DNA of 64,000 nt from Proteiniphilum sp. (GTDB taxonomy: Bacteria; Bacteroidota; Bacteroidia; Bacteroidales; Dysgonomonadaceae). The notes below the pieces were generated by a model that saw only the letters and a program-made list of their open reading frames with translations, was not told the DNA's origin and ran no database searches. The stretch is from positions 1-64,000 of the forward strand of contig JADMKJ010000176.1 of NCBI GenBank assembly GCA_015478855.1, read 5' to 3'. Position numbers and translations under genes: made by a program. How positions within the stretch are numbered: the stretch's first letter is position 1; each line of letters starts with the position of its first letter. Below, in pieces: positions 1 through 64,000 of this stretch.

Positions 1-119
1 CGAATCATCAAATCATCAAATCGCCGAATCATCACATCGCCGAATCATCGAATCATCAAATCATCAAATCATCAAATCACCGAATCATCGAATCATCGAA
101 TCATCGCATCATCGCATCA
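1..119. repeat. degenerate ~8-bp tandem repeat (AATCATCR/GATGATTY units) immediately 3' of argC
   Basis: cgaatcatcaaatcatcaaatcgccgaatcatc...gaatcatcgaatcatcgcatcatcgcatcatt; period of about 8 with variants. Confidence 0.85.
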
Positions 120-1094
120 TTAAAAAGCACTTCCCTTTAGTTTCAGTCCTGTTGTCTCCTCCAGGCCATACATCAGGTTCATATTCTGTACTGCCTGCCC
201 CGATGCACCCTTCACCAGATTGTCGATAATGGAGGTGATATGGATATAACCATTATGGAATTCAATATGCAGCAATCCCTTGTTGCTGTTGACCACCTCT
301 TTCAGGCTGATCGGTTTGTCGGATACAAACACAAAGGGTGAAGGAGCGTAAAAGGCTTTATACAGCTCGATCATTTCGGATGCTGATAACTCACCATCCC
401 CTTTGGTGTAAACGCTGGCGAATATCCCACGGGTGAAATCACCCCGCATCGGCACGAAATTGATTTGGGGGGTTGTGTTGTTTCCCGCGCTGGTCAATGT
501 GTTGGCTATCTCCGTCAAGTGCTGGTGTGTGAATGGCTTGTAAACCGAGATGTTGTTGTCGCGATAACTGAAGTGGGTGGTCTCTCCCGGTCTCTTGCCC
601 GCACCGGTAGAGCCGGTGATGGCATGCACGTGAATCTCATCTGTCAGCAGGTTATTCGCTGCAAGCGGCAGCAGTGCCAGCATGATGGTTGTGGCGAAAC
701 AACCGGGATTGGCCACATTGGCAGCCTTTCGGATGCGCTCCCTGTTCAGTTCACATAAACCGAAGACAAACTCCCGTTCACCAAAATTAGGTTCGTTGCG
801 GAAATCGTTCCCCAGATCGATGATCCTGCAGCTAGCAGGCACATTGTTTTCTTTCAGGAAGGTACGTGATAATCCATGACCCAGGCAGAGGAAGATCAGA
901 TCGGGATTGCCAAAGCTGTCACTGAAAACCATATCGGTCTCTCCCAGCAGGTCACGGTGCATCTCCCCAACAGGCATACCTGCGGAGGTGGTGCTGATGA
1001 CCGACTCAATGTTTACTTCAGGGTGACGGAGGAGGATACGCAGCAGCTCGCCTGCCGTGTATCCCGTTCCCCCTGCTATGCTTACGTTAATCAT
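120..1094 (-). CDS. argC: N-acetyl(or N-succinyl)-gamma-glutamyl-phosphate reductase
   Basis: MINVSIAGGTGYTAGELLRILLRHPEV...ANPGCFATT active-site motif; overlaps argG. Confidence 0.95.
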   Translation of the reverse strand: MINVSIAGGTGYTAGELLRILLRHPEVNIESVISTTSAGMPVGEMHRDLLGETDMVFSDSFGNPDLIFLCLGHGLSRTFLKENNVPASCRIIDLGNDFRNEPNFGEREFVFGLCELNRERIRKAANVANPGCFATTIMLALLPLAANNLLTDEIHVHAITGSTGAGKRPGETTHFSYRDNNISVYKPFTHQHLTEIANTLTSAGNNTTPQINFVPMRGDFTRGIFASVYTKGDGELSASEMIELYKAFYAPSPFVFVSDKPISLKEVVNSNKGLLHIEFHNGYIHITSIIDNLVKGASGQAVQNMNLMYGLEETTGLKLKGSAF

Positions 1095-2277
1095 TGTCGT
1101 GGATGGTATAATAAATTTTTAATGGGTTGGCTGTCACCTTTGTGAAGCCTACCACATCCTGACCGGAGAATGATTTATTGGATTCTCCGTACTCGCCGAA
1201 GCGGGAGCTCATCAGATCATAGTCACTGGAGCATCCCAACACTGCGAAATGATAGGGGCGCAGCTCCACCTCCACCTCTCCCGTGACATATTTCTGGGTG
1301 TCAGTGAGGAAGGTCTCGATGTTACGCATCACCGGCTCCAGGTATTGTGCCTCATGCATCAGCTGTCCGTACCAGTTGGAGAGCTGCTCCTTCCAGTAGA
1401 GCTGCTGCTTGGTGAGCACATGCTTCTCAAGCAGATGATGTGCCTTGACGATGATCAGCGGTGCCGGTGCCTCAAAAGCTACACGCCCCTTGGTGCCGAT
1501 GATGGTATCACCCACATGCACATCGCGGCCGATGCCGTATTTCGAGGCTCTCTTGTGCAGAAGATGGATCAATTGTACTGGTTGTATCTTCTCGCCGTTC
1601 ATCGATACCGGCTCTCCCTTTTCAAAACCGATGGTGATACGTTCCGCGCCCTCTGCAGTCACCTGTGAGGGGTAAGCCTCCTCCGGCAGTACACCTGATG
1701 ATTTCAGTGTCTCCACGCCACCTACGCTTGTACCCCAGATACCCTGGTTGATGGAGTACTTCGATTTCTCCCACGAAAAGTCGAACCCTTTCTCTTTCAG
1801 ATAGTCTATCTCCTGCTGACGGGAGAGAGAAAGCTTACGTATGGGGGCGATGATCTCCACCTCAGGGGCCAGCACCTCGAAGACGAGGTCGAAACGTACC
1901 TGATCATTCCCGGCGCCGGTGCTGCCGTGTGCCACTGTGCCGGCACCCACCTTCTTCACATGGTCCAGCACTGCCATTGCCTGGAAAAACCGTTCAGAGC
2001 TGACAGACAAGGGGTAGGTGTTATTTTTTAACACATTCCCGTAGATCAGATACCTGATACCGCGTGCATAATAATCATCCACGGCATCAATGCAGGTATG
2101 TGTGGTGGCACCCAACGTGAGTGCACGCTCCTCAATACGTTTTGCTTCTTCGTCGGTGAACCCGCCCGTATTGACGATCACGGTGTGTACTTCGAGCCCT
2201 TTCTCATTCATCAGATAAGGTACGCAGAAGGAGGTGTCAAGACCGCCGCTGAAGGCTAAAACTACTTTTTGTTTCAT
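1087..2277 (-). CDS. argG: argininosuccinate synthase
   Basis: KVVLAFSGGLDTSFCVPYL, GSTGAGNDQVRFD; overlaps neighbours on both sides. Confidence 0.95.
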   Translation of the reverse strand: MKQKVVLAFSGGLDTSFCVPYLMNEKGLEVHTVIVNTGGFTDEEAKRIEERALTLGATTHTCIDAVDDYYARGIRYLIYGNVLKNNTYPLSVSSERFFQAMAVLDHVKKVGAGTVAHGSTGAGNDQVRFDLVFEVLAPEVEIIAPIRKLSLSRQQEIDYLKEKGFDFSWEKSKYSINQGIWGTSVGGVETLKSSGVLPEEAYPSQVTAEGAERITIGFEKGEPVSMNGEKIQPVQLIHLLHKRASKYGIGRDVHVGDTIIGTKGRVAFEAPAPLIIVKAHHLLEKHVLTKQQLYWKEQLSNWYGQLMHEAQYLEPVMRNIETFLTDTQKYVTGEVEVELRPYHFAVLGCSSDYDLMSSRFGEYGESNKSFSGQDVVGFTKVTANPLKIYYTIHDND

Positions 2278-2888
2278 TTCTTAAACATTTTATTTGATTT
2301 TCTTGTCTTAATTATTGGTTTTACCATTTTTTTAGCAAAAGGACTTGCCTGTACCGGCTTTGCTTTTGCATCATAGAGCAACCCGGTGCAAAGACACATT
2401 TTATAGTTGTTACGCTGCAGGATATCGTAATTGCGACACCCCTGGCATCCTTTCCAGAATTCTTCATCATCGGTCAGCTCCGAGAAGGTGACAGGTTTGA
2501 AGCCCAGTTCTGTGTTCATCTTCATCACAGCCAGTCCGGTAGTGATGCTGAAGATCTTTGCATTGGGATATAGTTTGCGGGAGAGGTTGAAAATCTTCAG
2601 TTTGATCTTCTTCGCCAGTCCCTGATTACGGTAATGGGGGTGCACCACCAGCCCTGAGTTGGCCACGAAACGCTGGTGGCTAAATGTTTCAATATATGCA
2701 AAGCCTACAAGCTGTTCCCCATCGAGGGCAATCACAGCCTTGCCGGCATTGATTTTCTCAGCTATATATTCGGCACTTCGCTTTGCGATACCTGTGCCAC
2801 GTGCCTGTGCCGATTCATAAATCAGATCGCATATCTCCTGCGCATAGCTGACGAAACTGCTGGTGGCTATATGAATTACTACATTCAT
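2274..2888 (-). CDS. GNAT N-acyltransferase of the arginine operon with Cys-rich C-terminus
   Basis: GNAT core LVVHPHYRNQGLAKKI; C-terminal GCQGCRNYDILQRNNYKMCLC; 4-bp overlap with argG. Confidence 0.8.
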   Translation of the reverse strand: MNVVIHIATSSFVSYAQEICDLIYESAQARGTGIAKRSAEYIAEKINAGKAVIALDGEQLVGFAYIETFSHQRFVANSGLVVHPHYRNQGLAKKIKLKIFNLSRKLYPNAKIFSITTGLAVMKMNTELGFKPVTFSELTDDEEFWKGCQGCRNYDILQRNNYKMCLCTGLLYDAKAKPVQASPFAKKMVKPIIKTRKSNKMFKK

Positions 2889-3181
2889 CCTAAAACAATA
2901 AAAAGATTATGAAAAAGTTGTTGTTGTGAGTCGCCTTTTGGCGAAAATAGATGGAAAGGGAGATGCAGACATTATATTGCCTGCAGAATTTAAAAGCATC
3001 GTCGGACCAGGACAGTTGCTTTATTGAGGTGTTTGTATGAAAAAGATATTCTCATCGAGAGGCAAAAGTAATCAATTTATTTTTAAATGGCGATGTTTAC
3101 AGGAAAAAATCTTTCCTTTCTTTTAGGAAAGAGTCAAATTGATTTTATATATCATTTATATGGTGAAAATGTTATAAAAAA

Positions 3182-3213
3182 TTTGTCTTTTTGATACCTT
3201 TTTATTATTTTTG
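3182..3213 (+). promoter_or_regulatory. Bacteroidetes-type promoter TTTG-N20-TATTTTTG upstream of the KamA-like gene
   Basis: TTTG at 3182-3185, 20-nt spacer, TATTTTTG at 3206-3213. Confidence 0.6.
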
Positions 3214-3307
3214 TTCTTTCCCGAACTACAATAAAACCGATTTACTCCATTTCGCGGTACGCTGCTCTCTTCATGTAGTTCACCCACACTGACTAATATT
3301 TAAATTA

Positions 3308-4639
3308 ATGGAAACAAAAAAATACAGAAATTTTATCCTTCGGAATTACAATGATCTGCCTCAACTAAGTGCTTTGTCAGAAGAAGACCGGGAAGCAATC
3401 AGAGTTGTTGGACAGGTGTTACCCTTCAAGTCAAACAACTATGTTGTTGAAGAGTTAATTGATTGGAGCAATGTGCCGAATGATCCTATCTTCACGCTTA
3501 CATTTCCCCGGAAAGAGATGCTCTCAAAAAAACACTATTCCGCGGTTAAGAGGCTGCTTGATGAGAATGATGAGGCAGGACTGAAGAAGAAGGTCTTTGA
3601 TATACGGATGAAGCTAAACCCAAATCCGGCCGGTCAGGAACACAATGTACCAACCATCGATGGGATTAAGCTACACGGTATGCAACATAAATACCGTGAG
3701 ACAGTACTTTTTTTCCCCAGCCAGGGTCAGACCTGTCATGCCTACTGTACATTCTGTTTCCGCTGGCCGCAATTCTCCGGCATGAATGAGCTTAAGTTCG
3801 CGATGAAAGAGGCCGATCTGCTCCACAGGTATCTGAAGAAACATACAAAGGTGACAGATGTTCTTTTTACAGGAGGCGATCCACTTACAGCGAGGGCCAA
3901 TATCATGTCTGCCTATATTGAGCCGCTATTAACCAAAGATTATGCGCATATCCAGAATATACGTATCGGTTCTAAAACATTGGCTTATTGGCCTTATCGG
4001 TTCCTGACGGATAAAGATGCGGATGACATGCTGCGTTTATTTGAGAAAGTGAAGAAAGCGGGGAAGCATCTTGCTTTTCAGGGGCACTTCAACCACCCCG
4101 TGGAGCTCTCCACCGATGCGGTGAAGCAGGCTGTTGAACGCATTCAAAACACCGGTGCTCATATCAGAACACAATCACCATTGCTTCGTCATATCAACGA
4201 CGATCCGCGGGTTTGGTCAACAATGTGGAAAGAACAGGTGGATCTGGGTTTGATTCCCTATTATATGTTTGTTGCACGTGATACCGGCTCAAAATCATTT
4301 TTTGATGTTCCCCTCGAGAAAGCATGGAATATATTCCGGAAAGCCTATAGCAATGTGAGTGGCCTGAGCCGTACCGTACGGGGCCCCAGCATGAGTGCTA
4401 ACCCGGGTAAGATTCAGATACTGGGTGTGTCAGAGGTCAGGGGGGAGAAGGTCTTCGTACTTCGCTTTCTTCAATGTCGCAATCCCAATTTGGTGGATAT
4501 TCCCTTCTTTGCGAAGTACGACAAAAAAGCAACCTGGTTTGATGAGTTGGAACCAGCATTCGGTGAAAAGGAGTTTTTCTTCCAGAAGGATAATCTATTG
4601 GGTGTACATGGACGAGATACTGATTTTCTCTGGGAGTAA
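3308..4639 (+). CDS. KamA/lysine 2,3-aminomutase-family radical SAM protein
   Basis: radical SAM motif CHAYCTFC (CxxxCxxC), FTGGDPL, IRIGSKTLAYWP; NPGK motif near the C-terminal third. Confidence 0.85.
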   Translation: METKKYRNFILRNYNDLPQLSALSEEDREAIRVVGQVLPFKSNNYVVEELIDWSNVPNDPIFTLTFPRKEMLSKKHYSAVKRLLDENDEAGLKKKVFDIRMKLNPNPAGQEHNVPTIDGIKLHGMQHKYRETVLFFPSQGQTCHAYCTFCFRWPQFSGMNELKFAMKEADLLHRYLKKHTKVTDVLFTGGDPLTARANIMSAYIEPLLTKDYAHIQNIRIGSKTLAYWPYRFLTDKDADDMLRLFEKVKKAGKHLAFQGHFNHPVELSTDAVKQAVERIQNTGAHIRTQSPLLRHINDDPRVWSTMWKEQVDLGLIPYYMFVARDTGSKSFFDVPLEKAWNIFRKAYSNVSGLSRTVRGPSMSANPGKIQILGVSEVRGEKVFVLRFLQCRNPNLVDIPFFAKYDKKATWFDELEPAFGEKEFFFQKDNLLGVHGRDTDFLWE

Positions 4640-4799
4640 CTGCATAATTGGATCAAATACTTTGAATTATCAACAAAAACATCAACGTTTTAATTAATTA
4701 ACACAGAGTTGTCTGTTTTATTATTTATTTTGCCATTCAATCTGTCATGTCTTTTCGTGCATTATTGACGAAGAGGCTTTTGAATGTAATTTGAAAAGT

Positions 4800-5564
4800 A
4801 TGGGTAGAATCATCTCGTTGGCGAATCAAAAAGGAGGAGTAGGAAAAACAACTACGACGATTAATCTTGCTGCATCACTGGCAGCATTGGAGAAGAAGGT
4901 GCTGGTGGTGGATGCCGATCCGCAAGCCAATGCATCCTCCGGTTTGGGCATCGATATAAAAAAAATAAAGAATACAATCTACGAGGGATTAATTGGTAAA
5001 TGTACTCCACAGGAAGCTTTGATACACACACCTTTTGAGAATATCGATATTATCTCTTCCCACATCAACCTGGTTGGTGCTGAACTGGAGATGGTACAGA
5101 TGAGCAACAGGGAGAAGAGACTCCGCGACCTTTTGCAGCCCATCACTGATATATATGATTATATCCTTATCGATTGTTCTCCCTCACTTGGCATCATCAC
5201 GGTGAACGCGCTTACCACTGCCGACTCGGTGATTATACCGGTGCAATGTGAATATTTTGCCCTGGAGGGTTTAAGTAAACTGTTGAATACGATAAAGATC
5301 ATCAAGTCAAAGCTAAATCCAAAACTTGAGATTGAGGGATTTGTGCTCACCATGTATGATTCACGCCTGCGACTTCATAACCAGATTTATGAAGAGGTGA
5401 AACATCACTTCAAGGAGCTGGTTTTCACCACAGTTATACAGCGTAATATCACCCTTAGTGAGTCGCAAAGCCATGCCAAGCCAGCGTTAATGTATGATGC
5501 CGGTTCCCGGGGGGCGATCAATCACATGCAGCTGGCACAGGAGCTAATCGAAAAAAAATCCTAA
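4800..5564 (+). CDS. parA: chromosome partitioning ATPase ParA/Soj
   Basis: GRIISLANQKGGVGKTTTTINLAASLA deviant Walker A; ATG at 4800 preferred to the TTG at 4791. Confidence 0.95.
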   Translation: MGRIISLANQKGGVGKTTTTINLAASLAALEKKVLVVDADPQANASSGLGIDIKKIKNTIYEGLIGKCTPQEALIHTPFENIDIISSHINLVGAELEMVQMSNREKRLRDLLQPITDIYDYILIDCSPSLGIITVNALTTADSVIIPVQCEYFALEGLSKLLNTIKIIKSKLNPKLEIEGFVLTMYDSRLRLHNQIYEEVKHHFKELVFTTVIQRNITLSESQSHAKPALMYDAGSRGAINHMQLAQELIEKKS

Positions 5565-5569
5565 CTTTG
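5562..5569 (+). promoter_or_regulatory. putative -7 element TAACTTTG between parA and parB
   Basis: TAnnTTTG match that uses the parA TAA stop codon. Confidence 0.4.
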
Positions 5570-5589
5570 TACTCTTTACCGATTCAATT

Positions 5590-6498
5590 ATGGCTAAAAA
5601 GAATGCATTAGGAAGAGGGTTGGATGCGTTAATCTCTTTTGATGAGAGCGAAATACAAGGCTCTTCATCCATCAATGAGATAGAACTGAGTAAAATTGTT
5701 CCCAATCCTGATCAACCCCGTACCGTTTTCAATGAGGAGGCAATGTTGGAGCTCTCCGCTTCCATCAGGTCTATCGGGTTGATTCAGCCTGTTACGTTAC
5801 GCAAACTGGATGAGGATTCCTATCAGATCATAGCCGGTGAGCGACGTTATCGCGCCTCACAAATGGCCGGACTGACCTCCATCCCGGCTTATATCAAAAC
5901 GGTGGAAGATGATGAAATAATGGAGATGGCACTGATTGAAAATATTCAGCGTGAAGACCTCAATTCCATCGAGATAGCCCTTGCTTATCAGACCCTGATT
6001 GAGAGCCTCTCTCTTACCCAGGAGCAATTGAGTGAAAGAGTAGGAAAAAAAAGAGCAACCGTCACCAACTATCTGCGTCTGCTAAAACTTCCTGCTGAGG
6101 TACAAATGGGTGTGAAAGACAAAAAAATAGATATGGGCCATGCACGTGCACTGGTAAACATGAACGATCCGGTTGCACAGCTTTCCCTCTATAACCTTAT
6201 TCTCGAAGATGGGCTCTCGGTACGAAAGGTAGAGTTGATCGTGCGGGAGTTCGGTGAGGGGAAGCCCATTCGGTCGCAGGACAGTGCCGGCCACAAAAAG
6301 TCCGGATCGAAGAAGAGCGTGCCAAAACAGTTGTTATCTGATGATTTTGATTTGTTGCAGCAGCATCTCTCCTCCTATTTTAAAACAGATGTCCAGTTCA
6401 ATTACAACAAAAAAGGGAAAGGGAAAATCACTATCCCCTTTGATTCTCCGGAAGATCTGGAACGCATTATTGTGATGTTCGACAAAATGAATAAATAA
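5590..6498 (+). CDS. parB: ParB/Spo0J partition protein
   Basis: ELSKIVPNPDQPRTVFNEEAMLELSASIRSIGLIQPV, AGERRYRAS, IENIQREDLN. Confidence 0.95.
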   Translation: MAKKNALGRGLDALISFDESEIQGSSSINEIELSKIVPNPDQPRTVFNEEAMLELSASIRSIGLIQPVTLRKLDEDSYQIIAGERRYRASQMAGLTSIPAYIKTVEDDEIMEMALIENIQREDLNSIEIALAYQTLIESLSLTQEQLSERVGKKRATVTNYLRLLKLPAEVQMGVKDKKIDMGHARALVNMNDPVAQLSLYNLILEDGLSVRKVELIVREFGEGKPIRSQDSAGHKKSGSKKSVPKQLLSDDFDLLQQHLSSYFKTDVQFNYNKKGKGKITIPFDSPEDLERIIVMFDKMNK

Positions 6499-6506
6499 AC
6501 CAGAGG

Positions 6507-7271
6507 ATGAAACTTGCCGGAATAATTGTTTCTCTTTTTGTCACTTTTTGTAGTGTTGAAGTCCATTCTCAGGATGTCCTGCCGCAGCAGCGACGTGACA
6601 GCATGCTACTGATCAGAGAAGATTCAGTCGCTGATGTTACTCCCGATACCATACCTCTTACCAGTGACAACGATTCCCGGGATAAGCAGCAGAGAGAATC
6701 GCTCCAGGTTACTGTTGACAGTATTTTCATCGCTACCACCTCCGACGCTTTCTTTGCACCATCTTCCATTTTTCATCCAACACCCAGAAAAGCAGTCATC
6801 TATTCGGCGATTTTTCCCGGGCTGGGACAGGTTTACAATCGTAAATACTGGAAACTGCCCATTCTCTATGGAGGTTTTGTCGGGCTTACTTATGCCATTA
6901 CCTGGAACAATGGCTATTATCGTGATTATCTGGGTGGTTATCAGGATATTATGGACGACAACCCAAATACCAACAGGTGGCACGATATGCTTCCCTACGG
7001 ACGTAATCCTGAAACGATAGATGTGAAGTGGTTTACGGATGTATTACAAAAAAGAAAAGACTATTACCGTTATTACAGAGATTTGAGTATAATTGGTACA
7101 GTAGCGGTCTACATGATTGCCATGGTTGATGCTTATGTGGATGCGCAGTTGTTTGACTTTGATATGAGTCAGGATTTGTCAATGCGCGTGGAACCCTCAA
7201 TAATGAAAGAAGGATACCACGGTTTTAACAGTAGTTCATCGTATGGTTTTCAATTGAGTTTTAATTTTTAA
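6507..7271 (+). CDS. DUF5683-type membrane protein
   Basis: PTPRKAVIYSAIFPGLGQVYNRKYWKLPILYGGFVGLTYA; position after parB. Confidence 0.75.
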   Translation: MKLAGIIVSLFVTFCSVEVHSQDVLPQQRRDSMLLIREDSVADVTPDTIPLTSDNDSRDKQQRESLQVTVDSIFIATTSDAFFAPSSIFHPTPRKAVIYSAIFPGLGQVYNRKYWKLPILYGGFVGLTYAITWNNGYYRDYLGGYQDIMDDNPNTNRWHDMLPYGRNPETIDVKWFTDVLQKRKDYYRYYRDLSIIGTVAVYMIAMVDAYVDAQLFDFDMSQDLSMRVEPSIMKEGYHGFNSSSSYGFQLSFNF

Positions 7272-7336
7272 CTTGTGGTTTATCCCTGCAGGAGTCATGC
7301 TTTAGCGCAGGAATGAAAAGATTAAATTATTATCCT

Positions 7337-9043
7337 ATGAAAAAATATATTCTTTTACTATTCTTTTTTCTGTTTATGGGGACGGTATTACAGGGACAGG
7401 GAAAGCACCCCTCTGCAGTAGAAGAGATCAGTGACAGCACCATCATCTATCCCGAGAGCATGACAGAACAGCTCGGCACCTTACTGAGAACCTGGCAGAT
7501 TGATCTCTCCAAAGCTGAGGTGGAATGTGAAAGAGGAGTTAACGTGATGTTCCATGACACTGTTTATCTGAACAGATTATATCGGTTACCGTCAGAGATG
7601 GAGTTGTCATTTAACAGTGTAGTCAAATCCCATATTGAAATGTATGCTAACCGCAGAAGAGAGCAGGTGAGTTATATGCTTGCCCTTGGTGACTATTATT
7701 TTCCTATGTTTGAACAGCTGCTTGATTTGTATGGGTTACCGCTGGAATTGAAATACTTGCCTGTGATAGAATCGGCTCTGAATCCTGTGGCTGTGTCACG
7801 CGTGGGGGCCACCGGATTGTGGCAGTTTATGCTGCGTACAGGCAAGGGATACGGCCTGGAAGTAAACAGCCTTGTGGATGAGCGGCGCGATCCATACAAG
7901 GCTACGGAAGCGGCGGTACGTTATCTGAAAGACCTTTATGCGATTTATGGTGACTGGAATCTTGTGATCGCTGCCTACAACTGTGGACCTGGCAATGTGA
8001 ATAAAGCGATTGCCCGAAGTGGCGGAAAACGTGATTACTGGCAGATATACTATCATTTGCCCCGTGAAACGAGGGGTTATGTTCCGGCATTTATTGCTGC
8101 CAACTACATCATGAATCATTATGCCGACCACAGGATTTGCCCGGCACACTCTTACAACACTACAACAGCATTAGATACAGTACATGTAAATGAACGGATA
8201 CACCTTGAACAGATTGCCGGAGTGTTGGATCTTCCCGTAAGTGAATTGAGAAGACTGAATCCACAGTTTAAAAAGGATTTGATCCCCGGCGATTCCAAAG
8301 CGTATGCGCTGGTGCTTCCTTCCGAGAAGATGTATGCTTTTATCGATAGGAACGATGAGATCATGAATTATAGCAAAGGTAGGTATCTTACTCACAGAGC
8401 CAATACCGATGGTTTTTTGAATGGTACAACCTTAACTGGTTCAGGAAACACAGCGCATATATACTATCGGGTGAAAAAAGGAGATAATCTCTCTACCATT
8501 GCGCGACGAAACCGGATCACATTGTCACAGCTTAAGTCGTGGAACGGTTTGAAATCGAACAGGATTGGAGTGGGGAAGAGGCTGATCGTAGGCAAAAAGG
8601 CAGTCGCTACACCCAAAACGGACGCAGGTGAGCAGCTGGCACAAAATATTACGACTGCTTCAGCAGGGCAAACAGAGACGGTGAATCAATATTATCGTGT
8701 CAGGAAAGGTGATACCCTGGGTAAGATTGCTCAAAAAAACGGCGTGCGCGTGTCTCAGCTTCAGACATGGAACGGACTGAGAACATCCGCAATCGGTATC
8801 GGTGATCAATTGATTATAGGGAAAAAGTCTGTCACTGTTGTTAAAGAAGTGGCAGATCCGCAAGCGGGAATAGTAAAAAATAGCGGCACCACCAATGAGG
8901 GTAGCGATGTTATTTCGTCATACCTGAAGGCGCAGATAGAAAAAGTGGAAGAGCGCAAATCCGGTGCTGTGATCAGTGATGTTTCTGACAGCGACGAGGG
9001 TATCACCGATGAAGAGGAAGTTAAGGGAGAAATGAACGATTAA
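7337..9043 (+). CDS. mltD: MltD-like lytic transglycosylase with two C-terminal LysM domains
   Basis: SLT motif ESALNPVAVSRVGATGLWQFM; two YRVKKGDNLSTIARRN / YRVRKGDTLGKIAQKN LysM repeats. Confidence 0.85.
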   Translation: MKKYILLLFFFLFMGTVLQGQGKHPSAVEEISDSTIIYPESMTEQLGTLLRTWQIDLSKAEVECERGVNVMFHDTVYLNRLYRLPSEMELSFNSVVKSHIEMYANRRREQVSYMLALGDYYFPMFEQLLDLYGLPLELKYLPVIESALNPVAVSRVGATGLWQFMLRTGKGYGLEVNSLVDERRDPYKATEAAVRYLKDLYAIYGDWNLVIAAYNCGPGNVNKAIARSGGKRDYWQIYYHLPRETRGYVPAFIAANYIMNHYADHRICPAHSYNTTTALDTVHVNERIHLEQIAGVLDLPVSELRRLNPQFKKDLIPGDSKAYALVLPSEKMYAFIDRNDEIMNYSKGRYLTHRANTDGFLNGTTLTGSGNTAHIYYRVKKGDNLSTIARRNRITLSQLKSWNGLKSNRIGVGKRLIVGKKAVATPKTDAGEQLAQNITTASAGQTETVNQYYRVRKGDTLGKIAQKNGVRVSQLQTWNGLRTSAIGIGDQLIIGKKSVTVVKEVADPQAGIVKNSGTTNEGSDVISSYLKAQIEKVEERKSGAVISDVSDSDEGITDEEEVKGEMND

Positions 9044-9049
9044 CATTTT

Positions 9050-11314
9050 CTACATCACCAGTACTTTCTTTACGGCGACAGCTCCGTCCACGGTTTTAAC
9101 TTTTACAATATAGACACCGTTGGGAAGATGTGCTGAGAAGTAGGACGCCCTGTTAATACTCATATCTGCACTTTCCTGATAAATCTTTTGTCCTGACGAG
9201 TAGTATATCTCCCATTCTTTCAACTCGTAGTTCGACTCAATAAAAATACGTTTAACTTCATTAGAGTAATAAACAGCCACCTCTGTATCCTCCATGTCGG
9301 GTACAACGGAGGTTGATTTGTTTCCCATCACATAGGGTGTCACCAGTAAAGATGTATTTACAGGGTTTTCAATATTTTCCGAAGATCTCACCCATCCTAT
9401 GTTGTGCTTCATCCATGCTGTGGCAACCACTCCCGAGCCGATTTTTCTCGGTTCGGCATTAAAGGCTGAGAAGCCGGATGGTACACCTTTTGCATCATAG
9501 TAGGAGATATAAAAAGCTCCGGAGACAGCTACCGGATTATCAAAAGCAATGTAATTTTCTACCTTATGACGCATATCACGTGTGGCGACAGGGAAGTGAT
9601 CATTACTGTAATATTCATAACTGTAATTGTAAGGCTGCTCATGCAAAAGGCGTTCCGGCTTCCCCTCACCCGAATAGACCCTTATTCTTATATCCATGTT
9701 CAGAATGTCATTGGTGGCGGGTGATGAGATGAAGACGCCCTCCAGTTGTGTTAAATCTTTCGCATAGTATTCCTCTGCAAATTCACTGTATCCATATGTG
9801 TTGTTGGTTGCGAACATTGGCACTGACTGGAACAGAGTTGTGACAGCTGTTTCATCTTCCCTGAAATTCTGATTCCTCGTATAAGGTGCATTCATATAGG
9901 GGTTGAACCCTTCCAGTTGTGTGAACTGCGAATTGATCGGATCAAGGTAATAGCTGATTGGGTGGGGATTTTCAATTGAACCTGCCACCTCCCAGAATTT
10001 ATTGAACGAAGCATATAAATCGGGTCCCCTGGGCGAGGTGCACGTGGATAATCCCCCTGTGAGTGTTCCGAGAATGCGCTTCTCATTGTCGAGCAGTGGT
10101 GATCCTGACGAACCACCCTCGGTAGCACCTTTGTCCCAGGATGTAACTGACCAGTGTGCGTTTGGCTCCATGTTGTACCTTGCATAGTCGAATGAACCTA
10201 TAGCGAGCTGACCCTCTTCAACCGCCACTTTTTTGATCCCCCCGTTAGGATGATGCACTCCGTGAATTGGAGCTGCAGGTGATGAACCTGCATTCCACCC
10301 TAAAAAATAGGGCTGATACTCCTTAGGTGCAGCCTGTTTGAATTTCAGGAGGGAGATATCATGTCTTTCACTAATGAGTACTGAATCTGCCGATGCCATG
10401 GTCATCTGTAAGGGACCACGTATATCCGTGGAACAGAGAGGTGAGTTATAATTGAAAAAAGCAACAATGCTGCCGGCAACGAGATCATATTTTCTGTTTG
10501 CCAGAAATTTAGCACTATAATCATCGTTCAGGCAATGTGTGGATGTAAGGAGATAAGGTGTTCCGTCTTCAGCTGAATTGTTTACGAGTGAACCGGTACA
10601 AAGGGTTTTCCCATTGATGATCAACAACAGGACACCACTGCCTGCTTGTATGTCTTCGGGATAGCATAATAAATTGGGATGACAACCCTGTAGAGGATCT
10701 CTCGGTTCTGCTGCTCTGAAGATTCCCCTGAAGTCATGATTCACTTCCCCGATCTCAATCTCACCCTTGAATGCAGCATTCACAGGCTCCTGATACTCTA
10801 CGATCAACTCATCACCTCCGACAGGTTGTATGGGGAGTAAATTCAGTTCTGTGTTGTTCAGGTGAGTGTATGAACCTAATATCTCTGATTGATCTGAATT
10901 ATAGACAAACACGCTAGCCCCTTCAGGGACTCTGAATTTTGAAAATAGTATATTCAATGAGTATGCACCCTTTGAGCGAATACCTACACGCCATACCTTC
11001 ATTTCTTCCCAGTGAAAGGTGATGCCGGAGTTGTCGGGACGGAGGAATACATGAAACTTGTGGGCGAACTCGAGGCTCCTGAAGCTGGCCTTGTCCTCTT
11101 CAGAGCGCCACAATGCTGCCTGATTACTGATGGTGGTCATCTCAACGAAGAGCTCTCCCTGCGGTGCAATTGATCGTACTCCCGCAGCTGTATGAAGCGG
11201 CAATGGTTTTCCTCCGTAGCTTATTTGACCGGTAATTGTTTGAAATGAAAACCATAACGTGATAAGTATGCTGCGTGTGAGGAGTGCTCGAACAGAGTGG
11301 GGCAGAGGTATCAT
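9050..11314 (-). CDS. secreted trypsin-like/lysyl-endopeptidase-like serine protease with T9SS C-terminal sorting domain
   Basis: TSTHC (His), RHDISLL (Asp), GGSSGSPLL (Ser); C-terminus LPNGVYIVKVKTVDGAVAVKKVLVM. Confidence 0.8.
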   Translation of the reverse strand: MIPLPHSVRALLTRSILITLWFSFQTITGQISYGGKPLPLHTAAGVRSIAPQGELFVEMTTISNQAALWRSEEDKASFRSLEFAHKFHVFLRPDNSGITFHWEEMKVWRVGIRSKGAYSLNILFSKFRVPEGASVFVYNSDQSEILGSYTHLNNTELNLLPIQPVGGDELIVEYQEPVNAAFKGEIEIGEVNHDFRGIFRAAEPRDPLQGCHPNLLCYPEDIQAGSGVLLLIINGKTLCTGSLVNNSAEDGTPYLLTSTHCLNDDYSAKFLANRKYDLVAGSIVAFFNYNSPLCSTDIRGPLQMTMASADSVLISERHDISLLKFKQAAPKEYQPYFLGWNAGSSPAAPIHGVHHPNGGIKKVAVEEGQLAIGSFDYARYNMEPNAHWSVTSWDKGATEGGSSGSPLLDNEKRILGTLTGGLSTCTSPRGPDLYASFNKFWEVAGSIENPHPISYYLDPINSQFTQLEGFNPYMNAPYTRNQNFREDETAVTTLFQSVPMFATNNTYGYSEFAEEYYAKDLTQLEGVFISSPATNDILNMDIRIRVYSGEGKPERLLHEQPYNYSYEYYSNDHFPVATRDMRHKVENYIAFDNPVAVSGAFYISYYDAKGVPSGFSAFNAEPRKIGSGVVATAWMKHNIGWVRSSENIENPVNTSLLVTPYVMGNKSTSVVPDMEDTEVAVYYSNEVKRIFIESNYELKEWEIYYSSGQKIYQESADMSINRASYFSAHLPNGVYIVKVKTVDGAVAVKKVLVM

Positions 11315-11428
11315 GATTTGTTGCGTTTCAGATTTTTATTATACTTAAATATGTCAGCTTGTTTTCATCCTATTGCAGTGTGAAACAATTTTTCTCCTCT
11401 GCCCGTATGCGGTTTGAAAACATCCCTG

Positions 11429-11436
11429 CAAATGTA
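11429..11436 (-). promoter_or_regulatory. -7 element TACATTTG (minus) of the protease gene
   Basis: CAAATGTA on the plus strand. Confidence 0.45.
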
Positions 11437-11457
11437 AGATTTTTTAAGAAATAGACG

Positions 11458-11465
11458 TACTTTTG
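11458..11465 (+). promoter_or_regulatory. -7 element TACTTTTG of the TIGR02757 gene
   Basis: TAnnTTTG match 23 nt upstream of the ATG at 11488. Confidence 0.5.
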
Positions 11466-11487
11466 CAGTGAATAATTCGATTCTCAC

Positions 11488-12279
11488 ATGCATGATTTAA
11501 GAAGGTTCCTGAATGAGAAAGCCGATCAATACAATGATGTCTCATTTATTGAGAATGATCCTATCTCCATTCCCCACTCATTTTCGCAGAAGCAAGACCG
11601 TGAAATCATCGGTTTTTTTGCTGCCGTGCTGGCATGGGGGCAACGTAAGACAATCATTTCAAAATGCAGAGATCTCGTCCTCAGGCTCGGTGATGAGCCC
11701 TATCGGTTTGTCATGGAACATGGAGAAGACGATTTGAAAGCGCTCGAAGGTTTCAAACACCGCACCTTTAATGATACCGATCTGCTCTATTTCATAGATT
11801 ACTTCAGACGTCATTACAGTCAGCATGAAAGTCTGGAAGATGCTTTTCTACAGGATGGAGAATTCAGTTCGGTAGAACATTCTCTTATATGGTTTGAAAA
11901 TAGCTTTTTTGATCATCCTGATGCACCCCGGCGTTCGCGGAAGCATGTGGCAACACCTGCACGCAATGCTACATGCAAAAGACTCAACATGTTCCTGCGA
12001 TGGATGGTGAGACAGGATGCAAAGGGGGTTGATTTCGGATTGTGGAAGAGAATACCTCAAAGTGCACTCATTTGTCCGGTAGATGTGCATGTTGACAGGA
12101 CTGCACGCCGTTTAGGCCTCATCACACGTAAGCAGACTGATTGGAAGACAGCCCTTGAGCTCACGATGAACCTCAGGCAGCTGGACCCCTATGATCCGGC
12201 AAAGTATGATTTTGCACTTTTCGGGTTGTCCGTATCTCCTGATAATAAGGGCTATTCTCCTCCGTATTCCATCAGGTAA
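11488..12279 (+). CDS. TIGR02757 / DUF2400 family protein
   Basis: DREIIGFFAAVLAWGQRKTIISKC; PVDVHVDRTARRLGL. Confidence 0.8.
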   Translation: MHDLRRFLNEKADQYNDVSFIENDPISIPHSFSQKQDREIIGFFAAVLAWGQRKTIISKCRDLVLRLGDEPYRFVMEHGEDDLKALEGFKHRTFNDTDLLYFIDYFRRHYSQHESLEDAFLQDGEFSSVEHSLIWFENSFFDHPDAPRRSRKHVATPARNATCKRLNMFLRWMVRQDAKGVDFGLWKRIPQSALICPVDVHVDRTARRLGLITRKQTDWKTALELTMNLRQLDPYDPAKYDFALFGLSVSPDNKGYSPPYSIR

Positions 12280-13362
12280 GCTTTGATAAACTCATCCAGA
12301 TCACCATCCATTACACCATTCACATCTGATGACTGGTAGTTGGTACGATGGTCTTTCACGCGACGGTCATCGAAAACATAACTGCGAATCTGCGATCCCC
12401 ACTCGATCTTCTTCTTTCCCGCTTCAATGACAGCCTGTGCTGCACGGCGCTTTTCCAGTTCTATCTCGTAGAGTTGTGACTTGAGCAATCGCAGTGCATT
12501 CTCTCTGTTACCCATCTGTGAACGACTTTCAGTGTTCTCGATTACAATCTCCTGTTCTTCCCCTGTGTCGGGGTCTCTGAAGAGGTAATGCAGACGCACA
12601 CCCGTCTCGACCTTGTTCACATTCTGTCCACCAGCACCTGAGGAGCGGAAGGTGTCCCAGCTCAGATCGGCAGCATTGACTTCAATCTCGATGGTGTCAT
12701 CTACCAAAGGTACCACGAACACTGAAGCAAATGATGTCATACGCTTCCCCTGAGCATTGTAAGGAGATACACGCACAAGACGGTGCACACCGTTTTCACT
12801 TTTCAGAAAACCATATGCCAGATCACCCTCCACCTGGAGGGTTGCGGTTTTAATGCCCGCATCATCACCATCCTGCCAGTTGGTCACTGTGCTCTTGTAT
12901 TTTTTGCTCTCGCACCAGCGCTGGTACATGCGGAAAAGCATTGAAGCCCAGTCCTGACTTTCCGTGCCACCGGCACCCGCGTTGATCTTTAATACTGCAC
13001 CCAGCTTATCTTCTTCACGGCGAAGCATATTCTTTAATTCAAGATCTTCGATCAGTTTTATGACACGAGTGTACTGTGCATCAACCTCCTCTTCCGAGAC
13101 GATACCCTCCTTCACAAATTCGAATGCCAGCTGTAACTCATCTGCAGCCGCTTTCACATCATTGTATGAATTGATCCAGAATTTCAGTTCCCGCACCACC
13201 CTCATCTGTGTTTCTGCTGCCTTGGCGTCGTTCCAGAAATCAGGTGACTGGGTACGTAACTCTTCCTCCTCTAATTGGATACTCTTTGCATCGACGTCAA
13301 AGGTACCCCCTCAGCGCGTGCTCGCGCTCCAACACATCTTTAAGTTGGTCTGCAGTTATCAT
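12252..13362 (-). CDS. prfB: peptide chain release factor 2, expressed via programmed +1 frameshift
   Basis: zero frame from ATG at 13362: MITADQLKDVLEREHALRGYL then TGA (13297-13299); +1 shift at AGGGGGTACCTTTGAC joins D-V-D-A-K-S-I-Q-L-E...; GGQNVNKV GGQ motif downstream. Confidence 0.95.
13294..13312 (-). promoter_or_regulatory. prfB programmed +1 frameshift site (SD-like AGGGGG, CTTTGAC slippery stop)
   Basis: minus-strand AGGGGGTACCTTTGAC. Confidence 0.95.
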
Positions 13363-13389
13363 AATTATATCGTTTTTATTTTCAGGGTT

Positions 13390-13397
13390 CAAAAATA
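13390..13397 (-). promoter_or_regulatory. -7 element TATTTTTG upstream of prfB
   Basis: plus-strand CAAAAATA, 28 nt from the ATG. Confidence 0.45.
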
Positions 13398-13695
13398 CAC
13401 ATAAAATGTCGATAAACCTGCACATTTTTAGATTTACAAACAGGTTATCAGTGATGGAACATAATGAATAATCCTTTTATCCTTTAGTGAATAACCTTTT
13501 TTGATTTTTGGTTTATATTTCTTAACAACGAATTGAACATTCCTGAGGGTCAGCTGTTTTAAAATAAAAACACTTGTATAATGTTTGGAGTATGAAGAAA
13601 TAAGGCGAAGCGATGTGGCTCCATGTTGGATCTGCACATCTTTTCTTAATGTTATATTTTTATGTTATTTTATCATTCTTTGAAAATGAACTACT

Positions 13696-14142
13696 ATGGA
13701 AAATGAAACTGAAGTAAATGATGCCCGAAACATCCAGGAACAACCTGAGACAGTAGCAACACCGGAACAGAAAGGTGAATCATACAGTCGTCCCGGAGCT
13801 GATTCACAGAGAAGTAGTGCCTATCAAGGTGAAAAGAACAGCTCTATCGCGGTGATCTCCTATCTCACTATCATCGGGCTGGTGATCGCATTTGTGATGA
13901 ATAACGAGAAAAAAGAGGAGTTTGCCCGTTATCACATCCGGCAATCACTGGGATTGAACATTGCTGCACTGGCACTTAGTCTTGTTAATGTGATTCCTGT
14001 TTTGGGTTGGATTGTAAGTGTTGTCGGTTTTTTCATCCTTCTCTACATGTGGATTGTGGGCCTGATGAATGCCATCAATGGCAAAGAAAAAGCTGTACCT
14101 ATTCTTGGTAAACAGTTTGAAGAATGGTTCAAATCGATTTAA
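13696..14142 (+). CDS. DUF4870-like membrane protein
   Basis: EFARYHIRQSLGLNIAALALSLVNVIPVLGWIVSVVGFFIL. Confidence 0.7.
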   Translation: MENETEVNDARNIQEQPETVATPEQKGESYSRPGADSQRSSAYQGEKNSSIAVISYLTIIGLVIAFVMNNEKKEEFARYHIRQSLGLNIAALALSLVNVIPVLGWIVSVVGFFILLYMWIVGLMNAINGKEKAVPILGKQFEEWFKSI

Positions 14143-14157
14143 GACAATTGCAATGTG

Positions 14158-15186
14158 CTAATCGCTTACCCGGATAAGATCACCCACTTTCAGTATCTCT
14201 CCCAGTTGTGGATTCCATGATCTTAACTGATCTACCGTACAATTATACCGGCGGGAGATGGAATAGAGCGTTTCACCCATCTTCACAGTGTGGTTTACGG
14301 GAGTGGATCTCTCTTTTTCCACCACTACGGGTTTTGGGATCTCAAGAGTGTCTTCTCTTAAAATAACGGCACTGTTTCTTGTATAGAAAGTGTCGTTATT
14401 CTTTTCGTCGGATGATTTTTCTTTCAGTGGGATGTTTTTCGATGAATCGTGCTGCACAAGGACAATAATCTCCTCTGTCGTCTCAACATTGATCTCTTTC
14501 TCAGCTACACTTTTCCGTGTAGTTTCCGCTACCCTGATCTTATTCTTTGCCGGTGGTGTGATCACTGGTATCACCATCTTTCCTGGTTCTTCTTTTGTGA
14601 CAGCTGGTGTAAACCTGTGATCCTTCGTGTTCCCTGCCATTCTCTGAGCCGCTGGTGCCGGCTCGTTATTTTTCAGTACTCTTCCCCCACGCAGGTAGCG
14701 TGATGCCCAATAGTATTCGGCAGATGAGGTGATGATCACACCATCACCGGTGGATGCATGTATAAATCGGAACTCGCCATCAGAAAGGGTTTCAGTGACA
14801 ATACCTACATGTCCCACTTTGCCGTTTTTTGTTCTTCCCTCAAAGAACACCAGATCTCCCTTTTGCAAATTCTCTTTTCGAGTAACAACGGGAAACTGTT
14901 TATCCTGTCCTGCAGAGCTGGGGTTGAGCCTAAAGCCAAACTCTTTAAAAACAAATGCGGTATATCCGGAGCAATCAAATGCGCGGGGACCTCTCGCTGC
15001 ATAGCGGTATGGTTTTCCCAAAAATTGCCTGCCATATCCAATAATCTCCTCCTGCAGTGTGACTGATTGGGATTTCTTGCGTGTGACGGTTGTTCTGCCG
15101 GCGCCACAAGAGACCAGGAGGAGTGATACAATTGTCATTGTGATAACCTTGTAACAAATAGTTTTGAAGGGTGTACCGGCTGCCAT
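14158..15186 (-). CDS. NlpC/P60 lipoprotein hydrolase with C-terminal LysM
   Basis: FDCSGYTAFVFKEFG, GHVGIV, HASTGDGV; HTVKMGETLYSISRRYN; start at 15186 preferred because TAAATTTG(-) at 15214-15221 overlaps the longer ORF start. Confidence 0.8.
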   Translation of the reverse strand: MAAGTPFKTICYKVITMTIVSLLLVSCGAGRTTVTRKKSQSVTLQEEIIGYGRQFLGKPYRYAARGPRAFDCSGYTAFVFKEFGFRLNPSSAGQDKQFPVVTRKENLQKGDLVFFEGRTKNGKVGHVGIVTETLSDGEFRFIHASTGDGVIITSSAEYYWASRYLRGGRVLKNNEPAPAAQRMAGNTKDHRFTPAVTKEEPGKMVIPVITPPAKNKIRVAETTRKSVAEKEINVETTEEIIVLVQHDSSKNIPLKEKSSDEKNNDTFYTRNSAVILREDTLEIPKPVVVEKERSTPVNHTVKMGETLYSISRRYNCTVDQLRSWNPQLGEILKVGDLIRVSD

Positions 15187-15403
15187 GCAGGATTGATTAA
15201 TTACTTTGAGTGACAAATTTACGCAAATTAACTGCCCTCAGGAACGATTTCATCTTTTTTTAATAAATCATCTTTTTTTTTAGGAATGAATAGCTGATCT
15301 TTGATCTAAACTATTTGATTGTTCTTTTGTTCTATCTCTTCAGTAATGAGGAGATATTGTTCACTGCATTTTTATTTATGATTCATATATTTAACTATTC
15401 AAC

Positions 15404-16009
15404 ATGGAGCAACTAAAAAACATCGTATTCGATTTCGGAGGTGTGCTGATCGACTGGAATCCTGAATATCTCTATCGGGATGTGTTTGAGACAGAAGAGG
15501 AGATGAACTGGTTTCTTGAGAATATTTGTAGTTACGACTGGAATATACTGCAGGATGGAGGCCGTCCCCTGGTTGAGGCAACCCGTCTGTTACAGGAGGA
15601 ACATCCTGAATACAGTGATCAGATAGCTATGTATTATGGCCGTTGGGAAGAGATGCTGGGTGGCACAATCACTGAGAATACGAAGCTCATTAAACCACTG
15701 AAAAAGAAATATAACGTTTACGGACTCACTAACTGGTCGGCTGAAACCATTCCGCTGGCAATGAAACGATACGACTTCTTCTCCGATCTTGATGGTATTG
15801 TAGTATCAGGTGACGAGAAAGCGTTGAAGCCCGATGCAGCATTGTACAGGATATTGCTGGGCCGATATGGTTTGAAGCCGGAGGAGTCTCTTTTTATTGA
15901 TGATAACGCAGCCAATATCGAAACGGCGCGTCAGCTAGGTTTCAGGGTTGTGCATTATACCGGTGATAAGAGTCTGGAAGAGTGGCTTCGAGACAACTCA
16001 ATTCTCTGA
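15404..16009 (+). CDS. HAD-superfamily hydrolase (IA-like)
   Basis: IVFDFGGVLIDWNPEYLYR, YGLTNWS, FIDDNAANIE. Confidence 0.85.
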   Translation: MEQLKNIVFDFGGVLIDWNPEYLYRDVFETEEEMNWFLENICSYDWNILQDGGRPLVEATRLLQEEHPEYSDQIAMYYGRWEEMLGGTITENTKLIKPLKKKYNVYGLTNWSAETIPLAMKRYDFFSDLDGIVVSGDEKALKPDAALYRILLGRYGLKPEESLFIDDNAANIETARQLGFRVVHYTGDKSLEEWLRDNSIL

Positions 16010-16018
16010 AAGGTCCTA

Positions 16019-17221
16019 TTACCTGTCGAAGCGATAATAGTGTAATAAGGGGTCTGTTTCTCCGGCAAGGATCTTTAAAACCAGATCCATCCCCTGCACA
16101 GAGAAGGTGATTCCATTGCCTCCCAGCCCCAACACAAAAATGGCATTGGGGAAATCGGGATGCTCTCCGATGTAGGGAAGTCCATCTTTTGTGACCCCAA
16201 AAGCACCTGCCCAGCTGTAATCCTCAGTGAAGCGAAGTGTAGGAAAGAGATCCTCAATTTTCCGGTTTAAACGGGCTGTTTTTTTACTTTTAATCTTCTC
16301 ACTGATGCCGTTGTACTTATGGGGGATATCTTCACCACCCACAAGAAGTCGTTTATCGTCGGTGGTTCTCATATAGATATAGGGTTCTGCTGTATCCCAT
16401 ATTAATACATCTTTCAGGAGGGGGTAGAGGTTAAAATCCTCTTCACTCACACATGCAAACGTACTGATTACATCTGCATATTTCTGTTTGAACATTTTCA
16501 ATGTCTCAAAACCGGAACAGTAAATGATCTTTTTACATGATATCGTAAAGCCTTCCTCTGTAATCATCTCAACACCATCAACACCGTAGCTGAACTTTTC
16601 GACGGAAGTATGATCAAATACCCGCATTCCACTATCATGATTTTTTTTAATCAGCTCATGTGCTGTCTTAAAAGCGTCGATAGAAGCTCCCTCTTCAGAA
16701 AGGATGCCGGGATGAGATGTCATATGATAACGTGATTTTATCTCTTCCGGGGTAAGCCATTCCACATGAAAACCATGTTTTTCTCTATAAAGATACTCTT
16801 TCTTCAGGTCATCAATCGCCTTTCTTGAATGAGCTACCTGGAGAGATGTTTTACGTTCAAATCCTGTGTCAATATGTTCTTTCTTCACCAGCGATTCCAG
16901 GGTGCTGATAGATTGAATCCCAGCCCGGTAGCATTCAATTGCTCCCTGTTCTCCAATCATTTCTGCCAGCTTGTGCATCGGTACATCTATCTCGTACTGA
17001 AGCATGGAGGTGGTGGCCGATGAGCTGCCGGTGGCCACATCGCGCTTGTCAATCACAACAGTCCTGAAGCCTGCATTATGCAAGGTGTGGCTTATCAGTG
17101 CACCTGTGATGCCACTGCCAATTACAGCAATATCACACTCAATATTCTCCTGCAATGAAGGGTAGCTGTGAAGAATACCGTTTTTTAAAAGCCAGAATGA
17201 TTCGGGAGATCGCAAGTTCAT
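16019..17221 (-). CDS. FAD-dependent oxidoreductase (DAO family)
   Basis: CDIAVIGSGITGALISHTLHNAGFRTVVIDKRDVATGSSSATTSML. Confidence 0.8.
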   Translation of the reverse strand: MNLRSPESFWLLKNGILHSYPSLQENIECDIAVIGSGITGALISHTLHNAGFRTVVIDKRDVATGSSSATTSMLQYEIDVPMHKLAEMIGEQGAIECYRAGIQSISTLESLVKKEHIDTGFERKTSLQVAHSRKAIDDLKKEYLYREKHGFHVEWLTPEEIKSRYHMTSHPGILSEEGASIDAFKTAHELIKKNHDSGMRVFDHTSVEKFSYGVDGVEMITEEGFTISCKKIIYCSGFETLKMFKQKYADVISTFACVSEEDFNLYPLLKDVLIWDTAEPYIYMRTTDDKRLLVGGEDIPHKYNGISEKIKSKKTARLNRKIEDLFPTLRFTEDYSWAGAFGVTKDGLPYIGEHPDFPNAIFVLGLGGNGITFSVQGMDLVLKILAGETDPLLHYYRFDR

Positions 17222-17371
17222 GATGTAAATCTTTAGAGTGTTCAACTTAGAACAAGTTCAGGATTTATTTTGTTTACTCAATGTGAGTTATTAAGGTCGC
17301 TTTAACCAGAAATAGGAAAAACCGATAATAGATTTTAACCATTATACAGAATCACTTGTGTAGATAATTAC

Positions 17372-17379
17372 TATCTTTG
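17372..17379 (+). promoter_or_regulatory. -7 element TATCTTTG upstream of metK leader
   Basis: TAnnTTTG match just before the riboswitch-like element. Confidence 0.55.
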
Positions 17380-17392
17380 CATCATAATCACA

Positions 17393-17446
17393 GTGTGGAA
17401 AGATTTGAACTGCTTGCAACCACAGAAAAAAATGCTAAAAACCAAT
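17393..17446 (+). ncRNA. SAM-II-like riboswitch candidate in the metK 5' leader
   Basis: P1 TGTGG (17394-17398) / CCACA (17420-17424); loop GATTTG....GCTTGCA; downstream AAAAAAATGCTAAAAA, the SAM-II conserved layout; directly precedes SAM synthetase. Confidence 0.6.
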
Positions 17447-17590
17447 TTCTGCATTTCTTTTTCTTGCTACGGTTTTAAGGCTTTTCTTGCTCGTTAATAT
17501 ATTGAACCATTGGGTGAGTCGACTTCTTTCATTGTAGATGATACATGAACGGAGAGAACATCTTTATGAAAGCCCATATTTATAAGAAAA

Positions 17591-18901
17591 ATGAACATGC
17601 ATTATCTCTTTACCTCCGAATCGGTGTCAGAAGGACACCCCGATAAAGTAGCCGATCAGATTTCGGATGCTTTGCTTGATGAGTTCCTGGCGTATGACCG
17701 CGACTCAAAAGTAGCTTGCGAAACCCTCGTGACCACCGGGCAGGTGGTGCTGGCGGGTGAAGTAAAATCCCAGGCATATGTAGATGTAGCCGAAGTAGCC
17801 CGCGATGTAATTGCCCGTATTGGGTATACAAAGAGTGAATATCGCTTCGAAGCACAATCATGTGGTGTTTTCTCCAGTATTCATGAACAATCAGATGATA
17901 TTAACCGTGGTGTGGATCAGAAAGCCGATCCAATGGATCAGGGTGCAGGCGACCAGGGGATGATGTTTGGTTACGCTACCGATGAAACCGAGAACTATAT
18001 GCCGCTGCCAATCGATCTGAGTCATGCATTACTGCTGGAACTTGCCAACATCCGCAAGAACGAGCCGGAGCTGATGCCTTATCTCCGTCCCGATGCCAAG
18101 TCACAGGTTACAGTCGAATACAATGAGGAGGGTGTGCCACAGCGCATCGTCGCCATTGTACTCTCCACGCAGCACGATGAGTTTGAAATACCAAATGCCA
18201 ACACTAAAGAGGCTGCACTGGAGGCTGATAAAAAGATGCAGTCACACATCAAATCTGATGTGAAGACGATTCTTATCCCCCGCGTAAAAGCCCAATACAA
18301 AGGGCGTAAAGATGTACTCAAATTGTTCGAAGGTGATATCACCTATCATGTGAATCCCACCGGTAAGTTCGTGATTGGCGGTCCACATGGTGATACCGGA
18401 TTGACAGGTCGTAAAATCATTGTGGATACCTATGGCGGTAAAGCACCTCATGGGGGTGGTGCTTTTTCCGGAAAAGATCCCTCCAAAGTAGATCGTTCAG
18501 CTGCCTATGCAGCAAGACATATAGCCAAGAATATGGTTGCGGCGGGCGTAGCCTCCGAGATGCTGATACAGCTCTCCTATGCTATTGGCATTGCTGAACC
18601 GATGAGCATCTTCGTCGATACCTATGGTAAAAGTAAGCTGAAAATATCAGATGCAGAGATAGCCAGTAAAATTAAAACAATGTTCGATTTACGGCCCAAA
18701 GCAATAGAGCAAAGGCTCGCCCTACGTAATCCCATATATTTCGAGACCGCTTCATACGGACATATGGGTCGTGAGTGCAAAGTGGTGAAGAAGGTTTTTA
18801 ACTCTCGCTACATGTCGGAACCGATAAAAGTGGAAGTGGAACTTTTCACCTGGGAGAAGCTGGATTATGTAGATCAAATAAGAAAAGAGTTTGGATTATA
18901 G
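17591..18901 (+). CDS. metK: S-adenosylmethionine synthetase
   Basis: [59 protein letters not shown]. Confidence 0.97.
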
Positions 18902-19478
18902 TGTAGTGGTATATTGTGCGTCCAGTTCGCAGATCGATCAACATTATTTCGATGCTGCGGCACAGCTGGGTGAACTTCTCGCCCTGAACGGGATCATCTG
19001 TATCAACGGTGCGGGCAAGCATGGACTGATGGGTGCACTGAATGATTCAGTGCTCAGAAACGGAGGTAAAGTTAAAGGAGTTATCCCTCGTTTTATGGCA
19101 GATGCAGGTTTGGGACATGATCATCTTACCGAAACCATCATCACCGAAACAATCCATGAGCGGAAGGCTGCCATGGCATATCAATCAAATGCGGCGGTAG
19201 CACTTCCGGGAGGGGTGGGGACGCTTGAAGAGCTGGCAGAGATCATCACCTGGAAGCAGCTGGGTTTGTACAGTAATCCCATTGTCCTTCTTAATACAGA
19301 TCACTATTACGACCACCTGCTCGCATTTTTCGATAAGATGATTGAAGATAAATTTTTGAAATCAGCCTATCGCGAAATATGGAAGGTTGCCAATAACCCC
19401 GCAGAAGTGATTGACTATCTTAAGAATTTCCCTGACTGGGATCCCTCTTTTACCAAATATCACGAAAAAGAGTTGTAA
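18891..19478 (+). CDS. TIGR00730/LOG-family Rossmann protein (cytokinin riboside 5'-monophosphate phosphoribohydrolase-like)
   Basis: [22 protein letters not shown] (PGGxGTxxE); TTG or GTG start overlapping metK. Confidence 0.85.
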
Positions 19479-19483
19479 ATTTG
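19476..19483 (+). promoter_or_regulatory. -7 element TAAATTTG overlapping the LOG stop codon
   Basis: TAAATTTGC; ORF begins at 19512. Confidence 0.4.
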
Positions 19484-19511
19484 CGGGATGTGATATCAAC
19501 AGAGGATAAAG

Positions 19512-20405
19512 GTGCCCGACAATAGAACAGATACAATACAAAATGCTCTTCCACTCTTTCTGAAAGCGGAAAAGTATCCATACGAGCCTGATTCACTGAT
19601 GATGAATTTTGGTGTGTATGAATATCTTCCTACAGACAAGTCACATCTTTTTTTTAATTCTGATACAGCCGTAACGGGTACAAGCCCATTGCTGCTGTCT
19701 GGTATTGAGGGTGTCACCATGCCCTTTTCTCCCTGGACTTCGAGTGTGATCTTTCTGCTAATGCTGGTTAATTTCATGTTGTTCGCTTTCATTTTTCATA
19801 AAGAGGGAGTTGCCTTGACAGCCAACTTTAAACAAATATTTACTTTAGGTAAGCGAGCAGCTCTTCTCCGTAAGGAACAGGTGACCATCACCGAGGCCTG
19901 GGGCGAGTTCTTTATGATTGTGCAGACGATCCTGGTCATCACCATACTTCTCTTTACCTATTTGTGGGATAGAGGTCTCTCTATGCTCTCATACACAGAA
20001 TTAACACTGAGCTTCCTCTTTATCTTTTTCGCGTTCTCCCTTTTTGTGTGCCTGAAGATATTGATGTATAAAACTATTGGCACCTTCTTTTTACGGGTAG
20101 AGATGAAGAATTGGGTTACTCAATATTCAAGGCTGTTTGAGCTGGGCGGAATTGTTTTGTTACTACCGGTAGTCTGTTACATCTATTTACATGAATTAAG
20201 AAATATTATACAGATATTTTTTATTATACTCTTTTTTATCACTCGCCTGGTGATTGTGATTGAGTTATTAAATATTTTTGTTAAAAATAAAGTCGGGTTT
20301 TTTTATTTTTTTGCCTATCTTTGCGGAACTGAAATTGCGCCCTATTTACTATTCTATAAAGGAGTGCTATCAATCATAAGTATTGCAGCAAATAACATTG
20401 TATGA
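19512..20405 (+). CDS. DUF4271-like multi-pass membrane protein
   Basis: several hydrophobic segments; directly upstream of hemD. Confidence 0.6.
   Translation: MPDNRTDTIQNALPLFLKAEKYPYEPDSLMMNFGVYEYLPTDKSHLFFNSDTAVTGTSPLLLSGIEGVTMPFSPWTSSVIFLLMLVNFMLFAFIFHKEGVALTANFKQIFTLGKRAALLRKEQVTITEAWGEFFMIVQTILVITILLFTYLWDRGLSMLSYTELTLSFLFIFFAFSLFVCLKILMYKTIGTFFLRVEMKNWVTQYSRLFELGGIVLLLPVVCYIYLHELRNIIQIFFIILFFITRLVIVIELLNIFVKNKVGFFYFFAYLCGTEIAPYLLFYKGVLSIISIAANNIV
20316..20323 (+). promoter_or_regulatory. internal -7 element TATCTTTG upstream of hemD
   Basis: TAnnTTTGC inside the DUF4271 ORF. Confidence 0.35.
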
Positions 20406-21163
20406 ACGCCCGGAAAGTAAAGAAAATTCTTATTTCACAACCCAGACCCAATAGCGAAAAGTCTCCCTATTACGATCTTGCGGAAAAGTATCATGTGGAT
20501 GTACATTTCTATCCATTTATAAAGGTAGAGAGAGTATCACTCAAAGAGTTTCGTCAGCAACGAATAAACATTTTGGATTTTTCAGCGATTGTATTCACCG
20601 CCCGCACAGCAGTGGATAAATTCTTTTCAATCTGTGAAGAGTTGAAGATCGTGATACCAGAAACGATGAAATATTTTTGTGTTTCGGAGACTGTTGCACT
20701 TTATCTGCAAAAGTATATCATCTACAGGAAAAGAAAAATCTTTTTCAGTCAAACCGGTAAGATAGATGGATTGAACAATGCTTTTACGAAGCATTCAAAG
20801 GAGAAGTTTCTTTTTCCTGTTCCCGAAGAACATAATGAAGAGATTAGTTCATATCTTGATACAAAAAAAATCAACTACACGAAGAGTGTAATGTACAGGA
20901 CGGTGAGTAACACATTTGAAGAGGGAGAACAATTGGATTACGATATGATCATCTTCTTCAGTCCTCTCGGAATCCACTCACTGGTAACTAATTTCCCCGA
21001 TTTCAAACAGGGTGATATGGCCATCGGATGCTTCGGTAATACTACGGCGAAGACGGTGGTTGAGTTAGGGATGCGGCTCGACTGTGAGGCGCCTCAGCCT
21101 GATTATCCGTCAATGACAGCTGCACTGGAGGCATTCCTCAAAGAGAATCATAAAAACAGTTAA
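20402..21163 (+). CDS. hemD: uroporphyrinogen-III synthase
   Basis: KKILISQPRPNSEKSPYYDLAEKY...FTARTAVDKFF...FFSPLGIHSLV. Confidence 0.8.
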   Translation: MNARKVKKILISQPRPNSEKSPYYDLAEKYHVDVHFYPFIKVERVSLKEFRQQRINILDFSAIVFTARTAVDKFFSICEELKIVIPETMKYFCVSETVALYLQKYIIYRKRKIFFSQTGKIDGLNNAFTKHSKEKFLFPVPEEHNEEISSYLDTKKINYTKSVMYRTVSNTFEEGEQLDYDMIIFFSPLGIHSLVTNFPDFKQGDMAIGCFGNTTAKTVVELGMRLDCEAPQPDYPSMTAALEAFLKENHKNS

Positions 21164-21193
21164 TTCCCGGTAACGAGTCCGGTTTTATAACGT

Positions 21194-21230
21194 GAGCCGA
21201 TGAAATCCATTGTGAATTCATCGGCTCTTT
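21194..21230. terminator. hairpin between convergent hemD and tatD
   Basis: GAGCCGATGAA (21194-21204) / TTCATCGGCTC (21217-21227), perfect 11-bp stem followed by TTT. Confidence 0.75.
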
Positions 21231-21257
21231 ATTGATTTTATCCCATGTAGTGGAGTA

Positions 21258-21959
21258 TTATTCACCCTCCTCCTCTTCGTCCGGATAATAAGGTTTGGGT
21301 GGTGGTAAAGCCGGAAATATCCTCCGTACATTTTCAGCGATTCTACCGGCAAACTCCTCCACCTCCATATTTAGTGCCAGAGCGGTTTGTAAATAGATCT
21401 CCCTGATTGTCATCTCATCCTCATCTGTCTCGCAGAAAAGTGAGTCGAGGGGTATCAGCTGCATCGATTCCACATTGATGTTGTCACCGATGGAAAAGAG
21501 AAATCCCTCTTTGATAAGTCGTTTTGTGAGCTCAGGCCTGCCGCGGTAGCCATGTATGATCCACGGCTCCGTCGGCCTTGTCTCTTTTCTCACCTGTATC
21601 AGCTCTTCCCAGGCTTTCACGCAGTGAATGATCACTGGTTTGCTCAGTTTTTCAGAGAGCTTAATATGCTTCTTGAATACAGCCGTTTGTACTTCAAAGG
21701 AAGGTCCTTTAAGGCGGTCCAGGCCTGTCTCGCCAATGGCGATTATACGCGGGTTTGGTGCAATCTCATTCAGATACGCCATCTGTGTGTCGCTATCTTC
21801 TGAATACCAGGGGTGTATGCCGCATGAGAAAGCATGACGCTCATACGATTCTTTGGCTACTTCAAACTCAAGGGGGTATACATCGAAGATACACGAGTGA
21901 TAGGGATCATCGTTATCCTCGAGAAAAATCTGATGGGTGTGTACGTCGTAAAATTCCAT
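21258..21959 (-). CDS. TatD-family hydrolase
   Basis: MEFYDVHTHQIF, CGIHPWYS, IAIGETGLDR, PVIIHCVKAWEEL. Confidence 0.85.
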   Translation of the reverse strand: MEFYDVHTHQIFLEDNDDPYHSCIFDVYPLEFEVAKESYERHAFSCGIHPWYSEDSDTQMAYLNEIAPNPRIIAIGETGLDRLKGPSFEVQTAVFKKHIKLSEKLSKPVIIHCVKAWEELIQVRKETRPTEPWIIHGYRGRPELTKRLIKEGFLFSIGDNINVESMQLIPLDSLFCETDEDEMTIREIYLQTALALNMEVEEFAGRIAENVRRIFPALPPPKPYYPDEEEEGE

Positions 21960-21962
21960 ACG

Positions 21963-22238
21963 TTATATCTCCTCTGCTTTCGACTTGTTTTTCTTAGGCC
22001 TTGGTTCTGGCACCGGATCGAACCCCGATCCACCCCATGGGTTACAGCTTAAGATGCGCCTGGCAGACAAGTAAGAGCCCCTGAAAGGGCCATGTTTTTT
22101 TAAAGCTTCTATCGTATAAACAGAACAGCTGGGTGTATAGCGGCAGCTGGGCGGCGTGAGAGGGGAGATTACAGCCCGGTAGAAATAGACGGGAAGAAGA
22201 AAAATCCACGTCAGGAGATTCTTTAACCCTTTCAACAT
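21963..22238 (-). CDS. yidD: membrane protein insertion efficiency factor
   Basis: [32 protein letters not shown]...[12 protein letters not shown]. Confidence 0.95.
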
Positions 22239-22648
22239 TTTTCTTTTCTTATCTGTTGATTTAGTTCTCTCATCGCTTTTAGTACTCCTTTTTCAATTGT
22301 GACATAATCGCTCAGCTCATCTTTTACATAGATGAATGCCATCTCCATATGCACTGATAGCGGTTGTATTGTGTCGAATAACAGATGCTTGTTCAGCCTG
22401 TATACCTCTCTGAACAGCCTCTTCATACGATTGCGACCTACAGCCGCTTTCACTCTTTTTTTAGGGATGCTGATCATTACCGACAGGGGTTCTGTAGAAG
22501 TATCTGCTGTCTCCAGGTAGATAACCCTGAAGGGGTACGCCATAAAGGAACGTCCGTGGGTAAAGAGGGTTTCAATCCTTCTTTCTCCTGACATACGTTC
22601 TTTTTTAGTAAATCTGAAGCGCTCTTCTTCATTCATAGATAAAAGCAT
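22232..22648 (-). CDS. rnpA: ribonuclease P protein component
   Basis: [41 protein letters not shown]. Confidence 0.95.
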
Positions 22649-22752
22649 TCCTCCGAAAGCAATTACAAAGCAAAGATAATTGTTTTTGGCATCAATTATT
22701 GTTTTTAGGAAAAAAAAGTGGATAAGTGGATAACGGAGGAGCCGGTGAACTG

Positions 22753-23379
22753 TTACTTTCTTCCGAAATCAGCCGGGATCTCACCCCATTTTTTGGTCTC
22801 CCACTTCAGGATAGGATTCTTGTAGCTGTTCTCCCTCAACCATTTTTCTGCACGTGCGATCAGATCGAAGAGAGGCCTGTTGCGTTCAGACTGCTCCAGT
22901 TTTGTGTTGCACTTTTTTCTTTCTACCCATTTCATCGCGTTCACACTATCGGTATAGAGAGGAGTCTCCCTGCCACTCTTCTGCAGCAGTGCCAGGGCAT
23001 GAACAATTGCAAGGAACTCACCTATATTGTTGGTGCCCTCTTCCAGCGGACCTACATGGAAAATCTCAACACCATCGGCAACAAAAACACCCCGATACTC
23101 CATCAAACCCGGATTACCACTGCATGCGGCATCCACGGCAATACTTTCCCGGATGATTGATGTGGCTGATGTTTGTTCGGTTGGTTGATAGTTTTTTTTG
23201 CTGTTCAGGTGTTTCCATGGATTCTCATTGAACGCTTTTTTTGCTTCCTCCAAGGAGGTGAAAGATTTATAGCGGGCATTTTCAAAACCAAAAACCTGCA
23301 ACCTACACTCCTCCCATGAGGAGTAAATGCCCGGTTTCACCCCCTGCCATACCACATAGAATTTTTCTCGCGCCATCAT
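22753..23379 (-). CDS. rnhA: viroplasmin-domain ribonuclease H
   Basis: KFYVVWQGVKPGIYSSWEECRLQVFGFENARYKSF + RNase H core AVDAACSGNPG...YTDSVNAMKW. Confidence 0.85.
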   Translation of the reverse strand: MMAREKFYVVWQGVKPGIYSSWEECRLQVFGFENARYKSFTSLEEAKKAFNENPWKHLNSKKNYQPTEQTSATSIIRESIAVDAACSGNPGLMEYRGVFVADGVEIFHVGPLEEGTNNIGEFLAIVHALALLQKSGRETPLYTDSVNAMKWVERKKCNTKLEQSERNRPLFDLIARAEKWLRENSYKNPILKWETKKWGEIPADFGRK

Positions 23380-23387
23380 TCACCTTT

Positions 23388-23843
23388 TCACATCGATTCC
23401 AGTATATAGGGTGTCAGATCCTCCTGTGTGGTCGGATTAATCTGTTTTTCCTCTATAGTGATGATGCTGTCAACGATAAAATTTGTATACCCGCGCCATG
23501 GCAGTTTGCCGAAATACTCCCTGTAATGCAGCTGAACGATCTTGCCGCTGGCAACCATCAAACGCTGGGCGATCTCTTTGTCTTCAACCGAGAAATCGAA
23601 CTGATTCGATTGCAGTCCTCCCGGCTGATCGGCACGAAAACCGGACTGTATCAGCTTTCCCTCGTAGGTTTTGAATACTACCCCTTTGTAGACGAGATAG
23701 TTCAGCTCTCCCGATTTCACGCCGGTGCCAAAGACATAGTAGTAGCGGACATAAACGAATATTGCCAGTGACAATATCAATATGCCAAGGAACCAACGGA
23801 GTGCCTTGCGGCTCTTTTTCCTCTTAGGAGTTAAGTCATCCAT
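23388..23843 (-). CDS. conserved single-pass membrane protein, unknown function
   Basis: N-terminal TM segment; intact ORF adjacent to rnhA. Confidence 0.6.
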   Translation of the reverse strand: MDDLTPKRKKSRKALRWFLGILILSLAIFVYVRYYYVFGTGVKSGELNYLVYKGVVFKTYEGKLIQSGFRADQPGGLQSNQFDFSVEDKEIAQRLMVASGKIVQLHYREYFGKLPWRGYTNFIVDSIITIEEKQINPTTQEDLTPYILESM

Positions 23844-23938
23844 AAATAATATCTTATTTGTGATTGTAAAGGTACATCATTTTTGACTTTTTAAGTGAAT
23901 GAATGCACAAAAATCGATGCTTTTAACCCAAATTGACT

Positions 23939-23946
23939 TAACTTTG
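23939..23946 (+). promoter_or_regulatory. -7 element TAACTTTG upstream of C1 peptidase
   Basis: TAnnTTTGT match. Confidence 0.45.
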
Positions 23947-24017
23947 TAGAGATATGAAACAGGCATTAGTCTTCCTGTCACATAAAAACTGATTCTACAA
24001 TTCTAAAATGTTTATCA

Positions 24018-25187
24018 ATGAAAAAGTTGCTTTTTACCCTCACTTTACTGTTATCAGTACTTACCGTCTCAGCACAGAGTGTATATCAATTTAAAGTCAT
24101 CAAAGAGAATCCTGTCACAGAGGTGAAAAATCAGTCCAGTACGGGCACTTGCTGGAGTTTTTCGGGTGTGGGACTTCTTGAGTCGGAATTACTCAGGATG
24201 GGTAAAGGCAGGTTTGATCTTTCAGAGATGTATATCGTACGCAAAAACTATGAAGATAAAGCACTCAAGCATGCAAGGCTGCACGGAAACCTCAACTTTG
24301 CTGCCGGAGGTTCTTTTGCCGATGTGATTGAGACCATCAACAATTTCGGGATAATACCTGAAGAGAGCTACAAAGGACTCAACTACGGCTCCGAAACACA
24401 CAATCATGGTGAACTGGATAAGGTCCTGAAGGGATACATGGATGGCATCATAGGAGCAAGAGCGCTTTCACCGGTATGGTTCAACGCTTTTTCAGGTATA
24501 CTCGACACCTATCTTGGGGAGGTGCCTGAAACCTTTACCTATGAAGGGCAGCAATATACACCACACACCTTTGCTTCATTTCTGGGTTTGAATCAGGATG
24601 AGTATATTTCACTCACCTCGTTCAACCATCACCCTTACTACAAGCCGTTTGCTTTAGAAGTGCCTGATAACTGGCGTTGGGCTGATTCCTATAATCTACC
24701 GGTGGAGGAGATGATGGAGGTGATAGATAATGCCATCAAAAAAGGTTACACCATTGCATGGGCTTCAGATGTAAGTGAAGCCGGATTCTCACGTGAAGGA
24801 ATTGCTATCGTGCCTGATGAAAGTGCCGCTGAAAATGCCGGATCTGATCAGGCCAGATGGCTGGGACTCTCCAGCCGTGAACGCGATGCCGAGATGAGAG
24901 TACGTGTGGGAAGAGAGATCCTGGCTGAGAAAACGATCACACAGGAGATGCGTCAACTTTCATTTGACGACTACTCCACCACCGATGATCACGGAATGCA
25001 GATATACGGTATTGCTGAGGATCAAGAGGGCAATAAGTTCTATATGGTGAAGAATTCATGGGGACAAACAGGTCCTTATAATGGATTGTGGTATGCCTCC
25101 GACTCTTTTATCCGCTATAAAACCCTGAGTATTGTGATGCATAAGGATGCATTACCCTCATCGATCACCAGGAAGCTGGGATTATAG
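24018..25187 (+). CDS. secreted C1-family (bleomycin hydrolase/aminopeptidase C-like) cysteine peptidase
   Basis: signal peptide; SSTGTCWSFSGVGLLESEL; DDHGMQIYGIA; VKNSWGQTGPYNG. Confidence 0.85.
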   Translation: MKKLLFTLTLLLSVLTVSAQSVYQFKVIKENPVTEVKNQSSTGTCWSFSGVGLLESELLRMGKGRFDLSEMYIVRKNYEDKALKHARLHGNLNFAAGGSFADVIETINNFGIIPEESYKGLNYGSETHNHGELDKVLKGYMDGIIGARALSPVWFNAFSGILDTYLGEVPETFTYEGQQYTPHTFASFLGLNQDEYISLTSFNHHPYYKPFALEVPDNWRWADSYNLPVEEMMEVIDNAIKKGYTIAWASDVSEAGFSREGIAIVPDESAAENAGSDQARWLGLSSRERDAEMRVRVGREILAEKTITQEMRQLSFDDYSTTDDHGMQIYGIAEDQEGNKFYMVKNSWGQTGPYNGLWYASDSFIRYKTLSIVMHKDALPSSITRKLGL

Positions 25188-25207
25188 TTTTTCCAGGCGC
25201 AGGTCAT

Positions 25208-26512
25208 ATGAATACAGCAGAATTACATTCTCTTTTTCTCAAAAATCCCACAATCACAACTGATTCAAGGATATGCACCAGAGGATCAATGTTCTTTGCA
25301 CTCAAAGGAGAGAACTTTAACGGAAATCTGTTTGCTGAACAAGCACTGGAGGCGGGTTGTGCTTATGCAGTCGTAGATGAATGGCCGGAGGATAAACCTG
25401 TGGGAGAGCGGTTTATCATCGTTGATGATGTCCTCGTTTCTCTGCAGAAGCTGGCCAACTACCATCGCAGGAAGCTGAAGATCCCGATCATCGGCATCAC
25501 CGGTACCAACGGAAAGACAACCACCAAGGAGCTTATCGCCATAGCCCTCACCCGTGAGTTCAGGGTGGCCTTTACCGAGGGGAATTTAAACAATCATATT
25601 GGTGTTCCGCTTACCCTGCTCTCAATGAACAGATCACATGAGATTGGAGTGGTGGAGATGGGAGCCAATCATCCGGGAGATATAAGGGAGTTGTGCGAAA
25701 TTGCTGAGCCCAACTACGGACTGATCACCAACGTGGGCAGAGCGCATCTGGAGGGATTCGGGACATTTGAGCAGCTTGTTGCCACAAAGGGTGAGTTGTA
25801 CAACTATATCCGTGAAAAGGAGGGAAAAGTCTTCGTGAATAAGGAGAATAAGATTTTATATGAGTTATCGGATGGGATGGATCGTATCCTTTACGGCAGG
25901 AACGATGCCTCACTCTTTGCCTCAGGCAGAATTGCCGACGCCACACCTTTTCTGGAGTTCGACTGGAGCTTTTTCGACAGTTCCTACAGGGTGAAGACCA
26001 ATCTGGTAGGTGAATTCAATTTCGAAAATGCAATTGCCGCAGTGGCGGTTTGTAAATTTTTCGGGATCAATGCAGAACGTATAAGTGCTGCTCTCGAAGA
26101 GTATGAGCCTAAGAACAACCGCTCACAGTTCAAACGTACCGGGATGAATGATCTGATTATCGATGCATACAATGCGAACCCTACCAGCATGAAAGCCTCG
26201 CTGGAATTCTTCACATCGATACCCACCACATTGCCAAAGATGGTTATTCTTGGTGAGATGAAAGAGCTTGGAGATGTAGGTGATGAGGAACACCGCAAGA
26301 TGGTGCAATTTCTCAGGAAACAACCCTACGACAGAGTCTACCTGGTGGGGTCCGTTTTTAAGAATCAAACCGATGCCGGTGATATCTTTCATCTCTTTGA
26401 AGATGTGGATGAGTTAATAGGTTTTCTGAAAAAAGAACCGGTAAGCAATCACTATATTTTGTTGAAAGGTTCTCACTCCATCCATCTGGAGAAGGCTGTG
26501 GATTATCTCTGA
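25208..26512 (+). CDS. murF: UDP-N-acetylmuramoyl-tripeptide--D-alanyl-D-alanine ligase
   Basis: TDSRICTRGSMFFALKGENFNGN; GITGTNGKTTTKEL; DAYNANPTSMKASLE. Confidence 0.93.
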   Translation: MNTAELHSLFLKNPTITTDSRICTRGSMFFALKGENFNGNLFAEQALEAGCAYAVVDEWPEDKPVGERFIIVDDVLVSLQKLANYHRRKLKIPIIGITGTNGKTTTKELIAIALTREFRVAFTEGNLNNHIGVPLTLLSMNRSHEIGVVEMGANHPGDIRELCEIAEPNYGLITNVGRAHLEGFGTFEQLVATKGELYNYIREKEGKVFVNKENKILYELSDGMDRILYGRNDASLFASGRIADATPFLEFDWSFFDSSYRVKTNLVGEFNFENAIAAVAVCKFFGINAERISAALEEYEPKNNRSQFKRTGMNDLIIDAYNANPTSMKASLEFFTSIPTTLPKMVILGEMKELGDVGDEEHRKMVQFLRKQPYDRVYLVGSVFKNQTDAGDIFHLFEDVDELIGFLKKEPVSNHYILLKGSHSIHLEKAVDYL

Positions 26513-26513
26513 G

Positions 26514-27650
26514 TTATTTCATAAAGGTTACTGTCAGCATTACCATCTCAGAGACCGTGCCGATACGATATTGCGGTCCTACCAGACCAATACCGGAGGT
26601 GACATAGACATGGGTGTCCCCTTTTTTCTTGTAACCATGAGCTACTTCAAAGAGCATTTCAGTGGCGATGTTACCGGGAAAAGCCTGGCCATGGTGCGTA
26701 TGGCCATATAGAGCGATATCTACCCCAGCTTCTGCCTCCTCATCCAGGTTGTTGGGTGTGTGATTCAGCAAAATCACCGGTTTCGATCTATCCACCTGCT
26801 GGTCAGTGAGAAGATCCTCCGTTGACTTCCGGTGATGGATGACAATATCTTCACGGCCCACCACATAAAATGCACTGTCAACCAATACAGCAGAATCCCG
26901 AAGCACGGTGATACCCACATCATTCAGCAGTTTAATCTTCTGCTCACTTTCATACCTGTATTCATGATTACCCGTGCAGGTGTATACACCCAAAGGTGCG
27001 GATAAACGTTTTAGCTCCTCATCCATCCGTTGTTGCAGCACAGGTTCAATTTGTGAGTCGAAGATATCACCTACAAAGAGAATAAGGTCGGGCTGTTGTG
27101 CCATGATCAGATTCACAAATCGGTTTGTGTGACTGCGGTCTATCATCCACCCGAGGTGAAGATCACCTATCATCGCAATACGTACAGAATCAAGATCTCC
27201 CGCTCTCTTGTTCACTGTCACGGGTACCTGCTGCACTACAGCATGCATGAACCTGTATCTTCCATGGATCATGATAGCTGTCACAATCACGATGGTCACA
27301 AGAAAAAAGTGCATCTTCAAACGATGCGGTTGTCTTCTTATTGAGCGGAGAGGATTACGCAGCTGCTTTCTCCATATCAGGTAGCACAGGTCAATGAGCA
27401 ACAATACCCCCCCTGAATAGAGTAGAAAGAGCATCCAGCTGGTTCCCATCACGCGGATCAGCTGTGTTATCTGTTCGGGAAGATGTCGGTAAAAGAAAAA
27501 ACCGGTGGCATAAACCAGCAGTTCAGTCCCAAAAAGAATGGTGAGTATGATGCGTCCCCACTTTTTCCCTTCAAAGGCGTGATAACCCTTCAGATATACC
27601 AGTATATTGATGGTCAGATGAATAATAAACGCATTAATAAGAGCACGCAT
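26514..27650 (-). CDS. membrane-anchored metallophosphoesterase (YkuE-like)
   Basis: IAMIGDLHLGWMIDRS; FVGDIFDSQI; TGNHEY; GHTHHGQ. Confidence 0.85.
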   Translation of the reverse strand: MRALINAFIIHLTINILVYLKGYHAFEGKKWGRIILTILFGTELLVYATGFFFYRHLPEQITQLIRVMGTSWMLFLLYSGGVLLLIDLCYLIWRKQLRNPLRSIRRQPHRLKMHFFLVTIVIVTAIMIHGRYRFMHAVVQQVPVTVNKRAGDLDSVRIAMIGDLHLGWMIDRSHTNRFVNLIMAQQPDLILFVGDIFDSQIEPVLQQRMDEELKRLSAPLGVYTCTGNHEYRYESEQKIKLLNDVGITVLRDSAVLVDSAFYVVGREDIVIHHRKSTEDLLTDQQVDRSKPVILLNHTPNNLDEEAEAGVDIALYGHTHHGQAFPGNIATEMLFEVAHGYKKKGDTHVYVTSGIGLVGPQYRIGTVSEMVMLTVTFMK

Positions 27651-27667
27651 AGAGTGACACTATTGAA

Positions 27668-28270
27668 TTATAAACTTAAAAAGAAGGTGACCCAAAGCGG
27701 TACGGAGAAGTCGATGATCATTCCGTGAAAAAGGGCAACCACCACATATTCCGTTCCGGAAACCTGTGATATGACCGGCAGCGTGGTGTCCATTGTGGTG
27801 GCTCCCCCTGCTGTTATAGGAGCAAGCTTGCCGAACTGTTTCACCATCCAGGGTCCAAGGAGTAGAACGCTGAATTCACGCATAATGTTCGCCATTAGTG
27901 CCACTGTACCCAGTTCAGCCCCCCTGAATTCGGTGATCAGGATACTCGAGAGTGAATAGTAGGCAAATCCCGCACCTACACTCAGGCAATCGGTCAGACT
28001 TCTCTCCGGCATTAGCAGACTCACCAAAGCCACACCACCAAAAGTACCCACGGTAGTGGCGAGCGGTACCAGCATAATTGGCATGCCAAACCTTTTCAGA
28101 GCGATAAACAGGTTTTTTCCCGATCCGATTTGTATCCCCACAAGCAGGAGAAGCAGGTAGAGCACCCATTTCGAAATAGCACTGTCAAGCAATGCTTCAG
28201 GCATCATTCCGCTTATAGTAAGAACCACGCCGGCAGCAAAAAATAACAGATAAATCAGGGATTGTTTCAT
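27668..28270 (-). CDS. LysO-family transporter, C-terminal half
   Basis: LLVGIQIGSGKNLF...GAGFAYYSLSSILITEFRGAELGTVALMANIMREFSVLLLGP. Confidence 0.8.
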   Translation of the reverse strand: MKQSLIYLLFFAAGVVLTISGMMPEALLDSAISKWVLYLLLLLVGIQIGSGKNLFIALKRFGMPIMLVPLATTVGTFGGVALVSLLMPERSLTDCLSVGAGFAYYSLSSILITEFRGAELGTVALMANIMREFSVLLLGPWMVKQFGKLAPITAGGATTMDTTLPVISQVSGTEYVVVALFHGMIIDFSVPLWVTFFLSL

Positions 28271-28274
28271 AGGC

Positions 28275-28628
28275 TCATTCCCCTCTTTTTTTGAAGTAGA
28301 GTTGATAGATCAGTTTCGCACAGAAAAGACAACCCAGGGTTCCTCCGATTGTCAGAAAAAATGCGTCCAGACCTATCGACACGAAATTATTCACCACCTG
28401 GGGGTTGATGCCTACAGATATTCCCAGAAAGAATAGCAGCAGAACCACTGATATGCTTAGCAGGAAGCCTGTATATTGAACGAAAGATGTTTTTCGTAAT
28501 AGGTAACCTATAAGAATGCCGGTGACGATACAAAGGAATATTGGAATCATAAACGGACGGATTGTAAAATTATGCAAAAATAGAAAAAAAAGGCCACACC
28601 CTTTACTAATTATTCGTAACAATGACAT
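28275..28628 (-). CDS. LysO-family transporter, N-terminal half
   Basis: GILIGYLLRKTSFVQYTGFLLSISVVLLLFFLGISVG. Confidence 0.7.
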   Translation of the reverse strand: MSLLRIISKGCGLFFLFLHNFTIRPFMIPIFLCIVTGILIGYLLRKTSFVQYTGFLLSISVVLLLFFLGISVGINPQVVNNFVSIGLDAFFLTIGGTLGCLFCAKLIYQLYFKKRGE

Positions 28629-28700
28629 TTCTTTAAAAAACGAACCATTTTAATGTGTACTTTTAACGCTTCAAATTTATGAATCTAATTTAAGCAATCA

Positions 28701-31163
28701 ATGAAGAAAGCGTTAATTCTATTTTATTTCTTTGTAATTACAGCGGTTCTCGTTGCTCAATCGGTGACAGTGAAAGGGAAACTGGTGTCGGAGAGTGATA
28801 AGACTGAACTCCCATATGCTACAGTCACAGTAGCCAGTGAAGCTACTCCTGCAAATACTGTCAAAAAAATGGCCACACAGCAGGATGGTACCTTCTCAAC
28901 GACGCTTCCTCCCGGAAAATATATCCTTAGCTTCCATTATGTAGGGATGAATGACCTGGAAAAGAGCATTGAAGTTTCCACCTCTCAGGATCCGATTGAT
29001 ATGGGTGCTGTAGCTATGACAGAAACATCGATGCTGCTCGAGGAGGTGAGTGTGACCGCCCAGAAACCCCTTGTGAAGGTAGAGATAGATAAGTTGACTT
29101 ACAGTGCAAAGGATGACCCTGAAGCCTCTACCTCCAATGTGCTTGATCTGTTACGTAAGGTTCCGCTTGTTACTGTTGACGGAGAAGATGAAATTCAGTT
29201 GAAAGGTTCCTCCAGCTTTAAGATCTACCTGAACGGGAAACCATCCAATATGATCTCCGGTAATCCGTCACAGGTGCTGAAGAGCATGCCTGCCAGCAGT
29301 ATCAAGGATATAGAAGTGATTACCGACCCGGGTGCTAAGTATGACGCCGAAGGGATAGGAGGCATTATCAATATCATCACCGATAAACGTGCCGACGATG
29401 GCTACTCAGGCTCCGTAGGAGCCAATGGTGATACTTTTGGCGGTTATGGAGGCAATGCCTATCTGGCTACCAAGTACGGCAAGTTCGGGTTTACCGGGAA
29501 TGCAGGTTACTATCACCATGCCAGTCCCGTCGCCGGCTCATCATTCATCCGGGAAGAGACGGCAACTGATCATCAAAGCAGTCTTACTCAGAATGGCTCA
29601 AGTGAAAGCAGCGGAGGAGGACTATTTCTGACAGGTGCAGTCAGCTTTGAACCAGACACGGTGAATCTGTTCAACCTCTCACTATCGCGCTTTGGAGGGG
29701 AATTCAGTTCTCTCTCACTGCAGGATGCCAGTTCAATAGGAAGCCGTGCCTATACTTACAATACCCGCAGCAACAGTATCTCCCACTACGGAGGGATGAA
29801 TCTCTCTGCAGACTACCAGCACAGCTTCAGAAGGATGGGAGAGATGCTGACCACCTCGTACCGTTATGAGTATGATCCCAATGACAGTGAGTATGACAGT
29901 GAATACAATGATGTAACCGGTATGTTTTATTACCCTGACGGATATCAGCTTAAAAGTTTGAATAACGCCGGTGGCAGAGAGCATACCATACAGATCGACT
30001 ATGTGAACCCTTTAAACGGAAAGCATAGTATTGAAACTGGCATGAAATATATCTTCAGGGATAATTCAAGCCGTGCTGATCACACTTTCTTTGATGTGGA
30101 AGAGAACAGGTGGAAACCTGATCTTAACAGGAAAAACGATCTGGATCATTCACAGTATATCGCTTCCGGTTATGCCGGTTACAGTTTTAAAACGGGAAAG
30201 ATGGGTTTGAAGGTAGGCCTTCGTGGTGAACAGACAAACCAGGAGATTCATTTTATGAGTAATGAACTCGATACCATCGTTAAAACAAACTTCTTCGATA
30301 TGGTCCCATCAGTCGCTCTCTCCTATCAGCTGGGTATGACGCAGACGCTCCGTGGTGGATATAATATGCGTATATCAAGGCCTGGTATATGGTATCTGAA
30401 TCCCTATATCAACGATGTGGACCCCAACAATATCAGTTATGGCAATCCCCGGCTTGATGCAGAACAGCAACACAACTTCAATCTCAATTATGGCACCTTC
30501 TCGCAGAAGCTTAATTTTAACGCTACACTCAGCTACTCCTTTGCCAAAAACGCTGTAACAAGTTACAGCTTTATACGTGAAGGAGTGACACATAGTACCT
30601 ATGACAATATAGGACGTAACCAGTCTGTAGGAACTAATCTATATGTCAGCTGGACCCCTGTACAAATGATCCGTACCTATATCAACGGTGGAGTCAACTA
30701 CACCGATATTCAAAGCACCGAGGACAGATCACTGCGCAACAGTGGTTTCTCGGGTCGTGCATTTGGTGGGCTCACCTTCACCTTTCCCAACGACTTCCGT
30801 GTAGGAGTCAACGGAGGTACTTTTATGAGCCGTGTACAGTTACAAACAAAACAGTCACCTTTCTATGTCTACTCTTTCAGTATGATGAAGAGCTTTCTCG
30901 ATAAGAAGCTGGATGTCTCACTTAACATGCAGAATCTTTTCTCGGAACATAGGATAGTCTCCTCCACGACCACCGGTGATGGTTTCTGGCAGGAGAGTGT
31001 ATCCAAACGGCCAGTACGCAATCTGCGTTTGAGTGTCACCTATCGCTTCGGAGATCTGAAGACATCAATGAAAAAAGTACAACGAGGTATCATCAACGAA
31101 GATGTGCTGGAGGGTGAAAGCAACCAGCAACAGGGTACAACCACGACACCGACCGGTGATTAA
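28701..31163 (+). CDS. TonB-dependent outer membrane receptor with N-terminal carboxypeptidase-like domain
   Basis: VTVKGKLVSESDKTELPYATVTV; plug domain; GGIINIITDKR; barrel C-terminus. Confidence 0.85.
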   Translation: MKKALILFYFFVITAVLVAQSVTVKGKLVSESDKTELPYATVTVASEATPANTVKKMATQQDGTFSTTLPPGKYILSFHYVGMNDLEKSIEVSTSQDPIDMGAVAMTETSMLLEEVSVTAQKPLVKVEIDKLTYSAKDDPEASTSNVLDLLRKVPLVTVDGEDEIQLKGSSSFKIYLNGKPSNMISGNPSQVLKSMPASSIKDIEVITDPGAKYDAEGIGGIINIITDKRADDGYSGSVGANGDTFGGYGGNAYLATKYGKFGFTGNAGYYHHASPVAGSSFIREETATDHQSSLTQNGSSESSGGGLFLTGAVSFEPDTVNLFNLSLSRFGGEFSSLSLQDASSIGSRAYTYNTRSNSISHYGGMNLSADYQHSFRRMGEMLTTSYRYEYDPNDSEYDSEYNDVTGMFYYPDGYQLKSLNNAGGREHTIQIDYVNPLNGKHSIETGMKYIFRDNSSRADHTFFDVEENRWKPDLNRKNDLDHSQYIASGYAGYSFKTGKMGLKVGLRGEQTNQEIHFMSNELDTIVKTNFFDMVPSVALSYQLGMTQTLRGGYNMRISRPGIWYLNPYINDVDPNNISYGNPRLDAEQQHNFNLNYGTFSQKLNFNATLSYSFAKNAVTSYSFIREGVTHSTYDNIGRNQSVGTNLYVSWTPVQMIRTYINGGVNYTDIQSTEDRSLRNSGFSGRAFGGLTFTFPNDFRVGVNGGTFMSRVQLQTKQSPFYVYSFSMMKSFLDKKLDVSLNMQNLFSEHRIVSSTTTGDGFWQESVSKRPVRNLRLSVTYRFGDLKTSMKKVQRGIINEDVLEGESNQQQGTTTTPTGD

Positions 31164-31250
31164 TTTTTAATTGATCTATTTAATCACTATATTTGGAGTG
31201 GTTTATTTAGATGAGTTGTATCTTTCAATTACTTTCAAGTAACAGGACGC

Positions 31251-31931
31251 ATGAGGATTGATATTATAACTGTGTTACCCGAAATGATCGAAGGGGCTCT
31301 TCGTACGAGCATATTGAAACGTGCTCAGGAGAAGGGGCTGGTAGAATTTGGACTGCATAACCTGCGTGATTATACACTTGATAAGCATAAACGAGTGGAC
31401 GATTATCCCTTTGGAGGTGAGGCAGGGATGGTGATGCAGATTGAGCCTATCGATCGCGCAATCTCCCTCTTAAAGGAACAACGTCATTACGATGAGGTGA
31501 TCTTCACTACTCCCGATGGTGAGCAGTTTACGCAGACTGCCGCCAACGAACTCTCATTGATGCAGAATATCATCATCCTCTGTGGTCATTATAAAGGTGT
31601 CGATTACAGAGTAAGGGAGCATCTGATCACACGGGAGATCTCTATCGGTGATTTTGTGTTAACCGGTGGTGAGTTAGTCGCCGCCATGATTGCCGATGCC
31701 GTCGTTCGTGTCATCCCCGGTGCCATCGGGGATGAACAGTCAGCCCTCTCCGATTCTTTTCAGGATGGTTTGCTGGCACCGCCTGTTTATACCCGCCCTG
31801 CAGAATACAAAGGGTGGAGAGTGCCTGATGTACTACTTTCAGGTCATGAGAGAAAAATTGAGGAGTGGAGAATGAATCAGTCTGTTGAAAGAACAAAACG
31901 TCTCAGGCCCGATTTATCTTATAATAAGTAA
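31251..31931 (+). CDS. trmD: tRNA (guanine-N1)-methyltransferase
   Basis: [58 protein letters not shown]. Confidence 0.95.
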
Positions 31932-31991
31932 CCGGATAGAGGGTTTAATGCAGAAGATTCATACACCATAATGAGAAAATAATTTAATCAT

Positions 31992-32867
31992 ATGAAAGGT
32001 ATCGTATTGGCCGGCGGCTCCGGTACTCGACTTTATCCTATCACCAAGGGTATATCCAAGCAACTACTTCCTGTTTTTGATAAGCCGATGGTTTATTATC
32101 CCATTTCAGCTTTGATGCTGGCCGGTATTAGAGATATTCTCATTATTTCCACACCGGTTGATCTGCCTGGTTTTCAACGTTTGCTGGGTGATGGCTCCGA
32201 CTATGGTGTACGGTTCACTTACGCTGAGCAGCCTTCACCCGACGGGTTGGCTCAGGCTTTCATCATTGGTGAAGAATTTATTGGGGAGGATGCCGTCTGT
32301 CTGGTGCTGGGTGATAATATCTTCTATGGTAATGGATTTCCCTCCCTGCTTCGTAAGGCGGTCAACGATGCCGAGAAAAATGCGATGGCAACCGTGTTCG
32401 GGTATAATGTGACTAACCCGGAACGCTACGGTGTGGCTGAGTTCGATGAGAACGGACGGGTGCTGAGCATTGAAGAAAAACCGTCAAACCCAAAATCCAA
32501 CTGGGCTGTTACCGGTCTCTATTTTTATCCTAACAAGGTTGTGGAAATAGCGAAACTAATCACACCGTCGGCACGTGGAGAGCTGGAGATCACCTCTGTA
32601 AATCAGCTATTTCTGAACCGGGGAAAGCTGCTGATGCAACTCTTTGGCAGAGGCTTTGCCTGGCTCGATACGGGCACCCACGATTCTCTCTCAGAAGCAT
32701 CTAACTTCATTGAGGTGCTGGAGAAACGACAGGGATTAAAGATTGCCTGTCTGGAAGAGATCGCATGGAACAACAACTGGATAAGTGCAAATGATTTGAG
32801 ACGTATCGCGGAACCGATGAAAAAGAACCAGTACGGTCAGTACCTCCTTCGATTGATTGAGAACTGA
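31992..32867 (+). CDS. rfbA: glucose-1-phosphate thymidylyltransferase
   Basis: [37 protein letters not shown]. Confidence 0.95.
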
Positions 32868-32891
32868 GAGCCGGGATTGGGGATATAGGAT

Positions 32892-32982
32892 GTTAAAAGT
32901 TAAAAGCGAAGTGTTGAAATATCAGAAAATCAAAACTGATAACAGATAACTGACCACTGACCACTGATTATTGATAACTGAA
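32892..32982. repeat. low-complexity degenerate direct repeats between rfbA and rfbC
   Basis: gttaaaagttaaaag and actgataacagataactgaccactgaccactgattattgataactga. Confidence 0.6.
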
Positions 32983-32985
32983 GCT

Positions 32986-33513
32986 ATGGATATAATTAAA
33001 ACCGAAATTGAGGGAGTGCTCATAATTGAACCGAAAGTGTTCAGTGACAAACGGGGTTATTTTTTTGAATCTTTCTCACAAAGAGAGTTTGAGCAGAAGG
33101 TTTCTGAAACCCTATTCCTGCAGGACAACGAAAGTAAATCTACATATGGTGTGCTTCGCGGATTGCATTTTCAAAAACCACCCTTCGAGCAGGCTAAACT
33201 GGTACGTGTGGTGAGTGGAAAAGTGCTGGATGTAGCTGTGGATATTCGCAGAAATTCTCCTACCTATGGTATGCATGTCTCAACTGAATTGTCTGGTGAA
33301 AACAAACGTCAGATTTTCATTCCACGTGGGTTCGCCCATGGATTTGTTGTGATGAGCGAAGAGGTGATTTTTCAGTATAAATGTGATAATTATTACATGC
33401 CGGAATATGAGGGTGCGCTCCTTTGGGATGATCCTCAACTCAATATCGACTGGAAGCTTCCCATGGAAGATATAATACTTTCAGACAAAGATAAAAAAAA
33501 CCCCACCCTATGA
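32986..33513 (+). CDS. rfbC: dTDP-4-dehydrorhamnose 3,5-epimerase
   Basis: GVLIIEPKVFSDKRGYFFESF; RGLHFQKPP; PRGFAHGF. Confidence 0.95.
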   Translation: MDIIKTEIEGVLIIEPKVFSDKRGYFFESFSQREFEQKVSETLFLQDNESKSTYGVLRGLHFQKPPFEQAKLVRVVSGKVLDVAVDIRRNSPTYGMHVSTELSGENKRQIFIPRGFAHGFVVMSEEVIFQYKCDNYYMPEYEGALLWDDPQLNIDWKLPMEDIILSDKDKKNPTL

Positions 33514-34541
33514 GAAACATTCTAATCACCGGAGGAGCCGGTTTTATCGGTTCACATGTGGTAAAACGGTTTGTAAAAAGCTATCCACATTATCAGATTT
33601 TTAATCTGGATAAACTGACATATGCCGGTAATCCGGCGAATGTGAAAGAGATGGAAGAAATGCCCAATTACAGGTTTGTGAAAGCAGATATCTGTGATTT
33701 CAATCAAATGAGAGAGGTTATCACTACCTTTCAAATCGATGGTATTATTCACCTGGCCGCCGAAAGTCATGTGGATCGTTCCATCACCGATCCCTTCTCC
33801 TTTGCCAGAACCAACGTCCTTGGAACTCTCAATCTGTTGCAGGCAGCAAAAGAGCTGTGGAAAGAGAGCTACGCAAATAAACGCTTTTATCATGTCTCCA
33901 CCGATGAGGTGTATGGCGCTCTTGGGCTCGATAATCGTCTTTTCACTGAAGTGACAGCCTATGATCCGCACAGTCCCTATGCTGCGTCTAAAGCCTCCTC
34001 TGATCATTTTGTAAGGGCTTATCATGACACCTATGGTTTGCCTGTGGTGATCTCCAACTGTTCCAACAACTACGGACCCAATCAGTTTCCGGAGAAGCTG
34101 ATACCCCTGTTCATCAATAATATTCGTCATAACAAACCTCTTCCAATATACGGCAAAGGAGAAAATGTGAGAGACTGGCTTTATGTTGAAGATCATGCCT
34201 GCGCCATTGATTTAATATTCCATGAAGGAGCAGATGGAGAAACCTACAACATTGGTGGGTTCAACGAATGGAAGAATATAGACCTGATCAGACTCCTTAT
34301 TAAAACCACTGACAGGCTGATGGGAAGAGATGAGGGTACATCTGAAAAACTGATCACCTTTGTCACCGACCGTGCCGGTCATGACCTGCGTTATGCCATT
34401 GATGCCACCAAGTTAAAGAATGAACTGGGATGGGAACCTTCGCTGCAGTTTGAGGAAGGGATTGAGAAAACAGTCCTGTGGTATCTTACACATCAGGAGT
34501 GGCTGGACGATATAACAAGCGGTGCGTACCGGAATCTATAA
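33510..34541 (+). CDS. rfbB: dTDP-glucose 4,6-dehydratase
   Basis: ILITGGAGFIGSHVVK; HVSTDEVYGALG; PYAASKASSDH. Confidence 0.95.
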   Translation: MRNILITGGAGFIGSHVVKRFVKSYPHYQIFNLDKLTYAGNPANVKEMEEMPNYRFVKADICDFNQMREVITTFQIDGIIHLAAESHVDRSITDPFSFARTNVLGTLNLLQAAKELWKESYANKRFYHVSTDEVYGALGLDNRLFTEVTAYDPHSPYAASKASSDHFVRAYHDTYGLPVVISNCSNNYGPNQFPEKLIPLFINNIRHNKPLPIYGKGENVRDWLYVEDHACAIDLIFHEGADGETYNIGGFNEWKNIDLIRLLIKTTDRLMGRDEGTSEKLITFVTDRAGHDLRYAIDATKLKNELGWEPSLQFEEGIEKTVLWYLTHQEWLDDITSGAYRNL

Positions 34542-34639
34542 AGCGCAGTACAACAGTCCTGCACCCGAAAAGAGGTAGTGAATGCAGCAGCCTTCCGTGC
34601 ATCATGCCGTAATGATATCAATAGTCAATCAGGTGATAA

Positions 34640-36034
<1,395 letters not shown>

Positions 36035-36171
36035 TTAATGGTTTTTCATTTACAAATGTAAGAAATGTTTTATGATTATTAAACATTTCATTAATACATT
36101 TTTCCTGCTTTCTTCATGCAGTGAGGAGGCAAGAGTGACCTCCGATTTATTGTTAATTGTTCTTTTTTTGC

Positions 36172-36179
36172 TATCTTTG
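36172..36179 (+). promoter_or_regulatory. -7 element TATCTTTG upstream of HAD-like ORF
   Basis: TTG-N19-TATCTTTG. Confidence 0.5.
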
Positions 36180-36220
36180 CACCCTGATTCAGAGAGATAT
36201 TATTAAAGTGAATAAAACCC

Positions 36221-36643
36221 ATGGTTATAGCAGTAGATTTTGACGGAACCATCGTTGAACATGAATATCCCGCGATAGGCAAACCCATACCCTTTGCCAT
36301 CGAAACGCTCCTGCAATTGCAGAAAGATAACCACAAGTTAATCCTGTGGACGGTACGTGAGGGTCAGTTACTGCAGGAAGCCATTGATTATTGTGCCGGG
36401 CGCGGACTCTATTTTTATGCTGAGAATGCAAATCACCCTGGTGAGGACAGAGAAAAGGCATCCCGTAAGCTGGGAGCCGATCTTTTTATCGATGACCGTA
36501 ATCTGGGTGGCCTTCCCGACTGGGGAGTGATCTACAATGCAGTGAACGCTACTGCAGACAATCGCAATGCATTACAACTTATGGCAGGCGCATCAGCGAT
36601 GCCTGAGCCTAAGAAAAAACGCGGATTATTCGGATGGAGATAA
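36221..36643 (+). CDS. small HAD-like hydrolase (BT0820-type)
   Basis: VIAVDFDGTIVEHEYPAIGKP; LILWTVREGQLL; ADLFIDDRNLGG. Confidence 0.8.
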   Translation: MVIAVDFDGTIVEHEYPAIGKPIPFAIETLLQLQKDNHKLILWTVREGQLLQEAIDYCAGRGLYFYAENANHPGEDREKASRKLGADLFIDDRNLGGLPDWGVIYNAVNATADNRNALQLMAGASAMPEPKKKRGLFGWR

Positions 36644-36666
36644 CACTCCGGTGATCACCTGCATAC

Positions 36667-37920
36667 TTATTGAATGAATGCTATAATGCGTTCAGATGCC
36701 TTCCCGTCACCGTAGGGGTTATTGGCTTTCGACATGGAGTTGTAATAATCCTTATCCTCCAGTAGTCTGGATACTTCTGTTACAATCAATTCATAATTCG
36801 TCCCTACAAGTTTCACTGTCCCCGCTTCCAGCCCTTCGGGACGTTCGGTGGTGTCTCTCATTACCAATACCGGTTTACCTAATCCGGGAGCTTCTTCCTG
36901 TATCCCACCGCTGTCTGTAAGTACCAATGTACATTGCTTCATCAGAAAGACAAAAGGAAGATATTCCAATGGTTCAATAAAGAAAAGGTTTGAAAGAGAA
37001 GTAGCTCTCTCAGGATTGAAATGATCACCGAACACTTCCTGTATAGGCTTACGGACATTGGGGTTAAGATGCATGGGGTAGATAAACAACACCTCCGGAT
37101 ATTTCATGGCGAGTGTTTTGATAGCCCGGCAGATATGGATAAATCCTTCACCAAAATTCTCACGCCGGTGACCAGTTATCAGTACAAGTGGTCTGGCAGG
37201 ATCGGCGAGCTGGGTTGCTTGTGAATCAACTGAGATAGTATCAATTACCTCTTGTGATAGTCCGCATTCAAGTAAACTCTTTTTAATCTCTTCCTGCAAT
37301 AATGGATTATCCTTTATTCTCTCCACAATCAGATGAAGCGTATCTATCACTGTATTGCCGGTGATGGCAATGATTTCCTCTTTCACCCCTTCTTTGAGCA
37401 GGTTTTCTTTACTCAGATAAGTGGGTGCAAAGTTGTAGCTTGCAATACGGCTCGTAATCTGGCGGTTCAATTCTTCAGGCCAGGGACTGTAGATATTGTG
37501 GGTACGTAACCCAGCTTCCACATGTGCCACGGGTATGTGTTGGTAATAGGCTGCCAATGCTGCTGCCATCGAGGTGGAGGTGTCACCGTGAACAAAAACA
37601 AGATCAGGTTGCGTCATTTTTAACACATCACGCAGCTCAAGCAGGATGCGTGTAGTGATATCTGAAAGATCTTGTCCCTGTTTCATAATGTTCAGGTCAT
37701 GATTCGGCACAATTTTAAAAAGATCCAGCACCTGGTCCAGCATCTCACGATGCTGTCCTGTAACACAGACGATTGTTTCGAACCTCTCTGCATGTCGTTC
37801 AAACTCTTTAATTAATGGAGCTAACTTTATTGCTTCGGGACGAGTGCCAAAGACAAGCATTACTTTCCTCCTGCGTTTTTCGTTTGATGTATTTGATTGC
37901 ATAGATTTATTCTCTCTCAT
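36667..37920 (-). CDS. wecB: UDP-N-acetylglucosamine 2-epimerase
   Basis: KVMLVFGTRPEAIKLAPLIKE; VHGDTSTSMAAALAAYY; TDSGGIQEEAP. Confidence 0.95.
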   Translation of the reverse strand: MRENKSMQSNTSNEKRRRKVMLVFGTRPEAIKLAPLIKEFERHAERFETIVCVTGQHREMLDQVLDLFKIVPNHDLNIMKQGQDLSDITTRILLELRDVLKMTQPDLVFVHGDTSTSMAAALAAYYQHIPVAHVEAGLRTHNIYSPWPEELNRQITSRIASYNFAPTYLSKENLLKEGVKEEIIAITGNTVIDTLHLIVERIKDNPLLQEEIKKSLLECGLSQEVIDTISVDSQATQLADPARPLVLITGHRRENFGEGFIHICRAIKTLAMKYPEVLFIYPMHLNPNVRKPIQEVFGDHFNPERATSLSNLFFIEPLEYLPFVFLMKQCTLVLTDSGGIQEEAPGLGKPVLVMRDTTERPEGLEAGTVKLVGTNYELIVTEVSRLLEDKDYYNSMSKANNPYGDGKASERIIAFIQ

Positions 37921-39122
37921 TTTCTAAAAACACCGCTGAAATCGAGAATCACCTTGTCATCTCTGCGGGGTAAACTTTTGAACTCATTGTGAGAAACAAG
38001 AAATGCTATAATATCCGCATTTTCATATGCTTCAGCGTAAGGTGTTAATTTAAATACTTTATGTTGCCGGATATTGGGTTCCACAATCAGAAAATCGGCA
38101 TCGTGCTTTCGCTGCATCACCTTGGTGGTGATATATTTAGCAGGTGATTCCCTCAGGTCGTCAATATTGGGCTTAAATGCCAGACCCATCATCGCGACTA
38201 CCGGCTTACGGTTGTTGGCAAGCTCAAACTCCAGCATAGCCTTTTCAATCTTCTCGGCACACCAGAAAGCTTTATAGTTATTGATCTCGCGTGCTTTACC
38301 AATGATTTGTGATTCCATGGGAAACGCTGAAGTGATGAAGTATGGATCCACAGCTATGCAATGTCCCCCCACACCACTTCCCGGTTGCAGGATATTTACT
38401 CTGGGATGTCTGTTAGCCAGCTCGATCAACTCCCAGATGTTGATACCCGATTTATCGCAGATGATGGAGAGCTCATTGGCGAATGCGATCTGCACATCAC
38501 GTGAAGCATTCTCGGTCAGTTTGCACATCTCAGCCGTGCGTGCATTGGTGGTATAGAGCTCACCTTTCACGAACTGTTTGTAAAAAAGCTTTGCCTTCTC
38601 GGTAGAAACTTCGTTGATTCCGCCAATCACCCGGTCGTTATTCTCCAGTTCGTATATTACGTTACCGGGTAAAACACGTTCAGGACAGTAGGCTATATTG
38701 ATTTGATCTTTTAAATCGGGTCGTTCTGTTAAAATGAGTTGCTCCATTTTCTCGGTTGTCCCAACCGGTGATGTAGACTCAATAATAAACAGGTCACCCT
38801 CTTTTAAGTAGGGTATCACTGTGCGTGTAGCTGCCTCCACATACGAGATGTCGGGCATGTGATCACCTTTGAAAGGAGTGGGGACAACAATCAGATACAC
38901 ATCACTAATCTCAGGGTGTGGCGATGCTTTTAATTGTCCGCCGGTGACCACTTTGTTACACAAATCCTGTAACCCCGGTTCGGAAATATGAATCCTACCT
39001 TCATTGACTGTTTTTATCACCTCCGGGTTGATGTCCACACCTATAACCTGTATATCATTAACTGCAGCAATTATTGCGGTAGGCAGTCCAATGTACCCAA
39101 GCCCCATAAAACACGCTTTCAT
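37917..39122 (-). CDS. wecC: UDP-N-acetyl-D-mannosamine dehydrogenase
   Basis: MKACFMGLGYIGLPTAIIAA; PSGSGVGGHCIAVDPYF; GLAFKPNIDDLRESPA. Confidence 0.93.
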   Translation of the reverse strand: MKACFMGLGYIGLPTAIIAAVNDIQVIGVDINPEVIKTVNEGRIHISEPGLQDLCNKVVTGGQLKASPHPEISDVYLIVVPTPFKGDHMPDISYVEAATRTVIPYLKEGDLFIIESTSPVGTTEKMEQLILTERPDLKDQINIAYCPERVLPGNVIYELENNDRVIGGINEVSTEKAKLFYKQFVKGELYTTNARTAEMCKLTENASRDVQIAFANELSIICDKSGINIWELIELANRHPRVNILQPGSGVGGHCIAVDPYFITSAFPMESQIIGKAREINNYKAFWCAEKIEKAMLEFELANNRKPVVAMMGLAFKPNIDDLRESPAKYITTKVMQRKHDADFLIVEPNIRQHKVFKLTPYAEAYENADIIAFLVSHNEFKSLPRRDDKVILDFSGVFRK

Positions 39123-39153
39123 ACAGCTTCTTTTTATTATTGTAATTGGCTAA

Positions 39154-39161
39154 CAAATGTA
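39154..39161 (-). promoter_or_regulatory. -7 element TACATTTG upstream of wecC
   Basis: plus-strand CAAATGTA. Confidence 0.45.
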
Positions 39162-39319
39162 CAATAATAATATGATCGCTCATCTTTTTAACAATGAAAT
39201 TAGTTAAAAATGAACGTAAACCTCAATTAAAACATCATTTGCATGTGTATCACATTGTGGTATTCAATCGACTAGCGCCTTAATCCGATATTGTGTCCGA
39301 TGGAGATGCATGTGGTTGG

Positions 39320-39452
39320 GCATAGTCCAAATAAATTTGTCCTCTGCTTACATTGCTTAACGAAAATGTTCACAAGCGTTAGACATTTTCTCGCAATAGC
39401 ATAGTCCATATAAATTTGTCCTCTGCTTACATTGCTTAACGAAAATGTTCAC
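39320..39452 (+). repeat. two 54-bp direct repeats (39320-39373, 39399-39452) upstream of glyA
   Basis: gcatagtcca[a/t]ataaatttgtcctctgcttacattgcttaacgaaaatgttcac, one mismatch, period 79. Confidence 0.95.
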
Positions 39453-39460
39453 TAACTTTG
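39453..39460 (+). promoter_or_regulatory. -7 element TAACTTTG of glyA
   Basis: TTG (39432-39434) N18 TAACTTTG. Confidence 0.5.
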
Positions 39461-39489
39461 CACAATTTATTACGAATAAATTATTGGAA

Positions 39490-40770
39490 ATGCAACAAGA
39501 CAGACAACTCTTTGAGATAATCGAAAAGGAGAGCGAACGGCAACTGAAAGGTATAGAGCTGATTGCCTCTGAGAACTTCGTGAGTGAGCAGGTGATGCAG
39601 GCTATGGGATCTGTATTGACCAACAAATATGCTGAAGGCTATCCCGGCAGACGCTATTATGGTGGATGTGAAGTAGTTGACCTCAGCGAGCAGCTGGCAA
39701 TTGACCGGTTGAAAGAGCTCTTTGGAGCCGAATGGGCCAATGTGCAACCCCACTCAGGTGCGCAAGCCAATGCTGCCGTGTTCCTGGCCTGTATGAAAGC
39801 CGGTGATGCATTTCTCGGTCTCAACCTTTCACACGGAGGGCATCTCTCTCACGGCTCACCTGTCAATTTTTCCGGGCTGATGTTCCGACCCATTGCCTAC
39901 AACGTACGTGAAGAAGATCAAAGGGTCGATTACGGTCAGCTGGAGATGCTGGCGCGTACAGAACGTCCGAAGATGATCATTGCCGGCGCCTCGGCTTACA
40001 CTCGCGACTGGGATTATGCCCGTATTCGCAGCGTAGCCGATGAGATTGGAGCCATCTTTATGGTCGACATGGCACACCCGGCGGGATTGATCGCTGCAGG
40101 ACTGCTGGAGAACCCTCTCAGCCATGCACATATCGTCACTTCCACAACACATAAGACTCTCCGTGGTCCCCGTGGTGGTGTGATACTGATGGGCAGGGAC
40201 TTTGAGAACCCATGGGGTATCACCACACCGAAAGGAGAGGTGAAGATGATGTCCGCACTGCTGGACTCTGCAGTCTTCCCCGGCATGCAGGGTGGTCCGC
40301 TGGAACACGTGATCGCATCCAAGGCTGTTTCGTTCTACGAAGCTTTGCAACCTGAATACAAGAGCTATCAGATCCAGGTGAAGAAAAATGCAACCGTCAT
40401 GGCGCAGGCGTTTATTGATAAGGGATATAACGTTGTATCGGGTGGAACCGATAACCACTGTATCCTTGTGGATCTGCGTACGAAATTCCCCGATCTTACC
40501 GGCAAGGTGGCAGAGAAAGTGCTCGTGGCGGCTGATATTACCACCAACAAGAATATGGTCCCTTTTGACAGCCGGTCACCTTTCCAGACCTCCGGCCTTC
40601 GCTTTGGCACTCCCGCCATCACTACCAGAGGAGCGAAAGAACCACTGATGACAGAGATCGTGGAGATGATCGATGTCGTTCTCTCGAACGTGGAAGATGG
40701 AAAAACGATTGCATCGGTACGTGAGAAGGTGAACGCATCAATGAAACAATACCCCCTGTTTGCATGGTAA
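39490..40770 (+). CDS. glyA: serine hydroxymethyltransferase
   Basis: [37 protein letters not shown]; start at 39490 preferred (39445 lies in the repeat). Confidence 0.95.
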
Positions 40771-40894
40771 GATTGTACTGCAGTTACTTTATCATGTGAA
40801 TTGAGAGAATCAATAAAGTGTTGGGGAATGGTTGAACTGTTCCCCATTTTTTATAAATTTGCACGAGAGGCGACAGCTAAATCACCTTATCCGA

Positions 40895-42988
40895 ATGAAT
40901 ATTCTTCAAACCGAAATACAATTTGTTCCCGGCGTAGGACCTAAAAGAGCCGAGATCCTGAATAAGGAGCTTGATATCTTTACACTGGGTGATTTGTTAC
41001 GTTGGTACCCCTACCGCTATATCGACAGAACGCGGGTTTATTATGTGCACGAGATCGACAACTCGATGGCATACATCCAGCTGAAAGGAAAGATTACCGC
41101 CTTCGAGACCTTTGGTGAAGGCAGGAGACGAAGGCTCGTAGCTCACTTTACCGACGGTACAGGCATCATTGACCTTATCTGGTTTCAGGGTGTTCGCTTT
41201 ATTGAAAACAAGTACAAGCTGAATCAGGAGTATATCGTCTTCGGAAAACCCACTCTCTTCAACGGTAAGTGGAACATTGCCCATCCGGAAATCGATCCCT
41301 ATATGGATGAATCCGATCGCCCTGAGGGGCTGATGGCTATGTACAACACCACCGAGAAGATGAAAAACCACTTCCTCAACTCAAAAGCGATGCAGAAGAT
41401 CATCGGGAATGCTTTCGGGTTGATCAGGGAGCGACTACCCGAGACACTCTCAGTCGATGTGATCGAACAGGCCGGGCTCATCCCATTTCACGATGCAGTG
41501 GAGAATATCCATTTTCCGAAAGCACCTCCTCTGCTGCGTGATGCAGAGTTCCGTCTCAAGTTTGAAGAGCTTTTCTTTATCCAGCTGAATATTGTCCGAT
41601 ATGCTTCCGACAGGAATGCAAAGCTGAACGGTTTCATCTTCAGGAAGGTGGGTGAGAACCTGCATACATTTTATAAAAAACATCTTCCTTTTGAGCTGAC
41701 CAATGCACAAAAGAAGGTGATCAGGGAGATAAGAAAGGATACAGCTTCAGGGAAACAGATGAACCGCCTGCTGCAGGGTGATGTGGGCAGCGGCAAGACC
41801 CTTGTGGCGATCATGTGCATGCTGATAGCACTGGACAATGGATTTCAGTCCTGCCTGATGGCACCCACCGAGATCCTGGCAACACAACACTTTGAGACGT
41901 TTACTCAGATGTTGTCAGGTATGAGTGTACGGGTGGCGCTGCTGACCGGTTCCACTAAGAAGAAAGAGAGAGAGCTGATCCATGCGGCCCTGCTCATGGG
42001 AGAGATTGATATATTGATTGGTACACATGCCCTTCTTGAAGATGTGGTGCGGTTCCGCAATCTCGGTTTCGTGGTGATTGATGAACAGCACCGCTTTGGT
42101 GTGGTACAGCGGGCCAGGTTGTGGGAGAAGAACAATCAGCCTCCACATATGCTTGTGATGACAGCCACTCCGATACCACGTACCCTGGCCATGACCGTGT
42201 ACGGCGACCTGAATGTCTCGGTGATCGATGAACTACCGCCGGGACGTAAGCCGGTGCAGACAGTGCATCGTTACGACAAGAAACGGGGTGCCCTCTATCA
42301 GTTTCTTCGTGAACAGATAAAACAGGGGCGGCAGATCTATATTGTTTACCCATTGATCGAGGAGAGTGAAACGCTCGATCTGAAGAATCTGGAGGAGGGG
42401 TATGTGCATATAAAGGAGGCTTTCCCTGAATACACCGTCTGCAAGATGCACGGCCGGATGAAACCGGCCGAGAAGGAGGAGGTGATGCGGCAGTTTGTGG
42501 CGAACGAAGCGCAGATCATGGTCTCCACCACCGTGATTGAGGTAGGCGTGAACGTCCCAAATGCAAGTGTGATGGTGATTGAGAGTGCCCAGCGGTTTGG
42601 TCTCTCACAGCTACATCAGCTACGTGGCAGGGTAGGGCGGGGGGCAGATCAATCCTTCTGCGTGCTGATCACACCCTACGAGCTCTCTTCGGATACCCGT
42701 AAGCGTATTGAGATCATGACAGAGAGTAATGATGGTTTCGTGATTGCCGAGGCGGACCTGAAACTGCGTGGCCCAGGCGACCTGGAGGGTACACAGCAGA
42801 GCGGCATCCCCTTTAACCTCCACATTGCCGATCTGGTACGGGATAACGCCATCCTCTTTCGTGCACGTGAGATTGCAGAGGAGTTGATCGAAAAGGATCC
42901 AAAGCTGGAGCAGCCCGGACACATGGTGCTCAGGCAGCAGTTGAGCCGTTTAAGCGGCAACCGCTACGATTGGGGAAGGATTAGTTGA
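40895..42988 (+). CDS. recG: ATP-dependent DNA helicase RecG
   Basis: FVPGVGPKRAEILNKEL; LLQGDVGSGKTLVA; VIDEQHRFGVVQR; TATPIPRTLA. Confidence 0.95.
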   Translation: MNILQTEIQFVPGVGPKRAEILNKELDIFTLGDLLRWYPYRYIDRTRVYYVHEIDNSMAYIQLKGKITAFETFGEGRRRRLVAHFTDGTGIIDLIWFQGVRFIENKYKLNQEYIVFGKPTLFNGKWNIAHPEIDPYMDESDRPEGLMAMYNTTEKMKNHFLNSKAMQKIIGNAFGLIRERLPETLSVDVIEQAGLIPFHDAVENIHFPKAPPLLRDAEFRLKFEELFFIQLNIVRYASDRNAKLNGFIFRKVGENLHTFYKKHLPFELTNAQKKVIREIRKDTASGKQMNRLLQGDVGSGKTLVAIMCMLIALDNGFQSCLMAPTEILATQHFETFTQMLSGMSVRVALLTGSTKKKERELIHAALLMGEIDILIGTHALLEDVVRFRNLGFVVIDEQHRFGVVQRARLWEKNNQPPHMLVMTATPIPRTLAMTVYGDLNVSVIDELPPGRKPVQTVHRYDKKRGALYQFLREQIKQGRQIYIVYPLIEESETLDLKNLEEGYVHIKEAFPEYTVCKMHGRMKPAEKEEVMRQFVANEAQIMVSTTVIEVGVNVPNASVMVIESAQRFGLSQLHQLRGRVGRGADQSFCVLITPYELSSDTRKRIEIMTESNDGFVIAEADLKLRGPGDLEGTQQSGIPFNLHIADLVRDNAILFRAREIAEELIEKDPKLEQPGHMVLRQQLSRLSGNRYDWGRIS

Positions 42989-43012
42989 TGGGTTGATTCA
43001 ACCCCATGATGA

Positions 43013-43128
43013 TTTGCTTATTGAACGATTAAACGATTTACTGATTATTAAAGCATCATATTCTCTGATCATCTGTTCGTCTGACTGTCGCATCGACAAA
43101 TCGTCATATCATCGCATCATCAAATCAG
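43013..43128. repeat. degenerate GATGATT/CGATTA-type repeat 3' of recG and the Gfo/Idh gene
   Basis: catcgacaaatcgtcatatcatcgcatcatcaaatc; same word family as 1-119. Confidence 0.65.
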
Positions 43129-44796
43129 TTAACCTCTTGTGATCTCTTCCTTCTCAGCATCCCAGTACATCGTGCGACCTTCCAGATAGGCTCTCGTGCC
43201 CATATGTGCAGTGATGGCTTCCTGAAATCCCTCATCAATACCGCAGGAGGGTTGCCTGCCTGTACGTATACACTCAAGCCATTCACGCAGATGAAGGTAG
43301 GTGGTGTTGTACCGTTTTCCGTCTACATATGAATACAACAGACCTCTTTCAGCAAAATAAAGCTCTGTGGCTGAGGTGACAGCATCAATACTTTTTCCGG
43401 GCATATAGTGGTAGAAAGGTTCCCCTGGTTTAATGGTGCCATTCTCTATTTTCTCCCTGTACTGTTCCGAACGTGGGTCGATGGTCACTGTAAGGGTGTT
43501 ACCCACCTCCATCGTGGCATCGTGTCCCATGATCTTCCTGCTTCTGCTGAACTGATTCCCCAGGGTGGCTGAATAGAGCATGGTAAAGCCTTTATCGGAA
43601 TACTCAAAGGCTGTTTGCAGCACATCGGGGACGGTACGTCCATCTTTGAAGAAGTAGACGCCACCGGAAGAGGTGGCCGAGGAGGGAATGCCCAGGCCGA
43701 GGATCTGATTCATGGCATCATACTCATGTGTCAGCAGATCACCGCTTAATCCGGTACTGTAATCCCACCAGCAACGCCAGCGGAAGAACCGTTCCAGGCT
43801 GAATTTATCACGTGGTTCCGGTCCTACGTATTGTGCCACTCCTGCAGATGTCATATAATCCATATACTCCCTTATTCTGTCGGGATCACCTTCGAACTGA
43901 TTCCAGTCGATACTGCTGGGACTGGCATCAGGATGGATGGGGTAGACCCACGCTCCGTTGGGGTCGTTTCTGTTGGTGCCTGTCTCTATCAGTGTGATGG
44001 GTCCCAACAGCCCTTTTTCAACTATCTCACGTGCTCTGCCATACGCTTCCACCTGCCTGTTCTGATGCCCCAGCTGAAAGACCACTCCACTCTGTTTCAC
44101 CGCTTCACGCAGTGCATAAGTCTCTGGCACAGTCCACGACATCGGCTTCTCAAGATAGACATGTTTACCAGCCTTAACTGCATCCATAGCCATCTGACCA
44201 TGCCAGTGATCGGGGGAGGCTATCACCACTGCATCCACATCTTCTGCGGCAAGTAGATCCCTGTAGTTGAGGTATCTTTTGGGTTGTGGCCCATAGTTAC
44301 CATTCAATGCCTCACGGTGAATATTGGCAGCTGCAGCTATGGCTTCTTCTGCATGCACATCAAAAATGTCGCATACACCTGTAATGACCACCTGTAGGTC
44401 TTCCTGCTCCCGGAAATCTTTCAGCCGGTTGTTCCCGGGAGTATTCTTCTGTGCCTCTTTTAGGCCCTGAACGTATTGAGGTGTGCCAAAACCGAGAGCA
44501 ATCATCAGTTGCTTGCCACGAATGCCTGAACCTATGATGCCCAGACGGATGGTTTTTCCGTCGATGGGCAGGGGTGTGATGACTGCATTGTCGGTTTTAA
44601 AATGAAACATGTTGGCCGAGGTGAGGTTACTCATCTCTTTTTTTCTTTTCCTGTAAACACCATAAGCCATGGCCCCCAGTACAGGGACAGTAGCCATGGC
44701 CTTTATGGCATCACGCCTGCCCTGAGATACCTGTTTGTGATTCTCTCTGTCCTGATTGTTTTTTTCTTCGTTCAGGTTACTGTCATTATCGTTCAT
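43129..44796 (-). CDS. Gfo/Idh/MocA-family oxidoreductase with Tat-like N-terminus
   Basis: GRRDAIKAMATVPVLGAMA; LGIIGSGIRGKQLM; VIASPDHWHGQMAMDAVKAGKHVYLEKPM. Confidence 0.85.
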   Translation of the reverse strand: MNDNDSNLNEEKNNQDRENHKQVSQGRRDAIKAMATVPVLGAMAYGVYRKRKKEMSNLTSANMFHFKTDNAVITPLPIDGKTIRLGIIGSGIRGKQLMIALGFGTPQYVQGLKEAQKNTPGNNRLKDFREQEDLQVVITGVCDIFDVHAEEAIAAAANIHREALNGNYGPQPKRYLNYRDLLAAEDVDAVVIASPDHWHGQMAMDAVKAGKHVYLEKPMSWTVPETYALREAVKQSGVVFQLGHQNRQVEAYGRAREIVEKGLLGPITLIETGTNRNDPNGAWVYPIHPDASPSSIDWNQFEGDPDRIREYMDYMTSAGVAQYVGPEPRDKFSLERFFRWRCWWDYSTGLSGDLLTHEYDAMNQILGLGIPSSATSSGGVYFFKDGRTVPDVLQTAFEYSDKGFTMLYSATLGNQFSRSRKIMGHDATMEVGNTLTVTIDPRSEQYREKIENGTIKPGEPFYHYMPGKSIDAVTSATELYFAERGLLYSYVDGKRYNTTYLHLREWLECIRTGRQPSCGIDEGFQEAITAHMGTRAYLEGRTMYWDAEKEEITRG

Positions 44797-45287
44797 TTCG
44801 ATTTTCTTTTTTGATGAATGATTCTGTCCATTCCTATTCTTGCTGCCGTGGGGAAGCAGCACAACACTATCGTGGCTGCCAGCATGATAAGATTTTTATC
44901 AACCCACAGGTATGATCCCTCGGGACGCAGTATATATTCTACGTTCAGCAGCGGGGGATGAGACAGGTAGTAAAGTGTCAGCAGTAATGCAGCGCCAATA
45001 TAGCCTGCTTTTTCAAACAGCCCGAGTATAAGTAACAGACCAATAATTGTAAGACCCCAGATATTGATAAAATCGGCGGCAGCCATCAAGTCAGGGTTCT
45101 CGGCAATCTTTCTGAAGAGAGGAGCAAAGAGACCCCGGGAATCCATTAAATAGCCGTAAGCTGTCCACTTGGGAGAAAAGACCTTTGCCAAGCCCTCATA
45201 CAGAAAATACCAGCCGATTAAAACCCTTAATGTTACAAGCCAGAACAGCTGTTTATCAGAGTAATTGTAGTTTGCTTTGTGTTTCAT
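44793..45287 (-). CDS. DoxX-family membrane protein
   Basis: RVLIGWYFLYEGLAKVFSPKWTAYGYL; multi-TM; overlaps the Idh start. Confidence 0.75.
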   Translation of the reverse strand: MKHKANYNYSDKQLFWLVTLRVLIGWYFLYEGLAKVFSPKWTAYGYLMDSRGLFAPLFRKIAENPDLMAAADFINIWGLTIIGLLLILGLFEKAGYIGAALLLTLYYLSHPPLLNVEYILRPEGSYLWVDKNLIMLAATIVLCCFPTAARIGMDRIIHQKRKSK

Positions 45288-45408
45288 ACGATAATTATTT
45301 TACTCATTATGATGCGTACAGCTTCCATCTGCTTGTGTGTTAAAGCATCCATCCTTGTTTCATGAAATATATTCTCTTTGAAAAGACACATTGATTTTTT
45401 TACTGTGA

Positions 45409-45416
45409 CAAAGATA
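45409..45416 (-). promoter_or_regulatory. -7 element TATCTTTG of the DoxX-Idh operon
   Basis: plus-strand CAAAGATA. Confidence 0.45.
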
Positions 45417-45422
45417 TAAAAT

Positions 45423-45451
45423 AATTAAAAAACCCCGCCAAACAGGCGGGG
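45423..45451 (-). terminator. rho-independent terminator (minus strand)
   Basis: CCCCGCC-TGTTT-GGCGGGG followed by TTTTTTAATT on minus. Confidence 0.85.
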
Positions 45452-45553
45452 TCAGGTAGGGTAATATAAGAAATCTTACTAGTTATTTAACATTATAAAG
45501 CATAAGCTCTTTATTATTTAAAACAAATGATATGCATGATGCTTATTATATGA

Positions 45554-45739
45554 TCAGGTATCTTTTACCGTTCGCACCAGGCTTATACCTGAAACAAAAA
45601 ATATGATGCCCAGAACGGCGTAGATAATTACTCCCTTAATCGCTTGTGTCCCACCCGATACACCGGCAAACAGTACAGCAGCATAAATTAAGCCACCAAT
45701 ACCAAGCAGGGTTAACAGTAACCGAACAATCCATCTGAA
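45554..45739 (-). pseudogene. 5'-truncated small two-TM membrane protein gene
   Basis: minus-strand frame FRWIVRLLLTLLGIGGLIYAAVLFAGVSGGTQAIKGVIIYAVLGIIFFVSGISLVRTVKDT*, no ATG, upstream in-frame TGA at 45740-45742. Confidence 0.65.
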
Positions 45740-45751
45740 TCACCTGGTGGT

Positions 45752-46483
45752 GTGAAATTCCTGCCATTACTACGTGCCGGCGATCGACGTGTTGAGATTG
45801 TGAGCAAAACCGTTGATCTGATGACTCCGCTGCAGATTATCGCGGTGCAGGAAAATCCGATGGATAGCCGCGTATTGTTCACTACTACATCAGAGAAAAA
45901 TCAACCTCTCAAATCCTGGAATGTGAAGCTGACCGATGAAAATGGGACAACACAAAATTACGGTCCTTATACCGGTGTGCAGGAAAGTGTGCCGGGTAAC
46001 ATGATTCTTGGCAATAGCAACAGTGGTAAGTACAAGGTTGTGATGATCGGACAGACCAGCGATGGTGTTGAAGTGAAGAGAGAAACGACACTCAATCTGG
46101 ATCGCAGTGCTGAGCTGACAGAAGAAGAAGCGTTGCGTTACAGCATCCTGTTCGATTTCGATAAGTCTAACACTGTTGCTACTTACGAGAAGTTTCTGAC
46201 AGATGTTGTCGCTCCCCGCATTGATGACAATAGTAAAGTCGTCATTCATGGCCACACTGATATTATCGGAAGTGAAGCATATAACATGCAATTGTCGGAA
46301 AAGAGAGCAAGTGAGACTGAACGCATTTTGTCGAATGCCGTAAAGAGATCGGGTAAGAATAGCGTAAAATTCGAAACAGATGCTTTTGGAATGGATACAG
46401 GCAGGGCACCTTTCGACAATAAACTACCTGAGGAACGGTTCTATAACCGTACCGTTGTGATTGATATTGAAAAGGCGAAATAG
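45752..46483 (+). pseudogene. OmpA-family protein, C-terminal part; likely 5'-truncated, no signal peptide
   Basis: GTG start in mid-domain; VVIHGHTDIIGSEAYNMQLSEKRASETERIL OmpA-C motif. Confidence 0.65.
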
Positions 46484-46504
46484 TTAAGGGTTATCAAAAT
46501 GAAC

Positions 46505-46546
46505 AGTGATCCTCATGAAGATAGATTTTCATGGGGATCACTTTTT
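46505..46546 (+). terminator. strong terminator after OmpA-like ORF
   Basis: AGTGATCCTCATGAA / TTCATGGGGATCACT (one G-T pair), 8-nt loop, then TTTTG. Confidence 0.8.
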
Positions 46547-46593
46547 GTTTCCATCTGTAACTGGGTGTAAACCATGAAGATAGTTAAGTGGGT

Positions 46594-49242
46594 CTATTTA
46601 AGACGCTTCTCGAGGATATACCAAAGCGGATAACTGATCCTTACACCCACACCTTCTACTTTTTTATCCACAAAGCTCGTGAAAATGCCTGCCCTGCCCA
46701 ATCCCATGAATCCGATAGAGTAACCACCCTCGAGATATATCTGTCGTTCCTCAGTGATCAACCCATGAATGTGAACTGCTTCATCGAACGAAAAACGTTG
46801 CAGGAAGGGCAGGTTCTTCAGCAGGAGGTATTGTGACTGATAATTGAGATGTCCCTCCATCCACCAGTCACCTGAAGCAGCGTAAGGGGGTAACAGGTTG
46901 AAGCTGCGTGTGAAATCGGATGGGGTGAACAGCATCCGGTTGTTGTGGAAATAGTGAAGGTCGTTCTCATACAAAAGCGCTGCGTGTAAAAAGGAACCGC
47001 CTGAAAAATGATAATCCATCTCCTCGAAGGGAGAGACTTTGATCTTCTGAGAGACGGAGAATAAAAGCTTGTCATACATCGGCGCCTGATTATCGGCAAA
47101 CAGGTTGAACCCCTTCTCATATCCTGCAGCGAATGTTGGATATTTGCTGGATGCGTACCACTTTCGGCCCTCTCTCACCCGGTAACGATAACGGGGTGTA
47201 TAAGAGAGCCCCAGCGTTATCCCGGCTGCTTTATGTGGGGGGTACAGCCCTGCATCGGCAGGGATATTGGGAGGTGCTTCCCTGCCTGTGAGATTAAAGG
47301 AAGCGCGGTTGCTCAAGGGTGCACGTTGATCTATTTCCGCACCGGAGTAGAGATGCAGCCCGTTGGCAATATCAATGGAATGAGTCGCTTTCAGATAGCG
47401 GCTGTCGTAATAACGGATGAAATTTTGTCCCAGGCTGAAGGCTGTCAGCGTGTTCATCAGCCTCGATTCACCGTTCATGCTGTTCACATCGCGCGAGATA
47501 TGCCCTGCAGAGAAATCAAACCGTCCCAGGGACATGGGTGCATAATCCAGCGATGCGGCCACATGCCACAGCCATTTCTGGCGTGCAGTCGTATAATAGA
47601 GGGAGGGAGAGAATGAGAACGCCCGGTTTTTATCAATGGCGTAATTGATTGAAATTGTTTGTCCCAGCCAGAAGCCGTCCACGAAATTATACTCCTTCAG
47701 CGCACCCGTTAATCCACCGTAGCGCAGCGAGAGGTTCGGGTTCATCTGCCACACACCCCCTTGCGTGATTTTTCCGAACAGGGTTGCGGGATTTTCTCCG
47801 ATCGATAGCACCACCTCGTTTCCTGCAGGCTCATTTTCAGGGATGGTGTCGTTACCCGACAGCGAGTCTCTCCTTTGGTAGCTTCTGATCTCCTCTATAC
47901 GAAGCGGCAGTTCACGTATGCTGGTCCAGAAGGTGGTGTCTCTTCTCCATGCCAGTGTGTCTACCTCCATCTGAACCTTTTCAACCTCTTTGATTTCAAG
48001 AGCTTCGTGTTGTTTTTGAATCTCTTCCGGCTCCACCATCTTATTCATCAGCTTCGACATCCTGTACGCTTCCCTTGTCGAGAGCTCCTCTTTCTGCGTC
48101 AGTTTTTCCAGTTCAGTAACGATTTTCTGCTGCCTGGGAGTTAACGGATCTTCAGCCTGCACACCGGCAGAGGCAATCTCCTTTATGGTCTCAGGATGCC
48201 GGGATCCATCTACCTCTACCGAATTATACTTCATCGATGCGTAATATTTTCCCGATCCTTTCACGCCCATCGTATTCAATGTCAACGTCACATCGTAAGT
48301 GGTGGGCAGGTAGACGGAGGGCTTCACCTGATGGAAGTTGATGCGGTAATGCATGGTGGTACCCAGCTCACTGGTTGTAAGATCGGCAATATAGACGTTC
48401 CAGCTGTTCTCGAGGATGTATAGATAGCCGGAAAAGAGATCAGGATTCTTCTTCCGGGGTATCACTTTGATCTTGTTTACGATATGGTCGGGATGGTAGT
48501 CTACATCTTCCAGTCTGAATGCGTAGAACCGAAACGCCCCCGGGGCAAGTGGTGAGATTCTTCCGTCCAGATCCCTGTTGTAGATGCTGGAAGTCATGAT
48601 GCTGAGTCCCCGGGTGACGTTAAACTCTTTGGGTATGGAGCTTTTCAACGCCACCACGTTTTGTGAGTATCTCTCCGGGGAGGTGAAGTGTATCTGGCTT
48701 TGCGACTCCATCACCAGGGGCTGACCAATCAGCGTATTGATGTCTAGATCGGAGGAGTTGACTTTCATGGCCCTCTTGAATATTCCCGGTATCTTATCGA
48801 TCGTCAGGCTTCCCTTGATGTAGGCCTCAGCGTGGTACTCACTGATCTGATAGCGATAGTAGGGCGCATAGGCGATCGCTTTCCGCATGATGCGATAAGC
48901 CGGATCCTCATCGCCGGCAACCACCACCACCTCACCCAGCATATAGGATGTCTCCTGCAGCACAATGCGTATCGACTGGTTGTGCTTTCCCATCGTGATG
49001 TTTTTGTTGATGCTTTCATAGCCCAGCGAACGAAATTCACAGGTGTAGGTGCCCGGTGAGAGCAGGGTTTGAAACTCTCCCAGGTTGTCGGCGGCTATGC
49101 CTTTGGCGGTTTCCTGAATATAGACGGTAGAGTTGGGGACAGGGTCTCCCTGTTCATTGACAATCACACCCTTGAGCTGTTGTGCCTGCAGGGTTGCATG
49201 CAATAGTAAACAACACAGCGTGTAGAGTAATGGTTGCTTCAT
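46594..49242 (-). CDS. DUF5686 outer-membrane protein with carboxypeptidase-like domain
   Basis: QLKGVIVNEQGDPVPNSTVYIQET; AYRIMRKAIAYAPYYRYQISEYHAEAYIKG. Confidence 0.8.
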   Translation of the reverse strand: MKQPLLYTLCCLLLHATLQAQQLKGVIVNEQGDPVPNSTVYIQETAKGIAADNLGEFQTLLSPGTYTCEFRSLGYESINKNITMGKHNQSIRIVLQETSYMLGEVVVVAGDEDPAYRIMRKAIAYAPYYRYQISEYHAEAYIKGSLTIDKIPGIFKRAMKVNSSDLDINTLIGQPLVMESQSQIHFTSPERYSQNVVALKSSIPKEFNVTRGLSIMTSSIYNRDLDGRISPLAPGAFRFYAFRLEDVDYHPDHIVNKIKVIPRKKNPDLFSGYLYILENSWNVYIADLTTSELGTTMHYRINFHQVKPSVYLPTTYDVTLTLNTMGVKGSGKYYASMKYNSVEVDGSRHPETIKEIASAGVQAEDPLTPRQQKIVTELEKLTQKEELSTREAYRMSKLMNKMVEPEEIQKQHEALEIKEVEKVQMEVDTLAWRRDTTFWTSIRELPLRIEEIRSYQRRDSLSGNDTIPENEPAGNEVVLSIGENPATLFGKITQGGVWQMNPNLSLRYGGLTGALKEYNFVDGFWLGQTISINYAIDKNRAFSFSPSLYYTTARQKWLWHVAASLDYAPMSLGRFDFSAGHISRDVNSMNGESRLMNTLTAFSLGQNFIRYYDSRYLKATHSIDIANGLHLYSGAEIDQRAPLSNRASFNLTGREAPPNIPADAGLYPPHKAAGITLGLSYTPRYRYRVREGRKWYASSKYPTFAAGYEKGFNLFADNQAPMYDKLLFSVSQKIKVSPFEEMDYHFSGGSFLHAALLYENDLHYFHNNRMLFTPSDFTRSFNLLPPYAASGDWWMEGHLNYQSQYLLLKNLPFLQRFSFDEAVHIHGLITEERQIYLEGGYSIGFMGLGRAGIFTSFVDKKVEGVGVRISYPLWYILEKRLK

Positions 49243-49482
49243 GAGCTGATGTTTATTGAATAAAGAATCAGCAAAGGTAATTGTTTTTATCTTATTACCT
49301 GACAAGGCAACAGGATCACATGAGGAATATTTCTCAGAACGAGAATCATAGCCGTCTCGATATTAAGTTGTTTACTTATAACAAAACCATGCTCGCTCGC
49401 AAACCATTTTTTTACTATTCGATAGTACCTGTGTTCGTTGTGCCGTAACTGTTACGACGGTTACAATGAGATCGTCATCATG

Positions 49483-51627
49483 CTATTCAGTGGTGATGAC
49501 CAGCTCTTTTCCCTGCTTTAATTGGTCGTGTGTAATAAACCATCCGTCGACCGGTTCATCGCCATAGTTGATCTGTTGTATCTTCTTCCCCTCTCCATCT
49601 TTTCTGATGGTAAAGGTGGTCTTCTCATCCAGCCGGAACTTCACTTTATCGAACAGGGGAACAGAAACAATGTATTCGGGATCAGCGGGTGAATAGGTAT
49701 ATAAGCCTATGGCATTGAGTACGTACCAGGCTGACATCTCACCGGCATCATCCATCCCCGCATAAGCCAGCTTATCGGCGCCCATATCATAGAATCGGTC
49801 CATGATGCTGTCGAGCACGCATTGTGCTTTCTCCTGCTTACCGATAAAGTAATAGGTATAGGGAATACTGTGAGCCGGTTGGTTGCCATGACAGTAGTTG
49901 CCCATAAAACCGGTCATGTTATGTACCTCATAGCCTCTCCATGGCTCGGTGAAAAGTGAGTCTAACTTCTGTTCTACAGCATTATGATCAGGGTAGAGTG
50001 CAAGCATCCCTTCCGGGTCGTGGGGAGCAAAGAAGAGCGAGTTCCAGGCATTGGCCTCCCGGTACATGTAGGCGAAATAGGGATAATAGGGATCAAAATC
50101 ATCAATCCAGCTGCCATCCTCAATCTTACCCCGCCAGAAGCCGGTGGAGGGATCGAACAGGTTCTTATAATTTTCGGAATGTTTCATTAGAAGGTCATGA
50201 TTCGCCTTATCTCCCAGCTCTTTGGCTATTAACGCTGTCGCGTAGTCGTCATAGGCATACTCTACTGTCTTAGTGACCGCTGCCTTGTACTCATCCCATG
50301 TGGGCACGTTGGTGGTGTCTTTCTCAGCGATCCATCCTTTTTCCAGGTATTCCTCGAGATATGGCCTGCCTCCGCGACCGGGTACGGTGGCATTCTTCAG
50401 CAACAGCGCATAGGCTCGTTCCAGGTCGAAACCGGTGATGCCACGCAGATAGCTTCCGGCCACAAACACCGATGCATGATCGCCATGGAAGAAAGTAGGC
50501 ATATATCCACCTCTTTTCTCACCTTTGTCAATGATTGACCGGATGATATCGGTAGTGACATCAGGTGAGATCATACCCAGCAATACCAGTTTGTTGCGGT
50601 AGTCATCCCAGAAGGAGGGGTTGGTGTAGTAGCGGAAACCTTTGTTGGTCACGTTACCCCTCTCGTCCGTGAAATCACCGTTCACATCGCTGCGCAATGC
50701 CGGCCATAGAAAAGAACGGTAGAGGGTGGAATAAAAGATCTCTTTTTCACGTTCGGTACCTCCCGTTACTTTGATCCTTGAGAGTAGTTTGTTCCACGTC
50801 TCATCGGCTTCCGAACGTACCTGAGCGAAGCTTTTGTCCAGCATCTCCTCTTCCAGGTTCATTCTTGCATTCTCAATGCTGACGAAGGAAAAGCCGATCT
50901 TCAATTCCAACGGTTCATTTTTGGGGCTTTCATCGAAGTGGACCACCGATACCGCATGCTTGTCATCTTTGAGCTGTACGATATCTTCAATCGGATAGTT
51001 GGCCACCGCATAGAAATAGATCTTTCCTTCAGCATCCTGGAAGCCGGTGAACACATGTTCATCCTCTCTTTGAATGAACCAGTCGTTTACATGATTGTTG
51101 GTGCGTGTCATGTCGGCAATCAAACGCTTCGGACTGTCATCGGAAAAGCTGTATCGGTGGTAGCCGCAACGCAGGGTGGAGGTGAGCTCGGCATCGATGC
51201 CGTAACGTTCAAGGAAAACCCGGTAATAGCCCGGGCTGGCCGATTCGTTCATATGGCTGAATCCGGATGCATAATCACCCGGAGTCACTTCACCGGTGAC
51301 GGGTAATATTGGCATATGCAACAGGTTCCAGTGTCCCTTGTTGGTGTGGGCAAATCCGTAGATGATCGTATCTTCGTATTGGTAACCCGCACCACTCCTG
51401 AACTGTGTTACCGGGCTCAGCTGTACCATCGCGTTGGGCAGCGAGGTACCGGGGAAGACCTCGGCACCCCAGGTGCGCTCTTTCCAGGTACGTACATATC
51501 CCAGATCTTCAGGTTCCCACAATGTGGCTGTCCCCAGCAAAGGATTGACATAGTCTGTAAGTTGTTTGTTGGTGGTGCAGCTTATAGATAGAAACGACAG
51601 GAGTAGAGCGGTGAGAATATGCTTCAT
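49483..51627 (-). CDS. GH92-family alpha-mannosidase-like lipoprotein
   Basis: DYVNPLLGT; GHWNLLHMPILP; TGFMGNYCHGNQPAHSIPYTYYFIG; DDAGEMSAWYVLNAIGLY. Confidence 0.9.
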   Translation of the reverse strand: MKHILTALLLSFLSISCTTNKQLTDYVNPLLGTATLWEPEDLGYVRTWKERTWGAEVFPGTSLPNAMVQLSPVTQFRSGAGYQYEDTIIYGFAHTNKGHWNLLHMPILPVTGEVTPGDYASGFSHMNESASPGYYRVFLERYGIDAELTSTLRCGYHRYSFSDDSPKRLIADMTRTNNHVNDWFIQREDEHVFTGFQDAEGKIYFYAVANYPIEDIVQLKDDKHAVSVVHFDESPKNEPLELKIGFSFVSIENARMNLEEEMLDKSFAQVRSEADETWNKLLSRIKVTGGTEREKEIFYSTLYRSFLWPALRSDVNGDFTDERGNVTNKGFRYYTNPSFWDDYRNKLVLLGMISPDVTTDIIRSIIDKGEKRGGYMPTFFHGDHASVFVAGSYLRGITGFDLERAYALLLKNATVPGRGGRPYLEEYLEKGWIAEKDTTNVPTWDEYKAAVTKTVEYAYDDYATALIAKELGDKANHDLLMKHSENYKNLFDPSTGFWRGKIEDGSWIDDFDPYYPYFAYMYREANAWNSLFFAPHDPEGMLALYPDHNAVEQKLDSLFTEPWRGYEVHNMTGFMGNYCHGNQPAHSIPYTYYFIGKQEKAQCVLDSIMDRFYDMGADKLAYAGMDDAGEMSAWYVLNAIGLYTYSPADPEYIVSVPLFDKVKFRLDEKTTFTIRKDGEGKKIQQINYGDEPVDGWFITHDQLKQGKELVITTE

Positions 51628-51638
51628 AAATATATTTA

Positions 51639-52910
51639 TTATTTGAAATGTTTGTCGGCAAAATCAAGAAATTGTTCCCAGTCGTAATCCGTCACATCAT
51701 GCTTCCCGCCTCTCAGATGATAACCGATGTCGCCCATAATAGGTTTATGTTGTTCCGGCATCTTATCAGTGTCAATCGCTTCCAGGCCATACAACCTGTA
51801 TGCCGGACCTGCATGGTAGGCTGATAAAAACTCTCCTTCGGGATCGGCCCACAGATCTTCTTGCGCACTGGCCACGTACACCTTACGTGGTGCTATCAGG
51901 GCGAGGAGCTGATGTTGATCTACCGGCAACAATTCTTCCTTGTTGTTATACTGACGGAAATTCTCACAGAACCAATGAGGAAAAGCATTGTTGATGATTT
52001 CTGTGGTCTCCCCGAATTTTCTTCTGAAAAGTGCAGCACCACCACAACCGGAATTATTGGAGATGACAATATGGAAACGTTGATCCTGAGCAGCTGCCCA
52101 AAGAGCAGCCTTTCCGAGACGTGAGTGACCCATGAGTGCTATTTTGTCTGTATCTATCTGTTGCTGTGTTTCCAGGAAATCAACAATCCGGCTTGACCCC
52201 CAGGCCCAGGCTCCGATAGACTGCCACTCTCCGGGAGTCGTTTTGCCTGAATCATATCCCCGAAAAAGGGAGATCACACTGTGATCTTTTAATTCCGGAT
52301 TATCGGGGTAGATATCATGATAGCACATTGTTGCCACAGCATATCCCCTGTCGATGATCTTTTCGTAGCTCCACCGGCTCGATTGATTTCCTCTTTTCCA
52401 ATCCGGGTGATCCGGTTCTTTCAAAAGGTGGAGTGCGGGAGAATAAAAAATTGTTGAGTCTGTGATAGTGCTGTGGTTTCCCTTAAAATTATATCCTATA
52501 AACACGGGAACTTTACTTTTTGGCTTATTCGGTATATAAAGCAACAGGATGGCTTCTGTTTTTTTCGTTCCGTTCGAAAATGTAAACCTTACCTGTTTGC
52601 CGGTAGCTTTGCCACCCAGTGCTTCAGTGTCTTCAGTTAATACCTCATAAGTGACATCAATGTTCTCTGCAGGAGTGCGACCGTAAATTTGGGAAGCAAA
52701 CAGTTTCATCAGTTCCGGCTTTCGTTGTTTCTCCCACTGTTCTGCTGTTGTGACCATCACGCCGTTTTTACACTTTAAAAGTTCAGGTAGGAGATATGCA
52801 GAAACTTTCGATTCATCGTAATTTACGGTCTGCTGAGCGTTTACCAATGAGGCGAATAACCACATCATCAACCCTGTGAATTTTATTATTCTTTTAGTTG
52901 TGATCATCAT
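51639..52910 (-). CDS. alpha/beta-hydrolase esterase (glucuronoyl/acetylxylan esterase-like)
   Basis: ALMGHSRLGKAALWAAAQDQRF (GHSRLGK); PVFIGYNFKGNH; signal peptide. Confidence 0.8.
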   Translation of the reverse strand: MMITTKRIIKFTGLMMWLFASLVNAQQTVNYDESKVSAYLLPELLKCKNGVMVTTAEQWEKQRKPELMKLFASQIYGRTPAENIDVTYEVLTEDTEALGGKATGKQVRFTFSNGTKKTEAILLLYIPNKPKSKVPVFIGYNFKGNHSTITDSTIFYSPALHLLKEPDHPDWKRGNQSSRWSYEKIIDRGYAVATMCYHDIYPDNPELKDHSVISLFRGYDSGKTTPGEWQSIGAWAWGSSRIVDFLETQQQIDTDKIALMGHSRLGKAALWAAAQDQRFHIVISNNSGCGGAALFRRKFGETTEIINNAFPHWFCENFRQYNNKEELLPVDQHQLLALIAPRKVYVASAQEDLWADPEGEFLSAYHAGPAYRLYGLEAIDTDKMPEQHKPIMGDIGYHLRGGKHDVTDYDWEQFLDFADKHFK

Positions 52911-53114
52911 ATCTGTTTTATAAAAGTTGAAAAAGGTTGGCTTTTTTATTGAGACCAGGGTGAAAAGTAATAAGATTCATCGCCTGTTTTCACTGGTTTT
53001 GAAAAACTCTCCTATTTGGAAATACAAATAAAGCAATAATGTTTAAATAATGAAAAACTGTTTATTCATTATTTATACTGGAGGTGTTGCTTTTGCAGTT
53101 CAATCAAAAGAGTC

Positions 53115-53122
53115 TATCTTTG
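53115..53122 (+). promoter_or_regulatory. -7 element TATCTTTG 5 nt upstream of AspDH start
   Basis: TATCTTTGGCACTATG. Confidence 0.55.
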
Positions 53123-53127
53123 GCACT

Positions 53128-53916
53128 ATGAAAAAATTAGTGATTGCCGGTAGTGGTTATCTGGCCGATATAGTGGCTGATGCGTTGATAAACGGGTTGT
53201 TGCCTGACTATGATCTTGTAGGTGTCTACTCGCGTACTGTAGCGAAAGCAGGTCGTCTGGCGAATAAAATGGAGCAACATGGAAAAGTATGTAAGGCAAC
53301 AACCTCTCTGGAGGAGTTGCTCGCTTTGAAGCCTGATTTCCTGGTGGAGGCAGCATCGCCCGCAGCGATGAAAGAGTTGGCCCTGCCGGCTTTAAGGAAC
53401 GGCACTTCGGTCGTTACATTGTCTATAGGGGCTTTGGCGGATACAGCTTTTTATAATGAGGTGAGGGATACAGCGGCAACACATGGCTCACGTGTTTATA
53501 TCGCTTCGGGTGCCACGGGAGGGTTTGATGTGCTCCGCACTGCCACACTGATGGGAAATGCCACCGCCAGCTTTTTCAATGAGAAGGGAGTGGCTGCCCT
53601 GCGGCAATCACCTCTCTACACACCCGATATGGAGAGGGTGAACAAGGTCGTTTTCTCCGGTACAGCCCGGGAGGCGATAGAGACCTTTCCCACCGGATTG
53701 AATGTGGCTGTGGCGGCCTCACTAGCCACCGTAGGCCCTGAGCAGCTGCAGGTGACCATGGAGTCGACGCCTGACTTCAGGGGTGACAGACAGCGTGTGG
53801 AGGTCAGAAATGAGCAGGTACACGCCGTAGTTGATGTATTCAGTGCCACCTCAGCAATCGCGGCATGGTCGGTGGTCAGCACACTGAGAAATATTGCTTC
53901 GCCCATTGTATTCTGA
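53128..53916 (+). CDS. aspartate dehydrogenase-like (DUF108) protein
   Basis: KKLVIAGSGYLADIVADAL; VEAASPAAMKELALPAL; YIASGATGGFDVLRTA. Confidence 0.75.
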   Translation: MKKLVIAGSGYLADIVADALINGLLPDYDLVGVYSRTVAKAGRLANKMEQHGKVCKATTSLEELLALKPDFLVEAASPAAMKELALPALRNGTSVVTLSIGALADTAFYNEVRDTAATHGSRVYIASGATGGFDVLRTATLMGNATASFFNEKGVAALRQSPLYTPDMERVNKVVFSGTAREAIETFPTGLNVAVAASLATVGPEQLQVTMESTPDFRGDRQRVEVRNEQVHAVVDVFSATSAIAAWSVVSTLRNIASPIVF

Positions 53917-53992
53917 TTTCTGATGCCGGAGGATGAGCGGCAGTTCCGTCACCTCTTCAGAAGATGGTTGCTGATGATTGGGTAAACGATTG

Positions 53993-54886
53993 TTACAAGA
54001 CTATTCCGGTATAGTCGGAAAGGTTCTGCAACACCTTCTCACTCAACCGGTCGAATGCCTGACGGGTACGTCCGGTGGATACCTGCATGCAGCGGACCTT
54101 CGGATGGTCGAGCAGATGTTCGCCACCCAGTGCTCCCACGGTGTCGCAGAAACAGCGGTTGTCGCCCCCGAGCCATTTTAAAAAGGGTTGTTCATCCCAT
54201 GCAGGAGAAAGCCCGGTATTGAACAGTATCTTTTTGTTGCCCAATTTCTCAAACTGACCCTCATGCAACAGGATGGTATTCCGGTTGAGGCAGCAGCATA
54301 CCACTTCGTTCTGTTCGAGCAGCTCATCCAGCGGGAGAAACCGATATCCTTTTGCCCTGGCTTCTGCCTTCTCACTCCGCGCAAAGTAGGATATCTCCGC
54401 TCCGAAAAAGTGGAGTGCATCGGCGATCATACCCCCCGACGTGCCAAGACCGATAATACCTGCTTTTAAACCGGTGATCTCACGCGCCATGCCATCCCAC
54501 GGTGCCTGATCGAAGCCGTGGAGGCAGCGCACCAGCTCACTGATCACATATTCCACCACACCCTCATCCCCGTAATCGCGGATGCCGGTGACGGTGATCC
54601 CTCTGCTGTTGGCATACAGAATATCCACGTTGGCGCTTTCGGGTGAATAGAGTGAGTTACACATGCCGATGTAGTGTACGTTGGGGCATTGCTCCAGGGC
54701 ATCCTTGCCCAGGTGGGAGGTGTAGCTCAGCAACACCGCATCGGCATCGCCGATGCGTGCTGCGATCTCATGGTGATCCTTTGGTATATCCGGGTAGAGG
54801 ATGACCTCATTGGCAAATGCATGCAGCTTCTTCTCTGCTGAGGGAATTAAACTGACCGGTTCTATCGCTACCAATTTATGAAACAT
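53993..54886 (-). CDS. D-isomer-specific 2-hydroxyacid dehydrogenase
   Basis: LKAGIIGLGTSGGMIADALHFFGAEISYFARSEK; EVVCCCLNRN. Confidence 0.8.
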   Translation of the reverse strand: MFHKLVAIEPVSLIPSAEKKLHAFANEVILYPDIPKDHHEIAARIGDADAVLLSYTSHLGKDALEQCPNVHYIGMCNSLYSPESANVDILYANSRGITVTGIRDYGDEGVVEYVISELVRCLHGFDQAPWDGMAREITGLKAGIIGLGTSGGMIADALHFFGAEISYFARSEKAEARAKGYRFLPLDELLEQNEVVCCCLNRNTILLHEGQFEKLGNKKILFNTGLSPAWDEQPFLKWLGGDNRCFCDTVGALGGEHLLDHPKVRCMQVSTGRTRQAFDRLSEKVLQNLSDYTGIVL

Positions 54887-54967
54887 CTGAATCGGAATTT
54901 AAGTGTGTATGGGTTCACTGTGTGAAGGGCAAATATAGGGTTTTTGCAGCTGATTGCCAAACGTAGA

Positions 54968-55002
54968 CCCCTCCGGAGCCTTTTTCATCCTTTCGGGAGG
55001 GG
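54968..55002 (-). terminator. GC-rich hairpin after TonB receptor gene
   Basis: CCCCTCC/GGAGGGG, loop of 21 nt, no clear T-run. Confidence 0.4.
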
Positions 55003-55014
55003 GCCGGTTAAAAT

Positions 55015-57057
55015 CTAGAATTGATAACGTATACCTCCCGACAGCCAGAACCCAGGCTGTGGGATGTTTCCGAAATCGACATGGGTGGTATTGAAGATGT
55101 TGTTGACATGCATGAAAATGTCAACGTTGCTCAACGCGTAATTTGCTTTCAGGTCCAGCAGTGAAAAGGGGGTGTAACTGACTCTCTCTCCGGGCTGAAG
55201 ATCGCTGTATAGCACATAGGAACCTGCTCTCTCCTGCCAGCGGAAGTTCCACGACAGGGTAAGCTGCTTCATCACCCTGTGATGCAGGCTGGCAGTGAAC
55301 TTGTGACGGAGGTGGTTCAGTGTATAGTTTGAAATCAGCTCATCTTCTTCCCTGTCCTGTTGCAGGTACATATACCCCAGTGATAGTGAATGCAAAGGCT
55401 GGGATATCCCTAACCACTCATTCAGGTTCAATCGCATGCCTGCCTCGAATCCTCTCTTGTTGAGTTTCGTGTGATTCCTCGACTCCCACAGTGCATCGGG
55501 AGATGATTTCACCCAGTCGATCATATTTCTGCCCTTCATGTAGAAGGCAGCGATACTGCCTCTCACCACAGGATGTGTGAATTTGGCCCCAACCTCAAAT
55601 GCCTCGGATTGTTCGGCTTCCAGGCTGATGTTACCGGTATGGGTGGCAGTGGTATAATAGAGGTCGGTGAAGGTGGGCAGGCGGGTGGCTTTGTTCCATG
55701 ATGCATAGAGGGTGAGCTTTTCTGATGCTCTCATCGAAGCGTTCAGTGCCGGATAGAAATCCATTTTAGTGGAGACCGCCCGGTTGTGATTGAGCAATCC
55801 TCCAATTGAGAGCGTGTATCTGTTGAGAATAAAATTGTGCTCAGCGAAATAACTGATGGCGGTACGGTTATCCGATTTTGTGTATTTCCCGATCGCCTCC
55901 TCCATCGGTCTGCCCAGCACGCTGCTCAGAATAGCTTCATTACGGAACTCACCCCCAAAGCTGGTGATCCCCCAGAGAGATGCATACTGCATGTTGAGGT
56001 TCATCCCGTACACATCACTCCGGTGATAGTTATGATCGGTGTACCACTCCGGCACATTGGGTGAGCCTTCGCGAAAAAGCTGAAACTCATCATCATGGCG
56101 ACTCCAGTAGATGTGGGGGATCAGTTTCAGTCTTCCGCCGGTTTCACCACGTACCGACAGCAGGAGACCTCTCGTGTCGTCGTACTGATCGGGATAGGCG
56201 GCGGAGTAGAAGGTGTTGGCGCCATACGCCTTATCGTTCAGCCCGGCCTGAATATCGATATGTGCTCCATCGATATCGAAGCGGCTCTGCCATAGAAGAT
56301 TCAGTATGTTGTAATCACTGTTGCGGATATATCCGTCCGACCGCTTGTATCCTGCCGAGAGGGTGTGCACCGAGGCACCTGCTTTGTATGCACCACGCAG
56401 ATCCGCCCCGAAGAGCCCATGCATGCCACCCTCCAGCTTCGCAAAAGCATTGGATCCCACATCTTTCTTAGTGATCATGTTGACTCCCCCCGCAAAGGCG
56501 CTTGCACCATACACCAGCGAAGAGGGACCCTGTACGATCTCGATCCGTTCGATATCGGAAAGGTTGACGGGGATGTCGAAACTGTAATGTCCTGTGTGGG
56601 GGCTGGTGAGGTTCACACCATTGAGAAGGATGGCTGTCTGATCGAATGATCCGCCACGAAGGGAGATGTCCGCCTGTACGCCGTGCGGTCCGCGTTGCAG
56701 GATGTCTGCACCTGCTACATAGTTTAAAAGCTCTTCAATACTGCGGACGGGCGCCCGCTCAATATCCTGTTTGGATACTACTGTCACCATCTTTGCTGCC
56801 AGATTCAGCGGTAGCTCCACCCTGGAGGCGGTAACCACCACCTCTTCCAGCTCTTTCAGCGGGATGGTGTCGGTTGATGTGCGGGTAAACAGCCGTTCCA
56901 CCGATACTGCCGTAGCCGCATGCGCACTCATCAACGTGCAGCCCGACAGCACACCGATGGTGACCGCCTTGTGCATGCTGTTGAAGACGCTGTACGACTT
57001 GCGGGCGAATCGTTTGAAACGAAAGCCGCTTATCCTGCATGACTCTTTTCTTTGCAT
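55015..57057 (-). CDS. BtuB-like TonB-dependent receptor with extended N-terminus
   Basis: EVVVTASRVELPLNLAAKMVTVVSKQDIERAPVRSIEELL; GPSSLVYGASAFAGGVNMITK; SGGIRYQF C-terminus. Confidence 0.85.
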   Translation of the reverse strand: MQRKESCRISGFRFKRFARKSYSVFNSMHKAVTIGVLSGCTLMSAHAATAVSVERLFTRTSTDTIPLKELEEVVVTASRVELPLNLAAKMVTVVSKQDIERAPVRSIEELLNYVAGADILQRGPHGVQADISLRGGSFDQTAILLNGVNLTSPHTGHYSFDIPVNLSDIERIEIVQGPSSLVYGASAFAGGVNMITKKDVGSNAFAKLEGGMHGLFGADLRGAYKAGASVHTLSAGYKRSDGYIRNSDYNILNLLWQSRFDIDGAHIDIQAGLNDKAYGANTFYSAAYPDQYDDTRGLLLSVRGETGGRLKLIPHIYWSRHDDEFQLFREGSPNVPEWYTDHNYHRSDVYGMNLNMQYASLWGITSFGGEFRNEAILSSVLGRPMEEAIGKYTKSDNRTAISYFAEHNFILNRYTLSIGGLLNHNRAVSTKMDFYPALNASMRASEKLTLYASWNKATRLPTFTDLYYTTATHTGNISLEAEQSEAFEVGAKFTHPVVRGSIAAFYMKGRNMIDWVKSSPDALWESRNHTKLNKRGFEAGMRLNLNEWLGISQPLHSLSLGYMYLQQDREEDELISNYTLNHLRHKFTASLHHRVMKQLTLSWNFRWQERAGSYVLYSDLQPGERVSYTPFSLLDLKANYALSNVDIFMHVNNIFNTTHVDFGNIPQPGFWLSGGIRYQF

Positions 57058-57078
57058 ATGTTAATTATTAGTGAGCTG

Positions 57079-57086
57079 CAAAAATA
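57079..57086 (-). promoter_or_regulatory. -7 element TATTTTTG of the TonB receptor gene
   Basis: plus-strand CAAAAATA 21 nt upstream of the start. Confidence 0.45.
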
Positions 57087-57131
57087 GGGTTCTTTCTTTA
57101 AAATGGAAAGGAATGTCTCTTTTTTTTATGC

Positions 57132-57665
57132 TCACTCTTCAAAAAAGGAGAAGTGGACATTGCCATATTTTCGCTCTTCTTTAAAGAAAGGGAAAGAGGA
57201 GAAATCATATTTTTTTGAATGCTCCAACAGGAATATACCGCCTTGTTTCAGCAACTTCCTCCCGAAGATGATACCGGGGATTGTGTCAATGCCGGCCATA
57301 TCGTAAGGGGGGTCGGCGAAGATAAGATCGAACTGTTGATTGCATGACAAAAGAAATTTAAAAACATCAGCCTTCAGAGGGATGAGCTCCTCTGCACCCA
57401 GTGTCTCTTTAGCCTTGCAGATAAAACGCCAGTGCAGGTTGTTCATCTCTACGCTCACCACACGGGGACAACCCCGTGAAACAAGCTCCAGGGCGATGCT
57501 CCCTGTTCCAGAAAAAAGATCGAGCGCTTCGGTCTCTTCCCAGTCAACCCTGTTTTGAAGCACGTTGAAAAGTCCCTCCCTCGCGAAATCGGTCGTCGGG
57601 CGCGCTTGCAGATTGGCCGGTATCTGTATCCTTCGTGATTTGTATTTTCCGCTAATTATACGCAT
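57132..57665 (-). CDS. rsmD: 16S rRNA (guanine966-N2)-methyltransferase
   Basis: MRIISGKYKSRRIQIP...RPTTDFAREGLFNVL; LDLFSGTGSIALE; LIFADPPYD. Confidence 0.93.
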   Translation of the reverse strand: MRIISGKYKSRRIQIPANLQARPTTDFAREGLFNVLQNRVDWEETEALDLFSGTGSIALELVSRGCPRVVSVEMNNLHWRFICKAKETLGAEELIPLKADVFKFLLSCNQQFDLIFADPPYDMAGIDTIPGIIFGRKLLKQGGIFLLEHSKKYDFSSFPFFKEERKYGNVHFSFFEE

Positions 57666-58471
57666 AAGGCAGCAATTATATCGGTGGGAAGTGTTTGCTT
57701 CTGTTCTTCGGTCAGCTGTACAGCAGGCTTTAATGCCACTATTTCAACATGGCGAATTAGTTTCTTCAGGATATCGATCACTGTTTTATCTGCATCGATA
57801 TCACCTGAGAGATAAAGCCTGTCGGTTGTCTGGTCGAATTCCAGTTTCTCCCATACACTCGCGATGTAGTAGGTGGTGTCATGTGGATTCACTCCAGAGA
57901 ATGTGTTTGCAGAGAGAAGACTCTCCTCAGAAAAACAGATGATGGTCACACACTTATCATGGAAATTAACAAAACAACTGTTGCAACCCTCTTCTCTCTT
58001 ATAGCTTTCAAAAAGTTGCAGCAGGCGGGAGGTGTGGTGGTGAAAGGTGGGATTCCACAGATTTCGTGACAGAAATGAATGCACCTCTTCATCCAGATTA
58101 TAGACAACATGATAGGTGCCACCCGGTGATGCATCACTCAGTACATTTCCTTTCTCCTGATGAAAGTTAAACCGGAACAACTCATTCACTTCTCCCTTGT
58201 TAAAATATATCGCAGGCACAAGCGTGAAACAGTGAGAGACAATCGTTACAGCGCAACTATTGAACGGTTGACTGAAGAAACCATGATCGAAGATCAGTTT
58301 TTTAATGTGATCGATATATGACAATTTATTCCCTAGTGTGGTGCCCTGAAAATGAAAAATGGAGGGATCCACAGGTGAATGAATTGAAAAAGAAAATCCA
58401 TCCGGCGTTAACCGAATGGATAAATTGTATTCTTCAGAATGAGCTAAATCAATATTTTCCGGTAAAAACAT
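57656..58471 (-). CDS. DUF3822-like protein
   Basis: overlaps rsmD start; Bacteroidetes pairing; LSIRLTPDGFSFSIHSP. Confidence 0.65.
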   Translation of the reverse strand: MFLPENIDLAHSEEYNLSIRLTPDGFSFSIHSPVDPSIFHFQGTTLGNKLSYIDHIKKLIFDHGFFSQPFNSCAVTIVSHCFTLVPAIYFNKGEVNELFRFNFHQEKGNVLSDASPGGTYHVVYNLDEEVHSFLSRNLWNPTFHHHTSRLLQLFESYKREEGCNSCFVNFHDKCVTIICFSEESLLSANTFSGVNPHDTTYYIASVWEKLEFDQTTDRLYLSGDIDADKTVIDILKKLIRHVEIVALKPAVQLTEEQKQTLPTDIIAALCV

Positions 58472-58490
58472 GTTGATGGTTTACAACCAG

Positions 58491-59195
58491 TTATTCCCAG
58501 TTCCCGGAATTATTATTGGCTACTTCGAGTGACCCTACCTGCATACCGGGATATTTATCGCCGGGACGGTCAAGCACTTCCTGTATCTTCTGATTCAGCA
58601 GTTTCTGGTCGAGGTCACCAAGGTAAACGGTGTAGGGGGTTTTTGCCTCAAACACCTGGATAGGATAACCCGATGCGGTGATCAGAGAATCAACACCCAT
58701 CTCAAATTGTGCACCTTGTCCGAAAGGTACATATCTCAATGAGTCGATACTGAAGTTTGAACGGTTGGGATACAATACTTCCACAGTGGGAGAGAAGATG
58801 GAGTCCCTCACAAGCTGGGGGGCATTTTTTTCATCGTCCCACAGCCCGGCCGCCTTGATGGCTGACTCGTTGCCTGTACGAATGATCTGCATTGCTTTTT
58901 CTTCAGTCATGCCTGCTTCAAGCTGGTCCTCTGTGAGGTCGCCCGATTTTATGAGTGTAGCAATTTTGCCCTCTCCCACGAAATTGGTCAATGTGTCGAA
59001 GCTGGCTGTGTAGGAGCCGGACTGGGCACGTAAGGCAACCTGTGCTGTGCGGATGTCAACTAAACGCTGGATGACGGCTCTGTCTCGTCTAGCGACCTCA
59101 GCGTTGAAATCCTCTGTTCCCTGGATGCTTTTCCAACTAACGTATGCTAAAAGAACAATGGCCAATGCTAAAAGCACTCTCATTACAACTTTCAT
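58491..59195 (-). CDS. conserved hypothetical protein with N-terminal TM helix
   Basis: MKVVMRVLLALAIVLLAYVSW...DRAVIQRLVDIRTAQVALRAQSGSYTASFDTL. Confidence 0.6.
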   Translation of the reverse strand: MKVVMRVLLALAIVLLAYVSWKSIQGTEDFNAEVARRDRAVIQRLVDIRTAQVALRAQSGSYTASFDTLTNFVGEGKIATLIKSGDLTEDQLEAGMTEEKAMQIIRTGNESAIKAAGLWDDEKNAPQLVRDSIFSPTVEVLYPNRSNFSIDSLRYVPFGQGAQFEMGVDSLITASGYPIQVFEAKTPYTVYLGDLDQKLLNQKIQEVLDRPGDKYPGMQVGSLEVANNNSGNWE

Positions 59196-59312
59196 GTACT
59201 TTTCTTTTTTAAATTATTATATTGTTATTATTTTGATTTTCTGATTTTAGACTACAAATTTAGAAAAAGAATGATAATTGTACTACTTTTACTGGAAAAA
59301 TAACCAAAAAAA

Positions 59313-60740
59313 ATGATAAATCGGTTCTTTATTGAGAAAATCAGCCGTAATTTTCCATATAGTTTTACCAATGACCAAACAGAGGCGTTGGAAAAGATTG
59401 GCAGTTTTCTTTTTTCAGGAATCAGTGATCAGATATTTCTACTTACAGGATATGCCGGTACCGGGAAATCATCTCTTACAGGGAGTCTTGTGAGAACCAT
59501 GGCAGCATTCAGACAAAAAACCATTTTACTGGCTCCTACAGGGCGTGCGGCGAAAGTCTTCTCAGGGTATGCAGCGCAGCAGTCATTCACCATCCACAAG
59601 AAGATATACCGACAACAGAAGTTATCCGAGGGTACACCCCATTTCTCCTTGTCGGAGAACATGCACAAACATACGCTCTTTATAGTGGATGAGGCATCAA
59701 TGATCAATAACGAGTCGGCTGAGTTCTCGCTCTTCGGTACGGGGAGGCTGCTTGACGATTTGATAGAGTATGTCTATTCAGGTGAAGGGTGTAGGATGAT
59801 GCTTATAGGTGACACTGCACAGCTGCCACCGGTGAAACAGGATTACAGCCCCGCGCTCGATAAACAGATATTACAATCCTATTCATTACAGGTGACTGAT
59901 GCTGTACTTACAGAGATTGTGCGGCAGGCTGAGGAATCGGGCGTGTTGTATAATGCCACTACCTTAAGAAATGCCTTGCGTTTGAATGAAACGTCTGCAT
60001 ATCCGAAGCTGAAAGTGAATGGCTTCACTGATGTGAAACGTATTACAGGTACAGAGCTGATCGATGAGATCGGCGACTCATACCGCAATGACGGAATGGA
60101 GGAGACCATTGTTATCTCACGTTCCAACAAAAGGGTGAACGCCTATAACAATGGCATACGCAACAGGGTGCTCTATCGCGAAGAGGAGTTATCCACAGGT
60201 GATATACTGATGATCACCAAAAACAACTATTACTGGGTAGATAACTTCGAGAATCTTGATTTCCTTGCCAACGGTGAATTTGTGGAAGTGCAGCGGGTGA
60301 AGGGGGAGGAGTATATGTACGGCTTCCGTTTCTGTAATGTGGTGTTATATCATCGTGATTATGATATTGAATTTGAGGCTAAAATCATACTCGATGTGCT
60401 GCATACTGAGGTTCCCGGACTTAGCCGGGAACAAAATGACCTTCTTTTTACAAATGTGATGGAAGACTATGCCGATATCACACAGAAGAGAATGAGATAT
60501 AAAGAAGTGAAGGCTAATCCCTACTATAATGCACTACAGGTAAAATACGGATATGCGGTGACATGCCATAAAGCCCAGGGTGGTGAATGGAAAAATGTCT
60601 ATCTTGATCTGGGGTATATTCAGCAATCCTATATGGGGGAAAACTTCTATCGATGGCTCTATACCTCTGTCACCAGAAGTACACAAAGCTTATATCTCGT
60701 TAATTTGCCAGACGATTTTGTGGAGCTTCCCAAAATATGA
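59313..60740 (+). CDS. RecD-like/UvrD_C-type AAA ATP-dependent helicase
   Basis: LTGYAGTGKSSLTGSLV; LIGDTAQLPPV; YGYAVTCHKAQGGEWKNVYLDL. Confidence 0.85.
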   Translation: MINRFFIEKISRNFPYSFTNDQTEALEKIGSFLFSGISDQIFLLTGYAGTGKSSLTGSLVRTMAAFRQKTILLAPTGRAAKVFSGYAAQQSFTIHKKIYRQQKLSEGTPHFSLSENMHKHTLFIVDEASMINNESAEFSLFGTGRLLDDLIEYVYSGEGCRMMLIGDTAQLPPVKQDYSPALDKQILQSYSLQVTDAVLTEIVRQAEESGVLYNATTLRNALRLNETSAYPKLKVNGFTDVKRITGTELIDEIGDSYRNDGMEETIVISRSNKRVNAYNNGIRNRVLYREEELSTGDILMITKNNYYWVDNFENLDFLANGEFVEVQRVKGEEYMYGFRFCNVVLYHRDYDIEFEAKIILDVLHTEVPGLSREQNDLLFTNVMEDYADITQKRMRYKEVKANPYYNALQVKYGYAVTCHKAQGGEWKNVYLDLGYIQQSYMGENFYRWLYTSVTRSTQSLYLVNLPDDFVELPKI

Positions 60741-60811
60741 TTACATTTGTATCTTCCCGCAAATGAGGATGTCACTCTATATGCGTTCTCAGTGGAACAA
60801 CAGTGGAACAA

Positions 60812-61615
60812 ATGATAAATGATTATCAGATGCATAATAAAAGAGATAAATATATTGATCAGCTTTTGAGGGATCTTAAAACGCTGGAGGAGAGAGTGAT
60901 CACTGCCAGGGACAGCGATGCGGTGCCGTTCTCTTTTTTTAATGAATCGTTCAATAAAATTCAACAGATTGAGCGACTGCTACATGAGATGCAATTAATG
61001 CAGATTGATGATATGAAGCATCAGATGGAACGTTTGGTGAAGTTCCTCTCCGAAACAGAAAATAAAAGTCAACCCATTTCAAATATCATTTCAGAAACTA
61101 CTGCAACAGTTGAACAAGATGAAAGTCCTGCTGTTTCAGAAAACCTGAAAGAGAGCACAGGTGAAGCCCCTGGTCACGATGAAAAGAAGACGGCAGATAC
61201 AATCGATGATGAACCCTCACTGCATGAAGGAAACAGATTTGCCGACGGCATCAGCTTGCCGTCCTATAAGAATCCCCGCATTGCAGATGATGTAATATCA
61301 CATCCAGACACAATATATCCTCTCCCGGAAATAGAGAGAGAGGAGAAACAGCATGTAACAACGTTGAACGACGCTATTCAGGCATCTCCGGCAGTGCTCG
61401 ACCTGAAGCGTGGTATCAGCCTGAACGATCGTTTTTTGTTCCAGAGGGAACTGTTCAACAATGACAGGCATGAGATGAACAATCTGATGATAACGTTAAA
61501 TGCTTTTGATAACTATGATAGTGCTGACGACTATTTGAGGAAATCAATGCAATGGAACTTTGACGATCCCGTGGTGAAGGATTTTCTGCGGGTGATAAAA
61601 AAGGGTTTTGAGTAA
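60812..61615 (+). CDS. conserved hypothetical protein, coiled N-term plus conserved-looking C-term
   Basis: ISLNDRFLFQRELFNNDRHEMNNLMITLNAFDNYDSADDYLRKSMQWNFDDPVVKDFLRVIKKGF. Confidence 0.6.
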   Translation: MINDYQMHNKRDKYIDQLLRDLKTLEERVITARDSDAVPFSFFNESFNKIQQIERLLHEMQLMQIDDMKHQMERLVKFLSETENKSQPISNIISETTATVEQDESPAVSENLKESTGEAPGHDEKKTADTIDDEPSLHEGNRFADGISLPSYKNPRIADDVISHPDTIYPLPEIEREEKQHVTTLNDAIQASPAVLDLKRGISLNDRFLFQRELFNNDRHEMNNLMITLNAFDNYDSADDYLRKSMQWNFDDPVVKDFLRVIKKGFE

Positions 61616-61630
61616 CCAAAAGTAATCGCA

Positions 61631-62299
61631 ATGGGAAAACTGTATGTAGTACCCACACCTGTTGGTAATTTAGAGGATATTACGCTAAGGGCGATCAGAC
61701 TGTTAAAGGAGTGTGATCTCATTTTAGCTGAAGATACACGTACAAGTGGATACCTGTTGAAGCATTTCGGGATTGATACCCGTATGCAATCACATCATAA
61801 ATTTAATGAACACCATACCGCTGTTCATGTGGCAGAGCGGCTAAAAGGAGGTGAGACGATTGCGTTGATCTCTGATGCCGGCACACCTGCAATCTCCGAC
61901 CCGGGATTTTTGCTGGTGAGAGAGTGCATACAGGCAGGGGTGGAGGTGGAATGCCTCCCCGGGGCAACCGCGTTTGTACCGGCATTGGTGGAATCGGGAC
62001 TACCCAATGATCGCTTTTGTTTTGAAGGGTTCCTGCCACCCAAAAAAGGACGACAGACACGACTGAGGCTGCTAGCGGAAGAGAGCCGGACAATGGTTTT
62101 TTACGAATCTCCCTATCGGGTGGTTAAGACATTGACACAGCTGGCTGAAAATCTCGGAGATGAACGTGCCGCTTCGGTATCAAGAGAGATCTCAAAGATG
62201 TTTGCTGAAACAGTGAGAGGAACCTTGCTTGAGCTAGTCGCCTATTTCACAGACAATGAACCAAGAGGGGAGTTTGTGATTGTTGTAGCTGGAAAATGA
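61631..62299 (+). CDS. rsmI: 16S rRNA (cytidine1402-2'-O)-methyltransferase
   Basis: GKLYVVPTPVGNLEDITLRAIRLLKECDLILAEDTRTS; ISDAGTPAISDPGF. Confidence 0.95.
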   Translation: MGKLYVVPTPVGNLEDITLRAIRLLKECDLILAEDTRTSGYLLKHFGIDTRMQSHHKFNEHHTAVHVAERLKGGETIALISDAGTPAISDPGFLLVRECIQAGVEVECLPGATAFVPALVESGLPNDRFCFEGFLPPKKGRQTRLRLLAEESRTMVFYESPYRVVKTLTQLAENLGDERAASVSREISKMFAETVRGTLLELVAYFTDNEPRGEFVIVVAGK

Positions 62300-62360
62300 A
62301 AATGAATAATCAAACTATTTTACAGACTTATTTGTTTAATTAAAAGGTAAAATTAATGTT

Positions 62361-63215
62361 ATGAAGAAAGTAAGTATTATACTTCTTGTCATGGGACTCA
62401 TTGTCTCATGTACAAACGTGAAGGAATCGAAGGAATTTAAAGAGCTTCAGGCTCAGCGTGATTCCCTGATCATGCAATCTGCCGGAGCTGAATCTGAAGC
62501 GATGGAGATGATGGCTGTCATCAGTGAAGTGGAGTCAAACTTCGCAAAGATACGTGAGGCAGAGAAATATATCGCCACACAATCATCCCAGAGCGGTGAG
62601 ATGAGTCAGGATACCAAAGATCGGGTGAATGAAAATTTCAGGATGATCAACGAGATACTGCAACGGAACAAGGCTCAACTGGCGGAACTGAACAAGAAGC
62701 AGAGCGGCAGCAGCAAAGAGATAGTCTCTTTAAAGAATACTATCAGCAGGCTGAACAATGAAATGAAGGAGAGCACCTCCCGTCTGGCAGAAATGCAAAC
62801 GGAACTGGCGCTCAAGGATGAGCAGATCGCCCAGCTCTCACAGGATGTCACAGCGCTGGCAACAGAAGCAGAGCAGCAGTCAGCCACCATTCAACAGCAG
62901 GACAGAACACTCAATACAGCATATTATGTGTTTGGGACTGCAAGCGAACTAAAAGATCAGAAGATCCTTTCAGGAGGCTTTCTGCAGCAGACACGTGTAC
63001 TACAGGATACGTTCAACAAAGATTATTTTCTGCAGATCGATGTACGCGATGTAACAGATATCCCTCTGTATGCACCGAAGGCTAAGCTGTGGTCAACGCA
63101 TCCCGACGGCACCTATGAACTTGTTAAGGGTGATGATGGTAACATTGTTTTTCATATTACCGATACACAACGTTTCTGGAGCCTGACAAAGTACCTGATT
63201 ATAGAAGTACAATAA
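62361..63215 (+). CDS. coiled-coil lipoprotein, unknown function
   Basis: lipobox LIVSC; long heptad-like region; C-terminal folded region. Confidence 0.65.
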   Translation: MKKVSIILLVMGLIVSCTNVKESKEFKELQAQRDSLIMQSAGAESEAMEMMAVISEVESNFAKIREAEKYIATQSSQSGEMSQDTKDRVNENFRMINEILQRNKAQLAELNKKQSGSSKEIVSLKNTISRLNNEMKESTSRLAEMQTELALKDEQIAQLSQDVTALATEAEQQSATIQQQDRTLNTAYYVFGTASELKDQKILSGGFLQQTRVLQDTFNKDYFLQIDVRDVTDIPLYAPKAKLWSTHPDGTYELVKGDDGNIVFHITDTQRFWSLTKYLIIEVQ

Positions 63216-63275
63216 AAAGTGAATCTTAAAAAATAAATTTTTCTTCTCGCGGGGTGATCACTGGTCACTCCGTGA

Positions 63276-63980
63276 TTGTTTACACCTATGGCTTACAAGA
63301 ATCTGTTTATTGATCTGGACGATACACTGTGGGATATCCATCTCAACGGCAGGGAATGCCTGGAAGAGATCTATCATGATTACGGTTATGCTGAGTTTTA
63401 CACCTCTTTCGGGGATTACTACAATGTTTATATGCCGGTGAATCATCATCTCTGGGCATTGTATCGACAGGGTGAGATCAAAAAGGAAGAGCTGATAGTA
63501 GAGCGTTTCCTGGCCCCGGTAAGGGCTTTTGGTATTGATGATCCGGATTATGCCAAGAGACTGAGTGATGATTTTCTCGATAGAACAACCCGCAAGACAG
63601 GGTTGATTGAAGGTACAATGGCGCTGCTCGATTACCTGAAACCGAGATACCGGATGCATATTCTCTCCAACGGCTTCCGCGAGGTACAGTATAAGAAAAT
63701 TGAAAATGCAGGTCTCAGGCCCTATTTCGATAAGATCATCCTGTCAGAAGATGCAGGCATCAACAAGCCACACGCCGGGATGTTTACCTATGCGCTGAAA
63801 AACAGCAACTCCAGACGTGACCAGACGATCATGATTGGAGACAGTTGGGATGCCGATATTGTTGGGGCATATGACAGCCGTATAGCGCAGATATGGTACA
63901 ATCCCAAAAGAGAGAAGCCGGAAGGTTTTGAACCAACCTTTACGGTGCAGACGCTGGAAGAGATTAAACAGATCCTATAG
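63276..63980 (+). CDS. YjjG-family noncanonical pyrimidine nucleotidase (HAD)
   Basis: KNLFIDLDDTLWDIHLN; ILSNGFREVQYKKIENAGL; IGDSWDADIVGA. Confidence 0.85.
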   Translation: MFTPMAYKNLFIDLDDTLWDIHLNGRECLEEIYHDYGYAEFYTSFGDYYNVYMPVNHHLWALYRQGEIKKEELIVERFLAPVRAFGIDDPDYAKRLSDDFLDRTTRKTGLIEGTMALLDYLKPRYRMHILSNGFREVQYKKIENAGLRPYFDKIILSEDAGINKPHAGMFTYALKNSNSRRDQTIMIGDSWDADIVGAYDSRIAQIWYNPKREKPEGFEPTFTVQTLEEIKQIL

Positions 63981-64000
63981 CTTCATCCCGGTTAACTATC

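Follow-up and report, generated by a model that had tools for sequence, protein, structure and literature searches.

A long-loop SAM-II riboswitch ahead of metK in Proteiniphilum and a candidate anti-aptamer expression platform

The leader of metK, the SAM synthetase gene, in the window (the whole 64,000-nt stretch of Proteiniphilum DNA analyzed here) raises the question of whether it houses a SAM-II riboswitch and, if so, how such a switch could act on its gene. SAM-II is the textbook riboswitch that hides a Shine-Dalgarno sequence. Bacteroidetes messages do without Shine-Dalgarno sequences (PMC6847099). Our best explanation overall, to which we give a probability of about 0.8, is that the leader carries an RF01726 SAM-II switch of metK in which a SAM-bound pseudoknot competes with an anti-aptamer fold, providing feedback.

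A whole-window Rfam scan returned RF01726 (SAM-II long loop) as the sole family above its gathering threshold in the 64 kb. The match lies on the forward strand at 17389-17448, spans the full length of the model (1-60 of 60), and scores 59.7 bits against a gathering score of 44 (E = 5.8e-9 over the whole window). An earlier note, made from the letters alone, had proposed a SAM-II-like riboswitch in the metK leader, and the covariance-model match, the conservation among relatives, and the SAM synthetase that follows all bear this out. The two models named for checking it did not match: in a permissive scan of 17200-17700, alphaproteobacterial SAM-II (RF00521) reached 17 bits, below its cutoff of 36, and SAM-V gave zero Rfam matches up to E = 5. 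It is the SAM-II class that stands, in the form of RF01726. The letters that the note had picked out are in place, namely, TATCTTTG at 17372-17379, TGTGG at 17394-17398, GATTTG at 17402-17407, GCTTGCA at 17412-17418, and CCACA at 17420-17424, followed by an A tract and then GCTAAAAA at 17434-17441. The sequence evidence supports assigning the element to the Bacteroidetes long-loop form of SAM-II, with SAM as the presumed ligand of the aptamer. The features are collected in Table 1.

Table 1. Features of the metK leader and gene, in window coordinates.
Feature	Position	Strand	Basis or remark
Bacteroidetes-type -7 promoter box TATCTTTG	17372-17379	+	23 nt before P1
SAM-II aptamer, long-loop form (RF01726)	17389-17448	+	covariance-model match
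P1 5′ strand TGTGG (GTGG core 17395-17398)	17394-17398	+	pairs with 17420-17424
GATTTG, putative third strand of P2 triplex around SAM	17402-17407	+	conserved in relatives; role by homology
P2 5′ strand UUGC	17414-17417	+	partner by family layout
P1 3′ strand CCACA	17420-17424	+	model alignment, relatives
A-rich L3 strand; doubles as 5′ side of putative nested alternative helix	17425-17433	+	covariation
GCUAAA, P2 3′ strand, with bulged U of putative SAM site	17434-17439	+	role by homology
3′ strand of putative nested alternative helix (GCATTTCTTTTTCT)	17451-17464	+	pairs with 17424-17435; MFE fold of window leader
Putative anti-aptamer strand	17465-17486	+	pairs with 17397-17418 (P1 5′ strand and L1)
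metK, SAM synthetase	17597-18901	+	ORF; start MHYLFTSE by alignment with relatives

The riboswitch itself is a new locus of an already known family, and its bare annotation is ordinary. RF01726 is present in 58 of the 61 sampled genomes of the window's taxonomic family and in 199 of 295 for the order, and the window's own genome carries one SAM-II riboswitch. We fetched 161 riboswitch loci for comparison, and a tblastn search with the window's MetK protein placed metK downstream of every one, so that the gene that the earlier note had read as SAM synthetase is the constant neighbor of this RNA. One genome (G315) holds two SAM-II copies (L046 and L161), each with metK downstream, which suggests two riboswitch-controlled SAM synthetases. 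The start of metK was set by the MxYLFTSE sequence conserved in relatives; another in-frame ATG lies at 17591. In one sister genus (L048, L051, L056, L057, L144, L148, and L155), a small hairpin with varying arms (such as CTGTTTTTTTAACAG, CTGTTTTATAAACAG, and CTGTTTGTCAAACAG) immediately precedes the metK start region. At its other end, metK in the window is overlapped by an ORF at 18891-19478, LOG-type nucleotide hydrolase-like by a GGVGTLEE motif read by eye, which may be cotranscribed with metK under the riboswitch. The -7 box proposed in the earlier note gains support from the relatives: 139 of the 161 loci have TAnnTTTG no more than 45 nt before P1, and a control stretch taken farther upstream has it in 6. 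In the window, we saw no -33 TTG at the usual distance.

Within the aptamer, P1 is complementary in all 161 loci and both of its sides are changed in 6, where GTGG/CCAC becomes ATGG/CCAT (3 loci), GCGG/CCGC (2), or GGGG/CCCC (1); the TGTGG/CCACA helix drawn earlier is therefore conserved in relatives with compensatory variants. The P2 core we take, from the SAM-II layout, to be UUGC 17414-17417 with GC(U)AA 17434-17438. Its strands are invariant across the 161 loci, a conservation that is not independent because the locus parser demands them. The P2a extension shows covariation in some of the order (TTG/CAA 32, CTG/CAG 10), but the window has lost it or keeps it only very weakly (CTG against ACC), and it is weak or lost in much of the window's family. 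The P2 suggested in the earlier note, TTG 17405-17407 with CAA 17443-17445, is not the P2 of the RNA family, although calling the helix a weak point was fair, given the state of P2a. The role of GATTTG as a P2 triplex strand follows the SAM-II and SAM-V structures (PMC6061858).

The loss of P2a, together with a window score below that of many relatives, is what could speak for a fortuitous match or for a riboswitch that has decayed and lost SAM binding. We consider this highly improbable: the score is well above the cutoff, the core nucleotides are intact, the element is strongly conserved over the taxonomic family and order, and P2a is weak in the remainder of the window's family as well. Just as improbable, in our estimate, is control of metK through the SAM-gated translation of a leader peptide initiated at the AUG at 17432-17434 (in AAAAAAAUGCUAAA). 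Of the 161 loci, 150 have this AUG, the A-rich stretch leading into it is favorable for initiation in Bacteroidetes, and in the window it opens a 21-codon ORF. However, the median length of its frame, 21 codons, is also that of the other free frame, the lengths and sequences of the leader ORFs vary widely, their register with metK is random (54, 46, 61), 11 loci have UUG, GUG, or CUG in place of the AUG, and the AUG is paired in both states. Since UGC is required for P2, the AUG is accounted for by the aptamer, and we rejected the leader peptide for want of a coding signal across the 161 loci.

How an RF01726 switch could reach metK is suggested by the leader beyond the aptamer, which is antisense to the P1 5′ strand and L1. 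This complementarity beats shuffled leaders both outside the window's family (paired t 10.5) and within it (3.6), and in the window it scores 24.0 versus 15.7 for shuffles. The MFE folds join the 5′ half of the aptamer to downstream sequence by at least 8 bp in 157 of 161 loci, compared with 111-125 when the downstream part is shuffled. We then asked whether leaders favor their own aptamers as pairing partners over aptamers dealt to them from the set, from which near-identical loci had been removed (114 kept). Order-wide they do, with z 7.9 and none of 5000 deals as good. Dealing partners leaves relatedness in place, so the controls were the same test on pairings that are unable to form helices: the parallel complement gave z 1.4, the same-strand repeat z 3.3, and the reversed repeat z 2.1. 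As further controls, upstream sequence gave z -0.5 and metK coding sequence z -1.6. The anti-aptamer helix is well separated from all five. Examples of the anti-aptamer pairing are TGACTGATTG with CAATCAGTCA (L030), GATTTGATTTGCTTG with CAAGCCAATCAAATC (L106), and GGAGAGATTTGATTGA with TTAATCAAATCTCC (L134), and the clear covarying loci also include L127, L136, L099, and L130. Within the window's family, the covariation by this test is weak (z 1.8 to 2.7).

A nested helix accompanies the anti-aptamer strand. Order-wide, the first L3 bases pair with the stretch after P2 better than with dealt partners (z 6.6, 0 of 2000), while the controls gave z 2.5 for parallel pairing and z -0.1 for repeats. 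The bases just after P1 (AGG, GGT, AGT, etc.) are antiparallel complements of UCCU, UACC, and UACU situated 4-12 nt past GCUAAA, with z 5.9 against dealt partners. At the level of sequence, then, both alternative helices are supported by covariation across the order.

Both helices also appear in the MFE fold of the window's leader (17393-17490), with 17397-17418/17465-17486 outside and 17424-17435/17451-17464 inside. An RNAalifold consensus of 13 family members recovers them as GAACUG:CRGUUY, GCAA:UUGC, and AAAUGC:GCAUUU, with one-sided changes only. Taken by itself, the window leader does not fold with significant energy (z -0.9, or -1.4 with only the downstream part shuffled). Because this energy is not significant and the family covariation is weak, with one-sided changes, the case for the platform in the window depends on homology across the order. 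The earlier note had also foreseen an alternative hairpin acting as expression platform, formed by AAAACC 17438-17443 with GGTTTT 17471-17476. It was right in kind but wrong in the partner: the 6-bp complementarity is real and unconserved (relatives have AAAACG, AAAAAA, and similar), and we rejected this hairpin. GGTTTT sits in the conserved anti-aptamer strand, where its conserved partner is GAACTG 17407-17412 of the aptamer loop.

We propose that, in an RNA starting just past the -7 box, SAM would favor the P1/P2 pseudoknot. When SAM is absent, the later-made anti-aptamer strand would capture the P1 5′ strand and L1 in a long stem, inside which the A-rich L3 strand would pair with the stretch after P2, undoing the aptamer. 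Because this fold uses strands of P1, L1, L3, and part of P2, the pairings imply that it would exclude the SAM-bound pseudoknot. High SAM would presumably lower metK expression as feedback. A likely route is that the SAM-bound state would leave the anti-aptamer strand single-stranded and exposed to termination or decay; this freed strand is G-poor and C/U-rich. Rho entry or decay on it is possible and only a suggestion, because G-poverty is also expected of a strand that is antisense to a purine-rich one.

Other ways of reaching the gene were considered. The metX SAM-II switch and SAM-V act by direct occlusion of the RBS (PMC6061858, PMC10907184). In the window no SD-type site is present in P2, and the RBS is neither inside nor next to it, the metK start codon lying 157 nt past GCUAAA (outside the family, relatives have 51-292 nt). 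With the start codon this far away, in a phylum without Shine-Dalgarno sites, direct RBS occlusion cannot apply, and we rejected a translational switch of that kind. We also rejected the idea that, once SAM is bound, the freed strand sequesters the metK start: outside the family, real leaders do no better at this than shuffled ones (t -0.5), and the hiding of the start in the window's family is small (t -2.8). The distance from the alternative stem to the start codon is no more constant than the length of the leader as a whole.

The direction of the switch deserves separate weighing. The same aptamer could serve as an ON switch if the anti-aptamer stem were a SAM-free intrinsic terminator and SAM permitted read-through into metK. 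U-rich bases after the stem would suit such a terminator, in the direction opposite to OFF, and there is indeed a local U peak at the stem end: the eight bases directly after it hold a mean of 3.97 U versus 3.09, at least 6 of the 8 are U in 35 of 157 loci (22%, against 7% expected), and one locus (L077) has, ∼34 nt past GCUAAA, an anti-aptamer stem with eight U directly after it, which makes a convincing intrinsic terminator shape in the presumed SAM-free state. Most loci, however, the window included, have no U-run after the stem, and a terminator scan of the window gave none. SAM activating its own synthetase would moreover be positive feedback, whereas the known members of SAM-II work as OFF switches (PMC1273637, PMC9373788). 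We regard the ON arrangement as unlikely, if less so than the decayed aptamer or the leader peptide. By precedent and by feedback logic, OFF with SAM is likeliest, with roughly two chances in three, and it is the direction that we adopt for the RF01726 switch of metK.

Among known systems, RF01726 itself (Weinberg et al. 2010, PMC2864571; Bacteroidetes and marine sequences) is matched over its full length, in the same taxon and gene context and with no differences in the aptamer. The Rfam model ends at the aptamer, so that the downstream alternative helices are outside of it. By name or accession, the long-loop family appears in the literature searched only in PMC2864571 and one machine-learning paper. 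We found no account of an RF01726 expression platform in the literature searched, and an earlier description is possible. With RF00521 (PMC1273637) and the Sinorhizobium meliloti metA and metZ switches (PMC9373788), the window element shares the layout of P1, GATTTG, GCTTGCA, A tract, and GCTAAA as well as the presumed control of methionine/SAM genes; their long stable P2a helix, the SD sequence of the metA switch, and the terminators after P2 are absent in the window. With SAM-V (PMC6061858), it shares an H-type pseudoknot, a short P2a, and a nearly identical SAM site (the window's pseudoknot and SAM site being predicted by homology), but in SAM-V a P3 hairpin separates P1 from P2 and an SD sequence is hidden. 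Set beside these systems, the Bacteroidetes SAM-II switch on balance seems to use a platform that is not described in the literature searched, in which a downstream antisense strand and a nested L3 helix would refold the aptamer competitively with no SD sequence nearby, giving OFF by way of the G-poor strand or else SAM-dependent read-through. The covarying anti-aptamer strand offers a concrete, testable answer to how SAM-II could act where messages lack Shine-Dalgarno sequences (PMC6847099), and if it is true, the family model could be extended by the platform strand and the phylum's other riboswitches screened for it.
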